From positions 1-55,081 of the forward strand of contig JAJECK010000128.1 of assembly GCA_022822085.1 (NCBI GenBank): a DNA stretch of 55,081 nt, given 5' to 3'. This document shows, piece by piece, positions 1 through 55,081 of this stretch. Source of the DNA: Candidatus Poribacteria bacterium (GTDB taxonomy: Bacteria > Poribacteria > WGA-4E > WGA-3G). Numbering within the stretch: the first letter of the stretch is position 1; the number at the start of each line of letters is the position of its first letter. A model generated the notes under the pieces. It worked only from the letters and a program-made list of their open reading frames with translations, was not told the DNA's origin and did no database searches. The translations under genes and the position numbers were made by a program.

Positions 1-2
1 GG

Positions 3-119
3 CAAGATACCTACCGGAAACTCGCTCTTAGCTACGATAAACTCAAAGAAACTCGTTTAGGGTTTCGATATTTAGCAGGTTCTATGATTAACTTTCGTGT
101 GACTTTCAACGATTCTTAA
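3..119 (+). CDS. C-terminal fragment of a probable DDE transposase (5' end outside window)
   Basis: An open frame enters from the window edge and runs 38 codons to TAA at 117-119. The peptide contains SYDKLKETRLGF and ends MINFRVTFNDS. The RYDKLxxxYLGFxxLA-type ending is what I associate with the last helix of IS5/IS4-group DDE transposases. Only the tail is visible, so neither the catalytic residues nor the intactness of the gene can be judged. A REP-like palindrome lies 44 bases downstream. The family assignment is a weak recognition from a short tail. Confidence 0.45.
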   Translation, partial: QDTYRKLALSYDKLKETRLGFRYLAGSMINFRVTFNDS

Positions 120-162
120 ATCGTACTCGCTATGAGTTCTGTTATAACGGGGTTCAATAATA

Positions 163-184
163 GGCGAGGTTAGGAAACCTCGCT
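163..184. repeat. REP-like palindrome, degenerate copy
   Basis: GCGAGGTT (164-171), loop AGGA, AACCTCGC (176-183), flanked by a G-T wobble pair. It has the core of the palindrome that forms the large array at 18.3-18.6 kb, and is followed by AGCGGAGGAGGG, also seen in that array. It lies between the transposase tail and the LamG gene and could act as a hairpin at the 3' end of the upstream transcript. Confidence 0.8.
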
Positions 185-298
185 AGCGGAGGAGGGACAA
201 AATTTCAATTGTTCAGATAATAAATAGATGGTATACTTTACATAATTTAATTGGATGAATAGATAAATACAATTTAAACAAGATAAAGGAGCCATTAA

Positions 299-1096
299 AT
301 GAAACGTAGTATAGTTGTGCTTGTATGTCTATTATTGACATTTCAAATAGGTGGTCTGATTGCTGATGTGATAGATCCGGATTTAGTCCTTTATTTCGAT
401 TTTGAAGAGTTCACGGCTACGCATGTTATCGAAAAATCCGGTAACGGGTACGATGGGAGAATTAACAGAAAAGTAACACAGTCGAACGACGGGAAATTTG
501 GCAAAGCAGCACACTTTGAATTGACGAGTTTTCTCGATTTGGACGGTCCTAACATTGATCCTGAACATATTCCGACTGATGGAATGAGTGTTATTGCTTG
601 GATCAACGTTGAAGCAATTTCGCATATGGCGATTTTCAATGCACGCGCAGGAGATGGCACTTGGTTGGTACACCCGGAAGCACGTGCGGAAGGAAACTAT
701 CGTTGGCTCAATCGAGGACATAATCCAGGGAAAACGCTTTTTAATATCCTGGCAGGCAAAAACGTGGCAAAGGAATGGGTACATTACGCTGGCACATTCA
801 ATGTTGATGACGGAATGGCTTATCTATATATCAACGGTAAAAAAGTCGGTGAGGCAAAAGCAGCTTTTCCAGACAAGATCGCAGGAGACTGGGATTCAGG
901 TGCACGCGTCGGGTACAACATTGACGACAACCGTCCATTCAATGGACTCATGGATGATCTAAACGTGTGGAAGCGCGGGTTAACGGAAGAAGAAGTCCTT
1001 AACATTATGAATGAAGGTGTAAGTTCACTATTAGATGTGGAAGCCCGTGGAAAATTGGCTACCACATGGGGAAAACTGAAATCTGCAAAGCAATAG
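299..1096 (+). CDS. Exported LamG/concanavalin-like jelly-roll domain protein
   Basis: This 265-residue protein opens with a Sec signal peptide (KR followed by about 16 hydrophobic residues, likely cleaved near ADV at 22-24). Residues about 28-235 read as a single LamG-like (LamGL) domain: LYFDFEE near the start, a strand with GMSVIAWINV, and the GLMDDLNVWKRGLTEEEV segment typical of the last strands. Such domains bind glycans or act as adhesion modules, and no catalytic domain is attached. AAGGAG 7 bases upstream supports the ATG. The last 15 residues carry GKLATTWGKLK, almost the same tail as the TolB-like protein ending at 6425. That tail lies outside the LamG fold and may be a sorting or anchoring tag (inference). 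The ligand is unknown. Confidence 0.85.
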   Translation: MKRSIVVLVCLLLTFQIGGLIADVIDPDLVLYFDFEEFTATHVIEKSGNGYDGRINRKVTQSNDGKFGKAAHFELTSFLDLDGPNIDPEHIPTDGMSVIAWINVEAISHMAIFNARAGDGTWLVHPEARAEGNYRWLNRGHNPGKTLFNILAGKNVAKEWVHYAGTFNVDDGMAYLYINGKKVGEAKAAFPDKIAGDWDSGARVGYNIDDNRPFNGLMDDLNVWKRGLTEEEVLNIMNEGVSSLLDVEARGKLATTWGKLKSAKQ

Positions 1097-1107
1097 TTTA
1101 GTTGTCT

Positions 1108-1192
1108 CGCTGGCGAGGTTAGGAAACCTCGCCAGCGGGGGAAGGACACCTGCCTCGTACGGATAGAAAGGACTGAATTAATTAATCTTCAT
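1108..1192. repeat. Composite repeat: REP palindrome plus TTAATCTTCAT tail (copy 1)
   Basis: Palindrome CGCTGGCGAGGTT / AGGA / AACCTCGCCAGCG (1108-1137), a perfect 13-bp stem, then about 44 bases ending in TTAATCTTCAT (1182-1192). The same palindrome-then-tail arrangement recurs at 14065-14118 and 21763-21853. It starts 11 bases after the LamG stop and could serve as that gene's 3' hairpin. Confidence 0.75.
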
Positions 1193-1428
1193 AAAGTTTG
1201 CGGTACTACAGTGGGCAAGTAATACCAATTCTAATTATTTTCGCAATGATGCGTTTTGGACATTTTCATATCGTTAATTAAATCATCACAAATAACTTTC
1301 CATTAAAAAAACTCGATGAACCTTCTTGGATTTATCGAGTTTAAATTTTCGCAATAATGCGTTTCTGGCTTGACTGATTCATGTTAAAAAAACATTCATC
1401 AACAGGAATTATCACTTTTATACCTTAG
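1193..1428. other. Gene-free spacer with MITE-end relic and a hairpin
   Basis: No plausible gene is seen. Positions 1222-1241 match exactly 20 bases (ATACCAATTCTAATTATTTT) of the terminus of the MITE-like element at 30731-30883, read on its opposite strand. A 9-bp stem AAACTCGAT (1309-1317) / ATCGAGTTT (1334-1342) follows. TTTTCGCAATRATGCGTTT occurs twice (near 1238 and 1347), a short direct repeat suggesting a decayed element. Confidence 0.45.
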
Positions 1429-1470
1429 AAACATATTTCAGTATATATTGAAATATACTGAAATATGTTT
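1429..1470 (-). terminator. 18-bp stem-loop just past the small minus-strand operon
   Basis: Positions 1429-1446 pair perfectly with 1453-1470 around the 6-base loop ATTGAA. The stem begins 4 bases after the stop codon of the coiled-coil gene. It is AT-rich and lacks a strong U-tract in the minus direction, so it may act as a 3'-end stabiliser rather than a classic intrinsic terminator. On the plus strand it is followed by ATTTTT. Confidence 0.5.
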
Positions 1471-1474
1471 ATTT

Positions 1475-1729
1475 TTAACATATCTTGTGCAGATGAGGTT
1501 CTACTTCGTTTGTTTGAAAATCATAAGTAAAACCAGTTCCTTTAGCTATTATGCTAATATTAGAATCTATTCTTAATATGCTTGCACTAACAAAAGCTAA
1601 GTTTGTTTCGACTTTATCAAGCCGATTTTCAATACTATCAAGCCGATTTTCAATATTGCTTAAGCGACTATTCATATCACTTTTTAAGTCATTCAGTGCA
1701 TTCATAACTTCTGTAAGTTCACTATTCAT
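1475..1729 (-). CDS. Small coiled-coil protein, unknown function
   Basis: 84 residues. Residues about 5-50 form an uninterrupted heptad pattern (LNDLKSDMNSRLSNIENRLD and on), including two near-identical copies of IENRLDS/K encoded by a 21-bp direct repeat near 1617-1657. The rest (AFVSASILRIDSNISII) is more hydrophobic, and the C-terminus is polar. The start is firm: GGAGG sits 8 bases upstream, and the ATG overlaps the stop of the preceding gene as ATGA, indicating translational coupling. Coiled-coil repeats of this kind occur in small accessory proteins next to toxins or phage genes, but nothing here identifies a role. Confidence 0.65.
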   Translation of the reverse strand: MNSELTEVMNALNDLKSDMNSRLSNIENRLDSIENRLDKVETNLAFVSASILRIDSNISIIAKGTGFTYDFQTNEVEPHLHKIC

Positions 1730-2004
1730 TCATTACCTCCATTATTAACTATTAAACTTACATCAACAAAAGCATCTCCCGAGGCAATACATTGGTTTAA
1801 CTCATTAAATACTTGTATTGAAACATCCATATCGTTAGTTAAAAGATCGGCAAGATAAGTATCTCTATGAGATTTTATATCTGAACGCTGGAGAAATATA
1901 CTATATAGAGATTGAGATTCAGATTGATATCTAACGTCACCAATATAAAATCCATAATATTTAGAAAAATCTATTACACGATCTTCACTTACCTTGACAT
2001 ACAT
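1726..2004 (-). CDS. Hypothetical protein, first gene of the small minus-strand operon
   Basis: 92 residues, not recognised. It begins MYVKVSEDRVIDFSKYYGFY and looks soluble and mixed alpha/beta, with no signal peptide or membrane segment. AAGGAGGG about 7 bases upstream gives a strong ribosome binding site. It is coupled by ATGA to the coiled-coil gene downstream, so the two proteins are probably made together and may interact (inference). The DNA is markedly AT-rich, like the rest of the 1.4-3.9 kb island. Confidence 0.6.
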   Translation of the reverse strand: MYVKVSEDRVIDFSKYYGFYIGDVRYQSESQSLYSIFLQRSDIKSHRDTYLADLLTNDMDVSIQVFNELNQCIASGDAFVDVSLIVNNGGNE

Positions 2005-2380
2005 ACTAAACCCTCCTTTTAAATATTCTCATCTAAGTGACAAAACCTGACCTTTAAGATATACAACCTCACCTTCAATTCAATCAAACCTTTCTATAAG
2101 AATCTGAAATTGACCATTATTAACTATATATGTCTCCTTAATAGAAAAACTCATAGAACGCTCGTCAAATCGGAAATTAAGAAAATTTAATAATATACCG
2201 TGACCGAAAGTTACGGCAAACATTTTTTTTATTATAACATGATAATTTCATTTTATACAACTAAATTTTGCCGATACTAAACATTTACTGGATATTATTC
2301 AAATAAGATTATGATTATAATATTAAAAATATAAAATCGCTAATGATAAGTCATTTCATACTCATCGCGTAAATTTTTCC
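2005..2380. other. AT-rich gene-free spacer
   Basis: No open frame with a ribosome binding site was found. CCGTGA (2200-2205) pairs with TTACGG (2213-2218), one wobble pair included, and is followed by a run of eight T (2224-2231). This could be a weak plus-strand terminator, but no plus-strand gene precedes it. It is also the upstream region of the small minus-strand operon. Confidence 0.35.
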
Positions 2381-2409
2381 TTGAAATTGTATTTGATGGG
2401 TGCTAAACT
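2381..2409 (+). promoter_or_regulatory. Sigma70-like promoter in front of a hairpin cluster
   Basis: TTGAAA (2381-2386), 17-base spacer, TAAACT (2404-2409). No open frame follows for more than 300 bases. A cluster of three stem-loops starts about 15 bases downstream. Confidence 0.4.
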
Positions 2410-2423
2410 ATATATGTTTGTGA

Positions 2424-2547
2424 CTCGTTGTGAGTCATATTTTCAGGTATAAACCCACAACGAGCAATCTTTTAAAGTAGAGTATGGCACTGAATGACAA
2501 ACTCTACTTATCGAGAAAGTAACAAAACTGTGAATAGTTTGCTATTC
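2424..2547 (+). ncRNA. Candidate structured non-coding RNA (three consecutive stem-loops)
   Basis: Three perfect hairpins lie in a row in a region without a gene. CTCGTTGTG (2424-2432) pairs with CACAACGAG (2456-2464). AAGTAGAGT (2475-2483) pairs with ACTCTACTT (2501-2509). GAATAG (2532-2537) pairs with CTATTC (2542-2547) and is followed by a T-rich stretch (CGTTATTTT). A promoter-like sequence ends 15 bases upstream. The 3' segment GCTATTCCTCGTTAT recurs with one change (GCTATTCCTCATTAT) near 2697-2711, just before the next small gene. The strand is inferred from the promoter and T-rich end. It resembles no riboswitch or RNA family I know, and an mRNA leader for the genes at 2732 and 2871 is an alternative. 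Confidence 0.35.
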
Positions 2548-2731
2548 CTCGTTATTTTAATTGTAGCATGAATTCAATTTGATTTCAAGAATGTTTTGCG
2601 TACTTAAAATTCTACTGTTTTGAATTTAGTACGTATGAACATGTATTGTCATTATTTATAAAGACATGTTAGCAATTCTATTGTTCGTGGGATAGCAGCT
2701 ATTCCTCATTATAATATAGGGATAAGTAGTT

Positions 2732-2869
2732 ATGATAACATTTTTTACAATGGCTGCGTTTGCTTGGAAAGAGTTATTAATATTTTCTATTATATTGTGT
2801 TTTTTATGTTTATTTTTACATTGTGCTTCTATGAAGAACGGCTCTGATGACAAGGATGGTGAAAAATAG
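2732..2869 (+). CDS. Small single-pass membrane protein, 45 residues
   Basis: Begins MITFFTMAAFAWKELLIF. Residues about 13-33 are a hydrophobic helix (LLIFSIILCFLCLFL), followed by a short charged tail rich in K and D. AGGG lies 10 bases before the ATG. The stop TAG (2867-2869) is one base away from the ATG of the next gene (2871), which supports both being real and coupled. A lipobox-like cysteine is present, but the -1 residue is His, so lipid modification is unlikely. Function unknown. Confidence 0.45.
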   Translation: MITFFTMAAFAWKELLIFSIILCFLCLFLHCASMKNGSDDKDGEK

Positions 2870-2870
2870 T

Positions 2871-3197
2871 ATGAGTGATAGTATTTCACTGAAACCGAGG
2901 CTTACTCAGATTTTATCTTTGCGTCAAGTTGAACCTCCGATACAGGAAAAGATTCGTGTTAGGTATATAGATATTGTAGATAGTTCGGACAATGTAATTA
3001 TGTCTCTTGGTGATAATTCCACGATATATGATAGTTCTGACAGAAGTATCATCACGATATATGATTCTGTGGGCAACGAGGTTATTGAGTTAGGTTATAA
3101 TAGTGTTTGTGGGATATTGAATATTTACGGTGATAATGGTTCTTATCACATAGACATCAAGAACCTTTGTTCTGAGTGGGTTGATTTAGGTTCTTAG
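2871..3197 (+). CDS. Hypothetical beta-rich protein downstream of the small membrane protein
   Basis: 108 residues from the ATG at 2871; an in-frame ATG at 2847 lies inside the preceding gene and is less likely. The sequence alternates short strands and turns: RYIDIVDSSDNVIMSLGDNS, then ITIYDSVGNEVIELGYNS, then LNIYGDNGSYHIDIKNL. This repeating pattern suggests a small beta-sheet or beta-solenoid protein. It has no signal peptide; if it is displayed or secreted, the small membrane protein could be involved (speculative). Not recognised as a known family. Confidence 0.55.
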   Translation: MSDSISLKPRLTQILSLRQVEPPIQEKIRVRYIDIVDSSDNVIMSLGDNSTIYDSSDRSIITIYDSVGNEVIELGYNSVCGILNIYGDNGSYHIDIKNLCSEWVDLGS

Positions 3198-3347
3198 TAT
3201 TTTGTGATATTTAAAAAGAAGACCAGGTCAATTATTTTTGACAATGAATCAACCAAACTTAATCTTGGTAAATTTGACTCGATCAGATACTTTTTCGTAA
3301 TTCAATTTGCAATTTCTAACAAATACTGCTAAAATTAGTAAAAAGAA

Positions 3348-3380
3348 ACTACCTTGAGATTCTCCGAATCTCAAGGTAGT
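3348..3380. terminator. Perfect 15-bp hairpin with 3-base loop
   Basis: ACTACCTTGAGATTC (3348-3362), loop TCC, GAATCTCAAGGTAGT (3366-3380). On the minus strand it is followed by TTCTTTTTAC, so it would end leftward transcripts. On the plus strand it follows the gene ending at 3197 by 150 bases and is not followed by T. A bidirectional boundary of the small-gene island is plausible. Confidence 0.55.
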
Positions 3381-3474
3381 AAAACTATACTACTTCCGTT
3401 CAACCGTTTAGAAAATACGGAGTAGTTAATATATGAAAACGTAATAAATAGTTTATGACATAGATCATTTTTGA

Positions 3475-3503
3475 TTGTATTTTACAGATTTGCTTGCTAT
3501 AAT
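3475..3503 (+). promoter_or_regulatory. Sigma70-like promoter for the 75-residue gene
   Basis: TTGTAT (3475-3480), 17-base spacer, perfect TATAAT (3498-3503), 115 bases upstream of the ATG at 3618. The leader of roughly 110 bases carries inverted short repeats such as GAGTGTCAATCACTC. Confidence 0.5.
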
Positions 3504-3617
3504 TGTTACCAGCGACAAGACAACAATATATCCGAGTGTCAATCACTCAGTTTGTAGAGCATATATCTATAGAGTATATTATCCGTATGTACTGAATATT
3601 TTAAAAGGAGGCATAAA

Positions 3618-3845
3618 ATGCCAATTCAAAATCAGGCAATACCCTTAAGAAGTTATGCCGAAGCTGAAATATCTGCCATAGCCAATATGGTAGAAATGAT
3701 CAACGCGATCAATTTTCTTAATTCGCTTCCTGCAGAAAACAACAGTCTTGAAACCAATACTGATCAAGTTATTCAAAATAATCAGCAATCACTAACTAAC
3801 CTCGATTTACCACAAGGTTTAAGACCTTGGCACGAACGTCCATAA
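3618..3845 (+). CDS. Small Gln/Asn-rich protein, unknown
   Basis: 75 residues. AGGAGG at 3606-3611 gives a near-ideal start, and a TATAAT promoter lies upstream. The N-terminal half is a predicted amphipathic helix (AEAEISAIANMVEMINAINF). The C-terminal half is N/Q/S-rich and ends LPQGLRPWHERP. There is no signal peptide, membrane helix or cysteine. The helix-leader-plus-tail layout is like that of some ribosomally made peptide precursors, but no modifying enzyme lies nearby, so that is only a possibility. It has its own promoter and directly abuts the IS1595-type element. Confidence 0.55.
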   Translation: MPIQNQAIPLRSYAEAEISAIANMVEMINAINFLNSLPAENNSLETNTDQVIQNNQQSLTNLDLPQGLRPWHERP

Positions 3846-3909
3846 CCGAATAAAGTATACTACTGCCACTCAAAGTTAAATTTATGTCATAAGTTATTCA
3901 TTCTAATTT

Positions 3910-5083
3910 CACTGGAAATGATAACATTTCTCCTAAAATTTGTCAAGCCCAAACTCCAGTTGGTGTATGGAGTCACGGCAATTCAAGTTAATATCATACT
4001 TTCAGATATAAACTTGTCAAACACATTATCGTTATCCCGATAGTTATACTTATAGCAAGCTTCTGCGACATAAAGTGGCGTATATGCTGTTTTATAGTGA
4101 TGATGCTGTCCATACCATGCCCGTTTCAGTAACGACCAGAAGCCTTCAATCGTGTTTGTATGGACATCACCGTCTACATATTGCTCCTGATGATTGATAA
4201 CACGATGTTTCATCTCCTTACCAACTCTTTGATAAGACCTAAATTCATCTGTCATTAACTCAGATTCATTCATCTTGACATGCTTCTTAATAAAATCAAG
4301 TATAGCACGACCTGTCAAATTATCCGTTAACTTCGCAACGACTTTACCGCCACGCTGAACTAATCCTATTATTGCGTCTTTATTAGTTCCACGCCCACGC
4401 TTTATAGGTTCTCTGTCTTCCTTTTTATTCCTCTTACGAGGTTTGCCACCGATATAAGTTTCATCTGCCTCAATTATACCTTCTAACAATACATTGCCTT
4501 TTGTCGCCATTTCAGCACGTATTTTATGCATCATAGACCATGCCGTTTTCTGATTCAATTTCAAGTCACGTGCTAACTGATGACTTGACAAACTTTTCTT
4601 TGCATTTAACATCAAAGATATCGCAAGAAACCATTTTTGCAACGCAATCTTTGTTCCGTGAAACACAGTGCCAGCCGTCACCTTAAATGTCGCTTTACAT
4701 TCTTGACAATTCCAACGACCTATCCTACCAGTTTCCGTTTCATGTATTCGCTTATAAACATCTTTACTTCCACAATGTGGACATTCTGCTTCACCATTCC
4801 ATCTAACATTTTCCAAATGTAATATACACGCATCTTGATCTGGAAATCTCTTCATCACTTCTATTAAATCCATCAGAACACTCCATTATTTCAGTTGACT
4901 TTTCCGATGAATTCATATACAATATAAAAACACCTGAAAAATCATAATACGACTCAAATTAGATTTTTCAAGAAAATGGGAGGTTACAGCCTTCCATTTT
5001 CATTACCAAATTACACTATTCATTATCAATATTATACCACATTTTGCCCCATTTTACCAATAAAAGATGCCGTTTTTCCAGTG
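3910..5083. mobile_element. IS1595-type insertion sequence, ends uncertain
   Basis: The transposase gene (3983-4873, minus) defines the element. The best end candidates I could find are CACTGGAAA at 3910-3918 and its reverse complement TTTCCAGTG at 5075-5083, each followed inward by a loosely similar AT-rich stretch. That is only 9 matching bases and does not start with the GG expected for many IS1595 ends. I could not find a convincing 8-bp target duplication. The element is certain; the boundaries are not. Confidence 0.35.
3983..4873 (-). CDS. IS1595 family (ISXO2-like) transposase
   Basis: 296 residues, the expected length for the family. The N-terminal zinc ribbon has C31-P-H-C34 and C56-Q-E-C59, followed by TFKVTAGTVFHGT (63-74). 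The DDE core shows D137 in EADETYIGG, D209 in MTDEFRSY and the NTIEGFWSLLKR block (N240, E243), characteristic of the ISXO2-like DDE/N domain. The frame is intact with all key residues, so the element may still be active. The ATG is not preceded by a strong ribosome binding site, as is common for transposases. It catalyses cut-and-paste or copy-type movement of its own element. Confidence 0.92.
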   Translation of the reverse strand: MDLIEVMKRFPDQDACILHLENVRWNGEAECPHCGSKDVYKRIHETETGRIGRWNCQECKATFKVTAGTVFHGTKIALQKWFLAISLMLNAKKSLSSHQLARDLKLNQKTAWSMMHKIRAEMATKGNVLLEGIIEADETYIGGKPRKRNKKEDREPIKRGRGTNKDAIIGLVQRGGKVVAKLTDNLTGRAILDFIKKHVKMNESELMTDEFRSYQRVGKEMKHRVINHQEQYVDGDVHTNTIEGFWSLLKRAWYGQHHHYKTAYTPLYVAEACYKYNYRDNDNVFDKFISESMILT

Positions 5084-5167
5084 CAGGAGTGAGTAAAGAG
5101 ATGTTGTGTTAAGATTTGAAATACTATGAATAAATTGTGATTGTTGAATTAACGAAATGAAAATGTC

Positions 5168-5323
5168 CGTTAATACTTATTGCGATTATTTTTATACCAT
5201 TCTTCCGTAGGTCGGGTAGAGGCACGAAACCCGACCTGATAGCCACAATCAATAGAGGTCGGGTTTCGTGCCTCTACCCGACCTACGAGAAAGGGGCCAT
5301 TATAAAGTAGAAATGGTATAATT
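5168..5323. mobile_element. MITE-like element with long inner palindrome (copy 1)
   Basis: The core is a 32-base arm (5206-5237: CGTAGGTCGGGTAGAGGCAC and on) and its exact reverse complement (5256-5287), separated by an 18-base loop. The ends read GTTAATACTTATTGC on the left and TAGAAATGGTATAAT on the right. Read in reverse, the whole 156 bases align nearly throughout with 30731-30883, including loop and flanks. The repeat boundary, not just the palindrome, is therefore shared, as expected of a small non-autonomous transposable element. It lies immediately upstream of the TolB-like gene and supplies part of its leader. Confidence 0.7.
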
Positions 5324-5363
5324 ATAGATTTGACTATAATATATTCTGCAAGCGAGGTGAACA

Positions 5364-6425
5364 ATGCGTTTTTGGAAATTTATATCAATATGCCTTCTGT
5401 GCATACTTTTCTCAACCGTAGTAAATGCCAAAATCGTCTTCCTATCAATACGTGATGACCATAACGAAGTAGAAGGTTTAGTTATGCGTGGTTCCATAGA
5501 TATATACACTATGGATGATGATGGCAGCAATTTGACTTCAATCACATCAACCCGTGAAGCTGGAAGTCCACGCTGGTCCTCAGATAGAAAACAAATTATA
5601 TATCGTGATCACTCTGCAATTCACATTATAAATTCAGACGGAACGAATATTCAACACATCACCCATCCACAAAAAAATACAATGTTTGATGACAACCCAA
5701 TCTTTTCACCTGATGGAAAAAAGGTTCTATATATTCGGTCAGAGAGAATAGGCAATAACACGGTACATAGTGGTATCGTGCTGAACCTTAGAAATGGTAA
5801 TCAGAACAAGATATCCGACCAATTCATAATATCTCCGGATTGGTCACCAAATGGAAAACAGATTGTATACGTAATACATGATGTTCCTTTTATCGGCGCA
5901 GGTGGAAATCTTTTTGTCATGGATGCCGATGGCGGTAATAAACGTAGATTGGTACCAGAAGCCATCCAAGGTGAATTGGCTATAGAGCGATATAATCCAC
6001 GCTGGTCCCCGAACGGTAAACAGATACTCTATACACAAAGGGAGTTTACGTTGGAGAAAAGAGATGCGGATCCTGCAACCCATATTCCAAAGGCGTTTCG
6101 GTATTTTATATGTGATTTGAATGGTGAAACAGTCAATCAGTTGGATATTCCGATCCATTGGAAACCCGGAAGCATTGACTGGATAGATAATGGTAAATCG
6201 GTCGTTTTCAGCGCACAAAAGATGAAACTAAATGAGCAACGACAACCCAAAGAGGCAGCATTAAGTAACATTTATAAGTATCATATTGATACCAAGAAAA
6301 TTACACCGTTGTTAGAACGTCCCATGTATGATTACGCGGTGGATTGGGTGCCGGATAGTCCATTCCTTGTATCGCCTAAAGGGAAACTCACACAAGTATG
6401 GGGCGTGCTCAAGCAAGACGATTAA
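5364..6425 (+). CDS. Exported TolB-like beta-propeller (PD40 repeats) protein
   Basis: 353 residues with a cleavable signal peptide (MRFWKFISICLLCILFSTVV, cleaved near NAK). At least five PD40/TolB-type blades follow, marked by PRWSSDRKQIIY, PIFSPDGKKVLYI, PDWSPNGKQIVYV and PRWSPNGKQILYT, with intervening DDDGSN, SDGTN and DADGGN turns. TolB-like propellers act in protein-protein contacts in the periplasm; there is no TolB N-terminal domain, so this is not TolB itself. GAGGTG precedes the ATG. The C-terminus PKGKLTQVWGVLK resembles the tail of the LamG protein at 299-1096. It converges with the methyltransferase gene, their stop codons overlapping at 6422-6425. Confidence 0.85.
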   Translation: MRFWKFISICLLCILFSTVVNAKIVFLSIRDDHNEVEGLVMRGSIDIYTMDDDGSNLTSITSTREAGSPRWSSDRKQIIYRDHSAIHIINSDGTNIQHITHPQKNTMFDDNPIFSPDGKKVLYIRSERIGNNTVHSGIVLNLRNGNQNKISDQFIISPDWSPNGKQIVYVIHDVPFIGAGGNLFVMDADGGNKRRLVPEAIQGELAIERYNPRWSPNGKQILYTQREFTLEKRDADPATHIPKAFRYFICDLNGETVNQLDIPIHWKPGSIDWIDNGKSVVFSAQKMKLNEQRQPKEAALSNIYKYHIDTKKITPLLERPMYDYAVDWVPDSPFLVSPKGKLTQVWGVLKQDD

Positions 6426-7258
6426 TCTGTCAAACGCGCATGTGCTGTAACATGAAATGGCAGGAAAAACGGTCTTTTTGATAAAAGTACTTCCGCACGG
6501 AGTCTTTCCGCTAACGTCGCTATATCAACCTCTTCCACCGTGGCAATCTCATATTTTTCTATGAGCGGAAGCAGGCTCTGAAAGATAGTAGCCATATACC
6601 GGTAACCAACCCACTTATCTTCCGCCCCAATCGGGGCTTGAAGATGCATTTCAGGTGGGTGGAGACTTGCCTCAATAAATGTTCGATACAAACCCATACC
6701 CATATCAAGATGTGCGCCAGAATGTTCAAACACATCTAAAATCCATCGGTAAAGTTGATTCATAAGGGGTGTGGCTGGATGGTGATATGAAGGATAGAGT
6801 GTATATTCCGGTTCCTGAAACGCAACAATGCCACAAGGTTTTAAATGGGTAATAAGTTGTTTCAAAGCTGACACAGGATCAGACATATACATCAACACAA
6901 ACCGCCCCATAAGTACGTCGAATTTCTTATCAAAATCAATCGTTCGTGCATCACCTGCGATGAATTCTATATGGGTCATACCCTTATCCGATGCTCGTTG
7001 ACGCGCTGTGTCAAGTATCGCGGGGTTGATATCAACACCGACCACTTGTCCTGTTTTGCCGACGAGTTCTGCGACTGTGAGTGCAACATCTCCTGCGCCG
7101 CTTCCAATATCAAGCACACGCATCCCGGTTGTAATACCCGCACGAACACAAAGGCTACGAGTTGTCTCCCCATAGATTTTTGATTGTTCAATGAGACGCG
7201 TTGTTTCGTGGGAGGTGCGTCCCAATGTATAGTTCGCATCGTGATTAGACATACTCAT
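6422..7258 (-). CDS. Class I SAM-dependent methyltransferase (paralogue A)
   Basis: 278 residues. SAM-binding motif I VLDIGSGAG at 48-56, the acidic ribose-binding strand VVGVDINPAIL following it, and a GDARTIDF motif-II segment. This is a UbiE/Methyltransf_11-type small-molecule methyltransferase; the substrate cannot be told from sequence. It is alignable without gaps over most of its length with the gene at 9146-9982, sharing the YTxGRxxxET-RLIEQS start and the LPxHVTAHA end. The two copies bracket a restriction-modification pair. Both are on the minus strand and face the same way. Confidence 0.88.
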   Translation of the reverse strand: MSMSNHDANYTLGRTSHETTRLIEQSKIYGETTRSLCVRAGITTGMRVLDIGSGAGDVALTVAELVGKTGQVVGVDINPAILDTARQRASDKGMTHIEFIAGDARTIDFDKKFDVLMGRFVLMYMSDPVSALKQLITHLKPCGIVAFQEPEYTLYPSYHHPATPLMNQLYRWILDVFEHSGAHLDMGMGLYRTFIEASLHPPEMHLQAPIGAEDKWVGYRYMATIFQSLLPLIEKYEIATVEEVDIATLAERLRAEVLLSKRPFFLPFHVTAHARLTD

Positions 7259-7336
7259 GTGGATTTAGCATTGTGTGGCTTCAATTGATTCCCTCATCTT
7301 GATGAAGATTTAGATTAGTATGTACGGAATCTACTC

Positions 7337-8344
7337 CTATCTCGGTAGGTAAACATCTGTTTGGCAATCTTTCTTGCTGGAATAAGCATTCTCTAAACAA
7401 CCAACTCTACCATGTTCAAACTCTGAAACAGTCTTTAATGCAATTTCCACAGATTTTTTCACTATATCAATTCCTATATACTTTCTATTCTCACTCATTG
7501 CTGCTATTGCCGTTGTTCCACTACCAATAAAACAGTCAAGTACAGTATCGTTAATATCTGTTAATAATTTTATGATTCGTCTTGGTAGTTCAACGGGGTA
7601 CTTTGCTTCGTGGTCCGCATTACTCCGTACAGATGGGATTTGCCAGACAGCGCGTGACCCCCATTCTACCCACTCTTTCTTTGCGAGTCTCTCTCTATTC
7701 ACCTCTGTTATTCCTGGTTTCCAAAATATATAAACGTACTCAAATTCGTCTACAGCCCGATAAGAGATTGTATGCCATTTTGAGTTTTCCCAAGCAGCAT
7801 CTTTTATCCATACACGCCTATCGTACAAATAAAAACCAGCTTTACTTGCCACCTCTTGAATAAATCCACCGACAAGAAACACCCTTGTTTGTGGTTGGTA
7901 TTTGCCTCCGCGTATATTATTTCCATTCAAGCGTCTGTCTATCGTCTGTTCACTGCATCCGAAATGTTCTGCAAGTTGATGACGATTCCACGTAGGGTGC
8001 ACTTTTTGTACTGACAATATTTGGTCTTTTGTCAATTTTATTTTTCTTTTTGACACATTTTTCGCCATGATTTTTGGCATTGACATATCTTTAAAACATA
8101 AAATATCCGCTACGTTAATAGCTAAGAACCCACCAGGCTTTATAAGTGGATAGTGGAGTGATATAATTTCCCGCAAAAGAGCCTGCCAATCCTCAAAAGA
8201 CAGCTCTTTTTCGTAAGATTTTCCAACAAAATAAGGCGGTGACCAGACACTTAGTGCAATTGATTCGGGTTTAATACTTTTCAAAAGGATTCGAGAATCT
8301 CCATGATTAATGCTGTTTTCTTGAAGAAATTTCGTAATTTTCAT
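7337..8344 (-). CDS. Beta-class DNA methyltransferase of a type II R-M system, probably N4-cytosine
   Basis: 335 residues from the ATG at 8344, which overlaps the endonuclease stop as ATGA; an in-frame ATG at 8353 would give 338. Motif IV is SPPY (38-41 in the longer numbering) and comes before the SAM-binding FIGSGT (275-280) followed by YIGIDI. That order is typical of the beta class (N6_N4_Mtase), and SPPY favours N4-cytosine over adenine methylation. Between them lies a helix-turn-helix-like stretch (about 118-141, HQLAEHFGCSEQTIDRRL), possibly part of target recognition or autoregulation. Its partner is a SfiI-like endonuclease, so the expected role is protecting the same site (inference). 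Confidence 0.88.
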   Translation of the reverse strand: MKITKFLQENSINHGDSRILLKSIKPESIALSVWSPPYFVGKSYEKELSFEDWQALLREIISLHYPLIKPGGFLAINVADILCFKDMSMPKIMAKNVSKRKIKLTKDQILSVQKVHPTWNRHQLAEHFGCSEQTIDRRLNGNNIRGGKYQPQTRVFLVGGFIQEVASKAGFYLYDRRVWIKDAAWENSKWHTISYRAVDEFEYVYIFWKPGITEVNRERLAKKEWVEWGSRAVWQIPSVRSNADHEAKYPVELPRRIIKLLTDINDTVLDCFIGSGTTAIAAMSENRKYIGIDIVKKSVEIALKTVSEFEHGRVGCLENAYSSKKDCQTDVYLPR

Positions 8345-9057
8345 TGGTTCCATTTCCCTTCACATCGCTGATTAGTTTCATCATAATTAACAACTTGAAC
8401 TCTCCAAGACGCTTTTTGCTTTAGTTTTGAGAAACTAAGGCGCACCCTAAAATCTTCTCCACGAGTGGGGGCATTTCTGCCCGCAAGCCAGATACCATCA
8501 TTTATGTTCGGATTATACCTATCCTGCAACCGTCCATTTGGAATAGCTGCGATTGTAACCTCTTTCAAGTGGCGGTGATGTCCCTCATCTTTGTACATAA
8601 AATGAACTAAACAAGTTGTTGTCAGATAATTATTCTCTCCATAAACAGAAATTTCAGGTAAGAACCCTTTTTCATCAAGGGCATTCCCCTGCCTCAACTG
8701 CTTTACTGACATAGAGGTCTGCGACATTTGCAAAGTAGCAGACCTGTTTGCTTTTTCTGCTTTAGAGTCAATAAAAAGAACTTGTCTGACCGTTTTCTCT
8801 GGTAAAATAATATACCTCGCTCGCTTGTAGTCAACTGTGCCATAGACCCGCTGTTGTACATTAAATCCAGGAAGACGATCCAGAAATTCACGAGTAATAT
8901 CTTCAGCAATATCTGTTACATGATCTGGGGAATAGAAAAATATCTCATAAGACTCCATTCCAAAATCAAGAATTGCTTGGAAAATCCAACGTAATGTCAG
9001 TGCTTCAATTTCCTCAATCTCTTCTATATCCAAATTTGCTGGCTCTTTCTCATGCAT
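8341..9057 (-). CDS. SfiI-like type II restriction endonuclease
   Basis: 238 residues. It follows the layout I remember for SfiI: an N-terminal EALTLRWIFQAIL helix, LAEDIT-like AEDITREFLD, DYKRARY, VLFIDSKAEK, the LQMSQTSM stretch, VHFMYKD, PNGRLQDRYNP and the ARGE-like TRGEDFRVRLSFSKLK near the end. The PD-(D/E)xK core is D76 with D97-S-K99; the 21-residue spacing equals that of the SfiI catalytic residues as I recall them. SfiI is a tetramer cutting GGCCNNNNNGGCC; whether this protein has the same specificity is inference. I saw no such site in this window. It is first in the operon and overlaps the methyltransferase gene; no clear ribosome binding site precedes the ATG. Confidence 0.85.
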   Translation of the reverse strand: MHEKEPANLDIEEIEEIEALTLRWIFQAILDFGMESYEIFFYSPDHVTDIAEDITREFLDRLPGFNVQQRVYGTVDYKRARYIILPEKTVRQVLFIDSKAEKANRSATLQMSQTSMSVKQLRQGNALDEKGFLPEISVYGENNYLTTTCLVHFMYKDEGHHRHLKEVTIAAIPNGRLQDRYNPNINDGIWLAGRNAPTRGEDFRVRLSFSKLKQKASWRVQVVNYDETNQRCEGKWNQ

Positions 9058-9145
9058 AATTCAACTTTTTTATATCAAACTGTATGGACATTACAAGTTC
9101 AAGATTTTTCCAATCCATCCTGTTGATTCTTTCTTATTTGATAGA

Positions 9146-9982
9146 CTATGATGGAATTGTTGCATGTGCCGTAACGTGCGGTGGTAACATGATTGGACGT
9201 TTTGACGCAGCGACTTCTGACTGAATCCGTCCTGCAAGTGTCTCAACGTCTACTTCATCTGCAGTCGCGATCTCGTAAGCCTCAATTAATGGCAAAATAC
9301 TCCGAAAACTATTCTCAAGGTATTCAAAGCCAGGCCAATTTTCAGGACCACCCATGGGTGCTTCAAAATGCAAAGCGGGTTCAGGTAAACCAGCATCAAC
9401 AAAAGTCTTGTACAGTTCCATACCCATATCAATATGCGCGCCAGAACGTTCAAACACGGTGCGTCCCCACTCAATTAAATCGTTTATCAAAGGTGTATCC
9501 GGATGGACAGCAACTGAATATGGTGAAAAATCAACTTCCTGAAATGCCACGATACCACCAGGACGCACATGATCGGCTAAATGCTTGAGGGCATCTGCGG
9601 GGTCTGCCATATACATCAGCACAAGTCTACCGGCAACGGCATCAAAATCCTTCGGAAGTTCAAGGGTGCGGGTGTCTCCTGCAATGAATTCAATGTTTGT
9701 TGCACCTGCTGTTTTTGCTCTCTCTCGTGCTGTTTCAAGGATATCCGCGTTGACATCTACCCCGATCACAGTGCCTTCGGAGCCAACAAATTCGGCAAGT
9801 GTGAGGGCAACATCGCCAGCACCACTGCCAACATCAAGCACTTTCATGCCTTTGGCGATACCGCTCCTCCGCAAAAAACGCCGCGTCACATCGTCGTAAA
9901 GCACAGACTGTTCAATTAATCTATCTGTCTCAGATTCACTCCTACCCATTGTATATTCTGCATCTCTGTTTTGATTACTCAT
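9146..9982 (-). CDS. Class I SAM-dependent methyltransferase (paralogue B)
   Basis: 278 residues, exactly the length of paralogue A. Motif I VLDVGSGAG occupies the same positions (48-56), followed by VIGVDVNADIL and EFIAGDTRTL. Conserved blocks shared with paralogue A include GRLVLMYM, GGIVAFQE, RSGAHIDMGMELY and EIATADEVD. AAGGAG upstream of the ATG supports the start. The pair are clearly duplicates that have diverged, which suggests either an old tandem duplication later split by insertion of the restriction-modification genes, or two enzymes for related substrates. Substrate unknown. Confidence 0.88.
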   Translation of the reverse strand: MSNQNRDAEYTMGRSESETDRLIEQSVLYDDVTRRFLRRSGIAKGMKVLDVGSGAGDVALTLAEFVGSEGTVIGVDVNADILETARERAKTAGATNIEFIAGDTRTLELPKDFDAVAGRLVLMYMADPADALKHLADHVRPGGIVAFQEVDFSPYSVAVHPDTPLINDLIEWGRTVFERSGAHIDMGMELYKTFVDAGLPEPALHFEAPMGGPENWPGFEYLENSFRSILPLIEAYEIATADEVDVETLAGRIQSEVAASKRPIMLPPHVTAHATIPS

Positions 9983-10038
9983 GTTAGTTTATCTCCTTTT
10001 GGGTATACATCCCCATATTTCAATATCTTAGCAAGGCG

Positions 10039-11208
10039 TTACGGTGTAATGAATTGATAAAATTGAATCTTACCATCTTTAATAGTGTTTATTACTGAAT
10101 TTTTGATTGCATGTCTATTTTCATTAAAATGGGACAGTATCGCGGCACCGTTATAGTGCTGCGTCCTCTCAATTTCGTCTCGAATTGATGCTGGTGTTAA
10201 ATCGGTTGCTCTACGCATTGCCTCAAAGACAATAGTTGCAGCGTCATATCCAAGGGCTGCCGGTCCATCAGGTGGAATACCAAACTGTTCCATATAGGCA
10301 GTAACAAATTGGCTACCTCTTTCACTTAATTGTCCGCCGGGTGAAAAGTGATTGGCAAAGAAACTTCCCTCAACCGCCACTCCACCGATTTGAACCAAAT
10401 CCGGACGATCCCATCCATCACCACCGAGAAAAGTTGCCGATATGTTGAAGTCAGTAGATTTTGCCTGTTTCACCGCCAGCGGAAATTCGGGGCCCAACCC
10501 CGCTAAAAAGACAACATCTACTGCAGGCTCAATCGCAGCAATTTCCGTTAACTGAGCCGTAAAATCTGTCTCCCCAGTGTTGTAATATTGATGTGATTCA
10601 ATTCCGATAGTACCACCTTGCACCCTAAAGTCTTCAATAAAAGCGTTAGATAGTCCCTCCGAATAGGTACTTCCCGCTTCTGTCAGGACTGCAGCAGACA
10701 TCGCTTCTAACGTCTCAATAGCAAAATTTGCCATCACACGGCCTTGGTACGGATCCGTGTACGCTCCCATAAAAGTGTAATCACTACCTTCGGGAACTTT
10801 CGGATTCGTTGGGTAAGTGGTTATCATAGGAATGCCGTGTTGTTCGACAGTAGGAGCAATAGCCATCGCAATCGCGGAGTAGTCCGGACCGACAATCGCC
10901 AGAACACCTTCAGCAATAAGGGCATTTGCGTGTTGCACACTGAGTGAAGCGTCACCTTCGTCATCTCTAATGAGAAGTTCTATTGGTAAACCGTTGATTC
11001 CGCCCGCTTCATTAACAAACGTAACCGCTACCTCAGCACCGTTACGAGTTGTTCCTGGATCGGGTGGACTGTAGATGAAACCTATTTTGATTGTTGTTTG
11101 TAAATCATCTGGTGGGATAGCATGTTGAATTCGCTCACAACTTGAAAGGAAAATACTCATCAAAAAGAATGAGAAAAGCGAAACAAAAATTGCAATAATT
11201 CTAATCAT
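10039..11208 (-). CDS. ABC-type periplasmic binding lipoprotein (Leu/Ile/Val-binding, Peripla_BP_6 type)
   Basis: 389 residues. Lipoprotein signal peptide with lipobox LSSC (Cys24), then a type I periplasmic-binding fold: IKIGFIYSPPDPGTTRNGAE at the start of the first lobe, FVNEAGGINGLPIELLIRDDEGD, AIVGPDYSAIAMAIAPTVEQ and the GYDAATIVFEAM segment near the end. Proteins of this family bind branched-chain amino acids, amides or related small molecules. No permease or ATPase genes are adjacent, so it is either an orphan binding protein or supplies a transporter encoded elsewhere. It lies downstream of two TonB receptors on the same strand and may take up the same compound class (inference). Confidence 0.88.
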   Translation of the reverse strand: MIRIIAIFVSLFSFFLMSIFLSSCERIQHAIPPDDLQTTIKIGFIYSPPDPGTTRNGAEVAVTFVNEAGGINGLPIELLIRDDEGDASLSVQHANALIAEGVLAIVGPDYSAIAMAIAPTVEQHGIPMITTYPTNPKVPEGSDYTFMGAYTDPYQGRVMANFAIETLEAMSAAVLTEAGSTYSEGLSNAFIEDFRVQGGTIGIESHQYYNTGETDFTAQLTEIAAIEPAVDVVFLAGLGPEFPLAVKQAKSTDFNISATFLGGDGWDRPDLVQIGGVAVEGSFFANHFSPGGQLSERGSQFVTAYMEQFGIPPDGPAALGYDAATIVFEAMRRATDLTPASIRDEIERTQHYNGAAILSHFNENRHAIKNSVINTIKDGKIQFYQFITP

Positions 11209-11260
11209 TGTTCTGTTTTGTAAAAGAACATTAAGATTCTTTTGGTTTTATTCACTTAGA

Positions 11261-11293
11261 TGTTAGGGATCGGTTTAGCACCGCTCCCTAACA
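11261..11293 (-). terminator. Stem-loop after the downstream TonB receptor gene
   Basis: TGTTAGGGA (11261-11269) pairs with TCCCTAACA (11285-11293), and inside it CGGT pairs with ACCG around a 5-base loop. It lies 13 bases past the receptor stop codon. No U-run follows in the minus direction, so termination strength is uncertain. Confidence 0.55.
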
Positions 11294-11306
11294 AGAAACA
11301 AAAACG

Positions 11307-13916
11307 TTAGAAATTGTAACCAACTTTAGTATACCAGAAAGCACCACCAAAACCGTAAGGACTATATTCACCGAAAGCTCTACCAACGATTGAACCGGTA
11401 AAGTTCTCAATATTCGGGGCTGCCCAGGTGACGGTATTGGGTTCAACATTGAAAACGTTATTCACACCTACTGTGATTCCCAAGTTCTCCGCAAATGCGT
11501 AGTTAATTTCAAGATCCACTAAAAATGCATCATCGTAGATTTGTGAACCAACAGCATATTCAAACCAAGGACCATAATAATTAACACGTCCTAAAACGCC
11601 TAAGTTTTCAAGAACATTTTGTGCCAACGTCACGTTCCCACGGTGTTTGGGTAGTCCTTCTTCTAATAGCCGAACACGTGTGTCGTCCAAAATATCAGCG
11701 TTGCGTTTGGTAACCTCAGTATTAGTGTAATTATATGCTAAACTCATAGTGCCTTTGGCGATAGGTGCTGTCACCACAATGTCAACACCTTGGGTGCTCG
11801 TTTCAAACTCGTTGGTAAAGAATCGAAATTCTTGTAGGTTTCCAGCACTTGTAATGCCTTCATCAACGAGTTGTTGTATCTGTTCCTCAGAAATATCCTT
11901 GCCGCGTTGAAAGTCTTTAGTGGGTGCCAACCGATCTTCTACCTTAATGTTGAAGTAATCTATTGTAACACTAACGACATCATCGTGAATAACCGTACCA
12001 ACAGAAAAGTTTTTTGACTTTTCGGGTTCAAGTGCTTTACCACCTACTAAACCTGCAGCAGCATGAGTAGAGGGAATAGTACCCTTATTAACCAATGTAT
12101 TGTTTTCACCGAATTCCGTTGTGACGTTAAAAGCGTTTTGTTGGCCTGGTGTCGGTGCCCGGAAACCTGTGCTATAACTACCACGAACTCTTAAGTCAAC
12201 CCCAGGATCAAGTGTAAAAAATTCCTTGACTGTCTCGTTAAAAGCATAACTCGTTGCGACCTTGTAATTGATTGTGCTACCAAAATCCTCAAAGTTTTCG
12301 GCTCGGATAGCAGCACTGATGACCCATGGGGCAACCGGCTTCAATTCGGTTTCCAAATATCCAGCAAAATTAGAACGTGTCCAATCGCCTTGGGCAATAT
12401 CACTGAAACCGGGGAAGCCGTTTGAACCTGAACTAAAGCCCTGGCTTGCCAAAGGACCAATTTCCCAAGACTCTTTCTGTCCCTGCACAATTTCAAAGGT
12501 CTCTGTTCTATATTCACCGCCTGCGGCAAGAAAGACGAGCTCGTGCAACGGATAGGTTAAGTCAAGATTGATGTTCGTATCCGACTGGATATAATCTCCA
12601 GGATCAAATTCAGTCGGTGTATCAGGGCCAAGAGATGCGTTTACAGTATTTTTGATAAAGAAATCAGAGGCGTGTTGTCCATAAGATGCACTCAAATTCC
12701 AACCCAAATCTTCCGCAACTGATCCTTTCAATCCGATAACGCCAGAGAGATCTTGGGTATCAGCACCAAAGCGAGGCGTGAACCCACCCGGAAAAAGCTC
12801 TTGGAATGTGAAAAGATTCGGATCATCAAGAACAAGTTGTAAAGCCTCTGGGTCTGGCACATTATCAGTTATACTGACGACAGGCACTTCACCTTCTCCT
12901 GCCAAACGTCCGACGAGTAAGGTCTCGCCACCGTCATTACTAAATACAGCAGGACGAGTATTGGGATTTCGGAAATAGAACCCACCTTCAACCTGCTTTT
13001 GTGCGTAGTTTGCATGCCCATAGAGTTGGACATTACTGACAATGTCGACCCCGTAGTTTGCAAAAAACTTGATGTCGTCTCTAATAATAGGGTGTCCCCA
13101 AGGTTGCGCGGGATTTGCCACATGACTATTCCCCGCAGCGGAAAGCGCGGCGGCATCGTCTCGTTGCACAGATCGCTCCGTCTCGTCAGTGTTACCGTAT
13201 TCCACACTGAGGTTTGCCCAGATATCTTCTCGTCCTAAACCGATATTCCCTGCGACGGAGTATGTGAGCCCGTCACCAACTTGATAAATACCGGGTTTGA
13301 TTTCTAAAGATCCACCTTTGTAGTTGTCTTTCAATTGTAAGTTCAGGACACCAGCGATAGCATCGGAACCGTACTGAGCGGATGCACCATCTCGTAGAAC
13401 TTCCATCTGTTTGATCGCGACTGCAGGAATAGGTGACAGGTCTGCCCCTTGCGATCCATCGGATAATCCGTTGCCGAGCCAAGTAATCACAGAAGCACGG
13501 TGCCGCCGTTTGCCATTGACGAGTAACAACGTGTGATCGGGGGCTAATCCCCGAAGGTTGGCAGGACGCACCACAGTTGCTGCGTCAGCGATAGGCTGTG
13601 CATTCACATTGTAGGAAGGCACCAAATTTCTTAACAGGTCAGGCACATCTGCACCACCCTGTTTAACAAAGTCATCACTCAGCACGACATCAATCGGCAC
13701 AGTAGACTCAAGGATGGAACGCGGTTTGGCGCGCGTGCCGACAATAACCAAACCCTCAAGTTCCACGACCTCTTGATCAGATGCTGATTCGTTTGATTCA
13801 ATTTCGGCATCACTTTCATGACTATCTGCTACTACTACAGGGGCAAAAACCGTAGAAACTGCTAATACTATGTAAACGACAAATAGAAGCGGTTTAATAT
13901 TAAATGTACCTCTCAT
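11307..13916 (-). CDS. TonB-dependent outer-membrane receptor (copy 2)
   Basis: 869 residues. Signal peptide to about residue 30, then an acidic linker and VVELEGLVIVGTRAKPRS, which resembles a TonB-box region. The plug domain runs about 60-170 with VDVVLSDDF-, QGGADVPDLLRNLVP, VVRPANLRGLAPDHTLLLVNGKRRHRAS (in pieces) and LRDGASAQYGSDAIAGV. A 22-strand-type barrel follows, ending in the aromatic FWYTKVGYNF expected for outer-membrane insertion. It imports an unknown ligand, using energy from TonB-ExbB-ExbD. It is a close paralogue of the receptor at 14340-17093, from which 423 bases separate it. Confidence 0.93.
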   Translation of the reverse strand: MRGTFNIKPLLFVVYIVLAVSTVFAPVVVADSHESDAEIESNESASDQEVVELEGLVIVGTRAKPRSILESTVPIDVVLSDDFVKQGGADVPDLLRNLVPSYNVNAQPIADAATVVRPANLRGLAPDHTLLLVNGKRRHRASVITWLGNGLSDGSQGADLSPIPAVAIKQMEVLRDGASAQYGSDAIAGVLNLQLKDNYKGGSLEIKPGIYQVGDGLTYSVAGNIGLGREDIWANLSVEYGNTDETERSVQRDDAAALSAAGNSHVANPAQPWGHPIIRDDIKFFANYGVDIVSNVQLYGHANYAQKQVEGGFYFRNPNTRPAVFSNDGGETLLVGRLAGEGEVPVVSITDNVPDPEALQLVLDDPNLFTFQELFPGGFTPRFGADTQDLSGVIGLKGSVAEDLGWNLSASYGQHASDFFIKNTVNASLGPDTPTEFDPGDYIQSDTNINLDLTYPLHELVFLAAGGEYRTETFEIVQGQKESWEIGPLASQGFSSGSNGFPGFSDIAQGDWTRSNFAGYLETELKPVAPWVISAAIRAENFEDFGSTINYKVATSYAFNETVKEFFTLDPGVDLRVRGSYSTGFRAPTPGQQNAFNVTTEFGENNTLVNKGTIPSTHAAAGLVGGKALEPEKSKNFSVGTVIHDDVVSVTIDYFNIKVEDRLAPTKDFQRGKDISEEQIQQLVDEGITSAGNLQEFRFFTNEFETSTQGVDIVVTAPIAKGTMSLAYNYTNTEVTKRNADILDDTRVRLLEEGLPKHRGNVTLAQNVLENLGVLGRVNYYGPWFEYAVGSQIYDDAFLVDLEINYAFAENLGITVGVNNVFNVEPNTVTWAAPNIENFTGSIVGRAFGEYSPYGFGGAFWYTKVGYNF

Positions 13917-14010
13917 AATTTTTCCCTTTTTGTAACGCCAGTTTGATAAAAGAATTCAATTTTGATAGGACAGACGCATTCCCCCTTGAATGAAGATTAA
14001 AAAATAATTT

Positions 14011-14054
14011 ATACCATTTCTAAATGATGATGTAGCATCATTTAGAAATGGTAT
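14011..14054. repeat. 19-bp hairpin built from MITE-type terminal sequence
   Basis: ATACCATTTCTAAATGATG (14011-14029), loop ATGTAG, and the exact reverse complement (14036-14054). The outer ATACCATTTCTA / TAGAAATGGTAT equals the ends of the MITE-like elements at 5168-5323 and 30731-30883, with almost no interior left. It may be an internal-deletion derivative, and lies upstream of the receptor gene at 11307-13916. Confidence 0.65.
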
Positions 14055-14064
14055 TAGGTCCTGC

Positions 14065-14118
14065 TGGCGAGGTTTCCTAACCTCGCCACATTACCCGAAT
14101 TAAATTATTAATCTTCAT
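14065..14118. repeat. Composite REP palindrome plus TTAATCTTCAT tail (copy 2, short)
   Basis: TGGCGAGGTT (14065-14074), loop TCCT, AACCTCGCCA (14079-14088), then about 19 bases and TTAATCTTCAT (14108-14118). It lies directly beside the MITE-derived hairpin, so two repeat families have accumulated between the two receptor genes. Confidence 0.7.
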
Positions 14119-14339
14119 ATAAGGAGGGTAAAAGTCGCTATTTCAGTGTTTACCCCACTAAATCCCCTTATCAAGGGGACTTTAAGAGGAATGCATGCAT
14201 CCTGCCTTATTATCAAACTCACGTTTTTGTATGAAAAATACTTGTGTTGACAAAGGAACTTATAAATTAGATAGGCGTGCATTGTGAACTTTGTAAAAAG
14301 CATTTCAAAACACGCCTACCTACACTCTATGTTAATAGG
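14119..14339. other. Spacer between TonB receptor genes with two more stems
   Basis: TCCCCTT (14163-14169) pairs with AAGGGGA (14173-14179). TAGGCGTG (14272-14279) pairs with CACGCCTA (14311-14318) over a 31-base loop. The second stem lies 21 bases after the stop of the upstream receptor (minus strand) and could mark its 3' end. No gene was found. Confidence 0.4.
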
Positions 14340-17093
14340 TTAGAAACTATAGCCAACTTTAGCATACCAGAATGCCCCGTCAAAACCGAAGGGACTGAAT
14401 TGACCATATTTATTGCCAACAGAACCAGCAGCATTCGGATTTTCATCGGGATAGGTATTAAAGATATTTTTTCCACCGAGCGTAAGAGCCAATCCGGACT
14501 CCACAGTGTAAGTGGTTTCCAAGTCGACAGTAACCTTGCCAGTGTATTCTCCAGTACCTTCCACATCTGGATTCTGTAAGTAATCTTCAGAATCGAACCA
14601 ACCACTGAAATAATTGGCACGTCCGATTACTCCCCATCCGTCCGTTATGGATTGACCGACAGTCAGACTGGCGCGGTGTTTGGGTAAATTCTCTTGCAGT
14701 TCTCTTCTTCGATGCGCGTCCAGTGTGGCACCCTCCCAACCATCATAATCAGGATCGTCAAAATCATCAGTTAATTCGATGAGTTCTCCGTCGACTACGA
14801 TATGGGTAACATCAGTTGATGTCCAGTTATACACGGCAACGAGCGTCCCATTCGGTAATGGTGCTGTGGCGACAAAGTCAACACCTTGGGTTTTGGTATT
14901 GAAGTCATTGATAAAGAACTGGAATGTTTCCAGATTCGCCGCACTAGTTACACCTTCCTCAATGAGCTGCTCCTTCTGCGAGTCGGTCAATGTAAAGTGT
15001 TGGGACACCGATAACCGGTTTTTCAGCCGAATATCAAAAATATCAGCGGTGAAGTTTACCCCCAAAATATCAACGGTAAACCCAGCAGTCAAGTTATTTG
15101 ATGTTTCCGGGTCAAGCGAGTTATCTTCCTCGCCTGTCACAACACCGACAGCAGCGTTGGTGGAAGGAATTGTGCCTTTATTAACAAGATCACCCTGCTC
15201 AAAATCGTATTCAGTGGTAATGTTGAACGTATTTTGCTGCCCGGGTGTCGGTGCGCGGAACCCACTACTATAACTTCCCCGCAACCGCATCGTTTCCGTA
15301 ACCTTGTAGTTGGCAGCGGCTTTGTAGTTCAGAGTGCCACCGAAAATCTCAAATTGTTCACCCCGTACAGCCAGCGCGAGAAGCAGGGGATCAATCGGTC
15401 TGATTTCAGTTTCCAGATAGGCGGCAACGTTGTAACGATCCCACTTGCCTGCCGCAACTGGACTAAATCCTGAAAATCCGTTGGAGGCAGCAGTGAAGCC
15501 TTGCGCCGCGAGGGGACCGATCTGATGCGACTCGCGTTCACCCTCTATGATTTCAAATCCTTCGTTCCGATATTCCAAACCAGAAGCAAGGAATACCATG
15601 TCGTTCAACGGATAGGTTACATCAAAGTTGAGGTTATAATCTGTCTGGATATAGTCGCCCGGATCAAAATGTGTCGGTGTATCTGGGCCGAGTGAAGCAT
15701 TAACAGTGTTGAAGATAAAGAAATCGGCATGGTTCCGTCCAAAAGAGCCGCTCAGATCCCACGTTAAGTCGTTATCCAAGGTCTCTCCGAACGCGGTACC
15801 TTTAACGCCAATGACGACAGAACTATCCCACATGAACGCACCAAATCTGGGTGTGAACCCGCCTGGGAACATCTCTTGGAAGTTGAATAGATTCGGGTCA
15901 TTCCTAACCGCTTGCAACTTTTCAGGATCAGGAACGTTATCGACTATCGGGATATCGTCAGCATCGTGAGGCGACAGCTCGGGAAATGTCTCCCCGGCTT
16001 CCACTGCTTCCGCATTTTCGGCTTCCCATTCTGCCTTTCGGGCTTCCCAATCCGCCATTTCCGATGACAAACCCCGTATATCCCCGACGAGCAACGTATC
16101 ATCCTTCCCAGTTGGGCTAAACACGCCATTGCGAGTGTTTGGATTTCGGAAATAGAATCCACCTTCAACCCGCTTGCTGGCGTAGTTGGCATGCCCATAG
16201 AAATCGATGGTATCCGTGAGGGTAGCACCGTAGTTTGCAAACAGCTTGACATCATTCTCTATAATCGGCTGTCCCCAAATTTGCGCGGGGTCCTTTACAC
16301 TGAAATTGCCTGCATTAATCAAGTTTATCGCATCAGTGCGTTGCACAGAACGGATGGTCGGGTCTGCACCACCGTATTCAAAACTCAGGCTACTCCACGC
16401 ATCTGGACCCCCTAAACCGATGTTGCCAGCGAGCAGAAATTGCCTACCGTCACCGTACTGGTAAATACCAGGTTTAAATTCAATACTGCCACCTTCAAAA
16501 TTGTCTTTCAAGCGAAAATTCATCACGCCTGCAATCGCATCAGACCCGTATTGTGCCGACGCACCGTCGCGTAGCACCTCAACCTGTTGCAGGGCAATCG
16601 CCGGAATAGGCGACAGATCAGGTCCCTGTGAACCATCAGACAAACCGTTACCGAGCCAGTGAATCACTGAGGCACGGTGACGCCGCTTGCTATTGACGAG
16701 CACCAGTGTATGGTCCGGGGCAAGGCCCCGTAAATTCGCCGGGCGAACCACTGTTGACGCATCACTAATCGGCTGCGTATTGACGTTATAAGAGGGCACC
16801 AAAGTTCTCAGCAGATCCGGCAGATCCGCACCACCCTGCTTCTGAAAATCCTCATTTGAAACGATGTCGATAGGTACCGCAGATTCAAGCACCGAACGCG
16901 GCTTTGCACGAGTACCAACGACCACTACACTTTCAAGTTCTGCTACATCTGCTTCACCAGTCGGCTCAGCTGTTTCAGATTCTTCTGAACTTTCTTCTTC
17001 CTGAGCTACTGAGAGAGGAATAGAAACCATTCCTACAGCAAAAGCAATAAGTAGTAAAAGTAGAATTGGCTTACTAATCAGTGTGTAATTCAT
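14340..17093 (-). CDS. TonB-dependent outer-membrane receptor (copy 1)
   Basis: 917 residues. Signal peptide (LLLLLIAFAVGMVSIPLSVA, cut near AQE), an acidic linker, then VVVVGTRAKPRSVLES and a plug domain with QGGADLPDLLRTLVP, RPANLRGLAPDHTLVLV and RDGASAQYGSDAIAGV. The barrel ends in FWYAKVGYSF. Compared with its neighbour it carries a charged helical insertion at about 340-375 (WEARKAEWEAENAEAVEAGE) in an extracellular-loop position and a further acidic insertion near 770. AAGGAG sits 10 bases before the ATG. The two receptors are tandem duplicates differing mainly in loops, which suggests different but related ligands. Ligand unknown. Confidence 0.93.
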   Translation of the reverse strand: MNYTLISKPILLLLLIAFAVGMVSIPLSVAQEEESSEESETAEPTGEADVAELESVVVVGTRAKPRSVLESAVPIDIVSNEDFQKQGGADLPDLLRTLVPSYNVNTQPISDASTVVRPANLRGLAPDHTLVLVNSKRRHRASVIHWLGNGLSDGSQGPDLSPIPAIALQQVEVLRDGASAQYGSDAIAGVMNFRLKDNFEGGSIEFKPGIYQYGDGRQFLLAGNIGLGGPDAWSSLSFEYGGADPTIRSVQRTDAINLINAGNFSVKDPAQIWGQPIIENDVKLFANYGATLTDTIDFYGHANYASKRVEGGFYFRNPNTRNGVFSPTGKDDTLLVGDIRGLSSEMADWEARKAEWEAENAEAVEAGETFPELSPHDADDIPIVDNVPDPEKLQAVRNDPNLFNFQEMFPGGFTPRFGAFMWDSSVVIGVKGTAFGETLDNDLTWDLSGSFGRNHADFFIFNTVNASLGPDTPTHFDPGDYIQTDYNLNFDVTYPLNDMVFLASGLEYRNEGFEIIEGERESHQIGPLAAQGFTAASNGFSGFSPVAAGKWDRYNVAAYLETEIRPIDPLLLALAVRGEQFEIFGGTLNYKAAANYKVTETMRLRGSYSSGFRAPTPGQQNTFNITTEYDFEQGDLVNKGTIPSTNAAVGVVTGEEDNSLDPETSNNLTAGFTVDILGVNFTADIFDIRLKNRLSVSQHFTLTDSQKEQLIEEGVTSAANLETFQFFINDFNTKTQGVDFVATAPLPNGTLVAVYNWTSTDVTHIVVDGELIELTDDFDDPDYDGWEGATLDAHRRRELQENLPKHRASLTVGQSITDGWGVIGRANYFSGWFDSEDYLQNPDVEGTGEYTGKVTVDLETTYTVESGLALTLGGKNIFNTYPDENPNAAGSVGNKYGQFSPFGFDGAFWYAKVGYSF

Positions 17094-17240
17094 AAAAAAT
17101 TAACTCCTTAGGTGTTCTTGTTTAGAAGTACTTATCTGTTCAAAAACGGATAACACTTCAAATTAAGACTCAATAGTTGGTATCAAAGTTTAACGAAATA
17201 CCAAATTATGGTGAATTATTGGAATAATTGGACACCCGCC

Positions 17241-17336
17241 TGTAGGAGCGATCTCCGAATCGCGACCAAAACTGTAGGAGCGATCTCCGAATCGCGACCA
17301 AAACTGTAGGAGCGATCTCCGAATCGCGACCAAAAT
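17241..17336. repeat. Three perfect tandem copies of a 32-bp unit
   Basis: Units at 17241-17272, 17273-17304 and 17305-17336, each TGTAGGAGCGATCTCCGAAT followed by CGCGACCAAAAC (last base T in copy 3). Each unit can form GCGAT/ATCGC or GGAG/CTCC stems. There is no spacer, so it is not a CRISPR array. It lies upstream of the minus-strand receptor gene and the plus-strand ZIP-like gene, which diverge here. The rest of 17094-17422 holds no gene. Confidence 0.9.
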
Positions 17337-17488
17337 CCTTCAAAGGCGGAAATCGGAGTTACATCCTACAAACCCGTAATGTCTAATTAATTCTAAATTC
17401 TACCATAGTTAAATACATAATAATGTTGTACAGTAGTATAATACATGTTTCACTTGAATTCAAAAGAAAATTTTGTTATATTTATTTT

Positions 17489-18244
17489 ATGCTATTATTG
17501 TATTTGGTGATTGCATCAGTAACAGTGGTGTTCGGTGCTGGAATTGCCATCATCTTTCAAGAGAAACCTGGGCAATTCCGAATTATATTCGGTTTTACTG
17601 CAGGAGCTGTCCTCGGCTTCGTACTGTACCTGATGGTCCACCTCTTCACTGAGGTAGGTTATCCTACAGTTTTGGTGATGTGGGGTGGGTTTCTTTTGAT
17701 ATGGGGATTGGAGAAACTTACACATCGATTACGGAAACATATTAGCAAAAATGATGAAACTTCCAAGCAAAATGTTTGGGGTGTTAACATAACCCTTATC
17801 GGTTTATCCATACATTCAGTCGCCGATGGATTCAATCTTAGTATCGCAGCAACAGAAGAAAAATTAGGTGTCGCACTTGCGCTCGGAATTCTACTTCACC
17901 GATTACCAGTAGCGACAGTTATAACAACAGCATTACACCGAGTTTATGGGGTTGGACGCACAGCATTATGGTTTGCGCCGTTTATCATTGCACCATTCAT
18001 AGGGGCATATTTGGGTGAACAACTACTGCATGGGGTTTTTGAAGAATTAGTTGACTATTTATTCGCATTCGCAGCAGGGACATTATTGCACGTCGTGATG
18101 GACGGCCTGCGGGGTGATTGGGTGACATCTGAAGAAAAAATGAGTACGACAACCCAAATAGCATTCGTTATTGGACTGATTATAACGCTATGTGTATTCT
18201 TTCTTATTCCGGGGTTAGAGCATGGACATGAACATGCACACTGA
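17489..18244 (+). CDS. ZIP-family-like metal transporter
   Basis: 251 residues from the ATG at 17489; an in-frame ATG at 17423 adds 22 unconvincing residues and precedes a TATAAT at 17437-17442. About seven to eight membrane helices. The ZIP signature helix HSVADGFNLSIAA and the next helix with HRLPVA align with the metal-binding helices IV and V. The canonical HExPE of helix V is here HRLPV: His and Pro are kept but both glutamates are lost, so metal choice or transport may differ. The C-terminus ends GLEHGHEHAH, a likely metal-binding tail. It is followed directly by the REP array. Confidence 0.75.
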   Translation: MLLLYLVIASVTVVFGAGIAIIFQEKPGQFRIIFGFTAGAVLGFVLYLMVHLFTEVGYPTVLVMWGGFLLIWGLEKLTHRLRKHISKNDETSKQNVWGVNITLIGLSIHSVADGFNLSIAATEEKLGVALALGILLHRLPVATVITTALHRVYGVGRTALWFAPFIIAPFIGAYLGEQLLHGVFEELVDYLFAFAAGTLLHVVMDGLRGDWVTSEEKMSTTTQIAFVIGLIITLCVFFLIPGLEHGHEHAH

Positions 18245-18280
18245 TACTTCAACCCTTTTTTATCCGTACGAGGTGGGTTT

Positions 18281-18640
18281 CCCTCCTCCGCTGGCGAGGT
18301 TTCCTAACCTCGCCAGCGTTAGGTAGGCGGGGTTTCCCTCCTCCGCTGGCGAGGTTTCCTAACCTCGCCAGCGTTAGGTAGGCAGGGTTAGGGAACCTCG
18401 CCAGCGGAGGAGGGGAACCTCGTCAGCGTTAGATAGGCGGGGTTAGGGAACCTCGCCAGCGTTAGATAGGCAGGGTTAGGAAACCTCGCCAGCGTTAGGT
18501 AGGCGGGGTTTCCCTCCTCCGCTGGCGAGGTTTCCTAACCTCGCCAGCGTTAGATAGGCGGGGTTTCCCTCCTCCGCTGGCGAGGTTTCCTAACCTCGCC
18601 AGCGTTAGATAGGCAGGGTTAGGAAACCCCGCCAGCGACA
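18281..18640. repeat. Array of REP-like palindromes (BIME-like)
   Basis: About eight complete or partial units lie in 360 bases. Perfect 13-bp stems CGCTGGCGAGGTT / TCCT / AACCTCGCCAGCG occur at 18289-18318 and 18344-18373, and again around 18510-18549 and 18576-18604. They alternate with variants in which GGCGGGGTT or GGCAGGGTT replaces one arm. The units are linked by TTAGGTAGGCGGGG and TTTCCCTCCTC segments. Alternating orientations and variant arms resemble the bacterial interspersed mosaic elements built from REPs. The array ends 16 bases before the RAYT start codon. Confidence 0.88.
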
Positions 18641-18656
18641 GGTGGAGGAGAAGATT

Positions 18657-19121
18657 ATGAAATATAGAAACCATAACTTGCGTAAAGGACGGGCTTCAAC
18701 ACCAGGAACCTATTACCATATTATAATCAACACACACCAGCGGCTGCCACTTCTGGCAAACAACAAGGTTGCCTCAATCATCTTTGAAACATTTGATTGG
18801 TTGGAAACGAAAGACCGGATCCAGTGGATTTGTATCATGATTATGTCTGACCATGTGCATAGCATTATTGAACTTGGGATCGGACAGACACTTCCGAAGG
18901 TTTTGCATTCGTTGAAATTGTTTACAGCACGCGAGATTAATAAAAGCCTATCGCGGCGTGGAAAGTTCTGGCAAGCTGAGTATAGAGATTGGGCTGTTCG
19001 GGATGAGGTGGCATTGAATAAGATGATCTACTATTGTTATGCGAATCCTGTAAGAAAAGGGTTGGTAAAAGCTGCACGAGATTATCCGTATTGGCGGTGT
19101 AAATATGAAATGGAGTGGTGA
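18657..19121 (+). CDS. REP-associated tyrosine transposase (RAYT, Y1/IS200-like)
   Basis: 154 residues from the ATG at 18657, which is preceded by GGAGGAG at a 6-base spacing; the in-frame GTG at 18642 lies inside that ribosome binding site. It is a single-strand DNA transposase of the HUH superfamily: the HUH motif is H66-V-H68 in MSDHVHSI, the strand TYYHIIINTHQR is near the N-terminus, and the likely catalytic tyrosine is Y109 in FWQAEYRDWAVRDE. YANPVRKGLV matches the IHxNPVKxGLV signature. Known RAYTs cut and join REP hairpins. Here arrays of one palindrome family flank the gene on both sides, so substrate and enzyme sit together. The frame is intact. Confidence 0.9.
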   Translation: MKYRNHNLRKGRASTPGTYYHIIINTHQRLPLLANNKVASIIFETFDWLETKDRIQWICIMIMSDHVHSIIELGIGQTLPKVLHSLKLFTAREINKSLSRRGKFWQAEYRDWAVRDEVALNKMIYYCYANPVRKGLVKAARDYPYWRCKYEMEW

Positions 19122-19124
19122 AAA

Positions 19125-19220
19125 GGCGAGGTTAGGAAACCTCGGCGGCAGTAGGTAGGCGGGGTTAGGAAACCCCGCCAGCGGCGGAGGGAACCTCGGC
19201 AGCGGTAGGTAGGTACGGTT
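19125..19220. repeat. REP-like palindromes downstream of the RAYT gene
   Basis: Three variant units follow the RAYT stop: GGCGAGGTTAGGAAACCTCG, then GGCGGGGTT AGGA AACCCCGCC (a perfect 9-bp stem), then a decayed GAACCTCGGCAGCGG. They are joined by TAGGTAGG linkers like those in the upstream array. With that array they bracket the transposase gene, the usual layout of an active REPtron. Confidence 0.82.
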
Positions 19221-19243
19221 TCCTAAGCGCATTGGACATCTCT

Positions 19244-21745
19244 ATGAAAGGACCTTATTTTTTTCTTAATCTTCATCTACTAACACTGTTCTGTCTATAT
19301 ATTAATGTAACACAAGTGCATGCGGCAGATATTCCGATAGTTGTCTCCGGTGTCCCGCAAGCAACGATTCAGATCGGTGCAAACGCTTCTACACAAGAAA
19401 AGTTTGCCGCAGAAGAAATCCAGACCTTTATTGAAAAATTCACAAGCGCGAAACTTAAACTACTCACCAACCAACAAGCGACCACAACACGGACAGTTAT
19501 CGTCCTCGGCACGCTCACCTCTAACCCCACAGTCCGTTCACTTCAAACAACGATCGGTTTGAATTTACCTGCAGATATAGGCGATGAAGGCTATCAGATA
19601 AAATCCGCTGATATCGGTTCTGAATTCGTCATCATCGTGACAGCACATACACCACGCGGTGTAATTTATGGGACTTACGGTTTCATAGAAACATGTATTA
19701 CTGCATTGACAGGGCTCCAACCTGTCCATCCGAACATAGCAGTAGCACAAACACCAACATTGCGAATTCCATCTCTTGACGAAACTTCACGTCCATTCTA
19801 CCCAGTCCGAGCGGTATTAGAAATAGATGACCCAGATTGGCTTGCAAGACAACGAGTCAATATGAGCGGCGGTGAAGGCGTTTGGACAGGCACCGGAATT
19901 GAAGATGGATTCGGGACCGCATTCAAATATGTGGATTCCCCCGAATTCTCTGCCTACCAAGATGAACCACGTGCCCAACGCTTGAAAAGAATTGAAACCC
20001 TCCAAAATCGATTTACCGCACTAAACAAACGTGGTATTGACGCATATCTATTTATGTATCTGACAGGTGAACCGACAGAGGCACTTATTAAAGCACGACC
20101 AGACCTGCTGGGCCCAGAGGTGCTATATGGAGCATCACGGAACGAGGTATCATATAGACCTTTCTGTTGGACGAACCCTGAATTTCACACGCTGGCACGT
20201 CAATTAACACAGGAAATAGTCAAAACATATCCAGCACTTGCTGGATTCCATCTACGGTCATGGGGACATGAAACGCGGGCATGCAACTGCCCCGAATGCG
20301 GTGACCGATCCCCGCAAGGGCAAGCGAAACTCTGGGACGTCTACTTCACAATTATCAAGGCTGCAAAAGATGTACGACCCGATTTCAAATTTTATATTTC
20401 AGGATATAACAGAAGTTGGCTGCAAGACCCAGAGGGTGAATACGCACGACGATTACCGAAAGGCACTATCTTCTCACAAAAATGGGGGGCAGATGGTGAA
20501 CCGGTCGTCGATCCGAATATACCGCTTACACAGATGAATGCACTTGGAGAAATGGGACACAGATTTATTGTCCTCTCACATGATGTTGAAGAAGTAATGC
20601 CGTTTTGGATGATCGAAAGCGACATATTTGTACAAGGTGTACGCCAACTCGCAAACGCTCCTGATGCCATCGGGCTCAGCGGGTTTACTGTACAAGGGGC
20701 ATCGGAAGGGTTAGGTTACCTTGACCGACTTGTGAGTGCTCGCATAAATTGGGATACTCAGTTAGACCACCTCCAATTAATGCGTAATGAATTAATGTCA
20801 CAATATGGAAACAAGCAAGCTGTAGAGTTGATCCTCAGCGCGCTACGGGTTAATGGGTTCACCTTGGCAAGTTACTTCTCTGATTATGCAAGTTCTATCT
20901 CCATCGGGGGCAGTTACGGCACAGGTTCGGCAGGGTTAGCAACACGGTTTTGGAACCTCATCGGTAGTAAAGCTGTTGAAAATACACTGCTAATTCCAGA
21001 ATTAAAGATAGCACAAACGGCAGTCAGTCGCTTCACAGCACTGCTACCGCCACAACAACGCGCAGCGAATGAGATGTGGCAGGCACGGGAAATCGCTGAA
21101 CCGATAGACCCAGAAGCATCACAAGACCTAAACGATGCAGTACATCTGATGCAACTATGGATGTTGCTCTTTCAAAGCAGAGAAAAACTCGTTGAAGCGA
21201 TTGCACTCGGCTATGAAGTGAACACAGGGAGCACAATCAATTCAAAACTGGCAAGTGCGACAGAGTTCTCAAAAGCCATGCAACCGCTGATGAAGCAATT
21301 CAACGAATTCGGGCCACTTTTCGGATATTCACACCAAACGAATGAGGTGGAACTGACGAATACCTTAAAAGATGAAGCTGCGTGGCTTGCCAAGTACGAC
21401 TATCAGCTACTCCAAAAACATGACGAAACTTGGACACCTGAGGAGACAGAATTCCGCATCTCCGAAGTACATAACTATCCTAATCCGCTCAAACGCAAAA
21501 CCACATTTACCTACATATTGACACTTGATGCAGATGAAGTAACAATTACGATTTATACCGCCGCAGGAAGACGCATTCAAACTCTAAAAGATGTCGCTGC
21601 GAAAGAGGGATATAATGAAACGACATGGAACGCCCAGGACGCTGATGGCAGACCGCTTGCCAATGGAGTCTACTTTTACAAAATCCAGGCTGTTCACGAT
21701 GATAAAAAGGTCGAAAGCATCCGTAAATTGGCTGTGATACGATAA
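19244..21745 (+). CDS. Large exported protein: GH67-N-like domain, putative hydrolase core, FlgD/T9SS-like C-terminal domain
   Basis: 833 residues from the ATG at 19244 (an in-frame TTG at 19232 is possible). Signal peptide cut near VHA. Residues about 30-170 (IQIGANASTQEKFAAEEIQT, then TRTVIVLGT) resemble the alpha-glucuronidase N-terminal beta-sandwich domain found in GH67 and related glycosidases. The middle (about 180-560) looks like a TIM-barrel-type region: ETSRPFYPVRAVLEIDD, GFHLRSWGHETRACNCPECG. The cysteine cluster CNCPEC is notable. The last 90 residues (NYPNPLKRKTTFTYIL, then AAGRRIQTLKD and ANGVYFYKI) are a FlgD Ig-like/type IX-like sorting domain. Probable secreted polysaccharide-acting enzyme; substrate and catalytic acids are not assigned. 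Confidence 0.65.
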   Translation: MKGPYFFLNLHLLTLFCLYINVTQVHAADIPIVVSGVPQATIQIGANASTQEKFAAEEIQTFIEKFTSAKLKLLTNQQATTTRTVIVLGTLTSNPTVRSLQTTIGLNLPADIGDEGYQIKSADIGSEFVIIVTAHTPRGVIYGTYGFIETCITALTGLQPVHPNIAVAQTPTLRIPSLDETSRPFYPVRAVLEIDDPDWLARQRVNMSGGEGVWTGTGIEDGFGTAFKYVDSPEFSAYQDEPRAQRLKRIETLQNRFTALNKRGIDAYLFMYLTGEPTEALIKARPDLLGPEVLYGASRNEVSYRPFCWTNPEFHTLARQLTQEIVKTYPALAGFHLRSWGHETRACNCPECGDRSPQGQAKLWDVYFTIIKAAKDVRPDFKFYISGYNRSWLQDPEGEYARRLPKGTIFSQKWGADGEPVVDPNIPLTQMNALGEMGHRFIVLSHDVEEVMPFWMIESDIFVQGVRQLANAPDAIGLSGFTVQGASEGLGYLDRLVSARINWDTQLDHLQLMRNELMSQYGNKQAVELILSALRVNGFTLASYFSDYASSISIGGSYGTGSAGLATRFWNLIGSKAVENTLLIPELKIAQTAVSRFTALLPPQQRAANEMWQAREIAEPIDPEASQDLNDAVHLMQLWMLLFQSREKLVEAIALGYEVNTGSTINSKLASATEFSKAMQPLMKQFNEFGPLFGYSHQTNEVELTNTLKDEAAWLAKYDYQLLQKHDETWTPEETEFRISEVHNYPNPLKRKTTFTYILTLDADEVTITIYTAAGRRIQTLKDVAAKEGYNETTWNAQDADGRPLANGVYFYKIQAVHDDKKVESIRKLAVIR

Positions 21746-21762
21746 AACTGTCTATGCAGCAC

Positions 21763-21853
21763 TCCTGCTGGCGAGGTTTCCTAACCTCGCCAGCAGGAGG
21801 GCAACTGTCCTCGTCCAGAAGGAAAAGGACCCAATTAATAAGTTAATCTTCAT
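21763..21853. repeat. Composite REP palindrome plus TTAATCTTCAT tail (copy 3)
   Basis: TCCTGCTGGCGAGGTT (21763-21778), loop TCCT, AACCTCGCCAGCAGGA (21783-21798): a perfect 16-bp stem. About 44 bases follow, ending in TTAATCTTCAT (21843-21853). Distance and tail match the copy at 1108-1192. It begins 17 bases after the preceding stop codon and could be its transcription end. Confidence 0.75.
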
Positions 21854-21923
21854 TATATACAACACAACATTCTTAAGACTAAATAACCCTGGCACAAGAA
21901 TGCCATTTGAGTTGAGAACGTAA

Positions 21924-21958
21924 CATCCTGGAAATCCGATAATCCTGGTTCAGATAAA
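21924..21958. repeat. Dispersed AAATCCTGATAATCCTGGTTCAGA-type repeat
   Basis: ATCCTGGAAATCCGATAATC then CTGGTTCAGATAAA. Recognisable relatives occur at 24636-24673 (AAATCCTGATAGTCTGGGTT) and 45941-45966 (AAAATCCTGGTCAGACTAAA). All three are in intergenic positions. Low-copy in this window; function unknown. Confidence 0.5.
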
Positions 21959-22005
21959 TTAAATGCACATTATCTCTATCATTCAGAGCCAAAATTCAAA
22001 ATAGG

Positions 22006-22035
22006 TTGAACAAATACACAACTTAAATGTATAAT
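22006..22035 (+). promoter_or_regulatory. Sigma70-like promoter for the VWA-domain gene
   Basis: TTGAAC (22006-22011), 18-base spacer, perfect TATAAT (22030-22035). The start codon is at 22126, giving a leader of about 84 bases. Confidence 0.55.
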
Positions 22036-22125
22036 ACTATTAACAAACAACAAAACATATCTTTGCAAGAAATACTATATCTCATAATATCCCAATCTTT
22101 CTGTTCGTAGAGGTAACAAAACCAA

Positions 22126-24450
22126 ATGTTTGAACAACTGATGAAGTACCCGATTGATGTTTTTCGGGAAGGAGATTTCTCGTTCGGAATTCCAATACCG
22201 GGACTTCTAATCTTTGTCCTGATGGTCGCTCTTGTCGCAGCAACCATTTGGGCATATAGGAGCGCAAAAGGTCGTTCTGGACGTGTATTCCGTGGATTCC
22301 TCATTTTTCTACGCATAATTGTCCTCTGTGTGCTGGCATTCTGTCTACTCAAACCTTTCCTAACAATATATCAGAACAATCCCGATGACTCCTACCTGTT
22401 GGTAATGGTTGACCGCTCCAAGAGCATGCAGATTACCGATTCTGAAGATGAAAAATCACGACTCAATAGAGCCAACCAACTGCTCTTCGGCGAAAACAGT
22501 GAGGAGGGCGGAAAACTTATTGAAAAACTAAACGCCAACAAATTCAAAGTCAGATTGTTCGGATTTGATTCAGAGGCGAAACGGATTCCAAGTGAAACTA
22601 TACAAAGTGCGGACGGAGAAAACACAAATATCCCTAATGCCGTTAATGATGCACTTGATGATTTACAAGGTATTCCGCTGTCCGGTATCGTCCTATGCAC
22701 CGACGGTGTTGATAGGAGCGGAACAGACATACAAAAACTGGTCATGAAAGCACGGGAACGCAAAGCACCTATCCATACTGTCGGTATCGGTGATGAAGAA
22801 GGTATCGCAGATATTGAATTAGTGAAAGTAGATGTTCCTCGCACAGCAGAAGAGGATTTCCCCGTTGAAATAACTGCTACAGTAAAACGTTCAGAAAATG
22901 CACAAAAAAAGGCAACAATTCAATTAATCGAAAATGGAAGGGTGCTTGAATCGTATCCGATTACCCTAAAAAATGATGTCGCCAGAGTTCCGTTCAAATT
23001 TACACCGCGACATCCCGGCACCATAAAATATGAGGTACAGGTGCTCCCTGAAACTGCTGAAGCAATCCCACAAAACAACAATAAAACGTTCATCCTAAAA
23101 GTTTTACCAACTAAACGTGTGAAGGTACTCATCGTATCCAATCCGTATTGGGGTTTTAAATTTATCAGACGTGCTTTAGAAGATGACCCAAATATTGTGT
23201 TAACTGTTAGATACACAACAAGTGATGAAAGTTACGGCGGCACATTAGGCAGTGCATCGCAAAACTTCAAATTATATCCTGATTCAAAAGAGGGACTTTT
23301 CGATTTTGATGCAATCATTTTTGGTAATATCGCTGCCTCAGAATTCACAAGAACACAACTTGAAAACACCGTCGAATTTGTCCGAACGCGTGGCGGCGGT
23401 TTCTTAATGTTAGGCGGTATGTATTCATTAGGTAACCCGAATGTAACCGATTCGTACCTCAACACACCAATTGCTGAATTACTTCCTGTTGATTTGGAAT
23501 TGGGGGAACAACCTAAACCTACACCGACACATCTGTCCCCTGCTCAAATTCCTCGTCCAAAAGGGTTTAAGTTACAACTGACTACTGAAGGCAAAACAGA
23601 ACCATTGATGGAATTGGCAAATACGTCAACTGAAAATCTGAAAAATTGGGATAAGATGCCAGCACTCTATTATTATAGTAAAGTCAAACGGGCAAAAGCA
23701 GGGGCAACAATTCTCGCTGAACACCCTACAGACCGAAATGAATTTGGAAAACGTATCCTTATCGCTACTCACAATTTCAACGCAGGAAGGGTCATGGTCT
23801 ACACACCGAGTAGTCCCTGGAGATGGCAAATGCAGATGGATAGTAAGGATGATAGCCACCACCGATTCTGGAGACAGACTGTGAAATGGTTGACCACCGC
23901 GCCAAAGTCTGCTATCAAACTTGATATAGCAAAAACTGAATATACGCTGAAGGAACCCGTTGTGATTGAAGCCACAGCAACAGATAAAACATTTACTGTT
24001 ACGAATAATGCGAAATTACGTGCAATCGTTGTTGACGAAAATGGCACACGAAAGGAACTGCAGCTTGAACAAGTGTTGGGAAAAGATGGATTATACACCG
24101 CACGATTTGTTCCAGGACAATATGGAGAGTATACTGTCACAGCAACAGGAACTCTTGATGGCGAAGACCTTGGCAAACAACAGGCACTATTTGAGGTAAA
24201 ACCTTCATTTGAGGAGTTTAGCGACGCAGCACTCAATGTCCCGCTGCTCACGAATCTCGCAAATATGAGCGGCGGAAAATACTATCCCATTGAACAAGCA
24301 GGTCAATTAGTCAATCAGATTTCACTCGTTGAAAGTGCAACATCAGAAATAACCGATGTTGATATCTGGGATCTACCTTTGATATTCGGCTTGCTCCTGC
24401 TGTTCCTCTGCCTTGAATGGTTCTTACGAAAACGCGCAGGCTTAGTGTAA
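22126..24450 (+). CDS. Membrane protein with von Willebrand A and glutamine-amidotransferase-like domains
   Basis: 774 residues. Two N-terminal membrane helices (about 24-45 and 57-79), then a VWA domain starting YLLVMVDRSKSM with the MIDAS DxSxS intact. A beta-sandwich region follows, then a class-I-amidotransferase-like fold (VKVLIVSNPYWGFKFIRRAL, FDAIIFGNIAASEF, RGGGFLMLGGMYSLGN). The C-terminus has one more helix (PLIFGLLLLFLCLEWFL). This architecture is found in BatA-related membrane proteins that operate with MoxR ATPases; a MoxR gene lies 5 kb downstream on the same strand. No nucleophile Cys is evident, so the amidotransferase fold is probably structural. It has its own promoter. Confidence 0.8.
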   Translation: MFEQLMKYPIDVFREGDFSFGIPIPGLLIFVLMVALVAATIWAYRSAKGRSGRVFRGFLIFLRIIVLCVLAFCLLKPFLTIYQNNPDDSYLLVMVDRSKSMQITDSEDEKSRLNRANQLLFGENSEEGGKLIEKLNANKFKVRLFGFDSEAKRIPSETIQSADGENTNIPNAVNDALDDLQGIPLSGIVLCTDGVDRSGTDIQKLVMKARERKAPIHTVGIGDEEGIADIELVKVDVPRTAEEDFPVEITATVKRSENAQKKATIQLIENGRVLESYPITLKNDVARVPFKFTPRHPGTIKYEVQVLPETAEAIPQNNNKTFILKVLPTKRVKVLIVSNPYWGFKFIRRALEDDPNIVLTVRYTTSDESYGGTLGSASQNFKLYPDSKEGLFDFDAIIFGNIAASEFTRTQLENTVEFVRTRGGGFLMLGGMYSLGNPNVTDSYLNTPIAELLPVDLELGEQPKPTPTHLSPAQIPRPKGFKLQLTTEGKTEPLMELANTSTENLKNWDKMPALYYYSKVKRAKAGATILAEHPTDRNEFGKRILIATHNFNAGRVMVYTPSSPWRWQMQMDSKDDSHHRFWRQTVKWLTTAPKSAIKLDIAKTEYTLKEPVVIEATATDKTFTVTNNAKLRAIVVDENGTRKELQLEQVLGKDGLYTARFVPGQYGEYTVTATGTLDGEDLGKQQALFEVKPSFEEFSDAALNVPLLTNLANMSGGKYYPIEQAGQLVNQISLVESATSEITDVDIWDLPLIFGLLLLFLCLEWFLRKRAGLV

Positions 24451-24743
24451 CCTGAGTTGCTGCCTATTTTTGGACTCTTGCTTGCGGTGTTTCTTTGGTA
24501 TTTTGTTGGGGCTAAGTCCAATTTTGTATGATTCACACTGTCAAATCGGTTGCCATTCACAGCATACACATATCAAGTGCTTTTATCAATCATTTTACCT
24601 CATCTCTTTAAGAAAACCTTGATGAAGAAAACTTGAAAATCTGAAAATCCTGATAGTCTGGGTTCGGACAATAATATCTGTTAGTAACACCTAACTACTG
24701 ACAAATTTTAAAACAAATTACCCCACATACCCGACAAATCTCC
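24451..24743. other. Gene-free spacer with dispersed repeat
   Basis: TTGGACT near 24470 and AGTCCAA near 24515 can pair across a loop of about 37 bases, which may mark the end of the VWA transcript. The repeat related to 21924-21958 is at 24636-24673. No gene was found. Confidence 0.35.
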
Positions 24744-24772
24744 TTGACAAACACTTATAAATATAATACGCT
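24744..24772 (+). promoter_or_regulatory. Possible promoter upstream of the Rpn pseudogene
   Basis: TTGACA (24744-24749) is perfect. The hexamer at the right distance is TACGCT (24767-24772), while a perfect TATAAT (24762-24767) is only 12 bases away. The spacing is therefore ambiguous and activity uncertain. Confidence 0.3.
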
Positions 24773-24781
24773 TTAATTAAC

Positions 24782-25795
24782 ATGAAGGATAAAGTTTTTG
24801 AAGAACCAGAATTCGTACGTGGACTAATTGATCTAATTGATGATAGTATCGTTGGACATCTTGAATTTGATAAATTGATGCAGATCAATAGAAGTTACAT
24901 ACCGGACAACCTACGGGAACAGGAGTCCGACATTGTATTTACCGTGCCATTTTACCGTGGGGAACAAGTGGAGGAATTCCTAATTTACATCTTAATTGAA
25001 CACCAATCCACAGTAGATGCAACTATGGCTTCCCGCGTAATGTTTTATATGACGCAAATTTGGGATTTCCAACGTAGAGAATGGGATTCAAAGAATAAAC
25101 CGAAAAGTCAATGGCGGTATCGCCCGATAATTCCAATTGTCCTGTAAACCGGAGATCAAGAATGGAAAACACCGCCATCATTTGAGGATCTGATGGAGAA
25201 TGGGGGTGTATTCTCACGGTTCATACCGAAATTTGATATACTTTTTCTGAGTGTTAAGGGAACCGATGCGGCAGAACTCAGGCGAACAGATCATCCGATC
25301 GGGTGGTTACTTACCGTTCTTCAAAAAGAACATGCAAACAAGGAAGAAATAAGCGAAGCATTGGTTGCGGCTGTCCGGCATATTGATACGCTTGATGCAG
25401 AGCATATAGGACAATGGAGACGTGCAATTTTTTACTTATATCTACTCATCTGGCACCGTCGTCCAACTGCCGAACATGATGAATTGAAAACCTTAGTTCA
25501 CCAAGAAGTCCAACAATCAACCCATAGAGAGGAGGGAGAAGCCATGGCACAAACAATGGCTGACTATTTATTTGAACAAGGACAAAAACAAGGGCAAATA
25601 TTAGGCGAAAAAAGAGGCGAAACGCGCGCAAGACGTGAAGTCCTCTTAAGAATACTCAGGCTAAAGTTTGAGGATATACCAGAACCAATTATTAAAAAAG
25701 TCACTGCTATGCGAAGCCTTTCGCGATTGGACACGCTTATTGAAAAAGCAGCTACTACACAAACTCTTGATGAAATTGATTGGGACAATACTTAG
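24782..25795 (+). pseudogene. Rpn/PD-(D/E)xK family nuclease (transposase_31-like), interrupted by an in-frame stop
   Basis: One reading frame runs from ATG 24782 to 25795 except for TAA at 25145-25147. The residues around it, IPIVL-stop-TGDQEW, match the family block PIVLYHG/TGxxxW, where the stop replaces a tyrosine, so a single base change (TAC or TAT to TAA) explains it. The N-terminal part (VFTVPFYRGEQVEEFLIYILIEHQST) carries the PD-(D/E)xK-type core with E and Q in LIEHQS. The C-terminal part (FLSVKGTDAAEL, then a coiled, charged tail with LFEQGQKQGQ) is otherwise intact. Family members promote RecA-independent recombination. Upstream TTGACA suggests the locus was recently functional. 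Sequencing error or readthrough would also explain it. Confidence 0.85.
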
Positions 25796-25801
25796 GACTA
25801 T

Positions 25802-27172
25802 TTGAGTAACAATATGAAAAACACCTATAAAAACGTAATGTTCGTCATAGCAGACGATTGGAGTCGTATCGCAAAATGCTATGGTAATGAAGTTATCAGA
25901 ACACCCCGAATTGACGAATTCGCAGAGCGGGGTGTTGTTTTTGACTACGGGTTCTGCACAAGTCCTTCCTGTGCAGTCAGCCGTGCTTGTATTCTTACAG
26001 GGCAACATAGCCATACACATGGGCAATACGGACACTGCCACGGCATACACGGTTTTCGCACACACGAACACATGCAGTCAATCCCGAAAATATTGAAAGC
26101 ACACGGATTTGCAACCGCTTGTATCGGCAAAAAACACGTGGCACCTGAAAGTGTTTACCCTTTTGATTACGAACCGAAGGTCAATCCTCGCAGTCCTGAC
26201 GATGTCGTAGAGAAAATTGAACAGTTTCTATCACAAAACACAAATAAACCTTTTTATCTACACATCGGCTGTACTTATCCACATCGCGCAGGTAAAGGTT
26301 TTGGAAATGATAGACAGCATGCGGGTATACAACCCGGTTCCTACAGTCCAGATGAGGTAATTGTACCAAATTTCCTCCCAGATGTCCCTGCCGTACGCGA
26401 AGACCTGGCAGACTATTATGAAAGTGTTGCGCGATGGGATACTGTCGTGGGAGCAACTTTAGATGCTCTTGATACTTCAGGACGCGCGGACGACACGCTT
26501 GTGTTTGTTACAACAGACCACGCAATGCCATTTCCTGGAGCAAAAGCATCCAGTTTTGACAGCGGTCACCACTGTCCACTACTTATCGCAAGTCCTACAC
26601 AACAACGACGTGGAATACGCAATCAGGCTCTTGTCAACTGGGTTGATTTTTGCCCAACCATGTTAGATTGGTGCGGTGTGTCCCACCCTGATGGAAATGA
26701 CGCTCTCCCAGGCAGGTCATTGCTTCCCATTTTGGAAGATGACAGTCCACATCCAGGCAACGGACAGTGGGAAGAAACATACTATTCTCACTGCTTCCAC
26801 GAAGTCACCAACTACTATCCTTACCGTGTTCTGCGCGGACGTAGATACAAATATGTCCGAAATCTCGCATATCAGTTAGAAACACCACTCCCAAGCGACC
26901 TATTCCGTTCCATTTCATGGACAGCTGTGCGAAATGACAACATTCAAGAACTCGGAGAACGACAACGAGAAGATTTTGTACACCAAAGCCGAGAAGCACT
27001 GTTTGACATGCAGAACGACCCAGCGGAGTCGAATAATCTCATTGATGATCCAGAATTACAAGACACCGCCAACGAGATGCGTCGTAAGGTCATTGAATTC
27101 AGGCGGAAAACAAAAGACCCTTGGCTTGAGCAATCCTTTCAAGAAGGAGAAACGCAACCATTTTTTACCTAA
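25802..27172 (+). CDS. Sulfatase (alkaline-phosphatase superfamily)
   Basis: 456 residues from TTG at 25802, which has AGGA upstream; ATG at 25814 is the alternative. There is no signal peptide, so the protein appears cytoplasmic. The metal-binding start VMFVIADDW, the PRIDEFAERGVVF segment and C57-A-V-S-R61 followed by ACILTGQHS identify a type I sulfatase. The cysteine would become formylglycine, but the third position of the CxPxR motif is Val rather than Pro or Ala. TTDHAMPFPGAK supplies the second metal cluster. C-terminal FDMQNDPAESNNL is usual for sulfatases. Likely removes sulfate from glycans; substrate unknown. No formylglycine-generating enzyme is in the window. Confidence 0.9.
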   Translation: MSNNMKNTYKNVMFVIADDWSRIAKCYGNEVIRTPRIDEFAERGVVFDYGFCTSPSCAVSRACILTGQHSHTHGQYGHCHGIHGFRTHEHMQSIPKILKAHGFATACIGKKHVAPESVYPFDYEPKVNPRSPDDVVEKIEQFLSQNTNKPFYLHIGCTYPHRAGKGFGNDRQHAGIQPGSYSPDEVIVPNFLPDVPAVREDLADYYESVARWDTVVGATLDALDTSGRADDTLVFVTTDHAMPFPGAKASSFDSGHHCPLLIASPTQQRRGIRNQALVNWVDFCPTMLDWCGVSHPDGNDALPGRSLLPILEDDSPHPGNGQWEETYYSHCFHEVTNYYPYRVLRGRRYKYVRNLAYQLETPLPSDLFRSISWTAVRNDNIQELGERQREDFVHQSREALFDMQNDPAESNNLIDDPELQDTANEMRRKVIEFRRKTKDPWLEQSFQEGETQPFFT

Positions 27173-27248
27173 TAGTTTCGTAGGTTGGGCAGAAAGCTCG
27201 GTTGAAACATGTTGAGGATATAATGCAATTGTGCCAGAGGACTTTACA

Positions 27249-29480
27249 ATGATGAAATTCTTTTATGTTAACCGATTTCTTATAGGCGTGTTGATGGGAA
27301 TAATTCTCATTGTTGTCGGTGGCGCATATTATCTTGAACACCTTGATAACGAGAAAGCACTTGAAAAAGAACGCAACCTGCGTCTTGACTATGAGCAGTG
27401 GCATTTACCTGAAGGGGCACAAGCACGGATTGGCAGAGGGACAATCCGCACGATGCAATATTCTCCCGATGGCAATTTGTTAGCCGTAGTGAGTGGTATT
27501 GGTGTGTGGATTCTTGATGCACAAACAGCAGAAACGCAGCATCTACTGGCAGCACATACAGGCATCATCAATAGCATCTCATTTAGTTCTGATGGTCACA
27601 TCCTCGCCGTAGGAACTGAAAATGGGGAGGCACAACTCTGGAACACTTCCACCGGAGAACACAAGAAAACCTTTACAAGACCACGATATTCTTATGGTGT
27701 TGATAATGTCTTTTTGATGCCCGATGGTCACACACTGGCAATCATTTATTTCTCCATGCTTGACTTGTGGGATATAACAACTGGGAAACGAAGAAATACG
27801 CTTTCAGCTGTGGGAAATGGGACGACTAACGAGGATGTCAACAACACCCCAAATATGTATATGAGTGTAGGAGGATACCGCAATTCATTCAGTTCAGATG
27901 GTAAAACAGTCGCAAGCGACAGCGGTAGGGACACCTTTCGTTTCTGGGATATTGCAACACGAAAAGAGGGGCGAACACTTAAGGCAGAACCTTCGAGTCA
28001 GTACGACGAGTTGTTGTCCTATAGTTCAGATTTGCAAACAATTGCAATCGCAAGTCATAGTTATAAATATAAAGGACCAAGTTACAGTAAGATTTGGAAA
28101 ATAAATCTTTGGAATGTCAATACCCAAACGCAGAAGAAAATATTTGAAACAGATAGTTTTTTTCGCATTCCGTTCATAGTTTTCAGTCCTGATGGAAACT
28201 CTATTGCCAGTTATGTTGATAAAGCAATTCGTATATGGGATACCAACACAGGTAAAGAAAAGAAAAGGTTTAAAGGAAATAAGATCCCAGTTTCGACAGT
28301 TGCTTTCAGTCCAGATAATAGAACACTCGTTAGTGCTAGTTATGACGATACACTACGTTTTTGGGATGTTGACACTGGCAAAGAAAAGAAAATTGTAACA
28401 GGATATGGGGGGTTCTTTAGAGATGTGTCGCTAAGTCCAGATGCACAGTCACTTATGAGTATATGTTATGGGAACAACACTATTCGTCTATGGAACTCTA
28501 GTACAGGTAAGCACGAAAAAAACTTCGTTGAACATAAACTGAATGTTTGGGACACTGTTTTAAGCCGAGATGGAAAAAGACTCGCGAGTAGTTCAGGTCT
28601 CAAAAATACTATCCATCTTTGGGATGTCAACACAGGTGCACACAGTAAACTCAAGGGACCCAAGAGTCTCGTTTCCGATGTCGCATTTAGTCGCGATGGT
28701 CAAATGCTCGCGAGTTGGGGGATATCTGGCAAAAACAAAGATATTATGAAGTTCTATGACGCAGATACTGGAAACATACAGCGAACCTTGCAACTAACCG
28801 AACAAGATGATATGGACGTTCTCGTAGAGACATATTTTGACAAGAATGTGTTCGCTGGTATCGGAAAATACTTTGATCCAACTCTTTTCGTATGGAATTT
28901 GGTTACAGATTATTACAAAATCATAGACATAGGAGTCTATGAAGTTAACGTAGCACGGTTTAGTCCTGATGGACGTATACTTGCGGTTGTGGGTAAAGCA
29001 CGTCCTCAGCAGAAACTGAAAACGGAAAGAAGAATCGCACTCTATGATGTGAAGACAGGAGACCATATCCGAACTCTCACAGGACATAGTGATAAGATAG
29101 TGAGTCTTGCTTTTAGTCCTGATGGAAAGACACTCGCAAGTGGAAGTGGAAGTATCGGGACAGAGGAAACGATTCGTTTATGGGATATAGAAACAGGCAA
29201 CAGCAGGATCTTCACGGATCCAGACTGGACAGAAAGGCAGCAGAAGTTCGAAGCTAAAGTTGCCTCGTCACTTACTTTCAGCCCCGATGGACAGACACTC
29301 GCCAGTGGTATGAAGTTAGGGGACATTTACCTCTGGGAAACTGCAACTGGTGCGAAAAAGAAAATCCTTCGTGGACACAGTGAAATGGTATCACACATCT
29401 CCTTTAGTGCAAATAACCAAACGTTCATCAGTGCAAGCGATGATGGGACAATACTAATATGGGACCTTACACACCCATAA
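27249..29480 (+). CDS. Membrane-anchored WD40-repeat protein
   Basis: 743 residues from ATG 27249 (GAGG 8 bases upstream); an in-frame GTG at 27231 is less likely. An N-terminal membrane anchor (FLIGVLMGIILIVVGGAYYL) is followed by about a dozen WD40 repeats, many showing the full FSPDGxxLASG ... IRLWDxxTG pattern (for example AFSPDNRTLVSASYDDTLRFWD). That is enough for two propellers, presumably outside the cytoplasm. Such proteins are interaction scaffolds. Repeats 1-3 and the last three are the best conserved; the middle ones have diverged. No catalytic domain is present. Confidence 0.88.
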   Translation: MMKFFYVNRFLIGVLMGIILIVVGGAYYLEHLDNEKALEKERNLRLDYEQWHLPEGAQARIGRGTIRTMQYSPDGNLLAVVSGIGVWILDAQTAETQHLLAAHTGIINSISFSSDGHILAVGTENGEAQLWNTSTGEHKKTFTRPRYSYGVDNVFLMPDGHTLAIIYFSMLDLWDITTGKRRNTLSAVGNGTTNEDVNNTPNMYMSVGGYRNSFSSDGKTVASDSGRDTFRFWDIATRKEGRTLKAEPSSQYDELLSYSSDLQTIAIASHSYKYKGPSYSKIWKINLWNVNTQTQKKIFETDSFFRIPFIVFSPDGNSIASYVDKAIRIWDTNTGKEKKRFKGNKIPVSTVAFSPDNRTLVSASYDDTLRFWDVDTGKEKKIVTGYGGFFRDVSLSPDAQSLMSICYGNNTIRLWNSSTGKHEKNFVEHKLNVWDTVLSRDGKRLASSSGLKNTIHLWDVNTGAHSKLKGPKSLVSDVAFSRDGQMLASWGISGKNKDIMKFYDADTGNIQRTLQLTEQDDMDVLVETYFDKNVFAGIGKYFDPTLFVWNLVTDYYKIIDIGVYEVNVARFSPDGRILAVVGKARPQQKLKTERRIALYDVKTGDHIRTLTGHSDKIVSLAFSPDGKTLASGSGSIGTEETIRLWDIETGNSRIFTDPDWTERQQKFEAKVASSLTFSPDGQTLASGMKLGDIYLWETATGAKKKILRGHSEMVSHISFSANNQTFISASDDGTILIWDLTHP

Positions 29481-29587
29481 ATCGATTGAATCTTAAGATC
29501 GGTGTGATAAAAACGACGGAAACATCTGAATGCTGATTGCTAACAACTGATAGCCAGAAATCGCTAACAGCCGAAAGCCATTAAAAT

Positions 29588-30580
29588 ATGCAAGACTACG
29601 ATTTAGACGCAATGAATGCCCGCATCCAGGAAGATAGTAGCCTTATCCAGCAAATTCTGGACGAAGCGGGGAAAATCATAGTCGGACAACGCAACCTACT
29701 CGAACGATTAATAATTGGACTACTATGCAACGGACACATTCTACTTGAAGGTGTCCCCGGACTCGCAAAAACCACCGCTATTGCCTCGCTCGCTAAAACC
29801 ATTGATGCCACATACACACGTTTCCAATTTACACCCGATCTACTTCCCGCGGACCTCGTCGGCACCTTAATTTACGACCAACAGAAAAGTGAATTCTATA
29901 CCAGACAGGGTCCTATTTTCGCCAACGTTGTGCTTGCAGATGAAATAAATCGCGCACCTGCCAAAGTTCAAAGTGCATTGCTGGAAGCGATGCAGGAACG
30001 GCAAGTAACAATAGGTGGAACAACCTATCCACTTGAAGAACCATTCATCGTTTTAGCAACACAAAACCCGATCGAACATGAAGGCACTTATCCGCTACCC
30101 GAAGCACAAGTGGATAGATTCATGCTAAAAGTTAAAGTCAACTATCCCTCCCATTCAGAAGAACTGCAAATCCTACGTAGAATGACAACCGAAGAAATTC
30201 AGAATATACAAGAAGTTATTTCTTGTGATGATATTATCCGTCTACGAGAACTCACACGCAATATCTATATGGCAGAACAGTTGGAGACATACATCGTCGA
30301 TCTTGTTTGTGCAACGCGCACACCAGAGGCATACCAGTTAGATGAGTTAAGTCCGTTAATAGAATATGGAGCATCACCGAGAGCGACTATTTTTCTGGCA
30401 CTTGCTGCCAGAGCTCACGCATTCCTCTCTCAACGCGGATTTGTCACACCAGATGACATCCATGAAATCGGTATGGATGTGTTGAGACACCGAGTCATCC
30501 TCAGTTATGAAGCCGAAGCAGAAGGGATCGACGCAGAAAACATTATCTCACAACTTTTCTCAAAAATTGAAGTTCCATAA
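29588..30580 (+). CDS. MoxR-type AAA+ ATPase
   Basis: 330 residues. Walker A GVPGLAKT at 55-62, Walker B VVLADEINRAP near 115-125, sensor 1 in IVLATQNPIEHEGTYPLPEAQVDRF, and an arginine-containing C-terminal lid. MoxR ATPases work as chaperones with VWA-domain partners to mature or insert metal cofactors. The VWA protein at 22126-24450 is a candidate partner, although four unrelated genes lie between. The preceding spacer has short repeats (GCTGATTGCTAACAACTGAT) and no clear ribosome binding site. Confidence 0.92.
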   Translation: MQDYDLDAMNARIQEDSSLIQQILDEAGKIIVGQRNLLERLIIGLLCNGHILLEGVPGLAKTTAIASLAKTIDATYTRFQFTPDLLPADLVGTLIYDQQKSEFYTRQGPIFANVVLADEINRAPAKVQSALLEAMQERQVTIGGTTYPLEEPFIVLATQNPIEHEGTYPLPEAQVDRFMLKVKVNYPSHSEELQILRRMTTEEIQNIQEVISCDDIIRLRELTRNIYMAEQLETYIVDLVCATRTPEAYQLDELSPLIEYGASPRATIFLALAARAHAFLSQRGFVTPDDIHEIGMDVLRHRVILSYEAEAEGIDAENIISQLFSKIEVP

Positions 30581-30638
30581 CAATCAATGCTTTCAATATG
30601 ATGATCACCCCATCTGTCATCTCCACCTGTTGTAGGAT

Positions 30639-30651
30639 GGGTTTCCAACCC
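30639..30651. repeat. Short palindrome GGGTTTCCAACCC
   Basis: 5-bp stem with loop TCC, in the context TGTAGGATGGGTTTCCAACC. The same 13 bases recur at 40704-40716 in a similar context (AGGAGGGGTTTCCAACCC). Another dispersed intergenic repeat family. Confidence 0.55.
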
Positions 30652-30730
30652 CCGGTAAAACATAAGACGGTAGGCGATGTATCTAAACCTCGTCTACTTC
30701 AGCATCAGAGGTGCGAAATGTCCAGAAATT

Positions 30731-30883
30731 GTTATACCATTTCTACTTAATAATATACCCTTTTTCGTAGGTCGGGTAGAGGCACGAAACCCGACAGGTA
30801 TTGATTGTGGTTATCAGGTCGGGTTTCGTGCCTCTACCCGACCTACAGAAGAATGGTCCAAAAATAATTAGAATTGGTATAAC
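30731..30883. mobile_element. MITE-like element with long inner palindrome (copy 2)
   Basis: Terminal inverted repeats GTTATACCATTTCTA (30731-30745) and TAGAATTGGTATAAC (30869-30883) match at 14 of 15 positions. Inside, CGTAGGTCGGGTAGAGGCAC... (30766-30795) pairs with 30816-30846. It is in opposite orientation to the copy at 5168-5323. The element carries no gene: the open frame across it is conserved in both copies only because the DNA is. It lies 75 bases upstream of the rpsA promoter. Confidence 0.72.
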
Positions 30884-30957
30884 ATCAGTATGCTGCATAT
30901 ATATGTCAGATGTCAAAAACTGACAATTGGTGTGCTATGACAAAGTTAAGATTATTG

Positions 30958-30986
30958 TTGCATTTCTATGTATATTGTGATATACT
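30958..30986 (+). promoter_or_regulatory. Promoter of rpsA
   Basis: TTGCAT (30958-30963), 17-base spacer, TATACT (30981-30986). The leader of about 92 bases contains a hairpin AAGTGT/GCACTT (31005-31021) and a strong but badly placed AAGGAGG (31028-31034), more than 50 bases before the rpsA ATG. Autogenous control by S1, known from proteobacteria, could use such a leader (inference). Confidence 0.5.
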
Positions 30987-31085
30987 ATTAAGCAACCGAA
31001 CTGAAAGTGTCAGAAGCACTTCGCAACAAGGAGGAACTGGCTGACTTAAAGCTGCTTTGCGTTTTGAGGAGACCCAGGCATCTTA

Positions 31086-33503
31086 ATGATTAACGAACAT
31101 ACCCATACAGATGTTACCACAGTTGATGTGGAAGAAGAAAAACAAGTTGAGGATTCAACTGAAATAACACCTAATGAAGCGGATGAAACAGAAGTTGAGA
31201 GCAATGATAATGGATTCCACCCCGATGATCCTGAAACAGAACAGATGGAACCCGTAGATGAAGAAACTACAGACACAGATTCAGTAGGTGATCCACCCCA
31301 AGTTCCTGAATCTGCAGAAGACCCACCTACTGTTGATACACCAGAGGAAGAACCCGAAGAATCCACTGATGCTACCGAACCTGACAGTGATACCCCGGAA
31401 GTTGCATCCGAAACTGCCGCTACCGAGAGCGATACAACACAACCTGAAGTTATGTCTGAACCTGAACAGACTGCACAAACTGCCCAGGATGACAGTGAAA
31501 CATCAGACGAACAAACGGATGCAATGAGCCAAGAATCTCTTGAAGAAGCGTACGATAATTCACTCAAAGCGTTTACTGATGGAGAAATTGTTAAAGGTAA
31601 CGTCGTTGATGCCAGTCGTGATGAAGTTATGATTGATATCGGCTTTAAATCAGAAGGTTATATTCCAGCAGATGAATTCGATTCAGATGAGAACGGTTTG
31701 CCATCTGTTCAAGTTGGTGATGAAATTGATGTCTATATTGTACGACGTGAAGATTCAGAAGGACAAATTGTTCTATCAAAGAAAATAGCAGACCAGACCT
31801 TAGTTTGGGACGAAATTACCAAGGCTTTTGACAGTGGTTCACCAGTTGATGGTCAGATAACAGAAAAAATAAAAGGTGGGTTACAAGTCGCTGTCGGCAC
31901 TCTACGTGCTTTTTTACCCGCATCTCAAGTTGATTTGCGACCTACCCAAGACCTTGACCAATACATAGGCGAAACCTTCCCCATGAAAATCATCAGCCTC
32001 AATAAACGCCGTAACAACATTGTTCTGTCAAGACGTGCATGGCTTGAAGCTGAAATGGCTGAAAAGAAAGAGGAAGTCTTAAAAACACTTGAAGTAGGAC
32101 AACTTATTACCGGTGTAGTGAAAAACATTACGAATTTTGGAGCATTTGTTGACCTCGGCGGTGTTGATGGGTTACTACATAAAACCGATATGGCATGGAA
32201 ACGGGTTCACCATCCCTCCGAAATTGTCAATATTGATGATGAAATTGAGGTACAGGTCATTGCAATCGGTGAAGAAAACGACAAAATATCGTTAGGGTTA
32301 AAGCAGAAAACAAGTGATCCATGGGAAAACGTGGAAGAAAAATACATTATCGGTTCTAAGGTTTCTGGTACTGTCGTTAATATAGTCAATTACGGGGTTT
32401 TTGTCCAACTTGAAGAAGCCGTCGAAGGTTTAATCCATGTTTCAGAAATGGCATGGACACGCAGAAACGTCGCACCATCACGCATAGTTACCAAAGGTGA
32501 TGAAATTGAGGCCATCGTCCTTGAAATCTCAAAAGAAGAAAAACGGATTTCATTAGGAATAAAACAATTACAGCAAAATCCGTGGGAACTCTTGGAACAA
32601 AAGTATCCTGTTGGCACAAAGATTACAGGACGCATTCGCAACCTGACCAACTTTGGAGCATTTGTTGAAATAGAAGAAGGTATTGATGGATTAATCCATA
32701 CCTCCGACCTGTCTTGGACAGAACGAACATCTAATCCGCAAGAAATGTTGAAGGAAGGCGATGAGGTTGAGGTTGTTGTGCTACAAATTGATGCTTCCGA
32801 ACGGCGCGTTTCATTAGGATTAAAGCAGACACAGCCAGATCCTTGGGATGAAGTGCCTGAAAAATACAAGGTCGGTTCCGTTGTTCGTGGAAAAGTTGTC
32901 AATTTAACCAGTTTTGGAGCATTCACAAAACTTGAAGAAGGTATTGATGGATTAATCCATATTTCTGAGATCGCCGATCGACGGATTGAAAGACCAGAAG
33001 AGGTTGTCAAAGTCGGGGATGAATTGGATGTTAAAGTCATTAACCTTGATCCAAAGGGTAGGCGAATCGGTTTGAGTTTGAAAGCAGCGATTGCAGACCA
33101 GGAAAGAGCTTCTACACCTCCCGAAGATCGACAAGAAAGACCAAGACGCGACCGTCCGCGAAGAGAACGCGAACCAAGACGAACTAAGCCCGTTGAGCAA
33201 GAAGAAACCATTATGGGGGCCTTACTCAAGCAGGAAATGGGAAAAAGCAACGTTGAAAATATTATCAATTCTCAGGAAAATGAAAGTCCTGAAGTTCCTG
33301 AAGAAACTCCAGTTTCCGATGAAACCGAGAACGTTGAAGTTTCCGATGATACGACATCTGAAGACACTGAAAATGTTGAGGTTCCTGAAGAAACTCCGGT
33401 TTCTGAAGACACTGAAATTGTTGAAGTTCCTGAAGATACCGAAAATGCTGACGTTTCTGAAAACACTGATAATCCCGAAACCTCTGAGGAATCTAACGGT
33501 TAA
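31086..33503 (+). CDS. rpsA: 30S ribosomal protein S1
   Basis: 805 residues, much longer than the usual 390-560. Six S1 (OB-fold) repeats run from about residue 168 to 665. The first two are divergent (IVKGNVVDASRDEVMIDIGF, VDGQITEKIKGGLQVAV) and the last four regular (GxVxNITNFGAFVDL and its variants, each followed by DGLLHxxDMxW). S1 binds mRNA and helps load it on the 30S subunit. An acidic low-complexity extension of about 165 residues precedes the repeats. About 140 residues follow them: a basic Arg-rich patch (RPRRDRPRREREPRRTK), then acidic near-repeats of VEVPEETPVSEDTE. The start is set by an in-frame stop at 31065; AGG lies 8 bases upstream of the ATG. Confidence 0.93.
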   Translation: MINEHTHTDVTTVDVEEEKQVEDSTEITPNEADETEVESNDNGFHPDDPETEQMEPVDEETTDTDSVGDPPQVPESAEDPPTVDTPEEEPEESTDATEPDSDTPEVASETAATESDTTQPEVMSEPEQTAQTAQDDSETSDEQTDAMSQESLEEAYDNSLKAFTDGEIVKGNVVDASRDEVMIDIGFKSEGYIPADEFDSDENGLPSVQVGDEIDVYIVRREDSEGQIVLSKKIADQTLVWDEITKAFDSGSPVDGQITEKIKGGLQVAVGTLRAFLPASQVDLRPTQDLDQYIGETFPMKIISLNKRRNNIVLSRRAWLEAEMAEKKEEVLKTLEVGQLITGVVKNITNFGAFVDLGGVDGLLHKTDMAWKRVHHPSEIVNIDDEIEVQVIAIGEENDKISLGLKQKTSDPWENVEEKYIIGSKVSGTVVNIVNYGVFVQLEEAVEGLIHVSEMAWTRRNVAPSRIVTKGDEIEAIVLEISKEEKRISLGIKQLQQNPWELLEQKYPVGTKITGRIRNLTNFGAFVEIEEGIDGLIHTSDLSWTERTSNPQEMLKEGDEVEVVVLQIDASERRVSLGLKQTQPDPWDEVPEKYKVGSVVRGKVVNLTSFGAFTKLEEGIDGLIHISEIADRRIERPEEVVKVGDELDVKVINLDPKGRRIGLSLKAAIADQERASTPPEDRQERPRRDRPRREREPRRTKPVEQEETIMGALLKQEMGKSNVENIINSQENESPEVPEETPVSDETENVEVSDDTTSEDTENVEVPEETPVSEDTEIVEVPEDTENADVSENTDNPETSEESNG

Positions 33504-33580
33504 CGTTTTAGTTTGAGCATAACCTATCAATTCCATTGATTAGTTCACATCGTCCTATCCAGAATTATAGGTCACATCAA

Positions 33581-33622
33581 TTTAGGGCGGGTACTTTACT
33601 CGCCCATAGTGAAACCCCTAAA
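33581..33622 (+). promoter_or_regulatory. Structured leader element upstream of metK with two competing stems
   Basis: GGGCGGGTA (33585-33593) pairs with TACTCGCCC (33597-33605) around CTT: a 9-bp stem with one G-T pair. Alternatively TTTAGGG (33581-33587) pairs with CCCTAAA (33616-33622). The two stems share GGG at 33585-33587 and cannot form fully together. It lies 93 bases before the metK start, in front of a SAM-cycle gene cluster. I could not match it to SAM-I, SAM-II or other known SAM riboswitch cores. It could also simply be the rpsA 3' end. Confidence 0.4.
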
Positions 33623-33714
33623 AAACGATACACAAATAATTCAATCTATATGTTGAACATAAGATCGGTTTTTTATGATAGAGGAATTGAAGAGATGCTG
33701 ACAGGAGAGCAGAA

Positions 33715-34842
33715 TTGAGCCAAAATTTTTTGTTTTCGTCCGAATCGGTTACGGAAGGACATCCAGACAAAATCTCGGATCAGATATCCGACGCTATTCT
33801 GGATGCTATTCTAACTGACGATCCTTTTGGTAGAGTCGCATGTGAAACCCTTGTTACAACCGGACTCGTCATTATTGCTGGTGAAATTACTACAACAGCA
33901 ACGCCAAATTTACAAGAAATTGCACGAGAAGTCATCGCAGATATCGGATATACCGATGCCAATTACGGTTTTGATGCTGAACATAGTGCAATCTTAACCA
34001 CCATTGACAAACAATCTCCTGATATAGCAATGGGTGTCAATCCAGGCGGTGCTGGCGACCAAGGATTAATGTTCGGTTATGCATGCACAGAAACACCCGA
34101 ATTGATGCCGTTGCCCATCACTTTAGCACACCAATTAACCCACCGTTTGGCACAAGTCCGAAAACAAAATATACTTGATTTTATCCGCCCCGATGGAAAA
34201 TCCCAAGTCACAGTGGAATATATTGATAATAAACCTACACGTGTAAAAACTGTTGTCGTCTCATCGCAGCACGATCCTGATGTCGCAGATACAGAGCTAA
34301 GGGATGGAATAACCGAAGAAGTAATCAAGAAAGTTATTCCTCAAGAGTTGATGAGTCCTGATGTAGTTTACCACATTAACCCAACCGGCAGGTTTGTAAC
34401 AGGTGGTCCTCAGGGAGACGCAGGACTAACAGGGAGGAAAATTATCGTAGATACTTACGGCGGAATGGGACGGCATGGCGGTGGCGCACTCTCAGGAAAA
34501 GATCCAACAAAAGTTGATAGAAGTGCTGCATACGCTGCACGGCACGCTGCCAAAAACATTGTGGCTGCTGGGTTAGCAGAACGATGTGAAATCCAAATTG
34601 CTTATGCAATCGGACGAAAAGCCCCCGTATCAGTTATGGTTGATACATTTGGCACGGGGGATGATGAAATGGCATCTAAATTAGTCAATCAACATTTTGA
34701 TTTAACCCCAGAAGGTATCATTGATAGATTGGAACTACGTGAGCCGATATACAGAAACACGGCTGCTTATGGACACTTTGGACGGACTGAACAAGGCTTC
34801 ACATGGGAAAAAACAGATTATATTGAAAAATTGAAGGTGTAA
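33715..34842 (+). CDS. metK: S-adenosylmethionine synthetase
   Basis: 375 residues, normal length. Makes SAM from methionine and ATP. Signatures: [17 protein letters not shown] near the start (ATP/Mg binding), the [16 protein letters not shown] loop, and [25 protein letters not shown] (the P-loop-like [16 protein letters not shown] motif). The start is TTG at 33715, with AGGAG 7 bases upstream; no ATG is suitably placed. Its stop overlaps the ahcY start by one base (TAATG), so the two are translationally coupled. Confidence 0.97.
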
Positions 34843-36113
34843 TGAGGATAATGGACTACGATATTAAAACAACAGACCTGGCGGATGTAGGAAAACAACG
34901 GATTGATTGGGCAAATCGGTTTATGCCAGTGCTGACATCAATTCGCGAACGTTTTGCAACCGAACAACCCTTGCAAGGAATTAAAGTTGCAGCATGTCTA
35001 CATGTAACAACAGAGACCGCAAATCTTATGCAGACATTAAAAGCTGGTGGGGCTGAATTAGCATTATGTGCGTCTAACCCACTCAGCACACAAGACGATG
35101 TCTCTGCATCTCTCGTTGTTAATGATGAAATCGCTGTGTTTGCTATTAACGGTGAAGATACTGAAACATACTATAAACATATCCACGCTGCACTTGCAAC
35201 GCAATCAAATATCACGATGGATGACGGGGCTGATCTGGTTTCACAACTACATTCAGAAGAGACAAACCCCGCACTCGTTGAACAAGTAATTGCGGGAACA
35301 GAAGAAACAACCACAGGTGTTATTAGACTCAAGAGCATGGCAGCAGAAGGTGTACTAAAATACCCGATTATCGCTGTAAATGATGCAAATACCAAACACT
35401 TTTTTGATAACCGATACGGTACCGGGCAAAGCACATTAGACGGTATCATTCGGGCAACAAACCTACTTATCGCAGGAACAACCGTTGTTGTCGCAGGATA
35501 CGGTTGGTGCGGTAGAGGTGTCGCAAGCCGTGCGCGCGGTTTAGGCGCAAATGTCATTGTAACGGAAGTAACTGCACTCAAAGCGTTAGAGGCAGTCATG
35601 GATGGATTCAGAGTGATGCCAATGCAGAAAGCAGTTCAAGAAGGCGACCTTGTGATAACACTAACGGGTGATATCCATGTTCTCCGCAAAGAACATTTTG
35701 AAGCAATGAAGGATGGTACCATCATCGCAAATTCCGGGCATTTCAATGTAGAAATAGACATACCTGCTCTTGAGGAACTTGCCGTAGAAAAATCCGTTGC
35801 ACGCGAATATGTAGAATCCTACACACTCGCTGATGGTCGTACACTTTATCTCATCGGAGAAGGACGTTTAGTTAACTTGGCTTCTGCAGAGGGACATCCC
35901 GCAAGCGTTATGGACATGAGTTTCGCGAATCAAGCATTATCTCTTGAATATATCGCCAAGAACCAGCAGAAACTTGAAAATCAGGTCTATGATGTTCCAG
36001 AAGCTATTGACGAAGAAGTAGCAAGATTGAAGTTAGCAGCCTTTGGTGTGGAAATTGACACATTAACAGAAGAACAAGAAAAATACCTCAATTCATGGGA
36101 AATGGGTACATAA
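34842..36113 (+). CDS. ahcY: S-adenosylhomocysteine hydrolase
   Basis: 423 residues, NAD-dependent; splits SAH into adenosine and homocysteine, relieving inhibition of methyltransferases. Visible blocks: [52 protein letters not shown], and the NAD-binding [19 protein letters not shown]. The C-terminus here is [14 protein letters not shown]; the family usually ends with a KxDHYRY that is absent, as in the shorter bacterial/archaeal type. Starts at 34842 (overlap with metK); an ATG at 34851 is also possible. Confidence 0.96.
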
Positions 36114-36140
36114 GTTAACTTATATACTCACAGAAAACCT

Positions 36141-36374
36141 ATGAAAAAGTACGAAATCTGGGAAAGCATAGTAATACTTCTCACCGCAATTGTATTGCTC
36201 CCCTTCTGGTTATCACGGACCGGTAAAGTCCAGTTCCATCCGACGATCTCCTCAATACTTGAGATTTTAGCATATCCGCTTTTGATCGTACTCATCGTTA
36301 TTCTTTTCCGTCGATTGCGCCGTATCATCAAAGCATTGCGCGAGAACAAAAACCGCCCTGGTATGTTTTCATAA
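36141..36374 (+). CDS. Small two-helix membrane protein in the SAM-cycle cluster
   Basis: 77 residues: helix 1 about 8-24 (SIVILLTAIVLLPFWL), helix 2 about 39-58 (ILEILAYPLLIVLIVILF), then a very basic tail (RRLRRIIKALRENKNR). Begins 27 bases after ahcY and ends 17 bases before the kinase start, so it is in the same transcript. Not recognised; the tight packing suggests it is really expressed. Confidence 0.6.
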   Translation: MKKYEIWESIVILLTAIVLLPFWLSRTGKVQFHPTISSILEILAYPLLIVLIVILFRRLRRIIKALRENKNRPGMFS

Positions 36375-36391
36375 TCCCACAGGAGTATTTG

Positions 36392-37297
36392 ATGAGTATT
36401 TTAATCGTTGGGACGATTACATTAGATACCGTTGAAACACCAACAAAAAAGGTTGAAGATGTCCTTGGGGGGTCTGGTGCCTATGCCGCAGTTGCCGCCA
36501 GTTTCTTTGGAAATCCTGTTCGTCTTGTCGGCGTTGTCGGTGAGGATTTCCCACACACATATACAGATTTCCTGCAAACACGAGGAATTGACTTGGAAGG
36601 GTTGACACGAGTTCAAGACGGTAAATCCTTTCGGTGGGGTGGCAAATACACCGATGACTTCAATATCCGGGACACCCTCTTTACAGAATTAAACGTTGTT
36701 GCAGATTTCCACCCTATTTTACCAGATTCCTACAAAGATACCTCATACCTCTTTTTAGCAAACGACCCACCCCAATTACAACTGAGCATTATTGAGCAAG
36801 TACCAAACCCGAAACTTGTTGTCTGTGATACGATGGATTTTTGGATAAATGCGGAACGAGAAGCATTAGATAAAACTATAGAACGCGTGGACATCCTTAT
36901 CCTGAACGACAGCGAAGCAAAGTTGCTAACTGGTGAATCTAATCTTCTAAAAGCAGCACAGGAAATCCTTCGTTATGGACCTAATCGGGTAATTATCAAA
37001 AAGGGAGAACATGGTGCAATAAGTATCACGGAATCTTCATTCTTTAGTGCCCCCGCATATCCACTTGAAAATGTTGTTGACCCCACAGGCGCAGGCGATA
37101 ATTTCGCTGGAGGATTTATGGGTTATCTTGCGTCGGTTGATAATATATCGGAAGGTTCAATCCGCAAGGCGATGATGTATGGTACAGTTATTGCTTCGTT
37201 TAACATTGAAGATTTCAGTATCAATCGGCAAAAGTCTGTACAGTTCAGTGAAATTGAAGCACGATACCGTGAACTTCAAAATGCTGTGCGATTTTAG
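36392..37297 (+). CDS. PfkB-family kinase, possibly adenosine kinase
   Basis: 301 residues from ATG 36392 (AGGAG upstream; TTG at 36389 is less likely). PfkB signature 1 region LGGSGAYAAVAASFFGNPVRLVG (split here) and signature 2 DPTGAGDNFAGGFMGY near 229-243 with the catalytic Asp. The substrate-lid segment SFRWGGKYTDDFNIRDTLFT and TELNVVADFHPILP-like residues are those I recall from bacterial PfkB proteins that neighbour SAH/MTA recycling genes. With metK and ahcY just upstream, phosphorylating the adenosine released by AhcY is the most economical role. That is inferred from context; ribokinase-like sugar phosphorylation is the alternative. Confidence 0.85.
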   Translation: MSILIVGTITLDTVETPTKKVEDVLGGSGAYAAVAASFFGNPVRLVGVVGEDFPHTYTDFLQTRGIDLEGLTRVQDGKSFRWGGKYTDDFNIRDTLFTELNVVADFHPILPDSYKDTSYLFLANDPPQLQLSIIEQVPNPKLVVCDTMDFWINAEREALDKTIERVDILILNDSEAKLLTGESNLLKAAQEILRYGPNRVIIKKGEHGAISITESSFFSAPAYPLENVVDPTGAGDNFAGGFMGYLASVDNISEGSIRKAMMYGTVIASFNIEDFSINRQKSVQFSEIEARYRELQNAVRF

Positions 37298-37403
37298 ATA
37301 TATTTAGCTAAGTGGGCATGATTATATTATCGGGACAAGTTAACACCATTTAGTCTCATAGGGACGATATGTTTATAGAAACCATTTCATCCCGCCCATC
37401 TTA

Positions 37404-37416
37404 GCCCCGTCGGGGC
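37404..37416. repeat. GC-rich palindrome GCCCCGTCGGGGC
   Basis: A 13-base palindrome followed by AAAATGTG, between the convergent kinase and DUF4325-like genes. It could form a small hairpin (GCCC/GGGC) and serve as a transcript boundary, or be another dispersed repeat. Only one copy is seen here. Confidence 0.4.
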
Positions 37417-37448
37417 AAAATGTGATAACACATTGAAACAGATTATTT

Positions 37449-37799
37449 CTAATCTCTAAGCACTTCCTGAATTACTCGGTTATATCTTTTAGGATCTTTA
37501 AAATACAACTTAGCATTGTCAACCACTCGTTTCAATAAAGCCAAGTCACTCTGTTCAATGTCTTCCACCGTCAACAGAGTACGAATCTTTTCTTCACTGA
37601 ATACACCATATAACTGAACAATTGCGGAATTAAGGAACGCTGCAGTCAGTGTAGTGACATTTTGAAATGATATTGTGGCTCTTTTGTCTGCATGAAGTGC
37701 AGTTACCACACGTTCATATACCTTCTGTCCATCACCAGAAGCAACGCAAAAAGGACTACCAACAACTTCAAATAGTGATATTCTAATCTCCTGCAGCAT
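37449..37799 (-). CDS. STAS-like DUF4325 family protein
   Basis: 116 residues. The central block TISFQNVTTLTAAFLNSAIVQLYG matches the D/ExFxNVxxxxxxFLNxAxxxLY core I associate with STAS-like DUF4325 proteins, often found with ATPases or as anti-sigma-type switches. The N-terminal part (SLFEVVGSPFCVASGDGQKVYERV) fits the preceding strand. No partner gene is adjacent; it stands between the SAM cluster and lpdA, transcribed leftward and possibly on its own. Role unknown. Confidence 0.65.
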   Translation of the reverse strand: MLQEIRISLFEVVGSPFCVASGDGQKVYERVVTALHADKRATISFQNVTTLTAAFLNSAIVQLYGVFSEEKIRTLLTVEDIEQSDLALLKRVVDNAKLYFKDPKRYNRVIQEVLRD

Positions 37800-37886
37800 G
37801 ACTATCTCTCCTGTGATGTTATTATTGCATGCATTTTATAAATCTAAACCTTTTTGAATGGGCAATTCTCTTTTTTAGAGATTAGG

Positions 37887-39263
37887 TTACAACACATGCA
37901 CTGCCCTACCATAAGCAGCCTCAGCAGACTCCATCACCATCTCCGACAAAGTCGGATGCGCATGCACAGTATGCGCAATATCCTCAGCAGACGCCCCCAA
38001 ACGAATCGCAACCGCCGCCTCATGAATTAACGTAGAAGCATGCACCCCCACAATATGAACGCCAAGAATATCACCACTATCCGCATCCGTGATAGTCTTC
38101 ACGAATCCATCCGCTTCTCCCATACCTAACGCCATACCGCTTGCACCATAAGGAAACCTACCCGTCTTTACCTCATATCCCTCATCAGTAGCCTCTTTTT
38201 CAGTCATACCCGCATGTCCAATTTCGGGCAAAGTGAAAACACACCACGGAATAACTTGATAGTCCATCTCGGTATTTTCACCGAGACAGTTCTGTGCTGC
38301 CACTTTCCCTTCAGCAGATGCCACATGTGCCAACAGATACCGACTTGCAACATCACCAACAGCGTAAACTCCAGCTACGTTTGTCTGCATCTGTTCATTC
38401 ACAACGATTTTGTCATTTTCTGTGCGGACTTCGATCTCTTCTAACCCAATTCCCTTTGAATTGTAACGCCTGCCGATAGAAACAAGCATCTTTTCTGCAG
38501 TGATATTTTCACCAGATTCAAGTACTGCCGTAACACCTTCATCCGATTTCTCTACACCAGTTATTTTCGCACCTGTCTGTATAGAGATACCTTTCCGCTT
38601 CATAAACAGTTGAATATGTCGAACAACCTGAACATCTTCGGTAGCCAAGATAGACGGTAGCAGTTCCAACACAGTCACTTTACAACCAAAAGCATTGAAG
38701 ATAGAAGCGAATTCACACCCAGAAACACCACCACCAACAATTAGAAGACTTTCAGGGAGTTCCGTAAGTTCAAGAATACCTGTCGTAGTCAGGACATCCG
38801 TTTCATCAATCTCAAAAACAGGTGGATCAGCAGGTTCAGACCCAGTAGCGATGATAACCTTTTTCACATTGACCTGTTCAGTTGTACCATCTGCTTTATT
38901 CACGGAAATTATCCTTTTATCGGAGAGTGTAGCTTCACCGTTTATAGTCCGTATTTTGTTGGCTTTCAAAAGCTGGCCGATCCCACCTGTCAACTTTTGA
39001 ATAACTTCTGCCTTATGTGTTAAAGCCTGCGAATAATCAACGGTGAGGTCTGGAATATGTAATGCAGGGGTATTTTCAACTTGCTCAGCAAGATGGGCAA
39101 TAGAAAAGAGGGTTTTCGTCGGAATACACCCCCTATTGAGACAAGTTCCACCCCACTCACCTTTTTCAATAAGACATACACTACCACCCAACTGTGCTGC
39201 TCTGATAGCAGCTACATAACCTCCCGGTCCCCCGCCAATTATTCCAACATCATACATAGTCAT
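37887..39263 (-). CDS. lpdA: Dihydrolipoyl dehydrogenase (E3)
   Basis: 458 residues. FAD-binding GGGPGGYVAAIRAAQ near the N-terminus, redox disulfide C41-L-N-R-G-C46, a second Rossmann motif GGGVSGCEFASIFNAFG, the FAD-site GVYAVGDVASRYLLAH, and the interface HAHPTLSEMVMESA with the catalytic His/Glu. Reoxidises dihydrolipoamide in 2-oxoacid dehydrogenase complexes or glycine cleavage. No E1/E2 or gcv genes are adjacent. GGAG 6-7 bases upstream supports the first ATG; a second is two codons in. Confidence 0.95.
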   Translation of the reverse strand: MTMYDVGIIGGGPGGYVAAIRAAQLGGSVCLIEKGEWGGTCLNRGCIPTKTLFSIAHLAEQVENTPALHIPDLTVDYSQALTHKAEVIQKLTGGIGQLLKANKIRTINGEATLSDKRIISVNKADGTTEQVNVKKVIIATGSEPADPPVFEIDETDVLTTTGILELTELPESLLIVGGGVSGCEFASIFNAFGCKVTVLELLPSILATEDVQVVRHIQLFMKRKGISIQTGAKITGVEKSDEGVTAVLESGENITAEKMLVSIGRRYNSKGIGLEEIEVRTENDKIVVNEQMQTNVAGVYAVGDVASRYLLAHVASAEGKVAAQNCLGENTEMDYQVIPWCVFTLPEIGHAGMTEKEATDEGYEVKTGRFPYGASGMALGMGEADGFVKTITDADSGDILGVHIVGVHASTLIHEAAVAIRLGASAEDIAHTVHAHPTLSEMVMESAEAAYGRAVHVL

Positions 39264-39583
39264 ATCTACTCCAATTTTTGAATGAATACAATTCTAACAC
39301 AACAAATTGGGGTTGTCAAGACAGAGCCATTCAGTTTCCATAGATAACAATATCTTCTATAGATGTAGAGATGGTATCCAAGCATGTTGCATAGTAGTAG
39401 GCACACGTCGAGGAATGCCAAAAAGCATTCAGACAGGTAATTTGGTGGGGCGTTATCTTGGAGTGTGATCGGCACGCGAAACGTGCTTGCTACCATGTAT
39501 ATTATAATTTATTCAAATTTCGTCCTCAAATTATTGAGATGTTACAGAAAACTGAATACATCTGGAAAGCAAACCAGTTATCA
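39264..39583. other. Intergenic region with short hairpin
   Basis: No gene seen. GGCACGCGAAACGTGCTT near 39471 contains a small GCACG/CGTGC stem. The surrounding GGTATCCAAGCATGTTGC resembles GGTATCCAAACTATTGTC near 41001, perhaps another decayed repeat. lpdA and the membrane-protein gene are divergent here. Confidence 0.35.
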
Positions 39584-39612
39584 TTGACAAGTCGATTAGA
39601 TAAACGTAAAAT
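39584..39612 (+). promoter_or_regulatory. Strong sigma70-like promoter for the membrane protein gene
   Basis: Perfect TTGACA (39584-39589), 17-base spacer, TAAAAT (39607-39612). The start codon is 30 bases further, with GAGGCG as ribosome binding site, giving a short leader. Confidence 0.6.
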
Positions 39613-39642
39613 GTAAACCAATATGTCTGAATTGAGGCGAAT

Positions 39643-40572
39643 ATGTCAATAGAAAATAGGGCTAAAACATATCCGAACCTTCGCACAATGAATTGGATAG
39701 AGATTATAGATAAAGCATTTCATCTTTATAGAAACTATTTTAGACTCTTTATCGCAATCGCTCTCATCTATTTTACAGTAGATTTATTACACAACAAGTT
39801 ATTCCAGTTGCTTTGGGAAAACAATCCTTACGGATTGGTAGAAAGACTTATCAGTGATCTAATTTCTGAATTAACAATCGGAGTGTTGGTGATCGCTACA
39901 AGTGAAATCTATTTCCAAAGACAGATTACAATTATAAACACCTTTCAACACTTTATAAATATCTATCCTCGCTATATCCTTAGTCTGTTTATCTTTTTGA
40001 TCCCTTTATTACTTCCGTTATTAATAGTATATACAATGGCGGAAATAAGATTTATTACAATCACACCGTTCATAATAGTTAGTGTGCTAATCTATATTGT
40101 AACCTTCTATTTTAGAATTAAGTGGTGTTTGTATGCACCCAGCATCGTCGTTGAAGGTAGTCAGAATATCAAACCGATCAGACGAAGCTGTGAACTTATC
40201 AGAAAAGCATGGTGGCGCGTGTGCGGAACAATCTTAACACTCAGTATACTGCTCCGGGCAATTAGTCTAATCTTTGTTGTCTCTTTTGTTCTATTGTTAG
40301 GTTCGTTTGGACTTATGGGAGAAGCTCCCTTGTTGGACATTTTAGAATATGTGCTAAGGTCTAATGTTGGATTCTACAGTGGCGATCCGCCACCTTTCGA
40401 TTCAAAGTCAACACCTTACGCAATCCTTATGACCTGGTATACAGTAATAGAAGTCCTTATCAAACCTTTATACGCAATCACTATCACGCTTATATATTTC
40501 AATCAGCGTGTTCGACGTGAAGGATTTGATATTGAAATGGCAGCATCACGAAGTGAAGTACTACACTTATGA
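39643..40572 (+). CDS. Polytopic membrane protein, unknown function
   Basis: 309 residues with about six membrane segments (starting near 33-52, 76-94, 114-135, 140-162, 200-226 and 262-286). The N-terminal TMNWIEIIDKAFHLYRNYFRLF and the central IKWCLYAPSIVVEGSQNIKPIRRSCELIRKAWWR resemble bacterial proteins that share the membrane domain of glycerophosphodiester phosphodiesterases (GlxRxAf-type), where the phrase 'P.ivvEg.g...Al.rS..L.rg.wwr' recurs. No catalytic domain. Strong promoter and a good ribosome binding site. Confidence 0.7.
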   Translation: MSIENRAKTYPNLRTMNWIEIIDKAFHLYRNYFRLFIAIALIYFTVDLLHNKLFQLLWENNPYGLVERLISDLISELTIGVLVIATSEIYFQRQITIINTFQHFINIYPRYILSLFIFLIPLLLPLLIVYTMAEIRFITITPFIIVSVLIYIVTFYFRIKWCLYAPSIVVEGSQNIKPIRRSCELIRKAWWRVCGTILTLSILLRAISLIFVVSFVLLLGSFGLMGEAPLLDILEYVLRSNVGFYSGDPPPFDSKSTPYAILMTWYTVIEVLIKPLYAITITLIYFNQRVRREGFDIEMAASRSEVLHL

Positions 40573-40904
40573 TAGAATAAAAACTGGTTAATATGAAATG
40601 CTGTGATAAGTATGTTACGCACTTCAGGAAACACAGAAATCGCATAAAACTGAATGCCTCCGGTGTCAAGCAATAAGGTGTCTCGCTATTCGCATTATAG
40701 GAGGGGTTTCCAACCCGATCATTGTTGTAAGGGCATGGAGTAGTTTCATAATCACTGACTATAGCGGATAACACAAAAGCACGCGTAAATAACACAGTAC
40801 ATCATGCATCCTACTCCAACAAAATAACAAAACACCGCGAAAAACTCTTAATCCGCGTAATCCGTGTAATCCACTAAAGCCGAGATTCAGAAACAAAATT
40901 ATTC
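40573..40904. other. Repeat-rich spacer upstream of gltB
   Basis: Contains the GGGTTTCCAACCC palindrome (40704-40716) also found at 30639, and a short tandem repeat AATCCGCGTAATCCGTGTAATCC (in pieces, near 40851-40873) with a 9-10 base period. No gene found. Confidence 0.5.
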
Positions 40905-40933
40905 TTGACGATTCAACGATTTTAGGATATACT
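40905..40933 (+). promoter_or_regulatory. Sigma70-like promoter upstream of gltB
   Basis: TTGACG (40905-40910), 17-base spacer, TATACT (40928-40933); a second TATACT overlaps at 40935-40940. It is 319 bases from the gltB ATG, with a MITE-like insertion in between. Confidence 0.5.
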
Positions 40934-41040
40934 ATATACTTGTGAATAGAGTTAACCTAAGGAGAAATTGACAACGAAAAGTTAGATATATTACAGGATG
41001 GTATCCAAACTATTGTCACATTGGCTTTTCTATTAGATCA

Positions 41041-41191
41041 GGACTTACGCCCAAAGAGTAGGCGGGAATGATGCTATATAGCATTCATCCGTTGATTTGC
41101 TACTCTGTAAGAACGCTGGATTTTCAGAATTCACCTGAAAATTACTACATTTTTCCCAAATTATTGAAAAACATAAATAACGTGTAAGTCC
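41041..41191. mobile_element. MITE-like insertion in the gltB leader
   Basis: Terminal inverted repeats GGACTTACGC (41041-41050) and GTGTAAGTCC (41182-41191) match at 9 of 10. The interior holds a palindrome ATGCTATATAGCAT but no gene. The terminal sequence resembles that of IS630-type small elements (recollection). It would add about 150 bases to the gltB leader between promoter and start codon. Confidence 0.5.
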
Positions 41192-41251
41192 GATTGCTAA
41201 CACTATTAACGGATACCTATAATCTTGATTACTTGGAGTATAAGTTTACAA

Positions 41252-44200
41252 ATGCACGAACATTTATATGAGAAAGATGCTTGTGGTGTAGGTTTTATAG
41301 CAGATCGTTCTGGAAATCGGAGTCATGCCATCTTGGAGATGGCGATACAAGCAGTTACAAACTTGACACACCGAGGCGCAGTAGCAGCTGATGCAAAAAC
41401 AGGCGACGGAGCAGGTATCCTTACACAGATTCCGGAGAAAATATTACAAAAAGAATTACATAGAGTCGGGGCACGTATAGATTCAATTGATGACCTTGCC
41501 GTTGGGATGATTTTCCTACCAAAGAACGACCCTGTAGCCCAAGAACGCAGTCAGAAGATCGTAGAAGACATTTTAAAGCAATACGGATTTCCTCTGCTGA
41601 GATGGCGGGCTGTCCCTATTGATGACACCGCACTTGGAGAAAAAGCGTTGGCAACATTGCCGGTGATTCAACAAGTGCTTATTGGAAGACCAAACCATAT
41701 TACACTTGACAATTTTGAGAGACGCCTCTATCTAATTTGTAAGGAAATTGAACATAAGGTTACAGAAGAGAAACTCCCAGATTTCCATATCGCCTCATTT
41801 TCACACCGCACCGTTGTCTACAAGGGACTCCTTGTAGCACCACAACTGGCAATGTTTTATTCAGACCTATGCAATGATGATTTTGAAGCAGCATTAGCGG
41901 TATTTCACCAGCGTTACAGCACGAATACTTCACCGACATGGCCACTTGCCCAACCGTTTCGAATGCTCGCACATAACGGTGAGATAAACACCTTGATGGG
42001 AAATAGAAACTGGATGCGAGCACGAGAAGCAGAATTAACTTCGCCTATATGGAAAGAAGATATTGAAAAACTCGCACCGATTATAAACCCTATCGGTAGC
42101 GATTCTATGAGTCTTGATAACGCATTGGAGTTGTTGACACATTCTGATCGTAGTATCCTTCATTCAATGATGTGCCTAATACCGGAGGCGTATGAACAGA
42201 TACAGGATATGTCGGAGGAACTGAAAAACTGCTATCAATACCTCTCATGTGTCAGCGAGCCTTGGGATGGACCGGCTGCTGTCGCATTCACAGACGGTAT
42301 CATTGTCGGCGCATGTCTGGACAGAAACGGACTAAGACCCGCACGTTATAAAGTCACTGATGATGGTATTGTCGTTATGGGTTCTGAAGTCGGCATTATT
42401 GAATTGGACGACAGCCGCGTCGTCAGAAAAGGGAGGTTAGGTCCAGGTAAGATGATTGCTGTTGATACATTGCGCAGTGAATTGCTCTTGGATGTGGATA
42501 TCAAGAATGAGGTTGCACATCACAAACCTTATGCAAAATGGATCAAACAACGCACGCATTTAGACGAATTAAAACCTCAGGCACCAGGCACAATTACACC
42601 AGTACCAGATGATTTACAAACCCAACAAAAAGCATTCGGTTATATGATAGAAGATGTGGAACGTTTCATCAAACCCATGGTTCTTCAAGCTAAGGAATCA
42701 GTCGGTTCAATGGGAGATGATACGCCTCCTGCTGTCATATCACGGAATCCTCGCCTACTATATCACTATTTTAAGCAGCTATTCGCACAAGTTACTAACC
42801 CTCCAATTGACTCACTGAGAGAACGGTTGGTAATGTCTCTAACGACCTATCTCGGTAAACGACACAGTATCCTAACTGAGACAGAACAACATGCTAAAGT
42901 AATTCGTTTGACTTCACCTATCCTAACTAACGAAGATTTAGAAGCTTTGAAAGCTCAAGACTTACCTGAGTTCAAACACGCTACAATTCCTGTATGCTTC
43001 CCAGTTTCTTCCGGACCTAAGGCATTAGAAAATGCCCTTGATACATTGTGTCAAAATGTTATAGATGCAGTAAATGCTGGAAACACACTTTTGGTCTTAA
43101 GCGATAAGGATGTTAATGCTGAATCTGCCCCGATTCCCATGCTGCTTGCAGTGGGGACTGTCCATCATCATCTCATCCGTGAAGGCAAACGGATGCAAGT
43201 CAGTCTAATCGTTGAAGCAGGTGATCCACGTGAAGAACATCATTATGCTGTACTACTTGGCTACGGTGCTGATGCTATCAATCCTTATCTCGCCTTTTCT
43301 ACGATTGTTCAACTTGCTGAAAATGACGAATTTGAAGAACTTAACTCAGAACAAGCGATCAATAACTATAAAGAAGCAGTTGAAAAAGGCATTTTGAAGA
43401 TTATGGCAAAAATGGGGATTTCTACAGTGTCAAGTTATCGAGGCGCACAAATTTTTGAGGCGATAGGTATTAATTCGTCTGTGATTGATCGATGTTTTAC
43501 CGGCACACCATCAAGGTTAAGTGGAATCGGTTTTGAACATATCGCAGCAGAATCCCTCCATTTCCATACAAAGGCTTTTGGAGGAACTGACGATAAACGC
43601 ACTTTACAAGAAGCAGGATATTTCCGATTTCGTAGACACGGTGAATTTCACGCATTTAACCCAACCGTATTCAAGGCGATGCATAAATTCGTCAAGAGTG
43701 GTGATGCTGAAGATTATACAGAATATGCTCAAGCAGTTGAGGAGGGCGATCCATCAAGTTTACGCGATTTACTTGCCTTCAAACCGAGTTCTCCCATTCC
43801 CATTGAGGAAGTTGAACCCGCAGAAGATATCGTTCGTCGATTCACAACGGGAAGCATGTCCTTTGGCGCATTGAGCCGTGAAACACACGAAACATTGGCT
43901 ATTGCAATGAACAGACTCGGTGCCAAGTCAGGGAGTGGTGAAGGTGGCGAAGACAGTGGTCGTTTTGTCCAACAACCGAATGGTGATCTGGCTTCAAGTG
44001 CTATCAAGCAGGTGGCCTCCGGACGTTTCGGTGTAACACCACAATATCTCGCTTCTGCACGGGAGTTAGAGATTAAGATGGCACAAGGATCAAAACCTGG
44101 CGAAGGTGGACAAATTCCCGGACATAAAGTAACACTTGAAATTGCGAAAATTCGACACTCCATTCCGGGGGTTCCATTAATATCTCCACCACCACATCAT

Positions 44201-45733
44201 GACATCTATTCGATTGAAGACCTCGCACAGTTAATATATGATCTCAAACAGGTTAACCCACGGGCGAAAGTTGCTGTCAAACTCGTTTCTGAGTTTCTAA
44301 TCGGCACTATCGCTTCAGGGGTCGCAAAAGGATACGCAGATGTGATTCAGATAAGCGGTCATGAAGGCGGCACTGGTGCCTCACCCCTGAGTTCCATCAA
44401 AAACGCTGGCACACCATGGGAACTCGGGCTCGCTGAAACACAACATAGACTCGTTGAAAACGAACTACGCGATCGTGTTGTACTTCGAGTTGATGGTGGG
44501 ATGCGGTCAGGGCGGGACATCGTCATCGCAGCAATGTTAGGGGCAGAAGAATACGGATTCGGCACATCCGCTATGGTTGCGACAGGATGCGTCATGGCAC
44601 GGCAATGCCACCTAAATACTTGTCCTGTAGGAGTGGCAACACAAGACCCCGCACTCCGCGCAAAATACCCTGGCACCCCTGAAATGGTCGTCAACTTTAT
44701 GCTCGGAGTCGCAAAAGAGGTACGGGCGATACTGGCGAATTTAGGACACAAATCTCTAAACGATATTATTGGTCGTCCAGAACTGTTAGTTCTCGCTGAT
44801 TTGGTCGACTATCCTAAAGCTGCGACACTTGACTTGACAGAAATTCTCTCATCCGCAGATCCCACAGGGGATAGTCCACGTTATCATTTACAGGAACGTA
44901 ACAATCGTGTAGATACACCGTTAGATGACCAGATTCTGGTCGATGCAGCATCATCAATTGAAAGAAAAGAACCCATTCAACTCTCTTATCCTATTCGGAA
45001 TACACACCGAACGGTTGGTGCAAAGTTATCTGGTGAAATCGCATTTCAATACGGAGACACGCCTTTACCTAAAGAAACCATACGGTGCTACTTTAATGGT
45101 AGTGCCGGGCAAAGTTTCGGGGCATTCTGCATTAGTGGACTACAACTGGTCCTAACTGGCGAAGCGAATGACTATGTTGGAAAAGGTATGGCAGGAGGGG
45201 TAATTGTTATCAAACCTTCATCAGATGCACGTTTCAAATCACACGAAAATACCATCATCGGGAATACTGTGCTATATGGGGCTACAAGTGGTGTCTTATA
45301 TGCCGCAGGAAGAGCAGGTGAACGTTTTTGTGTGCGAAACAGTGGAGCCACTGCTGTTGTGGAAGGTGTTGGAGACCACGGTTGTGAGTATATGACTGGC
45401 GGCACTATTGTCATTTTAGGAGAAACAGGGCGCAACTTCGGAGCCGGCATGACAGGTGGTTCGGGTTATGTCCTTGATGAAAACCTACAGTTCGAAAATA
45501 AGATAAATACGCAACTAATTAAATTAGAACGTGTAACCGAAAAAGTAGATGAAGATACATTGATTGATTTAATACAAAAGCATTTTGAGTTGACTGAAAG
45601 CCGTCGTGCTGAACAAATCCTCGCCAATTGGGATGTATTCTTACCACTCTTCTGGAAGATTGTTACACCGCCACCACCGCCACCACCAACACAGACTCGA
45701 CGTGTTCGCAAGAGAGGACCCAGAAAAAAGTAA
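41252..45733 (+). CDS. gltB: Glutamate synthase large subunit
   Basis: 1493 residues from ATG 41252 (TTG at 41225 would add nine). Transfers the amide of glutamine to 2-oxoglutarate. The propeptide is short (MHEHLYEKDA), and Cys11 in ACGVGFIAD is the N-terminal amidotransferase nucleophile. Then come a central domain, the FMN-binding synthase domain (GGEDSGRF, PGEGGQIPGHKV, ISGHEGGTGASPLSS) and the 3Fe-4S cluster cysteines in GCVMARQCHLNTCPVG near 1113-1124. The GxGxG repeats follow (GMAGGVIVI, GATSGVLYAAG, MTGGTIVILG). The C-terminus has an odd P7 run followed by a basic tail RRVRKRGPRKK. No gltD lies adjacent. Confidence 0.96.
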   Translation: MHEHLYEKDACGVGFIADRSGNRSHAILEMAIQAVTNLTHRGAVAADAKTGDGAGILTQIPEKILQKELHRVGARIDSIDDLAVGMIFLPKNDPVAQERSQKIVEDILKQYGFPLLRWRAVPIDDTALGEKALATLPVIQQVLIGRPNHITLDNFERRLYLICKEIEHKVTEEKLPDFHIASFSHRTVVYKGLLVAPQLAMFYSDLCNDDFEAALAVFHQRYSTNTSPTWPLAQPFRMLAHNGEINTLMGNRNWMRAREAELTSPIWKEDIEKLAPIINPIGSDSMSLDNALELLTHSDRSILHSMMCLIPEAYEQIQDMSEELKNCYQYLSCVSEPWDGPAAVAFTDGIIVGACLDRNGLRPARYKVTDDGIVVMGSEVGIIELDDSRVVRKGRLGPGKMIAVDTLRSELLLDVDIKNEVAHHKPYAKWIKQRTHLDELKPQAPGTITPVPDDLQTQQKAFGYMIEDVERFIKPMVLQAKESVGSMGDDTPPAVISRNPRLLYHYFKQLFAQVTNPPIDSLRERLVMSLTTYLGKRHSILTETEQHAKVIRLTSPILTNEDLEALKAQDLPEFKHATIPVCFPVSSGPKALENALDTLCQNVIDAVNAGNTLLVLSDKDVNAESAPIPMLLAVGTVHHHLIREGKRMQVSLIVEAGDPREEHHYAVLLGYGADAINPYLAFSTIVQLAENDEFEELNSEQAINNYKEAVEKGILKIMAKMGISTVSSYRGAQIFEAIGINSSVIDRCFTGTPSRLSGIGFEHIAAESLHFHTKAFGGTDDKRTLQEAGYFRFRRHGEFHAFNPTVFKAMHKFVKSGDAEDYTEYAQAVEEGDPSSLRDLLAFKPSSPIPIEEVEPAEDIVRRFTTGSMSFGALSRETHETLAIAMNRLGAKSGSGEGGEDSGRFVQQPNGDLASSAIKQVASGRFGVTPQYLASARELEIKMAQGSKPGEGGQIPGHKVTLEIAKIRHSIPGVPLISPPPHHDIYSIEDLAQLIYDLKQVNPRAKVAVKLVSEFLIGTIASGVAKGYADVIQISGHEGGTGASPLSSIKNAGTPWELGLAETQHRLVENELRDRVVLRVDGGMRSGRDIVIAAMLGAEEYGFGTSAMVATGCVMARQCHLNTCPVGVATQDPALRAKYPGTPEMVVNFMLGVAKEVRAILANLGHKSLNDIIGRPELLVLADLVDYPKAATLDLTEILSSADPTGDSPRYHLQERNNRVDTPLDDQILVDAASSIERKEPIQLSYPIRNTHRTVGAKLSGEIAFQYGDTPLPKETIRCYFNGSAGQSFGAFCISGLQLVLTGEANDYVGKGMAGGVIVIKPSSDARFKSHENTIIGNTVLYGATSGVLYAAGRAGERFCVRNSGATAVVEGVGDHGCEYMTGGTIVILGETGRNFGAGMTGGSGYVLDENLQFENKINTQLIKLERVTEKVDEDTLIDLIQKHFELTESRRAEQILANWDVFLPLFWKIVTPPPPPPPTQTRRVRKRGPRKK

Positions 45734-45940
45734 GTTCTCGTCCCATCATATTTCAAATACTAAAGAGCAAACACTCAACACATTGTAGGGTGGCCTCTCT
45801 GTATGCCCCTTGTCTGGATGTAGAATGATTTAGCCGTTTGGATCTGCATATCTTGCCAAAAGCAACCTGAAAATTCAGATTGCTATCAGGGTCATCTACT
45901 AATCCCGGGGAGTGCCGTCCGCGCATTCATACCGTCTATT

Positions 45941-45966
45941 TGGAAAATCCTGGTCAGACTAAATTA
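45941..45966. repeat. Dispersed AAATCCTGGTCAGA-type repeat, third copy
   Basis: TGGAAAATCCTGGTCAGACT then AAATT; related to 21924-21958 and 24636-24673, shortened by loss of one CCTGATAAT unit. Abuts the large palindrome. Confidence 0.45.
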
Positions 45967-46006
45967 ATAAACCTCTAATTGAGATCTCAATTAGAGGTTT
46001 ATTAAT
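45963..46006. terminator. 44-bp perfect palindrome between convergent gltB and exbD
   Basis: Each half is 22 bases (ATTAATAAACCTCTAATTGA then GA) with no loop, so an RNA would fold into an AT-ended stem of about 20 pairs. It lies 230 bases after gltB and 62 bases after the exbD stop on the other strand. A bidirectional terminator is likely, but a protein-binding palindrome is possible. Confidence 0.6.
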
Positions 46007-46068
46007 AGTAAATTCCAAGGTAAAAAGATACCGATTGCTGCGCTATTTGCAACTAAGCACTGTGCTTG

Positions 46069-46506
46069 TCAATCAGTTACTCCACCTTCTTCATCAGCAA
46101 CTGCAAAGGCAACTTCAAGACCTTCTACCTTAGCTGACCGCAACTTTGCCCGCTCAACTACGTCAATGACGCGTCCATGTTTGGCGCGCTTATCAGCTTT
46201 TATGATCAGAGTGCTAATTTTATGTTCGTTGGCAGCTATAAAAAGTCCTACCTCTTCCAATGTCTGCATCTCTCTGTCATCAATTGCGATTCGACCATCG
46301 CTGCTGATAAACAAGTTGTATTTTTTCCTCGGAAATTCGTGTTCAGTACTTGAATCTGGTAAAGTAACACTAAATGGTGGAGGAACTCGCATGATGGCTG
46401 AAACCATGAAAAAAATGAGTAATAGAAATACACAGTCAATCATAGGTGCCATCGGAATATCATCGTCACTACCAGAATTCCGTCTACGTCTCATTTGGAG
46501 AGCCAT
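46069..46506 (-). CDS. exbD: ExbD/TolR-type proton channel component (second copy)
   Basis: 145 residues. Short basic N-terminus, then the single transmembrane helix MAPMIDCVFLLLIFFMV with the essential Asp, and a periplasmic domain (FISSDGRIAIDDREMQTLEE, then IIKADKRAKHGRVIDVVERA), the standard ExbD/TolR layout. Third gene of the exbB-exbD-exbD operon, 48 bases after the first exbD. It works with ExbB to harvest the proton gradient for TonB or Tol. Confidence 0.9.
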   Translation of the reverse strand: MALQMRRRRNSGSDDDIPMAPMIDCVFLLLIFFMVSAIMRVPPPFSVTLPDSSTEHEFPRKKYNLFISSDGRIAIDDREMQTLEEVGLFIAANEHKISTLIIKADKRAKHGRVIDVVERAKLRSAKVEGLEVAFAVADEEGGVTD

Positions 46507-46554
46507 ATCTATTCTCCTTACATTATGGATGGAACTGAAATTTGATTAACTACG

Positions 46555-47004
46555 TCAATCGCGCGCAGTAATAGCAAACCCAATTTTATCAATACCTGCA
46601 TCTTTTGCTACATCCATTACCCTGACAATCTGTTCATGTAACACATCACGTTGGGACTGGATAATTAGCATAGTTTTCTGTTCATCAGTTGCATTGAGAA
46701 GAATTGCAAACATTTCATCAAACTGTACAACTTGACCATTCAACAGCATTGTACCGTCTTTATCACTGACAGTAGGATTGTCAATTTTGACGACAAGTCC
46801 CTTCGGTTTTTCTTTTGAAGGTTCACCTGGTGGTGGAAGTTGTACACGAATGCCCGGCATCGGGGCAAAAGTCGTTGACACCATGAAGAAAATCAGGAGC
46901 AGGAACACACAATCAATCATTGGAGCCATACTGAGCGTTGGTGCTTTACGTTCACGTATTCGCGTCGCCATTAGACTTAATTTGGCTTCACCAAGTTGTT
47001 GCAT
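46555..47004 (-). CDS. exbD: ExbD/TolR-type proton channel component (first copy)
   Basis: 149 residues. SMAPMIDCVFLLLIFFMVSTTFAPMPG is the transmembrane helix with its conserved Asp; the periplasmic part (VVKIDNPTVSDKDGTMLLNG, LIIQSQRDVLHEQIVRVMDV) is typical. GGGAG about 9 bases before the ATG. The two ExbD proteins differ mainly in the periplasmic domain, as seen in bacteria that pair ExbD1/ExbD2 with one ExbB. Confidence 0.9.
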   Translation of the reverse strand: MQQLGEAKLSLMATRIRERKAPTLSMAPMIDCVFLLLIFFMVSTTFAPMPGIRVQLPPPGEPSKEKPKGLVVKIDNPTVSDKDGTMLLNGQVVQFDEMFAILLNATDEQKTMLIIQSQRDVLHEQIVRVMDVAKDAGIDKIGFAITARD

Positions 47005-47030
47005 TTCAAATTCTCCCTGTATTTAGGCAT

Positions 47031-47052
47031 AGGCGAGGAATATACCTCGCCT
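47031..47052 (-). terminator. 8-bp hairpin between exbB and exbD
   Basis: AGGCGAGG (47031-47038), loop AATATA, CCTCGCCT (47045-47052). It lies 8 bases after the exbB stop. It may attenuate or protect transcripts within the operon rather than end them, since exbD follows closely. The core GGCGAGG recalls the REP palindromes. Confidence 0.5.
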
Positions 47053-47060
47053 TGTTGTAA

Positions 47061-48128
47061 TTAAGCGTTCGCGTCACCAACAATCAATTGATTAACGATC
47101 TCTGTGGATACCTGGGAGATTTCAACCATATGTCTATTGACCCAACTATCAAAAAGTTGGAAGAAAATGAGACAAGGGATAGCAACTGTTAAACCACCAG
47201 CAGTTGTGAGAAGTGCCTGTGAGATACCACCAGCAAGCTGTTGTGGATCACCAGTCCCTTCAAGTGCAATCGTGGTAAACGCAGTAATCATACCCGTAAC
47301 AGTTCCAAGGAGACCAAAAAGCGGTGAAACAACTGCGACTGTACCAAGCACAGGAAGATTGCGTTCTAATTCCGGAATTTCAAGTAGACTTGCTTCTTCA
47401 ATGGCTTCCTGTATTTCCTCTTTTGTAATATCTCTTTCCTCTATCTGGGCTTGGCTGTATCTGAGCAGTCCAGCTTTCAATACGTTTGCGAGTGGTCCAC
47501 CTGCCTCTTCACAAGTTGAGACTGCTTCCATTATGTTCTCTTTTCGTAATGAATCAGCGATACTCGCGATGAACTGTTCAGTTCCAATGCGTGAGCGGCT
47601 GCGTACAAAAGTGAAAAGTCTTTCAATAATGAAGGTGAGCGCGACAATAGAGCAAATTGCCAATGGATAAAACACAAATCCAAATTTCATGAAAAAGGAG
47701 ATGATATTATCCTTTTCTCTCATTTTAATTCGTTCAAAGATTTCGCCGCCAGCAGCAACAACCTTTGACCTACCGACTCGATCTCCATAACCTTCTTTAG
47801 CCACACTAACAGTGTAACGTCCTGGTGGTAGACCGGACTGTTCAAAGGAACCTGTTTCATCTGTAGTCGTTATATACTCTTGTTCACTACCTGCTTCTAC
47901 GATTTTTACGGTTACATCTTGTATAGGATTCTGATTTGCTGAAGTATCAATAATTTCACCTTTGACGGTGGCACCCCCTATTCCGCTGTCAACTTCTTCA
48001 CCTTCGGTATCACCTTCTGCGGCATCAACACTGGGGGCTTCAGCCGGTTCCTCTTCTTGTGCTATAACAATGCCAGTTACCATAAACATACAGGCGACTA
48101 ACATTAGAATTAAACTTAAACGAGTCAT
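47061..48128 (-). CDS. exbB: ExbB/TolQ/MotA proton channel with extra N-terminal periplasmic domain
   Basis: 355 residues. A signal peptide (LILMLVACMFMVTGIVIA) and acidic linker lead into a carboxypeptidase-regulatory/CnaB-like beta-sandwich at about 50-130 (VKGEIIDTSANQNPIQDVTV, GSFEQSGLPPGRYTVSVAKEGY). The ExbB core follows with three membrane helices (FYPLAICSIVALTFIIERLF; SPLFGLLGTVTGMITAF; LLTTAGGLTVAIPCLIFFQL), including the GLLGTVTGMI signature. The fused domain lies on the periplasmic side and may contact cell wall or partners. AAGGAG precedes the start. First gene of exbB-exbD-exbD. Confidence 0.9.
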   Translation of the reverse strand: MTRLSLILMLVACMFMVTGIVIAQEEEPAEAPSVDAAEGDTEGEEVDSGIGGATVKGEIIDTSANQNPIQDVTVKIVEAGSEQEYITTTDETGSFEQSGLPPGRYTVSVAKEGYGDRVGRSKVVAAGGEIFERIKMREKDNIISFFMKFGFVFYPLAICSIVALTFIIERLFTFVRSRSRIGTEQFIASIADSLRKENIMEAVSTCEEAGGPLANVLKAGLLRYSQAQIEERDITKEEIQEAIEEASLLEIPELERNLPVLGTVAVVSPLFGLLGTVTGMITAFTTIALEGTGDPQQLAGGISQALLTTAGGLTVAIPCLIFFQLFDSWVNRHMVEISQVSTEIVNQLIVGDANA

Positions 48129-48401
48129 TCGTTCTGGTTCTCCTTTAGTTTTAGTTTTATGCCGTTGCGGCAGTAAATATCTAAATTAAATCAATAAATC
48201 TGACAATATGATAAACACACTTCAAAACTTACAACAGTCTATCAATTGGTTTTGAATTATCAACACCTGAAATCTATAAAAGTTACGTTCAGTTCAGGTT
48301 TCAATTATATATTCCGTTATAGTCCTAAACAACAGACATGTCCGGAATTAGAAGTAATACTATTTAAGCATTGCAATATATAGACATTAACTATTCATAA
48401 A

Positions 48402-48436
48402 GTTTGTTGGACCCAGATATAGTGAGTCCAACAAAC
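48402..48436 (-). terminator. Stem-loop past the large lipoprotein gene
   Basis: GTTTGTTGGAC (48402-48412) pairs perfectly with GTCCAACAAAC (48426-48436), 13-base loop. It starts 14 bases after the stop codon at 48451; only a short T-run (TTTA) follows on the minus strand. Confidence 0.6.
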
Positions 48437-48450
48437 CCTAATGCATTTAG

Positions 48451-51400
48451 TTAGAATCCCATCATTGCTCGCACAAATGTAGTATTACTGGTTGTGTTCT
48501 TGACAAGGATGGTAGTTCTTCGGTAACCTGCTAAGATAACGATATTGAAACCGAGCCATTCACCTCTGTTGATAGCTTGGATTTCAAAAATTCGCTTCCG
48601 CAAATCTGGACGATAGCGGATTGGTACGGGTTCATCAGGACCGAAAACTTCCAAATATTTCTGGAAAACTTTATCACGGTTGGTAAATTTCCGATATTGG
48701 AATCCGCCCAGTACATTCACTTTAGGTGTAAATTGATAATCAAGGCGAACACCAAGAACATCTTCGCGACTTCTACGGTTGAATCGGAGATATTCAACAG
48801 GTTCATCATCTGTCGGAACAAAGTGTCGTGCATTTAAGACTTCACCAATTTCTTCCGCAGTTCTGTCAAATGCACGATCCCAAATATATTTGACCATAGG
48901 TGTCAGCGTCAAATCTTCACCGATCCTATCCACATACGGAAGATCGCCAAGAGGGATTTCATACTTACCCTTGAGAATAACCTGCTGACTACGTATATTC
49001 CGTTCGGGATAACGACGTAACTTCCAATTATTGATATCGTAAATTAGACCGGTGTCTGTTGGGTCAAGCGCATTAATGCCGTGGTCAGGATAAAATGGAA
49101 AATCCCGCCTGTCCCCACTTGTCCGCACCTGTTCATCAGGAACGAGAAAATCAACCTGTTCATCCGGTTCAAACAACTCTGCTCCCTCATCAGCCTCAAC
49201 ATCTAAAAAAACCGCATCCTCTTCATCAAGTTCATACTGTTTTTGCAAAACGACAAGGATTTTGGTTTCCAATGTGAGATTGGGAACAGCAGTATAATGG
49301 AACTGTAACGTTGTTGTATTTACGCGTGCATTGTAATAATCAAGTTCGTCTTCAGTTTGCTCAGCTTCCAATTCCCCTACTTGTAAGGTAATGGTGTAAT
49401 CTGGAATATCATCGCGAACTCGAACAAAACGGTTTTGAAAGAGAATTGTTCCGAAATCTGGAATATCGCGTTGGTAGGTTACGTGTAGATATTTGGAATC
49501 ATTCTTTCTACGACTTGAGACTTCGTTTTCGTTCAACCAACCGACCTGAAGAGATAAGTTATCAAGTAAATCATATTCTGCTTTGAGATGATAACCTTCT
49601 CGGTCAATCCCGTATTCATACTGTGGTTCAAAATCATCTTCAAGGGAATCAATCGTTCCATTATTATTCAGGTCAATTAAGTCAGTAAAGACAGGAGGGT
49701 CAGCCTCAAAGATAAGAAAATCTTCCTGATAGTCTAAGATACCGTTCTGATCTCTATCATCAGCCCGTGGGAGAACATTGTCAAAATCAATATCATCAGG
49801 CCAATCGTCATCATCATCATCATCCTCAACCAGTGTATAATGAGGTTCCTCCCAGAAAACCGGAAGTCCACCGGCTTCGAGTGATGGTCCGGCAGGAGGA
49901 AGGGTATACGGTTGATCACGATCTAAATTTGATCCGAAGTTCAGATATGTAGTCGTGTAACCAGGATCAATGTGGTATAAGACACCTTCAAGGTAGAGTT
50001 TGCCAAAACGGGATTTGAGTTGAATAAACCATGCGGATTCTCTTCCCATTATACCATCACCGTTTTCATCTGTCCCATCGCCTCCGAGCATTGCTTCAAA
50101 CCGTTCACCTTCGGCTTCTGAGTAGGTAGGTATACCGTTCGGATCTGTCACCACACCATCAGCTCCAACATTAACATTTGTTGTTTCTTCACCTTCCTCA
50201 GTGACGATAACAGATTTGATACGACTAAATCCTACCTGATCTTTAGGTATAGTAGGATACTGTTTATATTTTCCGTTAATTGAGTAGTGTGCTCGGACAA
50301 ATACATTTCCAACTGTTCCCTCCAAATCTAAACCGTAGAGGAGCGCGGCACGTGCAGCACCGTAGCGATATTGGACCTTTCTGGGTCTTCCTTCGCCTTC
50401 CCATGCGGCGGGATTGTCTAAGAGAGTTGCCCGGTTATCAGTATAGTCTGAAGATTGTCCGTAGTTGCCTGGTGCCTGAATGACATCACGATATGGCATT
50501 TGGATGTGACCATCTTCAGTCTTAATCCATTCCTGAATTTCAGGATCTGATTCTGCTTGGTTTGCTGTGCTAACTCCAACGACAGAAATGTTATAATCGC
50601 CAGCGACGATCATATCAAAAACAACATCTTTTACTGTCCGTGGATCAATATCATGCTGTTCAAAATTTAATTCGTATCTCATTTTATTGAAACCGTTAAC
50701 GATTTTCCATTCGCCATCAACGGAATCACGAATTTGATCAACAGCAGGATCGAGTGGGAGAATTTCGTCTATAAAGACATCAATTTCTTGTCTTTCTTCG
50801 GGAAGCAGGTCAGGTTCAATCCCATCTGCTATCTCCTCAGCGGATATTTCATCAAGAGCTTGTGTAATAATCGTGATCTTCATAGATTTGAAAGCTGCCC
50901 CTACACCACCTTGAAACCTATCCTCAAGTATATTTTGGAGTTCATCTGATGAAAGTCTTCTACGGTCATTCGTATTAATAAAGGTTTCGTAAAGATGATT
51001 GTCTTCTGGAGAGTCATCTCGGAAGATAACTGTAATGGTTTCTGGAGGGGTATTAGCAACTGTTCCCATCAACGGATTTTCCACCCGTTCAGGATGTTCT
51101 TTATGCAAGTTTATATAAGTAAACCCGACACGGAAAATATCCCCTAACAGCCCTTGTGCCCGAAATCCGATAAGTCGTGCGTTCTCTATATGTCGCACAC
51201 CTGCATCATCGTTCAAACCATTTCGACGTCCAAGGTTTGGAGCAAGAGTTGCTGCTGTTTCTGCCAAACGAATAGGGTTAGAGATACGGGAATTGATAAG
51301 GGTAAAGAGATGCCGCTCTTGAGAAAAAGAGATATCCCACCGAAACCCATCAAATTCAGTTTTGTAGATTGCATATCGGTTAGGGAATAAGGTAGAAGGT

Positions 51401-51795
51401 TTGAGTCGTATGTGGTCACCGATTGCGAACTCTGTATATCTACCTCGATAGGCATCTTCAGTCAAAATAGTGCGGTCTAATTGTATTGTGAAACGTTCAC
51501 TATCAAGCTGCCCCGTCCTTCCGATAATCAACTCGCCATTCTGATCAAACTCCTTCTCCTCAAGATAGTGTTGCACTTCACTTCCTTCAAGAAGTTCTTT
51601 ACCGAATAGATCGTAAAAGAACTTTGGTTCTTCTTCTAATCGGAAGCGATCTGAGAATTTTGAGTCCCCATCAATAGTAGGCAAGAGAGGTTCTTGTGGT
51701 CCTAAGCTCTGTGCACCACAACCGTAGAGCACAACCAAACTTAGGATACATGGCACTACAAGCAAAACATTAATCAGGCGTTTTAACTTGTTCAT
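48451..51795 (-). CDS. Very large outer-membrane lipoprotein with calcium-loop-like segments
   Basis: 1114 residues from the ATG at 51795, preceded by AAGGAGG; an in-frame ATG at 51969 would add 58 residues that hide the signal peptide. The lipoprotein signal is LSLVVLYGCG (lipobox Cys near 26). The body is rich in beta-strand-like YxxxFxL alternation, contains EF-hand-like Asp loops (DENGDGIMG, DRDQNGILDYQED, DLNNNGTIDSLED) and a run of Asp near 49810-49826, and ends in FVRAMMGF, an outer-membrane-type aromatic end. A large beta-barrel or surface protein is the best guess; I do not recognise the family. A minus-strand promoter lies at 52110-52138. Confidence 0.65.
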   Translation of the reverse strand: MNKLKRLINVLLVVPCILSLVVLYGCGAQSLGPQEPLLPTIDGDSKFSDRFRLEEEPKFFYDLFGKELLEGSEVQHYLEEKEFDQNGELIIGRTGQLDSERFTIQLDRTILTEDAYRGRYTEFAIGDHIRLKPSTLFPNRYAIYKTEFDGFRWDISFSQERHLFTLINSRISNPIRLAETAATLAPNLGRRNGLNDDAGVRHIENARLIGFRAQGLLGDIFRVGFTYINLHKEHPERVENPLMGTVANTPPETITVIFRDDSPEDNHLYETFINTNDRRRLSSDELQNILEDRFQGGVGAAFKSMKITIITQALDEISAEEIADGIEPDLLPEERQEIDVFIDEILPLDPAVDQIRDSVDGEWKIVNGFNKMRYELNFEQHDIDPRTVKDVVFDMIVAGDYNISVVGVSTANQAESDPEIQEWIKTEDGHIQMPYRDVIQAPGNYGQSSDYTDNRATLLDNPAAWEGEGRPRKVQYRYGAARAALLYGLDLEGTVGNVFVRAHYSINGKYKQYPTIPKDQVGFSRIKSVIVTEEGEETTNVNVGADGVVTDPNGIPTYSEAEGERFEAMLGGDGTDENGDGIMGRESAWFIQLKSRFGKLYLEGVLYHIDPGYTTTYLNFGSNLDRDQPYTLPPAGPSLEAGGLPVFWEEPHYTLVEDDDDDDDWPDDIDFDNVLPRADDRDQNGILDYQEDFLIFEADPPVFTDLIDLNNNGTIDSLEDDFEPQYEYGIDREGYHLKAEYDLLDNLSLQVGWLNENEVSSRRKNDSKYLHVTYQRDIPDFGTILFQNRFVRVRDDIPDYTITLQVGELEAEQTEDELDYYNARVNTTTLQFHYTAVPNLTLETKILVVLQKQYELDEEDAVFLDVEADEGAELFEPDEQVDFLVPDEQVRTSGDRRDFPFYPDHGINALDPTDTGLIYDINNWKLRRYPERNIRSQQVILKGKYEIPLGDLPYVDRIGEDLTLTPMVKYIWDRAFDRTAEEIGEVLNARHFVPTDDEPVEYLRFNRRSREDVLGVRLDYQFTPKVNVLGGFQYRKFTNRDKVFQKYLEVFGPDEPVPIRYRPDLRKRIFEIQAINRGEWLGFNIVILAGYRRTTILVKNTTSNTTFVRAMMGF

Positions 51796-52109
51796 TAGTT
51801 TGATATTCCTCCTTAGGAAAAATTTGAATCGGGGCCAGACAACCAATTTTTGTAAATTACATTTCTTTAGGACAGGTGCCTGGGCATCCGAAAACCATAA
51901 CTGCGGAATGAATATAAATTTGTAAACGAATATAAGAAATACTCGTTCTTTCTGTAACAGATTATCCATCTGAGTTGGATAATAACTCTTACATGAAATA
52001 TAAACTTCTGCTTGATTGAATATGAGAATGTAAGTTAGCAGAAATGTAATTCAATCCTCAGATTATGGGTTTTGTGAATAATTCTCCACAAAACGCTTAC
52101 TAAGCGTAT
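51796..52109. other. Long leader of the lipoprotein gene with operator-like palindrome
   Basis: The 300-base leader is AT-rich and holds an open frame continuous with the lipoprotein (to 51969), whose sequence is not convincing. ACGCTTACTAAGCGT (52093-52107) is a perfect 15-base palindrome located right where transcription from the promoter would begin. Confidence 0.4.
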
Positions 52110-52138
52110 AAAATAACATAGATGTAATTTTTTGTCAA
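52110..52138 (-). promoter_or_regulatory. Promoter of the large lipoprotein gene
   Basis: On the minus strand: TTGACA (52138-52133), 17-base spacer, TATTTT (52115-52110). The 15-base palindrome at 52093-52107 overlaps the expected start site and may be an operator. Confidence 0.5.
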
Positions 52139-52279
52139 GTTTTTGACGAAAAAGGTTATGTAACTGAGTAATTCAAGTAAATCATACCAAAAATGTCATT
52201 ATTATGCAACAATAAAATTTTAGCGGTACCTTATTGATATTCCTTCAACCTTTTTCTTACTTATGGGAAGGATATTGGT

Positions 52280-53686
52280 TCAACTGTGAATACTGTCGGT
52301 AGGACTTCTAACAAATTCAATAAATAAAGCAAGAGCAATTCCTAAACATAACCCGACAACTCCTGACAAAATAACAATCAATTTGAATTGAGGACTAACA
52401 GGAATTTTTCTTGGTACGGCAATATCCACGATCTCAATTCCTCCCTTCTGAGAAGGATTGACATCGGATTCTGCCTCTATCATTTCAGATTCGAGATATC
52501 TTTTTTCAATCTCTTCCTTGATTGTACTAATCAATTCTATTTTGGTGCGTAATTGCGTTAGGGTATGTTGATTTTCAGGGATTTGGTTTAGTAATTTTTC
52601 CAGTTCCTCATTAACCGCCTGCAGTTCTTTTCTAAGTTGAGATACTTCGTTTTCATGTCCTTCTATAATCGGTGGTAACTCAATCAGTTGGTTTTGTATA
52701 TAAGTATAATGTGCAGAAGTTCCATAGGTGGTTGTTGTAGTGGTTTTCTGAGTGGATTCAGACTGCTTCCTTAACTCATCAATTTGCGCGTTAAGCCCGC
52801 TGATCTCATGGGAACTTTTTCCAGCTTTTTCCGCATCACCAGTGCGTTGAGATTCTAAGTCAATTGATTTTTCGCGCAGATATAACCAAAGAGGATTGTG
52901 GTTTTGAGTTTCGGAGATTTGTGTCTGTTCGGGAAGGTTCTTAAGCTGGCTTTCAAAATGATCTAATCGTCTACCCGCTGTATGAAGAGCCTGTTCTGCC
53001 ATTCCAAGTCGTTCTTGCAAGTTCCCATGTTGTTCCAACAAACTTGCTAACATCGGGTACCATGTCTCTGGACTTCTGTTCTTACGAATAAATGTAAGCG
53101 TTTCGTCTATTAGTTTTGCTATTTTAGCATCAATTTCCTCTCGTTTTTGTTCAAGGAAACTTTGCCGTCTTGCTAATCTTGTTTTCTCATTTTCGCTACG
53201 TAACTTCTGCATGTCGCGTGCAAGTTGATTAACTAATAGTGCAGCATTGCGTTCACCCCCTTCAGCTTCAGTTAACTCAATTTTCAGTTCAATATAATCT
53301 GATTCTGGACGTATTTGCGCTTTCAGTCTCCGCTTAAGATTACCCACACTTGGTAGGTGCTGCACATCTCCAAGTTCATTATCCTCAAGGTTTTCAACAG
53401 CAGTATTTAACATAGACTCTGTGGAAAACCTTTCACTAATTGTCGCCATCTCCCTCCGATCGACTCCACCCGATAGAACAGATTGAAAAAGATTATTAGA
53501 GGAGAAAGAGGGGGTCGTATTAGGTTGGATCAGCTGCATCAACGTTGATGCAGAATAAGTTTTTGGTATACGGAGAGAGATGACAAGCGATGTTCCTAAA
53601 ACCAGTAAGGTACTTAAACAGATGACAAAACTGTATTTTCGTGCAAATTTTAGGTAGTCACGCAAATGTTCCCCTTGTTGAGGCAT
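52280..53686 (-). CDS. Wzz/GNVR-like polysaccharide chain-length or export protein
   Basis: 468 residues from the ATG at 53686 (TTG at 53695 is an alternative; the AAGGAGGG near 53730 is too far to decide). A membrane helix at about 22-40 (FVICLSTLLVLGTSLVISL) begins the Wzz domain (PKTYSASTLMQLIQP); a long coiled-coil region (about 160-420) follows; the C-terminal IEIVDIAVPRKIPVSPQFKLIVILSGVVGLCLGIALALFIEF (in pieces) is the second membrane helix with the conserved P-rich motif. No tyrosine kinase domain is fused. Likely controls length or export of a surface polysaccharide. It follows a lipoprotein gene by 53 bases. Confidence 0.8.
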   Translation of the reverse strand: MPQQGEHLRDYLKFARKYSFVICLSTLLVLGTSLVISLRIPKTYSASTLMQLIQPNTTPSFSSNNLFQSVLSGGVDRREMATISERFSTESMLNTAVENLEDNELGDVQHLPSVGNLKRRLKAQIRPESDYIELKIELTEAEGGERNAALLVNQLARDMQKLRSENEKTRLARRQSFLEQKREEIDAKIAKLIDETLTFIRKNRSPETWYPMLASLLEQHGNLQERLGMAEQALHTAGRRLDHFESQLKNLPEQTQISETQNHNPLWLYLREKSIDLESQRTGDAEKAGKSSHEISGLNAQIDELRKQSESTQKTTTTTTYGTSAHYTYIQNQLIELPPIIEGHENEVSQLRKELQAVNEELEKLLNQIPENQHTLTQLRTKIELISTIKEEIEKRYLESEMIEAESDVNPSQKGGIEIVDIAVPRKIPVSPQFKLIVILSGVVGLCLGIALALFIEFVRSPTDSIHS

Positions 53687-53748
53687 GAAAATCAATTTTC
53701 GCTGAAGAATCGAGTGAAAATTGCCCTCCTTGATCGGACATTTACAGG

Positions 53749-54309
53749 CTATAGATTATTGGCAATCCGAATTTCTTCATCATTAAAGGCTTCGTCATGC
53801 CATTCGGTGATACGCCATTCGCCGTTTCTCTTATCAAAGATAAACAGGTTATCACCTTCTGCAAACCATCCGGTGAAGCCACCTTCAAGGGATTCACCGT
53901 CGGCAACAAAACCTTGAATACGGTAATGATTTCGAACTTCTGCTTGATTACCATCTTCAGTGATCGCTATTTCAGGTGGTACAGAGAGTTCTATTTCAAT
54001 ATCCTGGAAACGACTAAAAACGCGAGTAGCAGAATCACGTTCATCTCGGATGTCGTCAAATTCCAGATCATCCGTTGTATCTCCATCTGTCCCCATGTCA
54101 GAAACGTAGCGAAATCCATCAGCCCAATATGCACTCATATAGGTTTCTACATCTTCGGTTTCATAACCTTCTCGCCATCTTTTCAAAACACTGTTAATTG
54201 CCAAAAAATCCTCTGGCGGCACTTGGTTTACTTTATCTACGTCGCCGCATCCAATAAGACTTGCTATTAAAACGAGTACACTGCCGGTTTTTACTAATCT
54301 CTTTAACAT
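53749..54309 (-). CDS. Lipoprotein with NTF2/SnoaL-like fold
   Basis: 186 residues from ATG 54309 (GGAGG just after the stop of the previous gene). Signal VLVLIASLIGCG with lipobox Cys near 21. The mature part (FLAINSVLKRWREGYETEDVETYMSAYWADGFRYVSD) is the helical start typical of NTF2-like domains, continuing with IEIELSVPPEIAIT, AEVRNHYRIQGF and NGEWRITEWHDEAF. Such proteins bind small hydrophobic ligands or scaffold; function unknown. Sits between the DUF5683-like and Wzz-like genes in one operon. Confidence 0.7.
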   Translation of the reverse strand: MLKRLVKTGSVLVLIASLIGCGDVDKVNQVPPEDFLAINSVLKRWREGYETEDVETYMSAYWADGFRYVSDMGTDGDTTDDLEFDDIRDERDSATRVFSRFQDIEIELSVPPEIAITEDGNQAEVRNHYRIQGFVADGESLEGGFTGWFAEGDNLFIFDKRNGEWRITEWHDEAFNDEEIRIANNL

Positions 54310-54328
54310 AATAATCTCATCCTCCAAA

Positions 54329-54880
54329 TTAAAATGTTTTTACGACCCCTAAATAGAGACGTGAAGGTGTGATTCCAACTTGGAGTCCTAATTTTTCGAT
54401 TTGTTGTGCATCCTTTTGAATTGAATTTACGTGTGAATTTGCATTATAAAAGTTCGCACTCACATAAGAATCAATAATACTATATGCCCAAAGACCGATG
54501 CCTGTATAAATAAAGAACATCCTAAGTTTATATTTCTGATTCGCATTGTCATAACTTGCTAACACCGTATCAGAATCATCTGGATCATAACTAGCGGTCA
54601 GGACATAGTTGTCATACTGCGAAGTAAACGATTGATGTGCGAAATATGCCCCTACTACTGAGCTGCTAATACCGAGTAGAATTAAACTCGCCCGAAAATA
54701 GTTACGGCTATGGATCTGTCCCCATCCAGGAAAAACAGCTGATCGAACCATAGTTCCGATAGGAGAAATTAATCTAATCGATTTTTCTGATTCTGTTACT
54801 GCTATGTTGTTGGCAACATCTTCTGCAAAACTAAATTGTAGACACAACAACAAAAGTAAAAGAGGCAATATTATACGCAT
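54329..54880 (-). CDS. DUF5683-like membrane/secreted protein
   Basis: 183 residues. Signal peptide (PLLLLLLCLQFSFA), then SPIGTMVRSAVFPGWGQIHSRNYFRASLILLG, the GAGQxYnrxywKa-like motif of DUF5683 proteins, two membrane segments (about 64-82 and 120-140) and a C-terminal VGITPSRLYLGVVKTF strand. GAGG 6 bases upstream of the ATG. First gene of the operon with the NTF2-like lipoprotein and the Wzz-like protein, suggesting envelope polysaccharide work. Confidence 0.7.
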   Translation of the reverse strand: MRIILPLLLLLLCLQFSFAEDVANNIAVTESEKSIRLISPIGTMVRSAVFPGWGQIHSRNYFRASLILLGISSSVVGAYFAHQSFTSQYDNYVLTASYDPDDSDTVLASYDNANQKYKLRMFFIYTGIGLWAYSIIDSYVSANFYNANSHVNSIQKDAQQIEKLGLQVGITPSRLYLGVVKTF

Positions 54881-54952
54881 TCAGTCCTCTATGGATTTAT
54901 ATAAAACAGATTACTAACAGATTTAGACATAAACATAGATATTGAAGTCATA

Positions 54953-54981
54953 TTGAGTAAAACCTATAAATATGTTAGAAT
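54953..54981 (+). promoter_or_regulatory. Promoter for the rightmost gene
   Basis: TTGAGT (54953-54958), 17-base spacer, TAGAAT (54976-54981), about 50 bases before the ATG at 55034. Divergent from the DUF5683-like operon. Confidence 0.45.
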
Positions 54982-55033
54982 AAAGATATGAACATTAATA
55001 ATTTAGGTACTATTTTTTATGAAAGGTTCTCTT

Positions 55034-55081
55034 ATGGCTAACACACCTAAAAAACAACTTAATTTCAAGAGTCTTCCGAAA
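55034..55081 (+). CDS. Start of an unidentified gene, cut by the window end
   Basis: Sixteen codons from ATG 55034 (MANTPKKQLNFKSLPK), with AAAGG 7 bases upstream; an in-frame ATG at 55019 is also possible. Basic N-terminus, no signal peptide. Too short to identify. Confidence 0.4.
   Translation, partial: MANTPKKQLNFKSLPK

Follow-up and report, generated by a model that had tools for sequence, protein, structure and literature searches.

The window analysed here is a stretch of 55,081 nucleotides from a Candidatus Poribacteria genome, in which two genes on the forward strand encode proteins that end in similar short tails. The first (299..1096, +) encodes a LamG/ConA-like jellyroll protein of 265 aa (PF13385, E=2.5e-21; AlphaFold2 jellyroll with a pLDDT of about 95) and the second (5364..6425, +) a TolB-like PD40 beta-propeller protein of 353 aa (PF07676, E=1.1e-18; propeller model with a pLDDT mostly above 90 up to about residue 330). 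Both begin with a predicted Sec signal peptide, with cleavage sites placed by eye: MKRSIVVLVCLLLTFQIGGLIA in the LamG protein (299..364, +), where a basic N-terminus precedes a hydrophobic core, and MRFWKFISICLLCILFSTVVNA in the propeller protein (5364..5429, +). The tail of the LamG protein, V-E-A-R-G-K-L-A-T-T-W-G-K-L-K (1037..1081, +), lies within the C-terminus ...LLDVEARGKLATTWGKLKSAKQ, so that the last lysine of the motif is 4 residues from the stop; the short form of this ending is GKLATTWGKLKSAKQ. The propeller protein carries the tail V-S-P-K-G-K-L-T-Q-V-W-G-V-L-K (6369..6413, +) and ends in ...FLVSPKGKLTQVWGVLKQDD, with 3 residues after the motif; positions 6381-6425 encode GKLTQVWGVLKQDD and the stop codon. 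The first-pass annotation had described these two endings as a common tail on exported proteins of unrelated fold. Both tails were found exactly as it described them, the two Pfam families confirm that the folds are unrelated, and a signal peptide is predicted on each protein.

Several other features were recorded in the window. A gene for an IS1595-type transposase (3983-4873, -; PF12762, E=6.1e-38) is located between the two tail-bearing genes. A gene for an SfiI-type restriction enzyme (8341-9057, -; PF11487, E=3.4e-81) overlaps a gene that, judging from its sequence, probably encodes a DNA methyltransferase (7337-8353), and the two would form a compact type II restriction-modification pair (7337-9057, -). 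A protein of 1172 aa (48451-51969, -) had no Pfam match and its strand-rich C-terminal end resembles an outer-membrane barrel; its gene adjoins ExbB/ExbD-like genes (46069-48128).

The observation made on the two proteins is correct and much larger than first noted. A degenerate DNA pattern for K-L-x3-W-[G/A]-x-[L/I/F]-K had 100 matches in the genome of the window (the own genome; Poribacteria, 5.63 Mb, 158 contigs) and the reversed-pattern control had 0, which excludes chance; at least one of the 100 sites holds an in-frame stop. In the loci fetched from this genome, the motif was situated 0-20 residues before the stop (mode 3) in 110 of 110 matching ORFs. Because some tails depart from the strict pattern (NRLTTVWGNLK, GKKKVTWGTVK and DTQTTLWGRLK), the real count in this genome must exceed 110. 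From about 100 copies in a genome of 5.6 Mb, we estimate that roughly 2% of the genes are tagged. The pattern was present in all of the 85 Poribacteria genomes searched, many of them metagenome-assembled, with 14-156 matches per genome against at most 3 for the control. When a stricter pattern was used on the contigs of GTDB species, 77 of 80 among the matches listed were titled Poribacteria, and all 155 copies in the GTDB loci among the matches listed had the motif 1-12 residues before the stop.

Among the matches listed, the pattern was also found in MAGs named as Pseudomonadota (L114), Planctomycetota (L126) and Deltaproteobacteria (L142). These three MAGs had only 3 pattern matches each genome-wide, several of them on small contigs, and the simplest explanation is mis-binned poribacterial DNA or chance, in preference to a genuine occurrence outside Poribacteria. 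In L114 (MAG RHO2_bin_21), two adjoining genes have perfect poribacterial tails, and one of them resembles a serine protease; this DNA was either mis-binned or transferred.

The conserved unit spans 15-17 residues and is therefore longer than the 11 residues in the initial description. From 109 distinct tails of the own genome, the consensus is [L/T/F]-[A/S/P/D]-V-[E/S/D]-[P/A]-x-[G/D]-K-L-[T/A]-T-T-W-[G/A]-x-[L/I]-K, usually followed by 2-4 variable residues. The invariance of K0, W5 and K9 (numbered from the first lysine) in this set was built into the search pattern. Independent support comes from positions absent from the pattern, namely the valine 5 residues upstream of the first lysine (V in 105 and I in 4 of the 109 tails) and the P/A 3 residues upstream of it. 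The same profile was obtained from 158 distinct tails in the GTDB loci among the matches listed, for which the stricter pattern had already fixed G at -1 and T at 3 and 4. W257 and K261 were invariant in 69 homologues of the LamG protein. In a set of 14 propellers, of which the other members are 23-40% identical to the window protein and eight lack the strict motif, W346 was invariant and V336, P338 and K350 were conserved in at least 90%. When the C-terminal 40 residues of every ORF were scanned with the profile, the scores were bimodal without overlap: tails scored at least 15, and 2785 internal segments scored -0.4 or lower.

The tail is strongly associated with export. A Sec signal peptide was predicted for 92 of 99 testable carriers (at least 150 aa), compared to 74 of 254 neighbouring ORFs (Fisher p=7e-30); the rule used was crude and home-made, and was the same for carriers and neighbours. 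The carriers without a called signal were mostly truncated ORFs or had obvious signals missed by the rule. In the window and other stretches of the own genome, six of seven tails belonged to proteins that had a signal peptide and no further membrane segment, while the remaining protein looks N-terminally truncated; since these other stretches were mostly from contigs without strict matches, they do not measure prevalence. Among 100 carriers with a length of 150 aa or more, a lipobox after the signal peptide was scored in one, probably because of a mis-called start, and no carrier was a convincing lipoprotein. The expectation that the motif would be C-terminal and enriched on exported proteins is thus strongly supported.

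It might be argued that the tail is merely where an ordinary shared domain ends, or that it is a 3' repeat which recombination or gene conversion has spread, with no role in targeting. In favour of this, many carriers are LamG paralogues, which inflate the carrier counts. When 106 carriers were stripped of signal peptide and tail, however, they fell into 20 BLAST clusters, between which no similarity was detected beyond the tail; the largest was a LamG cluster of 54. Their Pfam domains included LamG, PD40 (TolB), WD40, LRR, CBM9, LTD, 3-keto-disaccharide hydrolase and FN3, among others, and none of the Pfam or NCBIfam families shown had a model covering the tail. With 20 unrelated cores, no model over the tail, and a tail outside the confident fold in both models of the window proteins, an ordinary shared domain, which the first-pass annotation had named as an explanation that would undo its proposal, was rejected. 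A DNA repeat or gene conversion was rejected as well, because codons were diverse at each conserved residue except W and the bases after the stop carried little information; this indicates selection on the protein and not copied DNA. Across 357 pairs of related carriers, pN/pS was 0.21 in the tail, 0.30 in the core and 0.37 in the 25 residues just upstream, values that are descriptive because the pairs are not independent, and that suggest stronger purifying selection on the tail than on the core. Together with the signal-peptide enrichment, these results make a tail without a targeting role extremely unlikely.

Structure prediction supports a tail that hangs off the fold, exposed on a flexible or disordered linker. 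In the AlphaFold2 model of the LamG protein, a confident jellyroll is followed by a linker with pLDDT below 50 (residues 248-251), and the motif lies in an isolated helix of low confidence (249-262); in the propeller protein, all of residues 335-353 had pLDDT below 50. Disorder within the parent protein, combined with conservation that ranks with the highest in that protein, is what binding motifs typically show. On a helix, the side chains of L, W and L/I would fall within 60 degrees of each other, but the hydrophobic moment was no better than that of shuffles, so that neither a helix nor a strand is favoured. The consensus peptide had only a chance-level match among solved structures (E=0.58), and a Foldseek search with the LamG model gave nothing beyond the generic lectin-type jellyroll. 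The tail contains no transmembrane segment, lipobox or folded C-terminal domain (CTD).

We compared the tail with known C-terminal signals, and no known sorting model matched it; in an NCBIfam search of 78 carriers, the best 25 of 39 families included no C-terminal sorting-signal model. The PEP-CTERM/exosortase, LPXTG/sortase, GlyGly-CTERM/rhombosortase and MYXO-CTERM/myxosortase systems resemble it in that a short C-terminal signature occurs on many unrelated exported proteins of one lineage and one reader is expected. In those systems, however, the signature is followed by a transmembrane helix and a basic end and is processed at the membrane, whereas the tail has 0-20 (mostly 2-4) residues after the motif in all 110 own-genome copies and 1-12 in the 155 GTDB copies, with no membrane segment. 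The signature of MYXO-CTERM has an invariant cysteine (PMC11980579); no conserved cysteine was present in the profile of the own-genome or GTDB tails. Cargo peptides of encapsulins and bacterial microcompartments are also short, C-terminal, possibly helical and flexibly linked, but they load cytosolic cargo, and the Sec signals of the tail carriers make loading of this type unlikely.

The CTDs of type IX secretion (T9SS) require closer comparison. Like the tail, the type A CTD (TIGR04183/PF18962) is C-terminal, occurs on exported carriers by the dozen per genome and is found in the same Poribacteria genomes. It folds, however, into an Ig-like domain about 70-100 residues long and has a different sequence, whereas the tail is a flexible peptide of about 17 residues, too short to hold such a domain. 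The T9SS signals known so far are domains that fold and have a length of at least about 70-100 residues (PMC12618676, PMC10202324). The alternative type B and type C CTDs (TIGR04131; ChiA-type), of which type B is read by specialised shuttles (PMC12618676, PMC10202324), are domains of about 100 residues, and type B is usually encoded beside its PorP/SprF shuttle; neither applies to the tail. The TIGR04183 domain has a PNP motif, and no PNPF-type CTD occurred in the last 140 aa of the tail ORFs (0/280). In the openly available literature that we searched, we found no published description of the tail or of a T9SS in Poribacteria.

T9SS-type CTDs were previously reported from Poribacteria in a study of six single-cell genomes, which did not find the structural genes of the system (Kamke et al. 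2014; PMC3909097). Our searches bear on that question, because SprA, PorU-like and PorV-family genes were now detected. A SprA homologue was present in 78 of 85 Poribacteria genomes at E<=0.001 and exceeded the cut-off in 30. Full SprA-like ORFs of 2140-2297 aa matched TIGR04189 over 4-5 stretches (E=1.8e-43 to 9e-54), below the curated cut-off of 200 bits; the own genome has a full-length homologue (C122:42911-49321, locus L300), and divergent SprA ORFs were located at L218:3677-10099, L220:3644-10537 and L221:3541-10146. A single-sequence search of solved structures with SprA gave no match. The PorV family (NF033709) exceeded the cut-off in all 85 genomes with 8-24 matches each, and C25 peptidases occurred in 84 of the 85. 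The PorU model, whose cut-off is 420 bits, matched the three C25 copies of the own genome at 347-418 bits (E down to 8.6e-125), and this genome had 53 TIGR04183 matches at E<=0.01, 51 of them over the cut-off. A search for GldM, of the GldL/GldM motor, gave no match in 40 genomes, nor in any control genome. Taken together, the SprA, PorV, PorU-like C25 and CTD genes indicate that a T9SS-like outer-membrane system occurs in the phylum and has CTD cargo of its own. This other class of C-terminal tail is also represented in the window, by a GH67N-like protein (19232..21745, +; PF03648, 8.2e-11) with a type-A-like CTD at about 21476-21691 (TIGR04183, 36.1 bits; FlgD_ig, 3e-11) and without a KLxxxWGxLK tail.

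Could this machinery read the tail? The first-pass annotation had suggested a search for a co-occurring processing enzyme, and PorU-like sortases, SprA and the PorV family do occur phylum-wide; however, since the whole phylum has both the tails and the machinery, co-occurrence cannot discriminate. In several of the neighbourhoods examined (L301-L315), PorV-family genes were directly beside CTD or C25 genes; tail genes were near PorV genes in only one (L309), without consistent synteny, and in the loci examined the tail genes were otherwise not linked to PorV, SprA or C25 genes. If the tail were a new class of T9SS signal, a PorV-family shuttle or SprA would read K-L-x3-W-G-x-L-K and translocate the proteins that bear it across the outer membrane. 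The expanded PorV family is in line with this, as is the lack of PNPF-type CTDs on tail proteins, which is expected of alternative signals, and in Bacteroidota different CTD types are read by different shuttles (PMC12618676). Against it stand the absence of consistent synteny with tail genes, the lack of a folded CTD or any sequence resemblance to TIGR04183, and the sizes of the carriers, which are mostly small (about 230-350 aa) where CTD carriers are mostly large. We consider this explanation unlikely, though worth keeping in view.

The tail could also be a retention or assembly element in the periplasm, or an assembly element at the surface, instead of an export tag; like an encapsulation or docking peptide, it would attach its carriers to one putative scaffold, or to one another, with no export step. 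An exposed peptide on a linker predicted to be disordered, the lack of any cleavage or membrane element and the many tandem paralogues of lectin-like carriers would all agree with this, but the Sec signals weigh against loading into a cytosolic microcompartment, and we hold it to be a possible, if rather doubtful, explanation. A tag for stability or quality control, that is, a degron or docking site for envelope proteases, would likewise be C-terminal, exposed and specific to exported proteins. Proteases of the Tsp or DegP-PDZ style recognise the free C-terminus, however, and this is unlikely here because of the variation in the last 2-4 residues; it would also be odd for about 100 different proteins, lectin-like and other, to carry a degron. 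A role of this kind is therefore very improbable.

In our opinion, the tail is probably a short linear targeting or docking tag at the C-terminus of Sec-exported Poribacteria proteins, read by a putative envelope receptor. That it resembles a sorting signal, as was first proposed, is well supported by its C-terminal position, the enrichment on exported proteins and the unrelated cores; an undescribed export or attachment route is a reasonable, unproven extension, and cleavage is not suggested. Since there is no transmembrane anchor to cut, unlike in LPXTG, PEP-CTERM or MYXO-CTERM proteins, the tag probably works by binding, and with no membrane helix after the motif and variable last residues, sortase-like membrane cleavage and recognition of a free carboxylate are both unlikely. 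As in known pathways, the signal peptide would take the carrier across the inner membrane, where the globular domain would fold and, as the models suggest, leave the tail exposed on its flexible linker. The side chains of the invariant K...W...K and of the flanking L and L/I may then fit into a groove on a conserved receptor of the envelope, and this receptor would export, anchor or gather all tagged proteins. The most plausible candidates for the receptor are parts of the divergent type IX-like machinery (SprA, PorV-family shuttles and PorU-like C25), in which case the tail would give these genomes a second cargo signal, one that is not a domain, in addition to their type A CTDs. More tentatively, and with confidence that stops short of an even balance, we suggest that Poribacteria use a previously undescribed route, in which a non-cleaved, domain-free C-terminal peptide of 15 residues (V-x-P-x-G-K-L-x-T-T-W-G-x-L-K) and a dedicated envelope receptor bring about 100 different proteins of each genome to a single destination, either on the cell or outside it.

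In marine sponges, Poribacteria belong to the dominant symbionts; to our knowledge, they are uncultivated. If the tail is indeed such a tag, it would be a sorting signal built unlike the known classes, having neither a membrane anchor nor a folded domain. Sequence alone would then define the set of proteins that these bacteria send to a single location, which may be the surface that faces the sponge.
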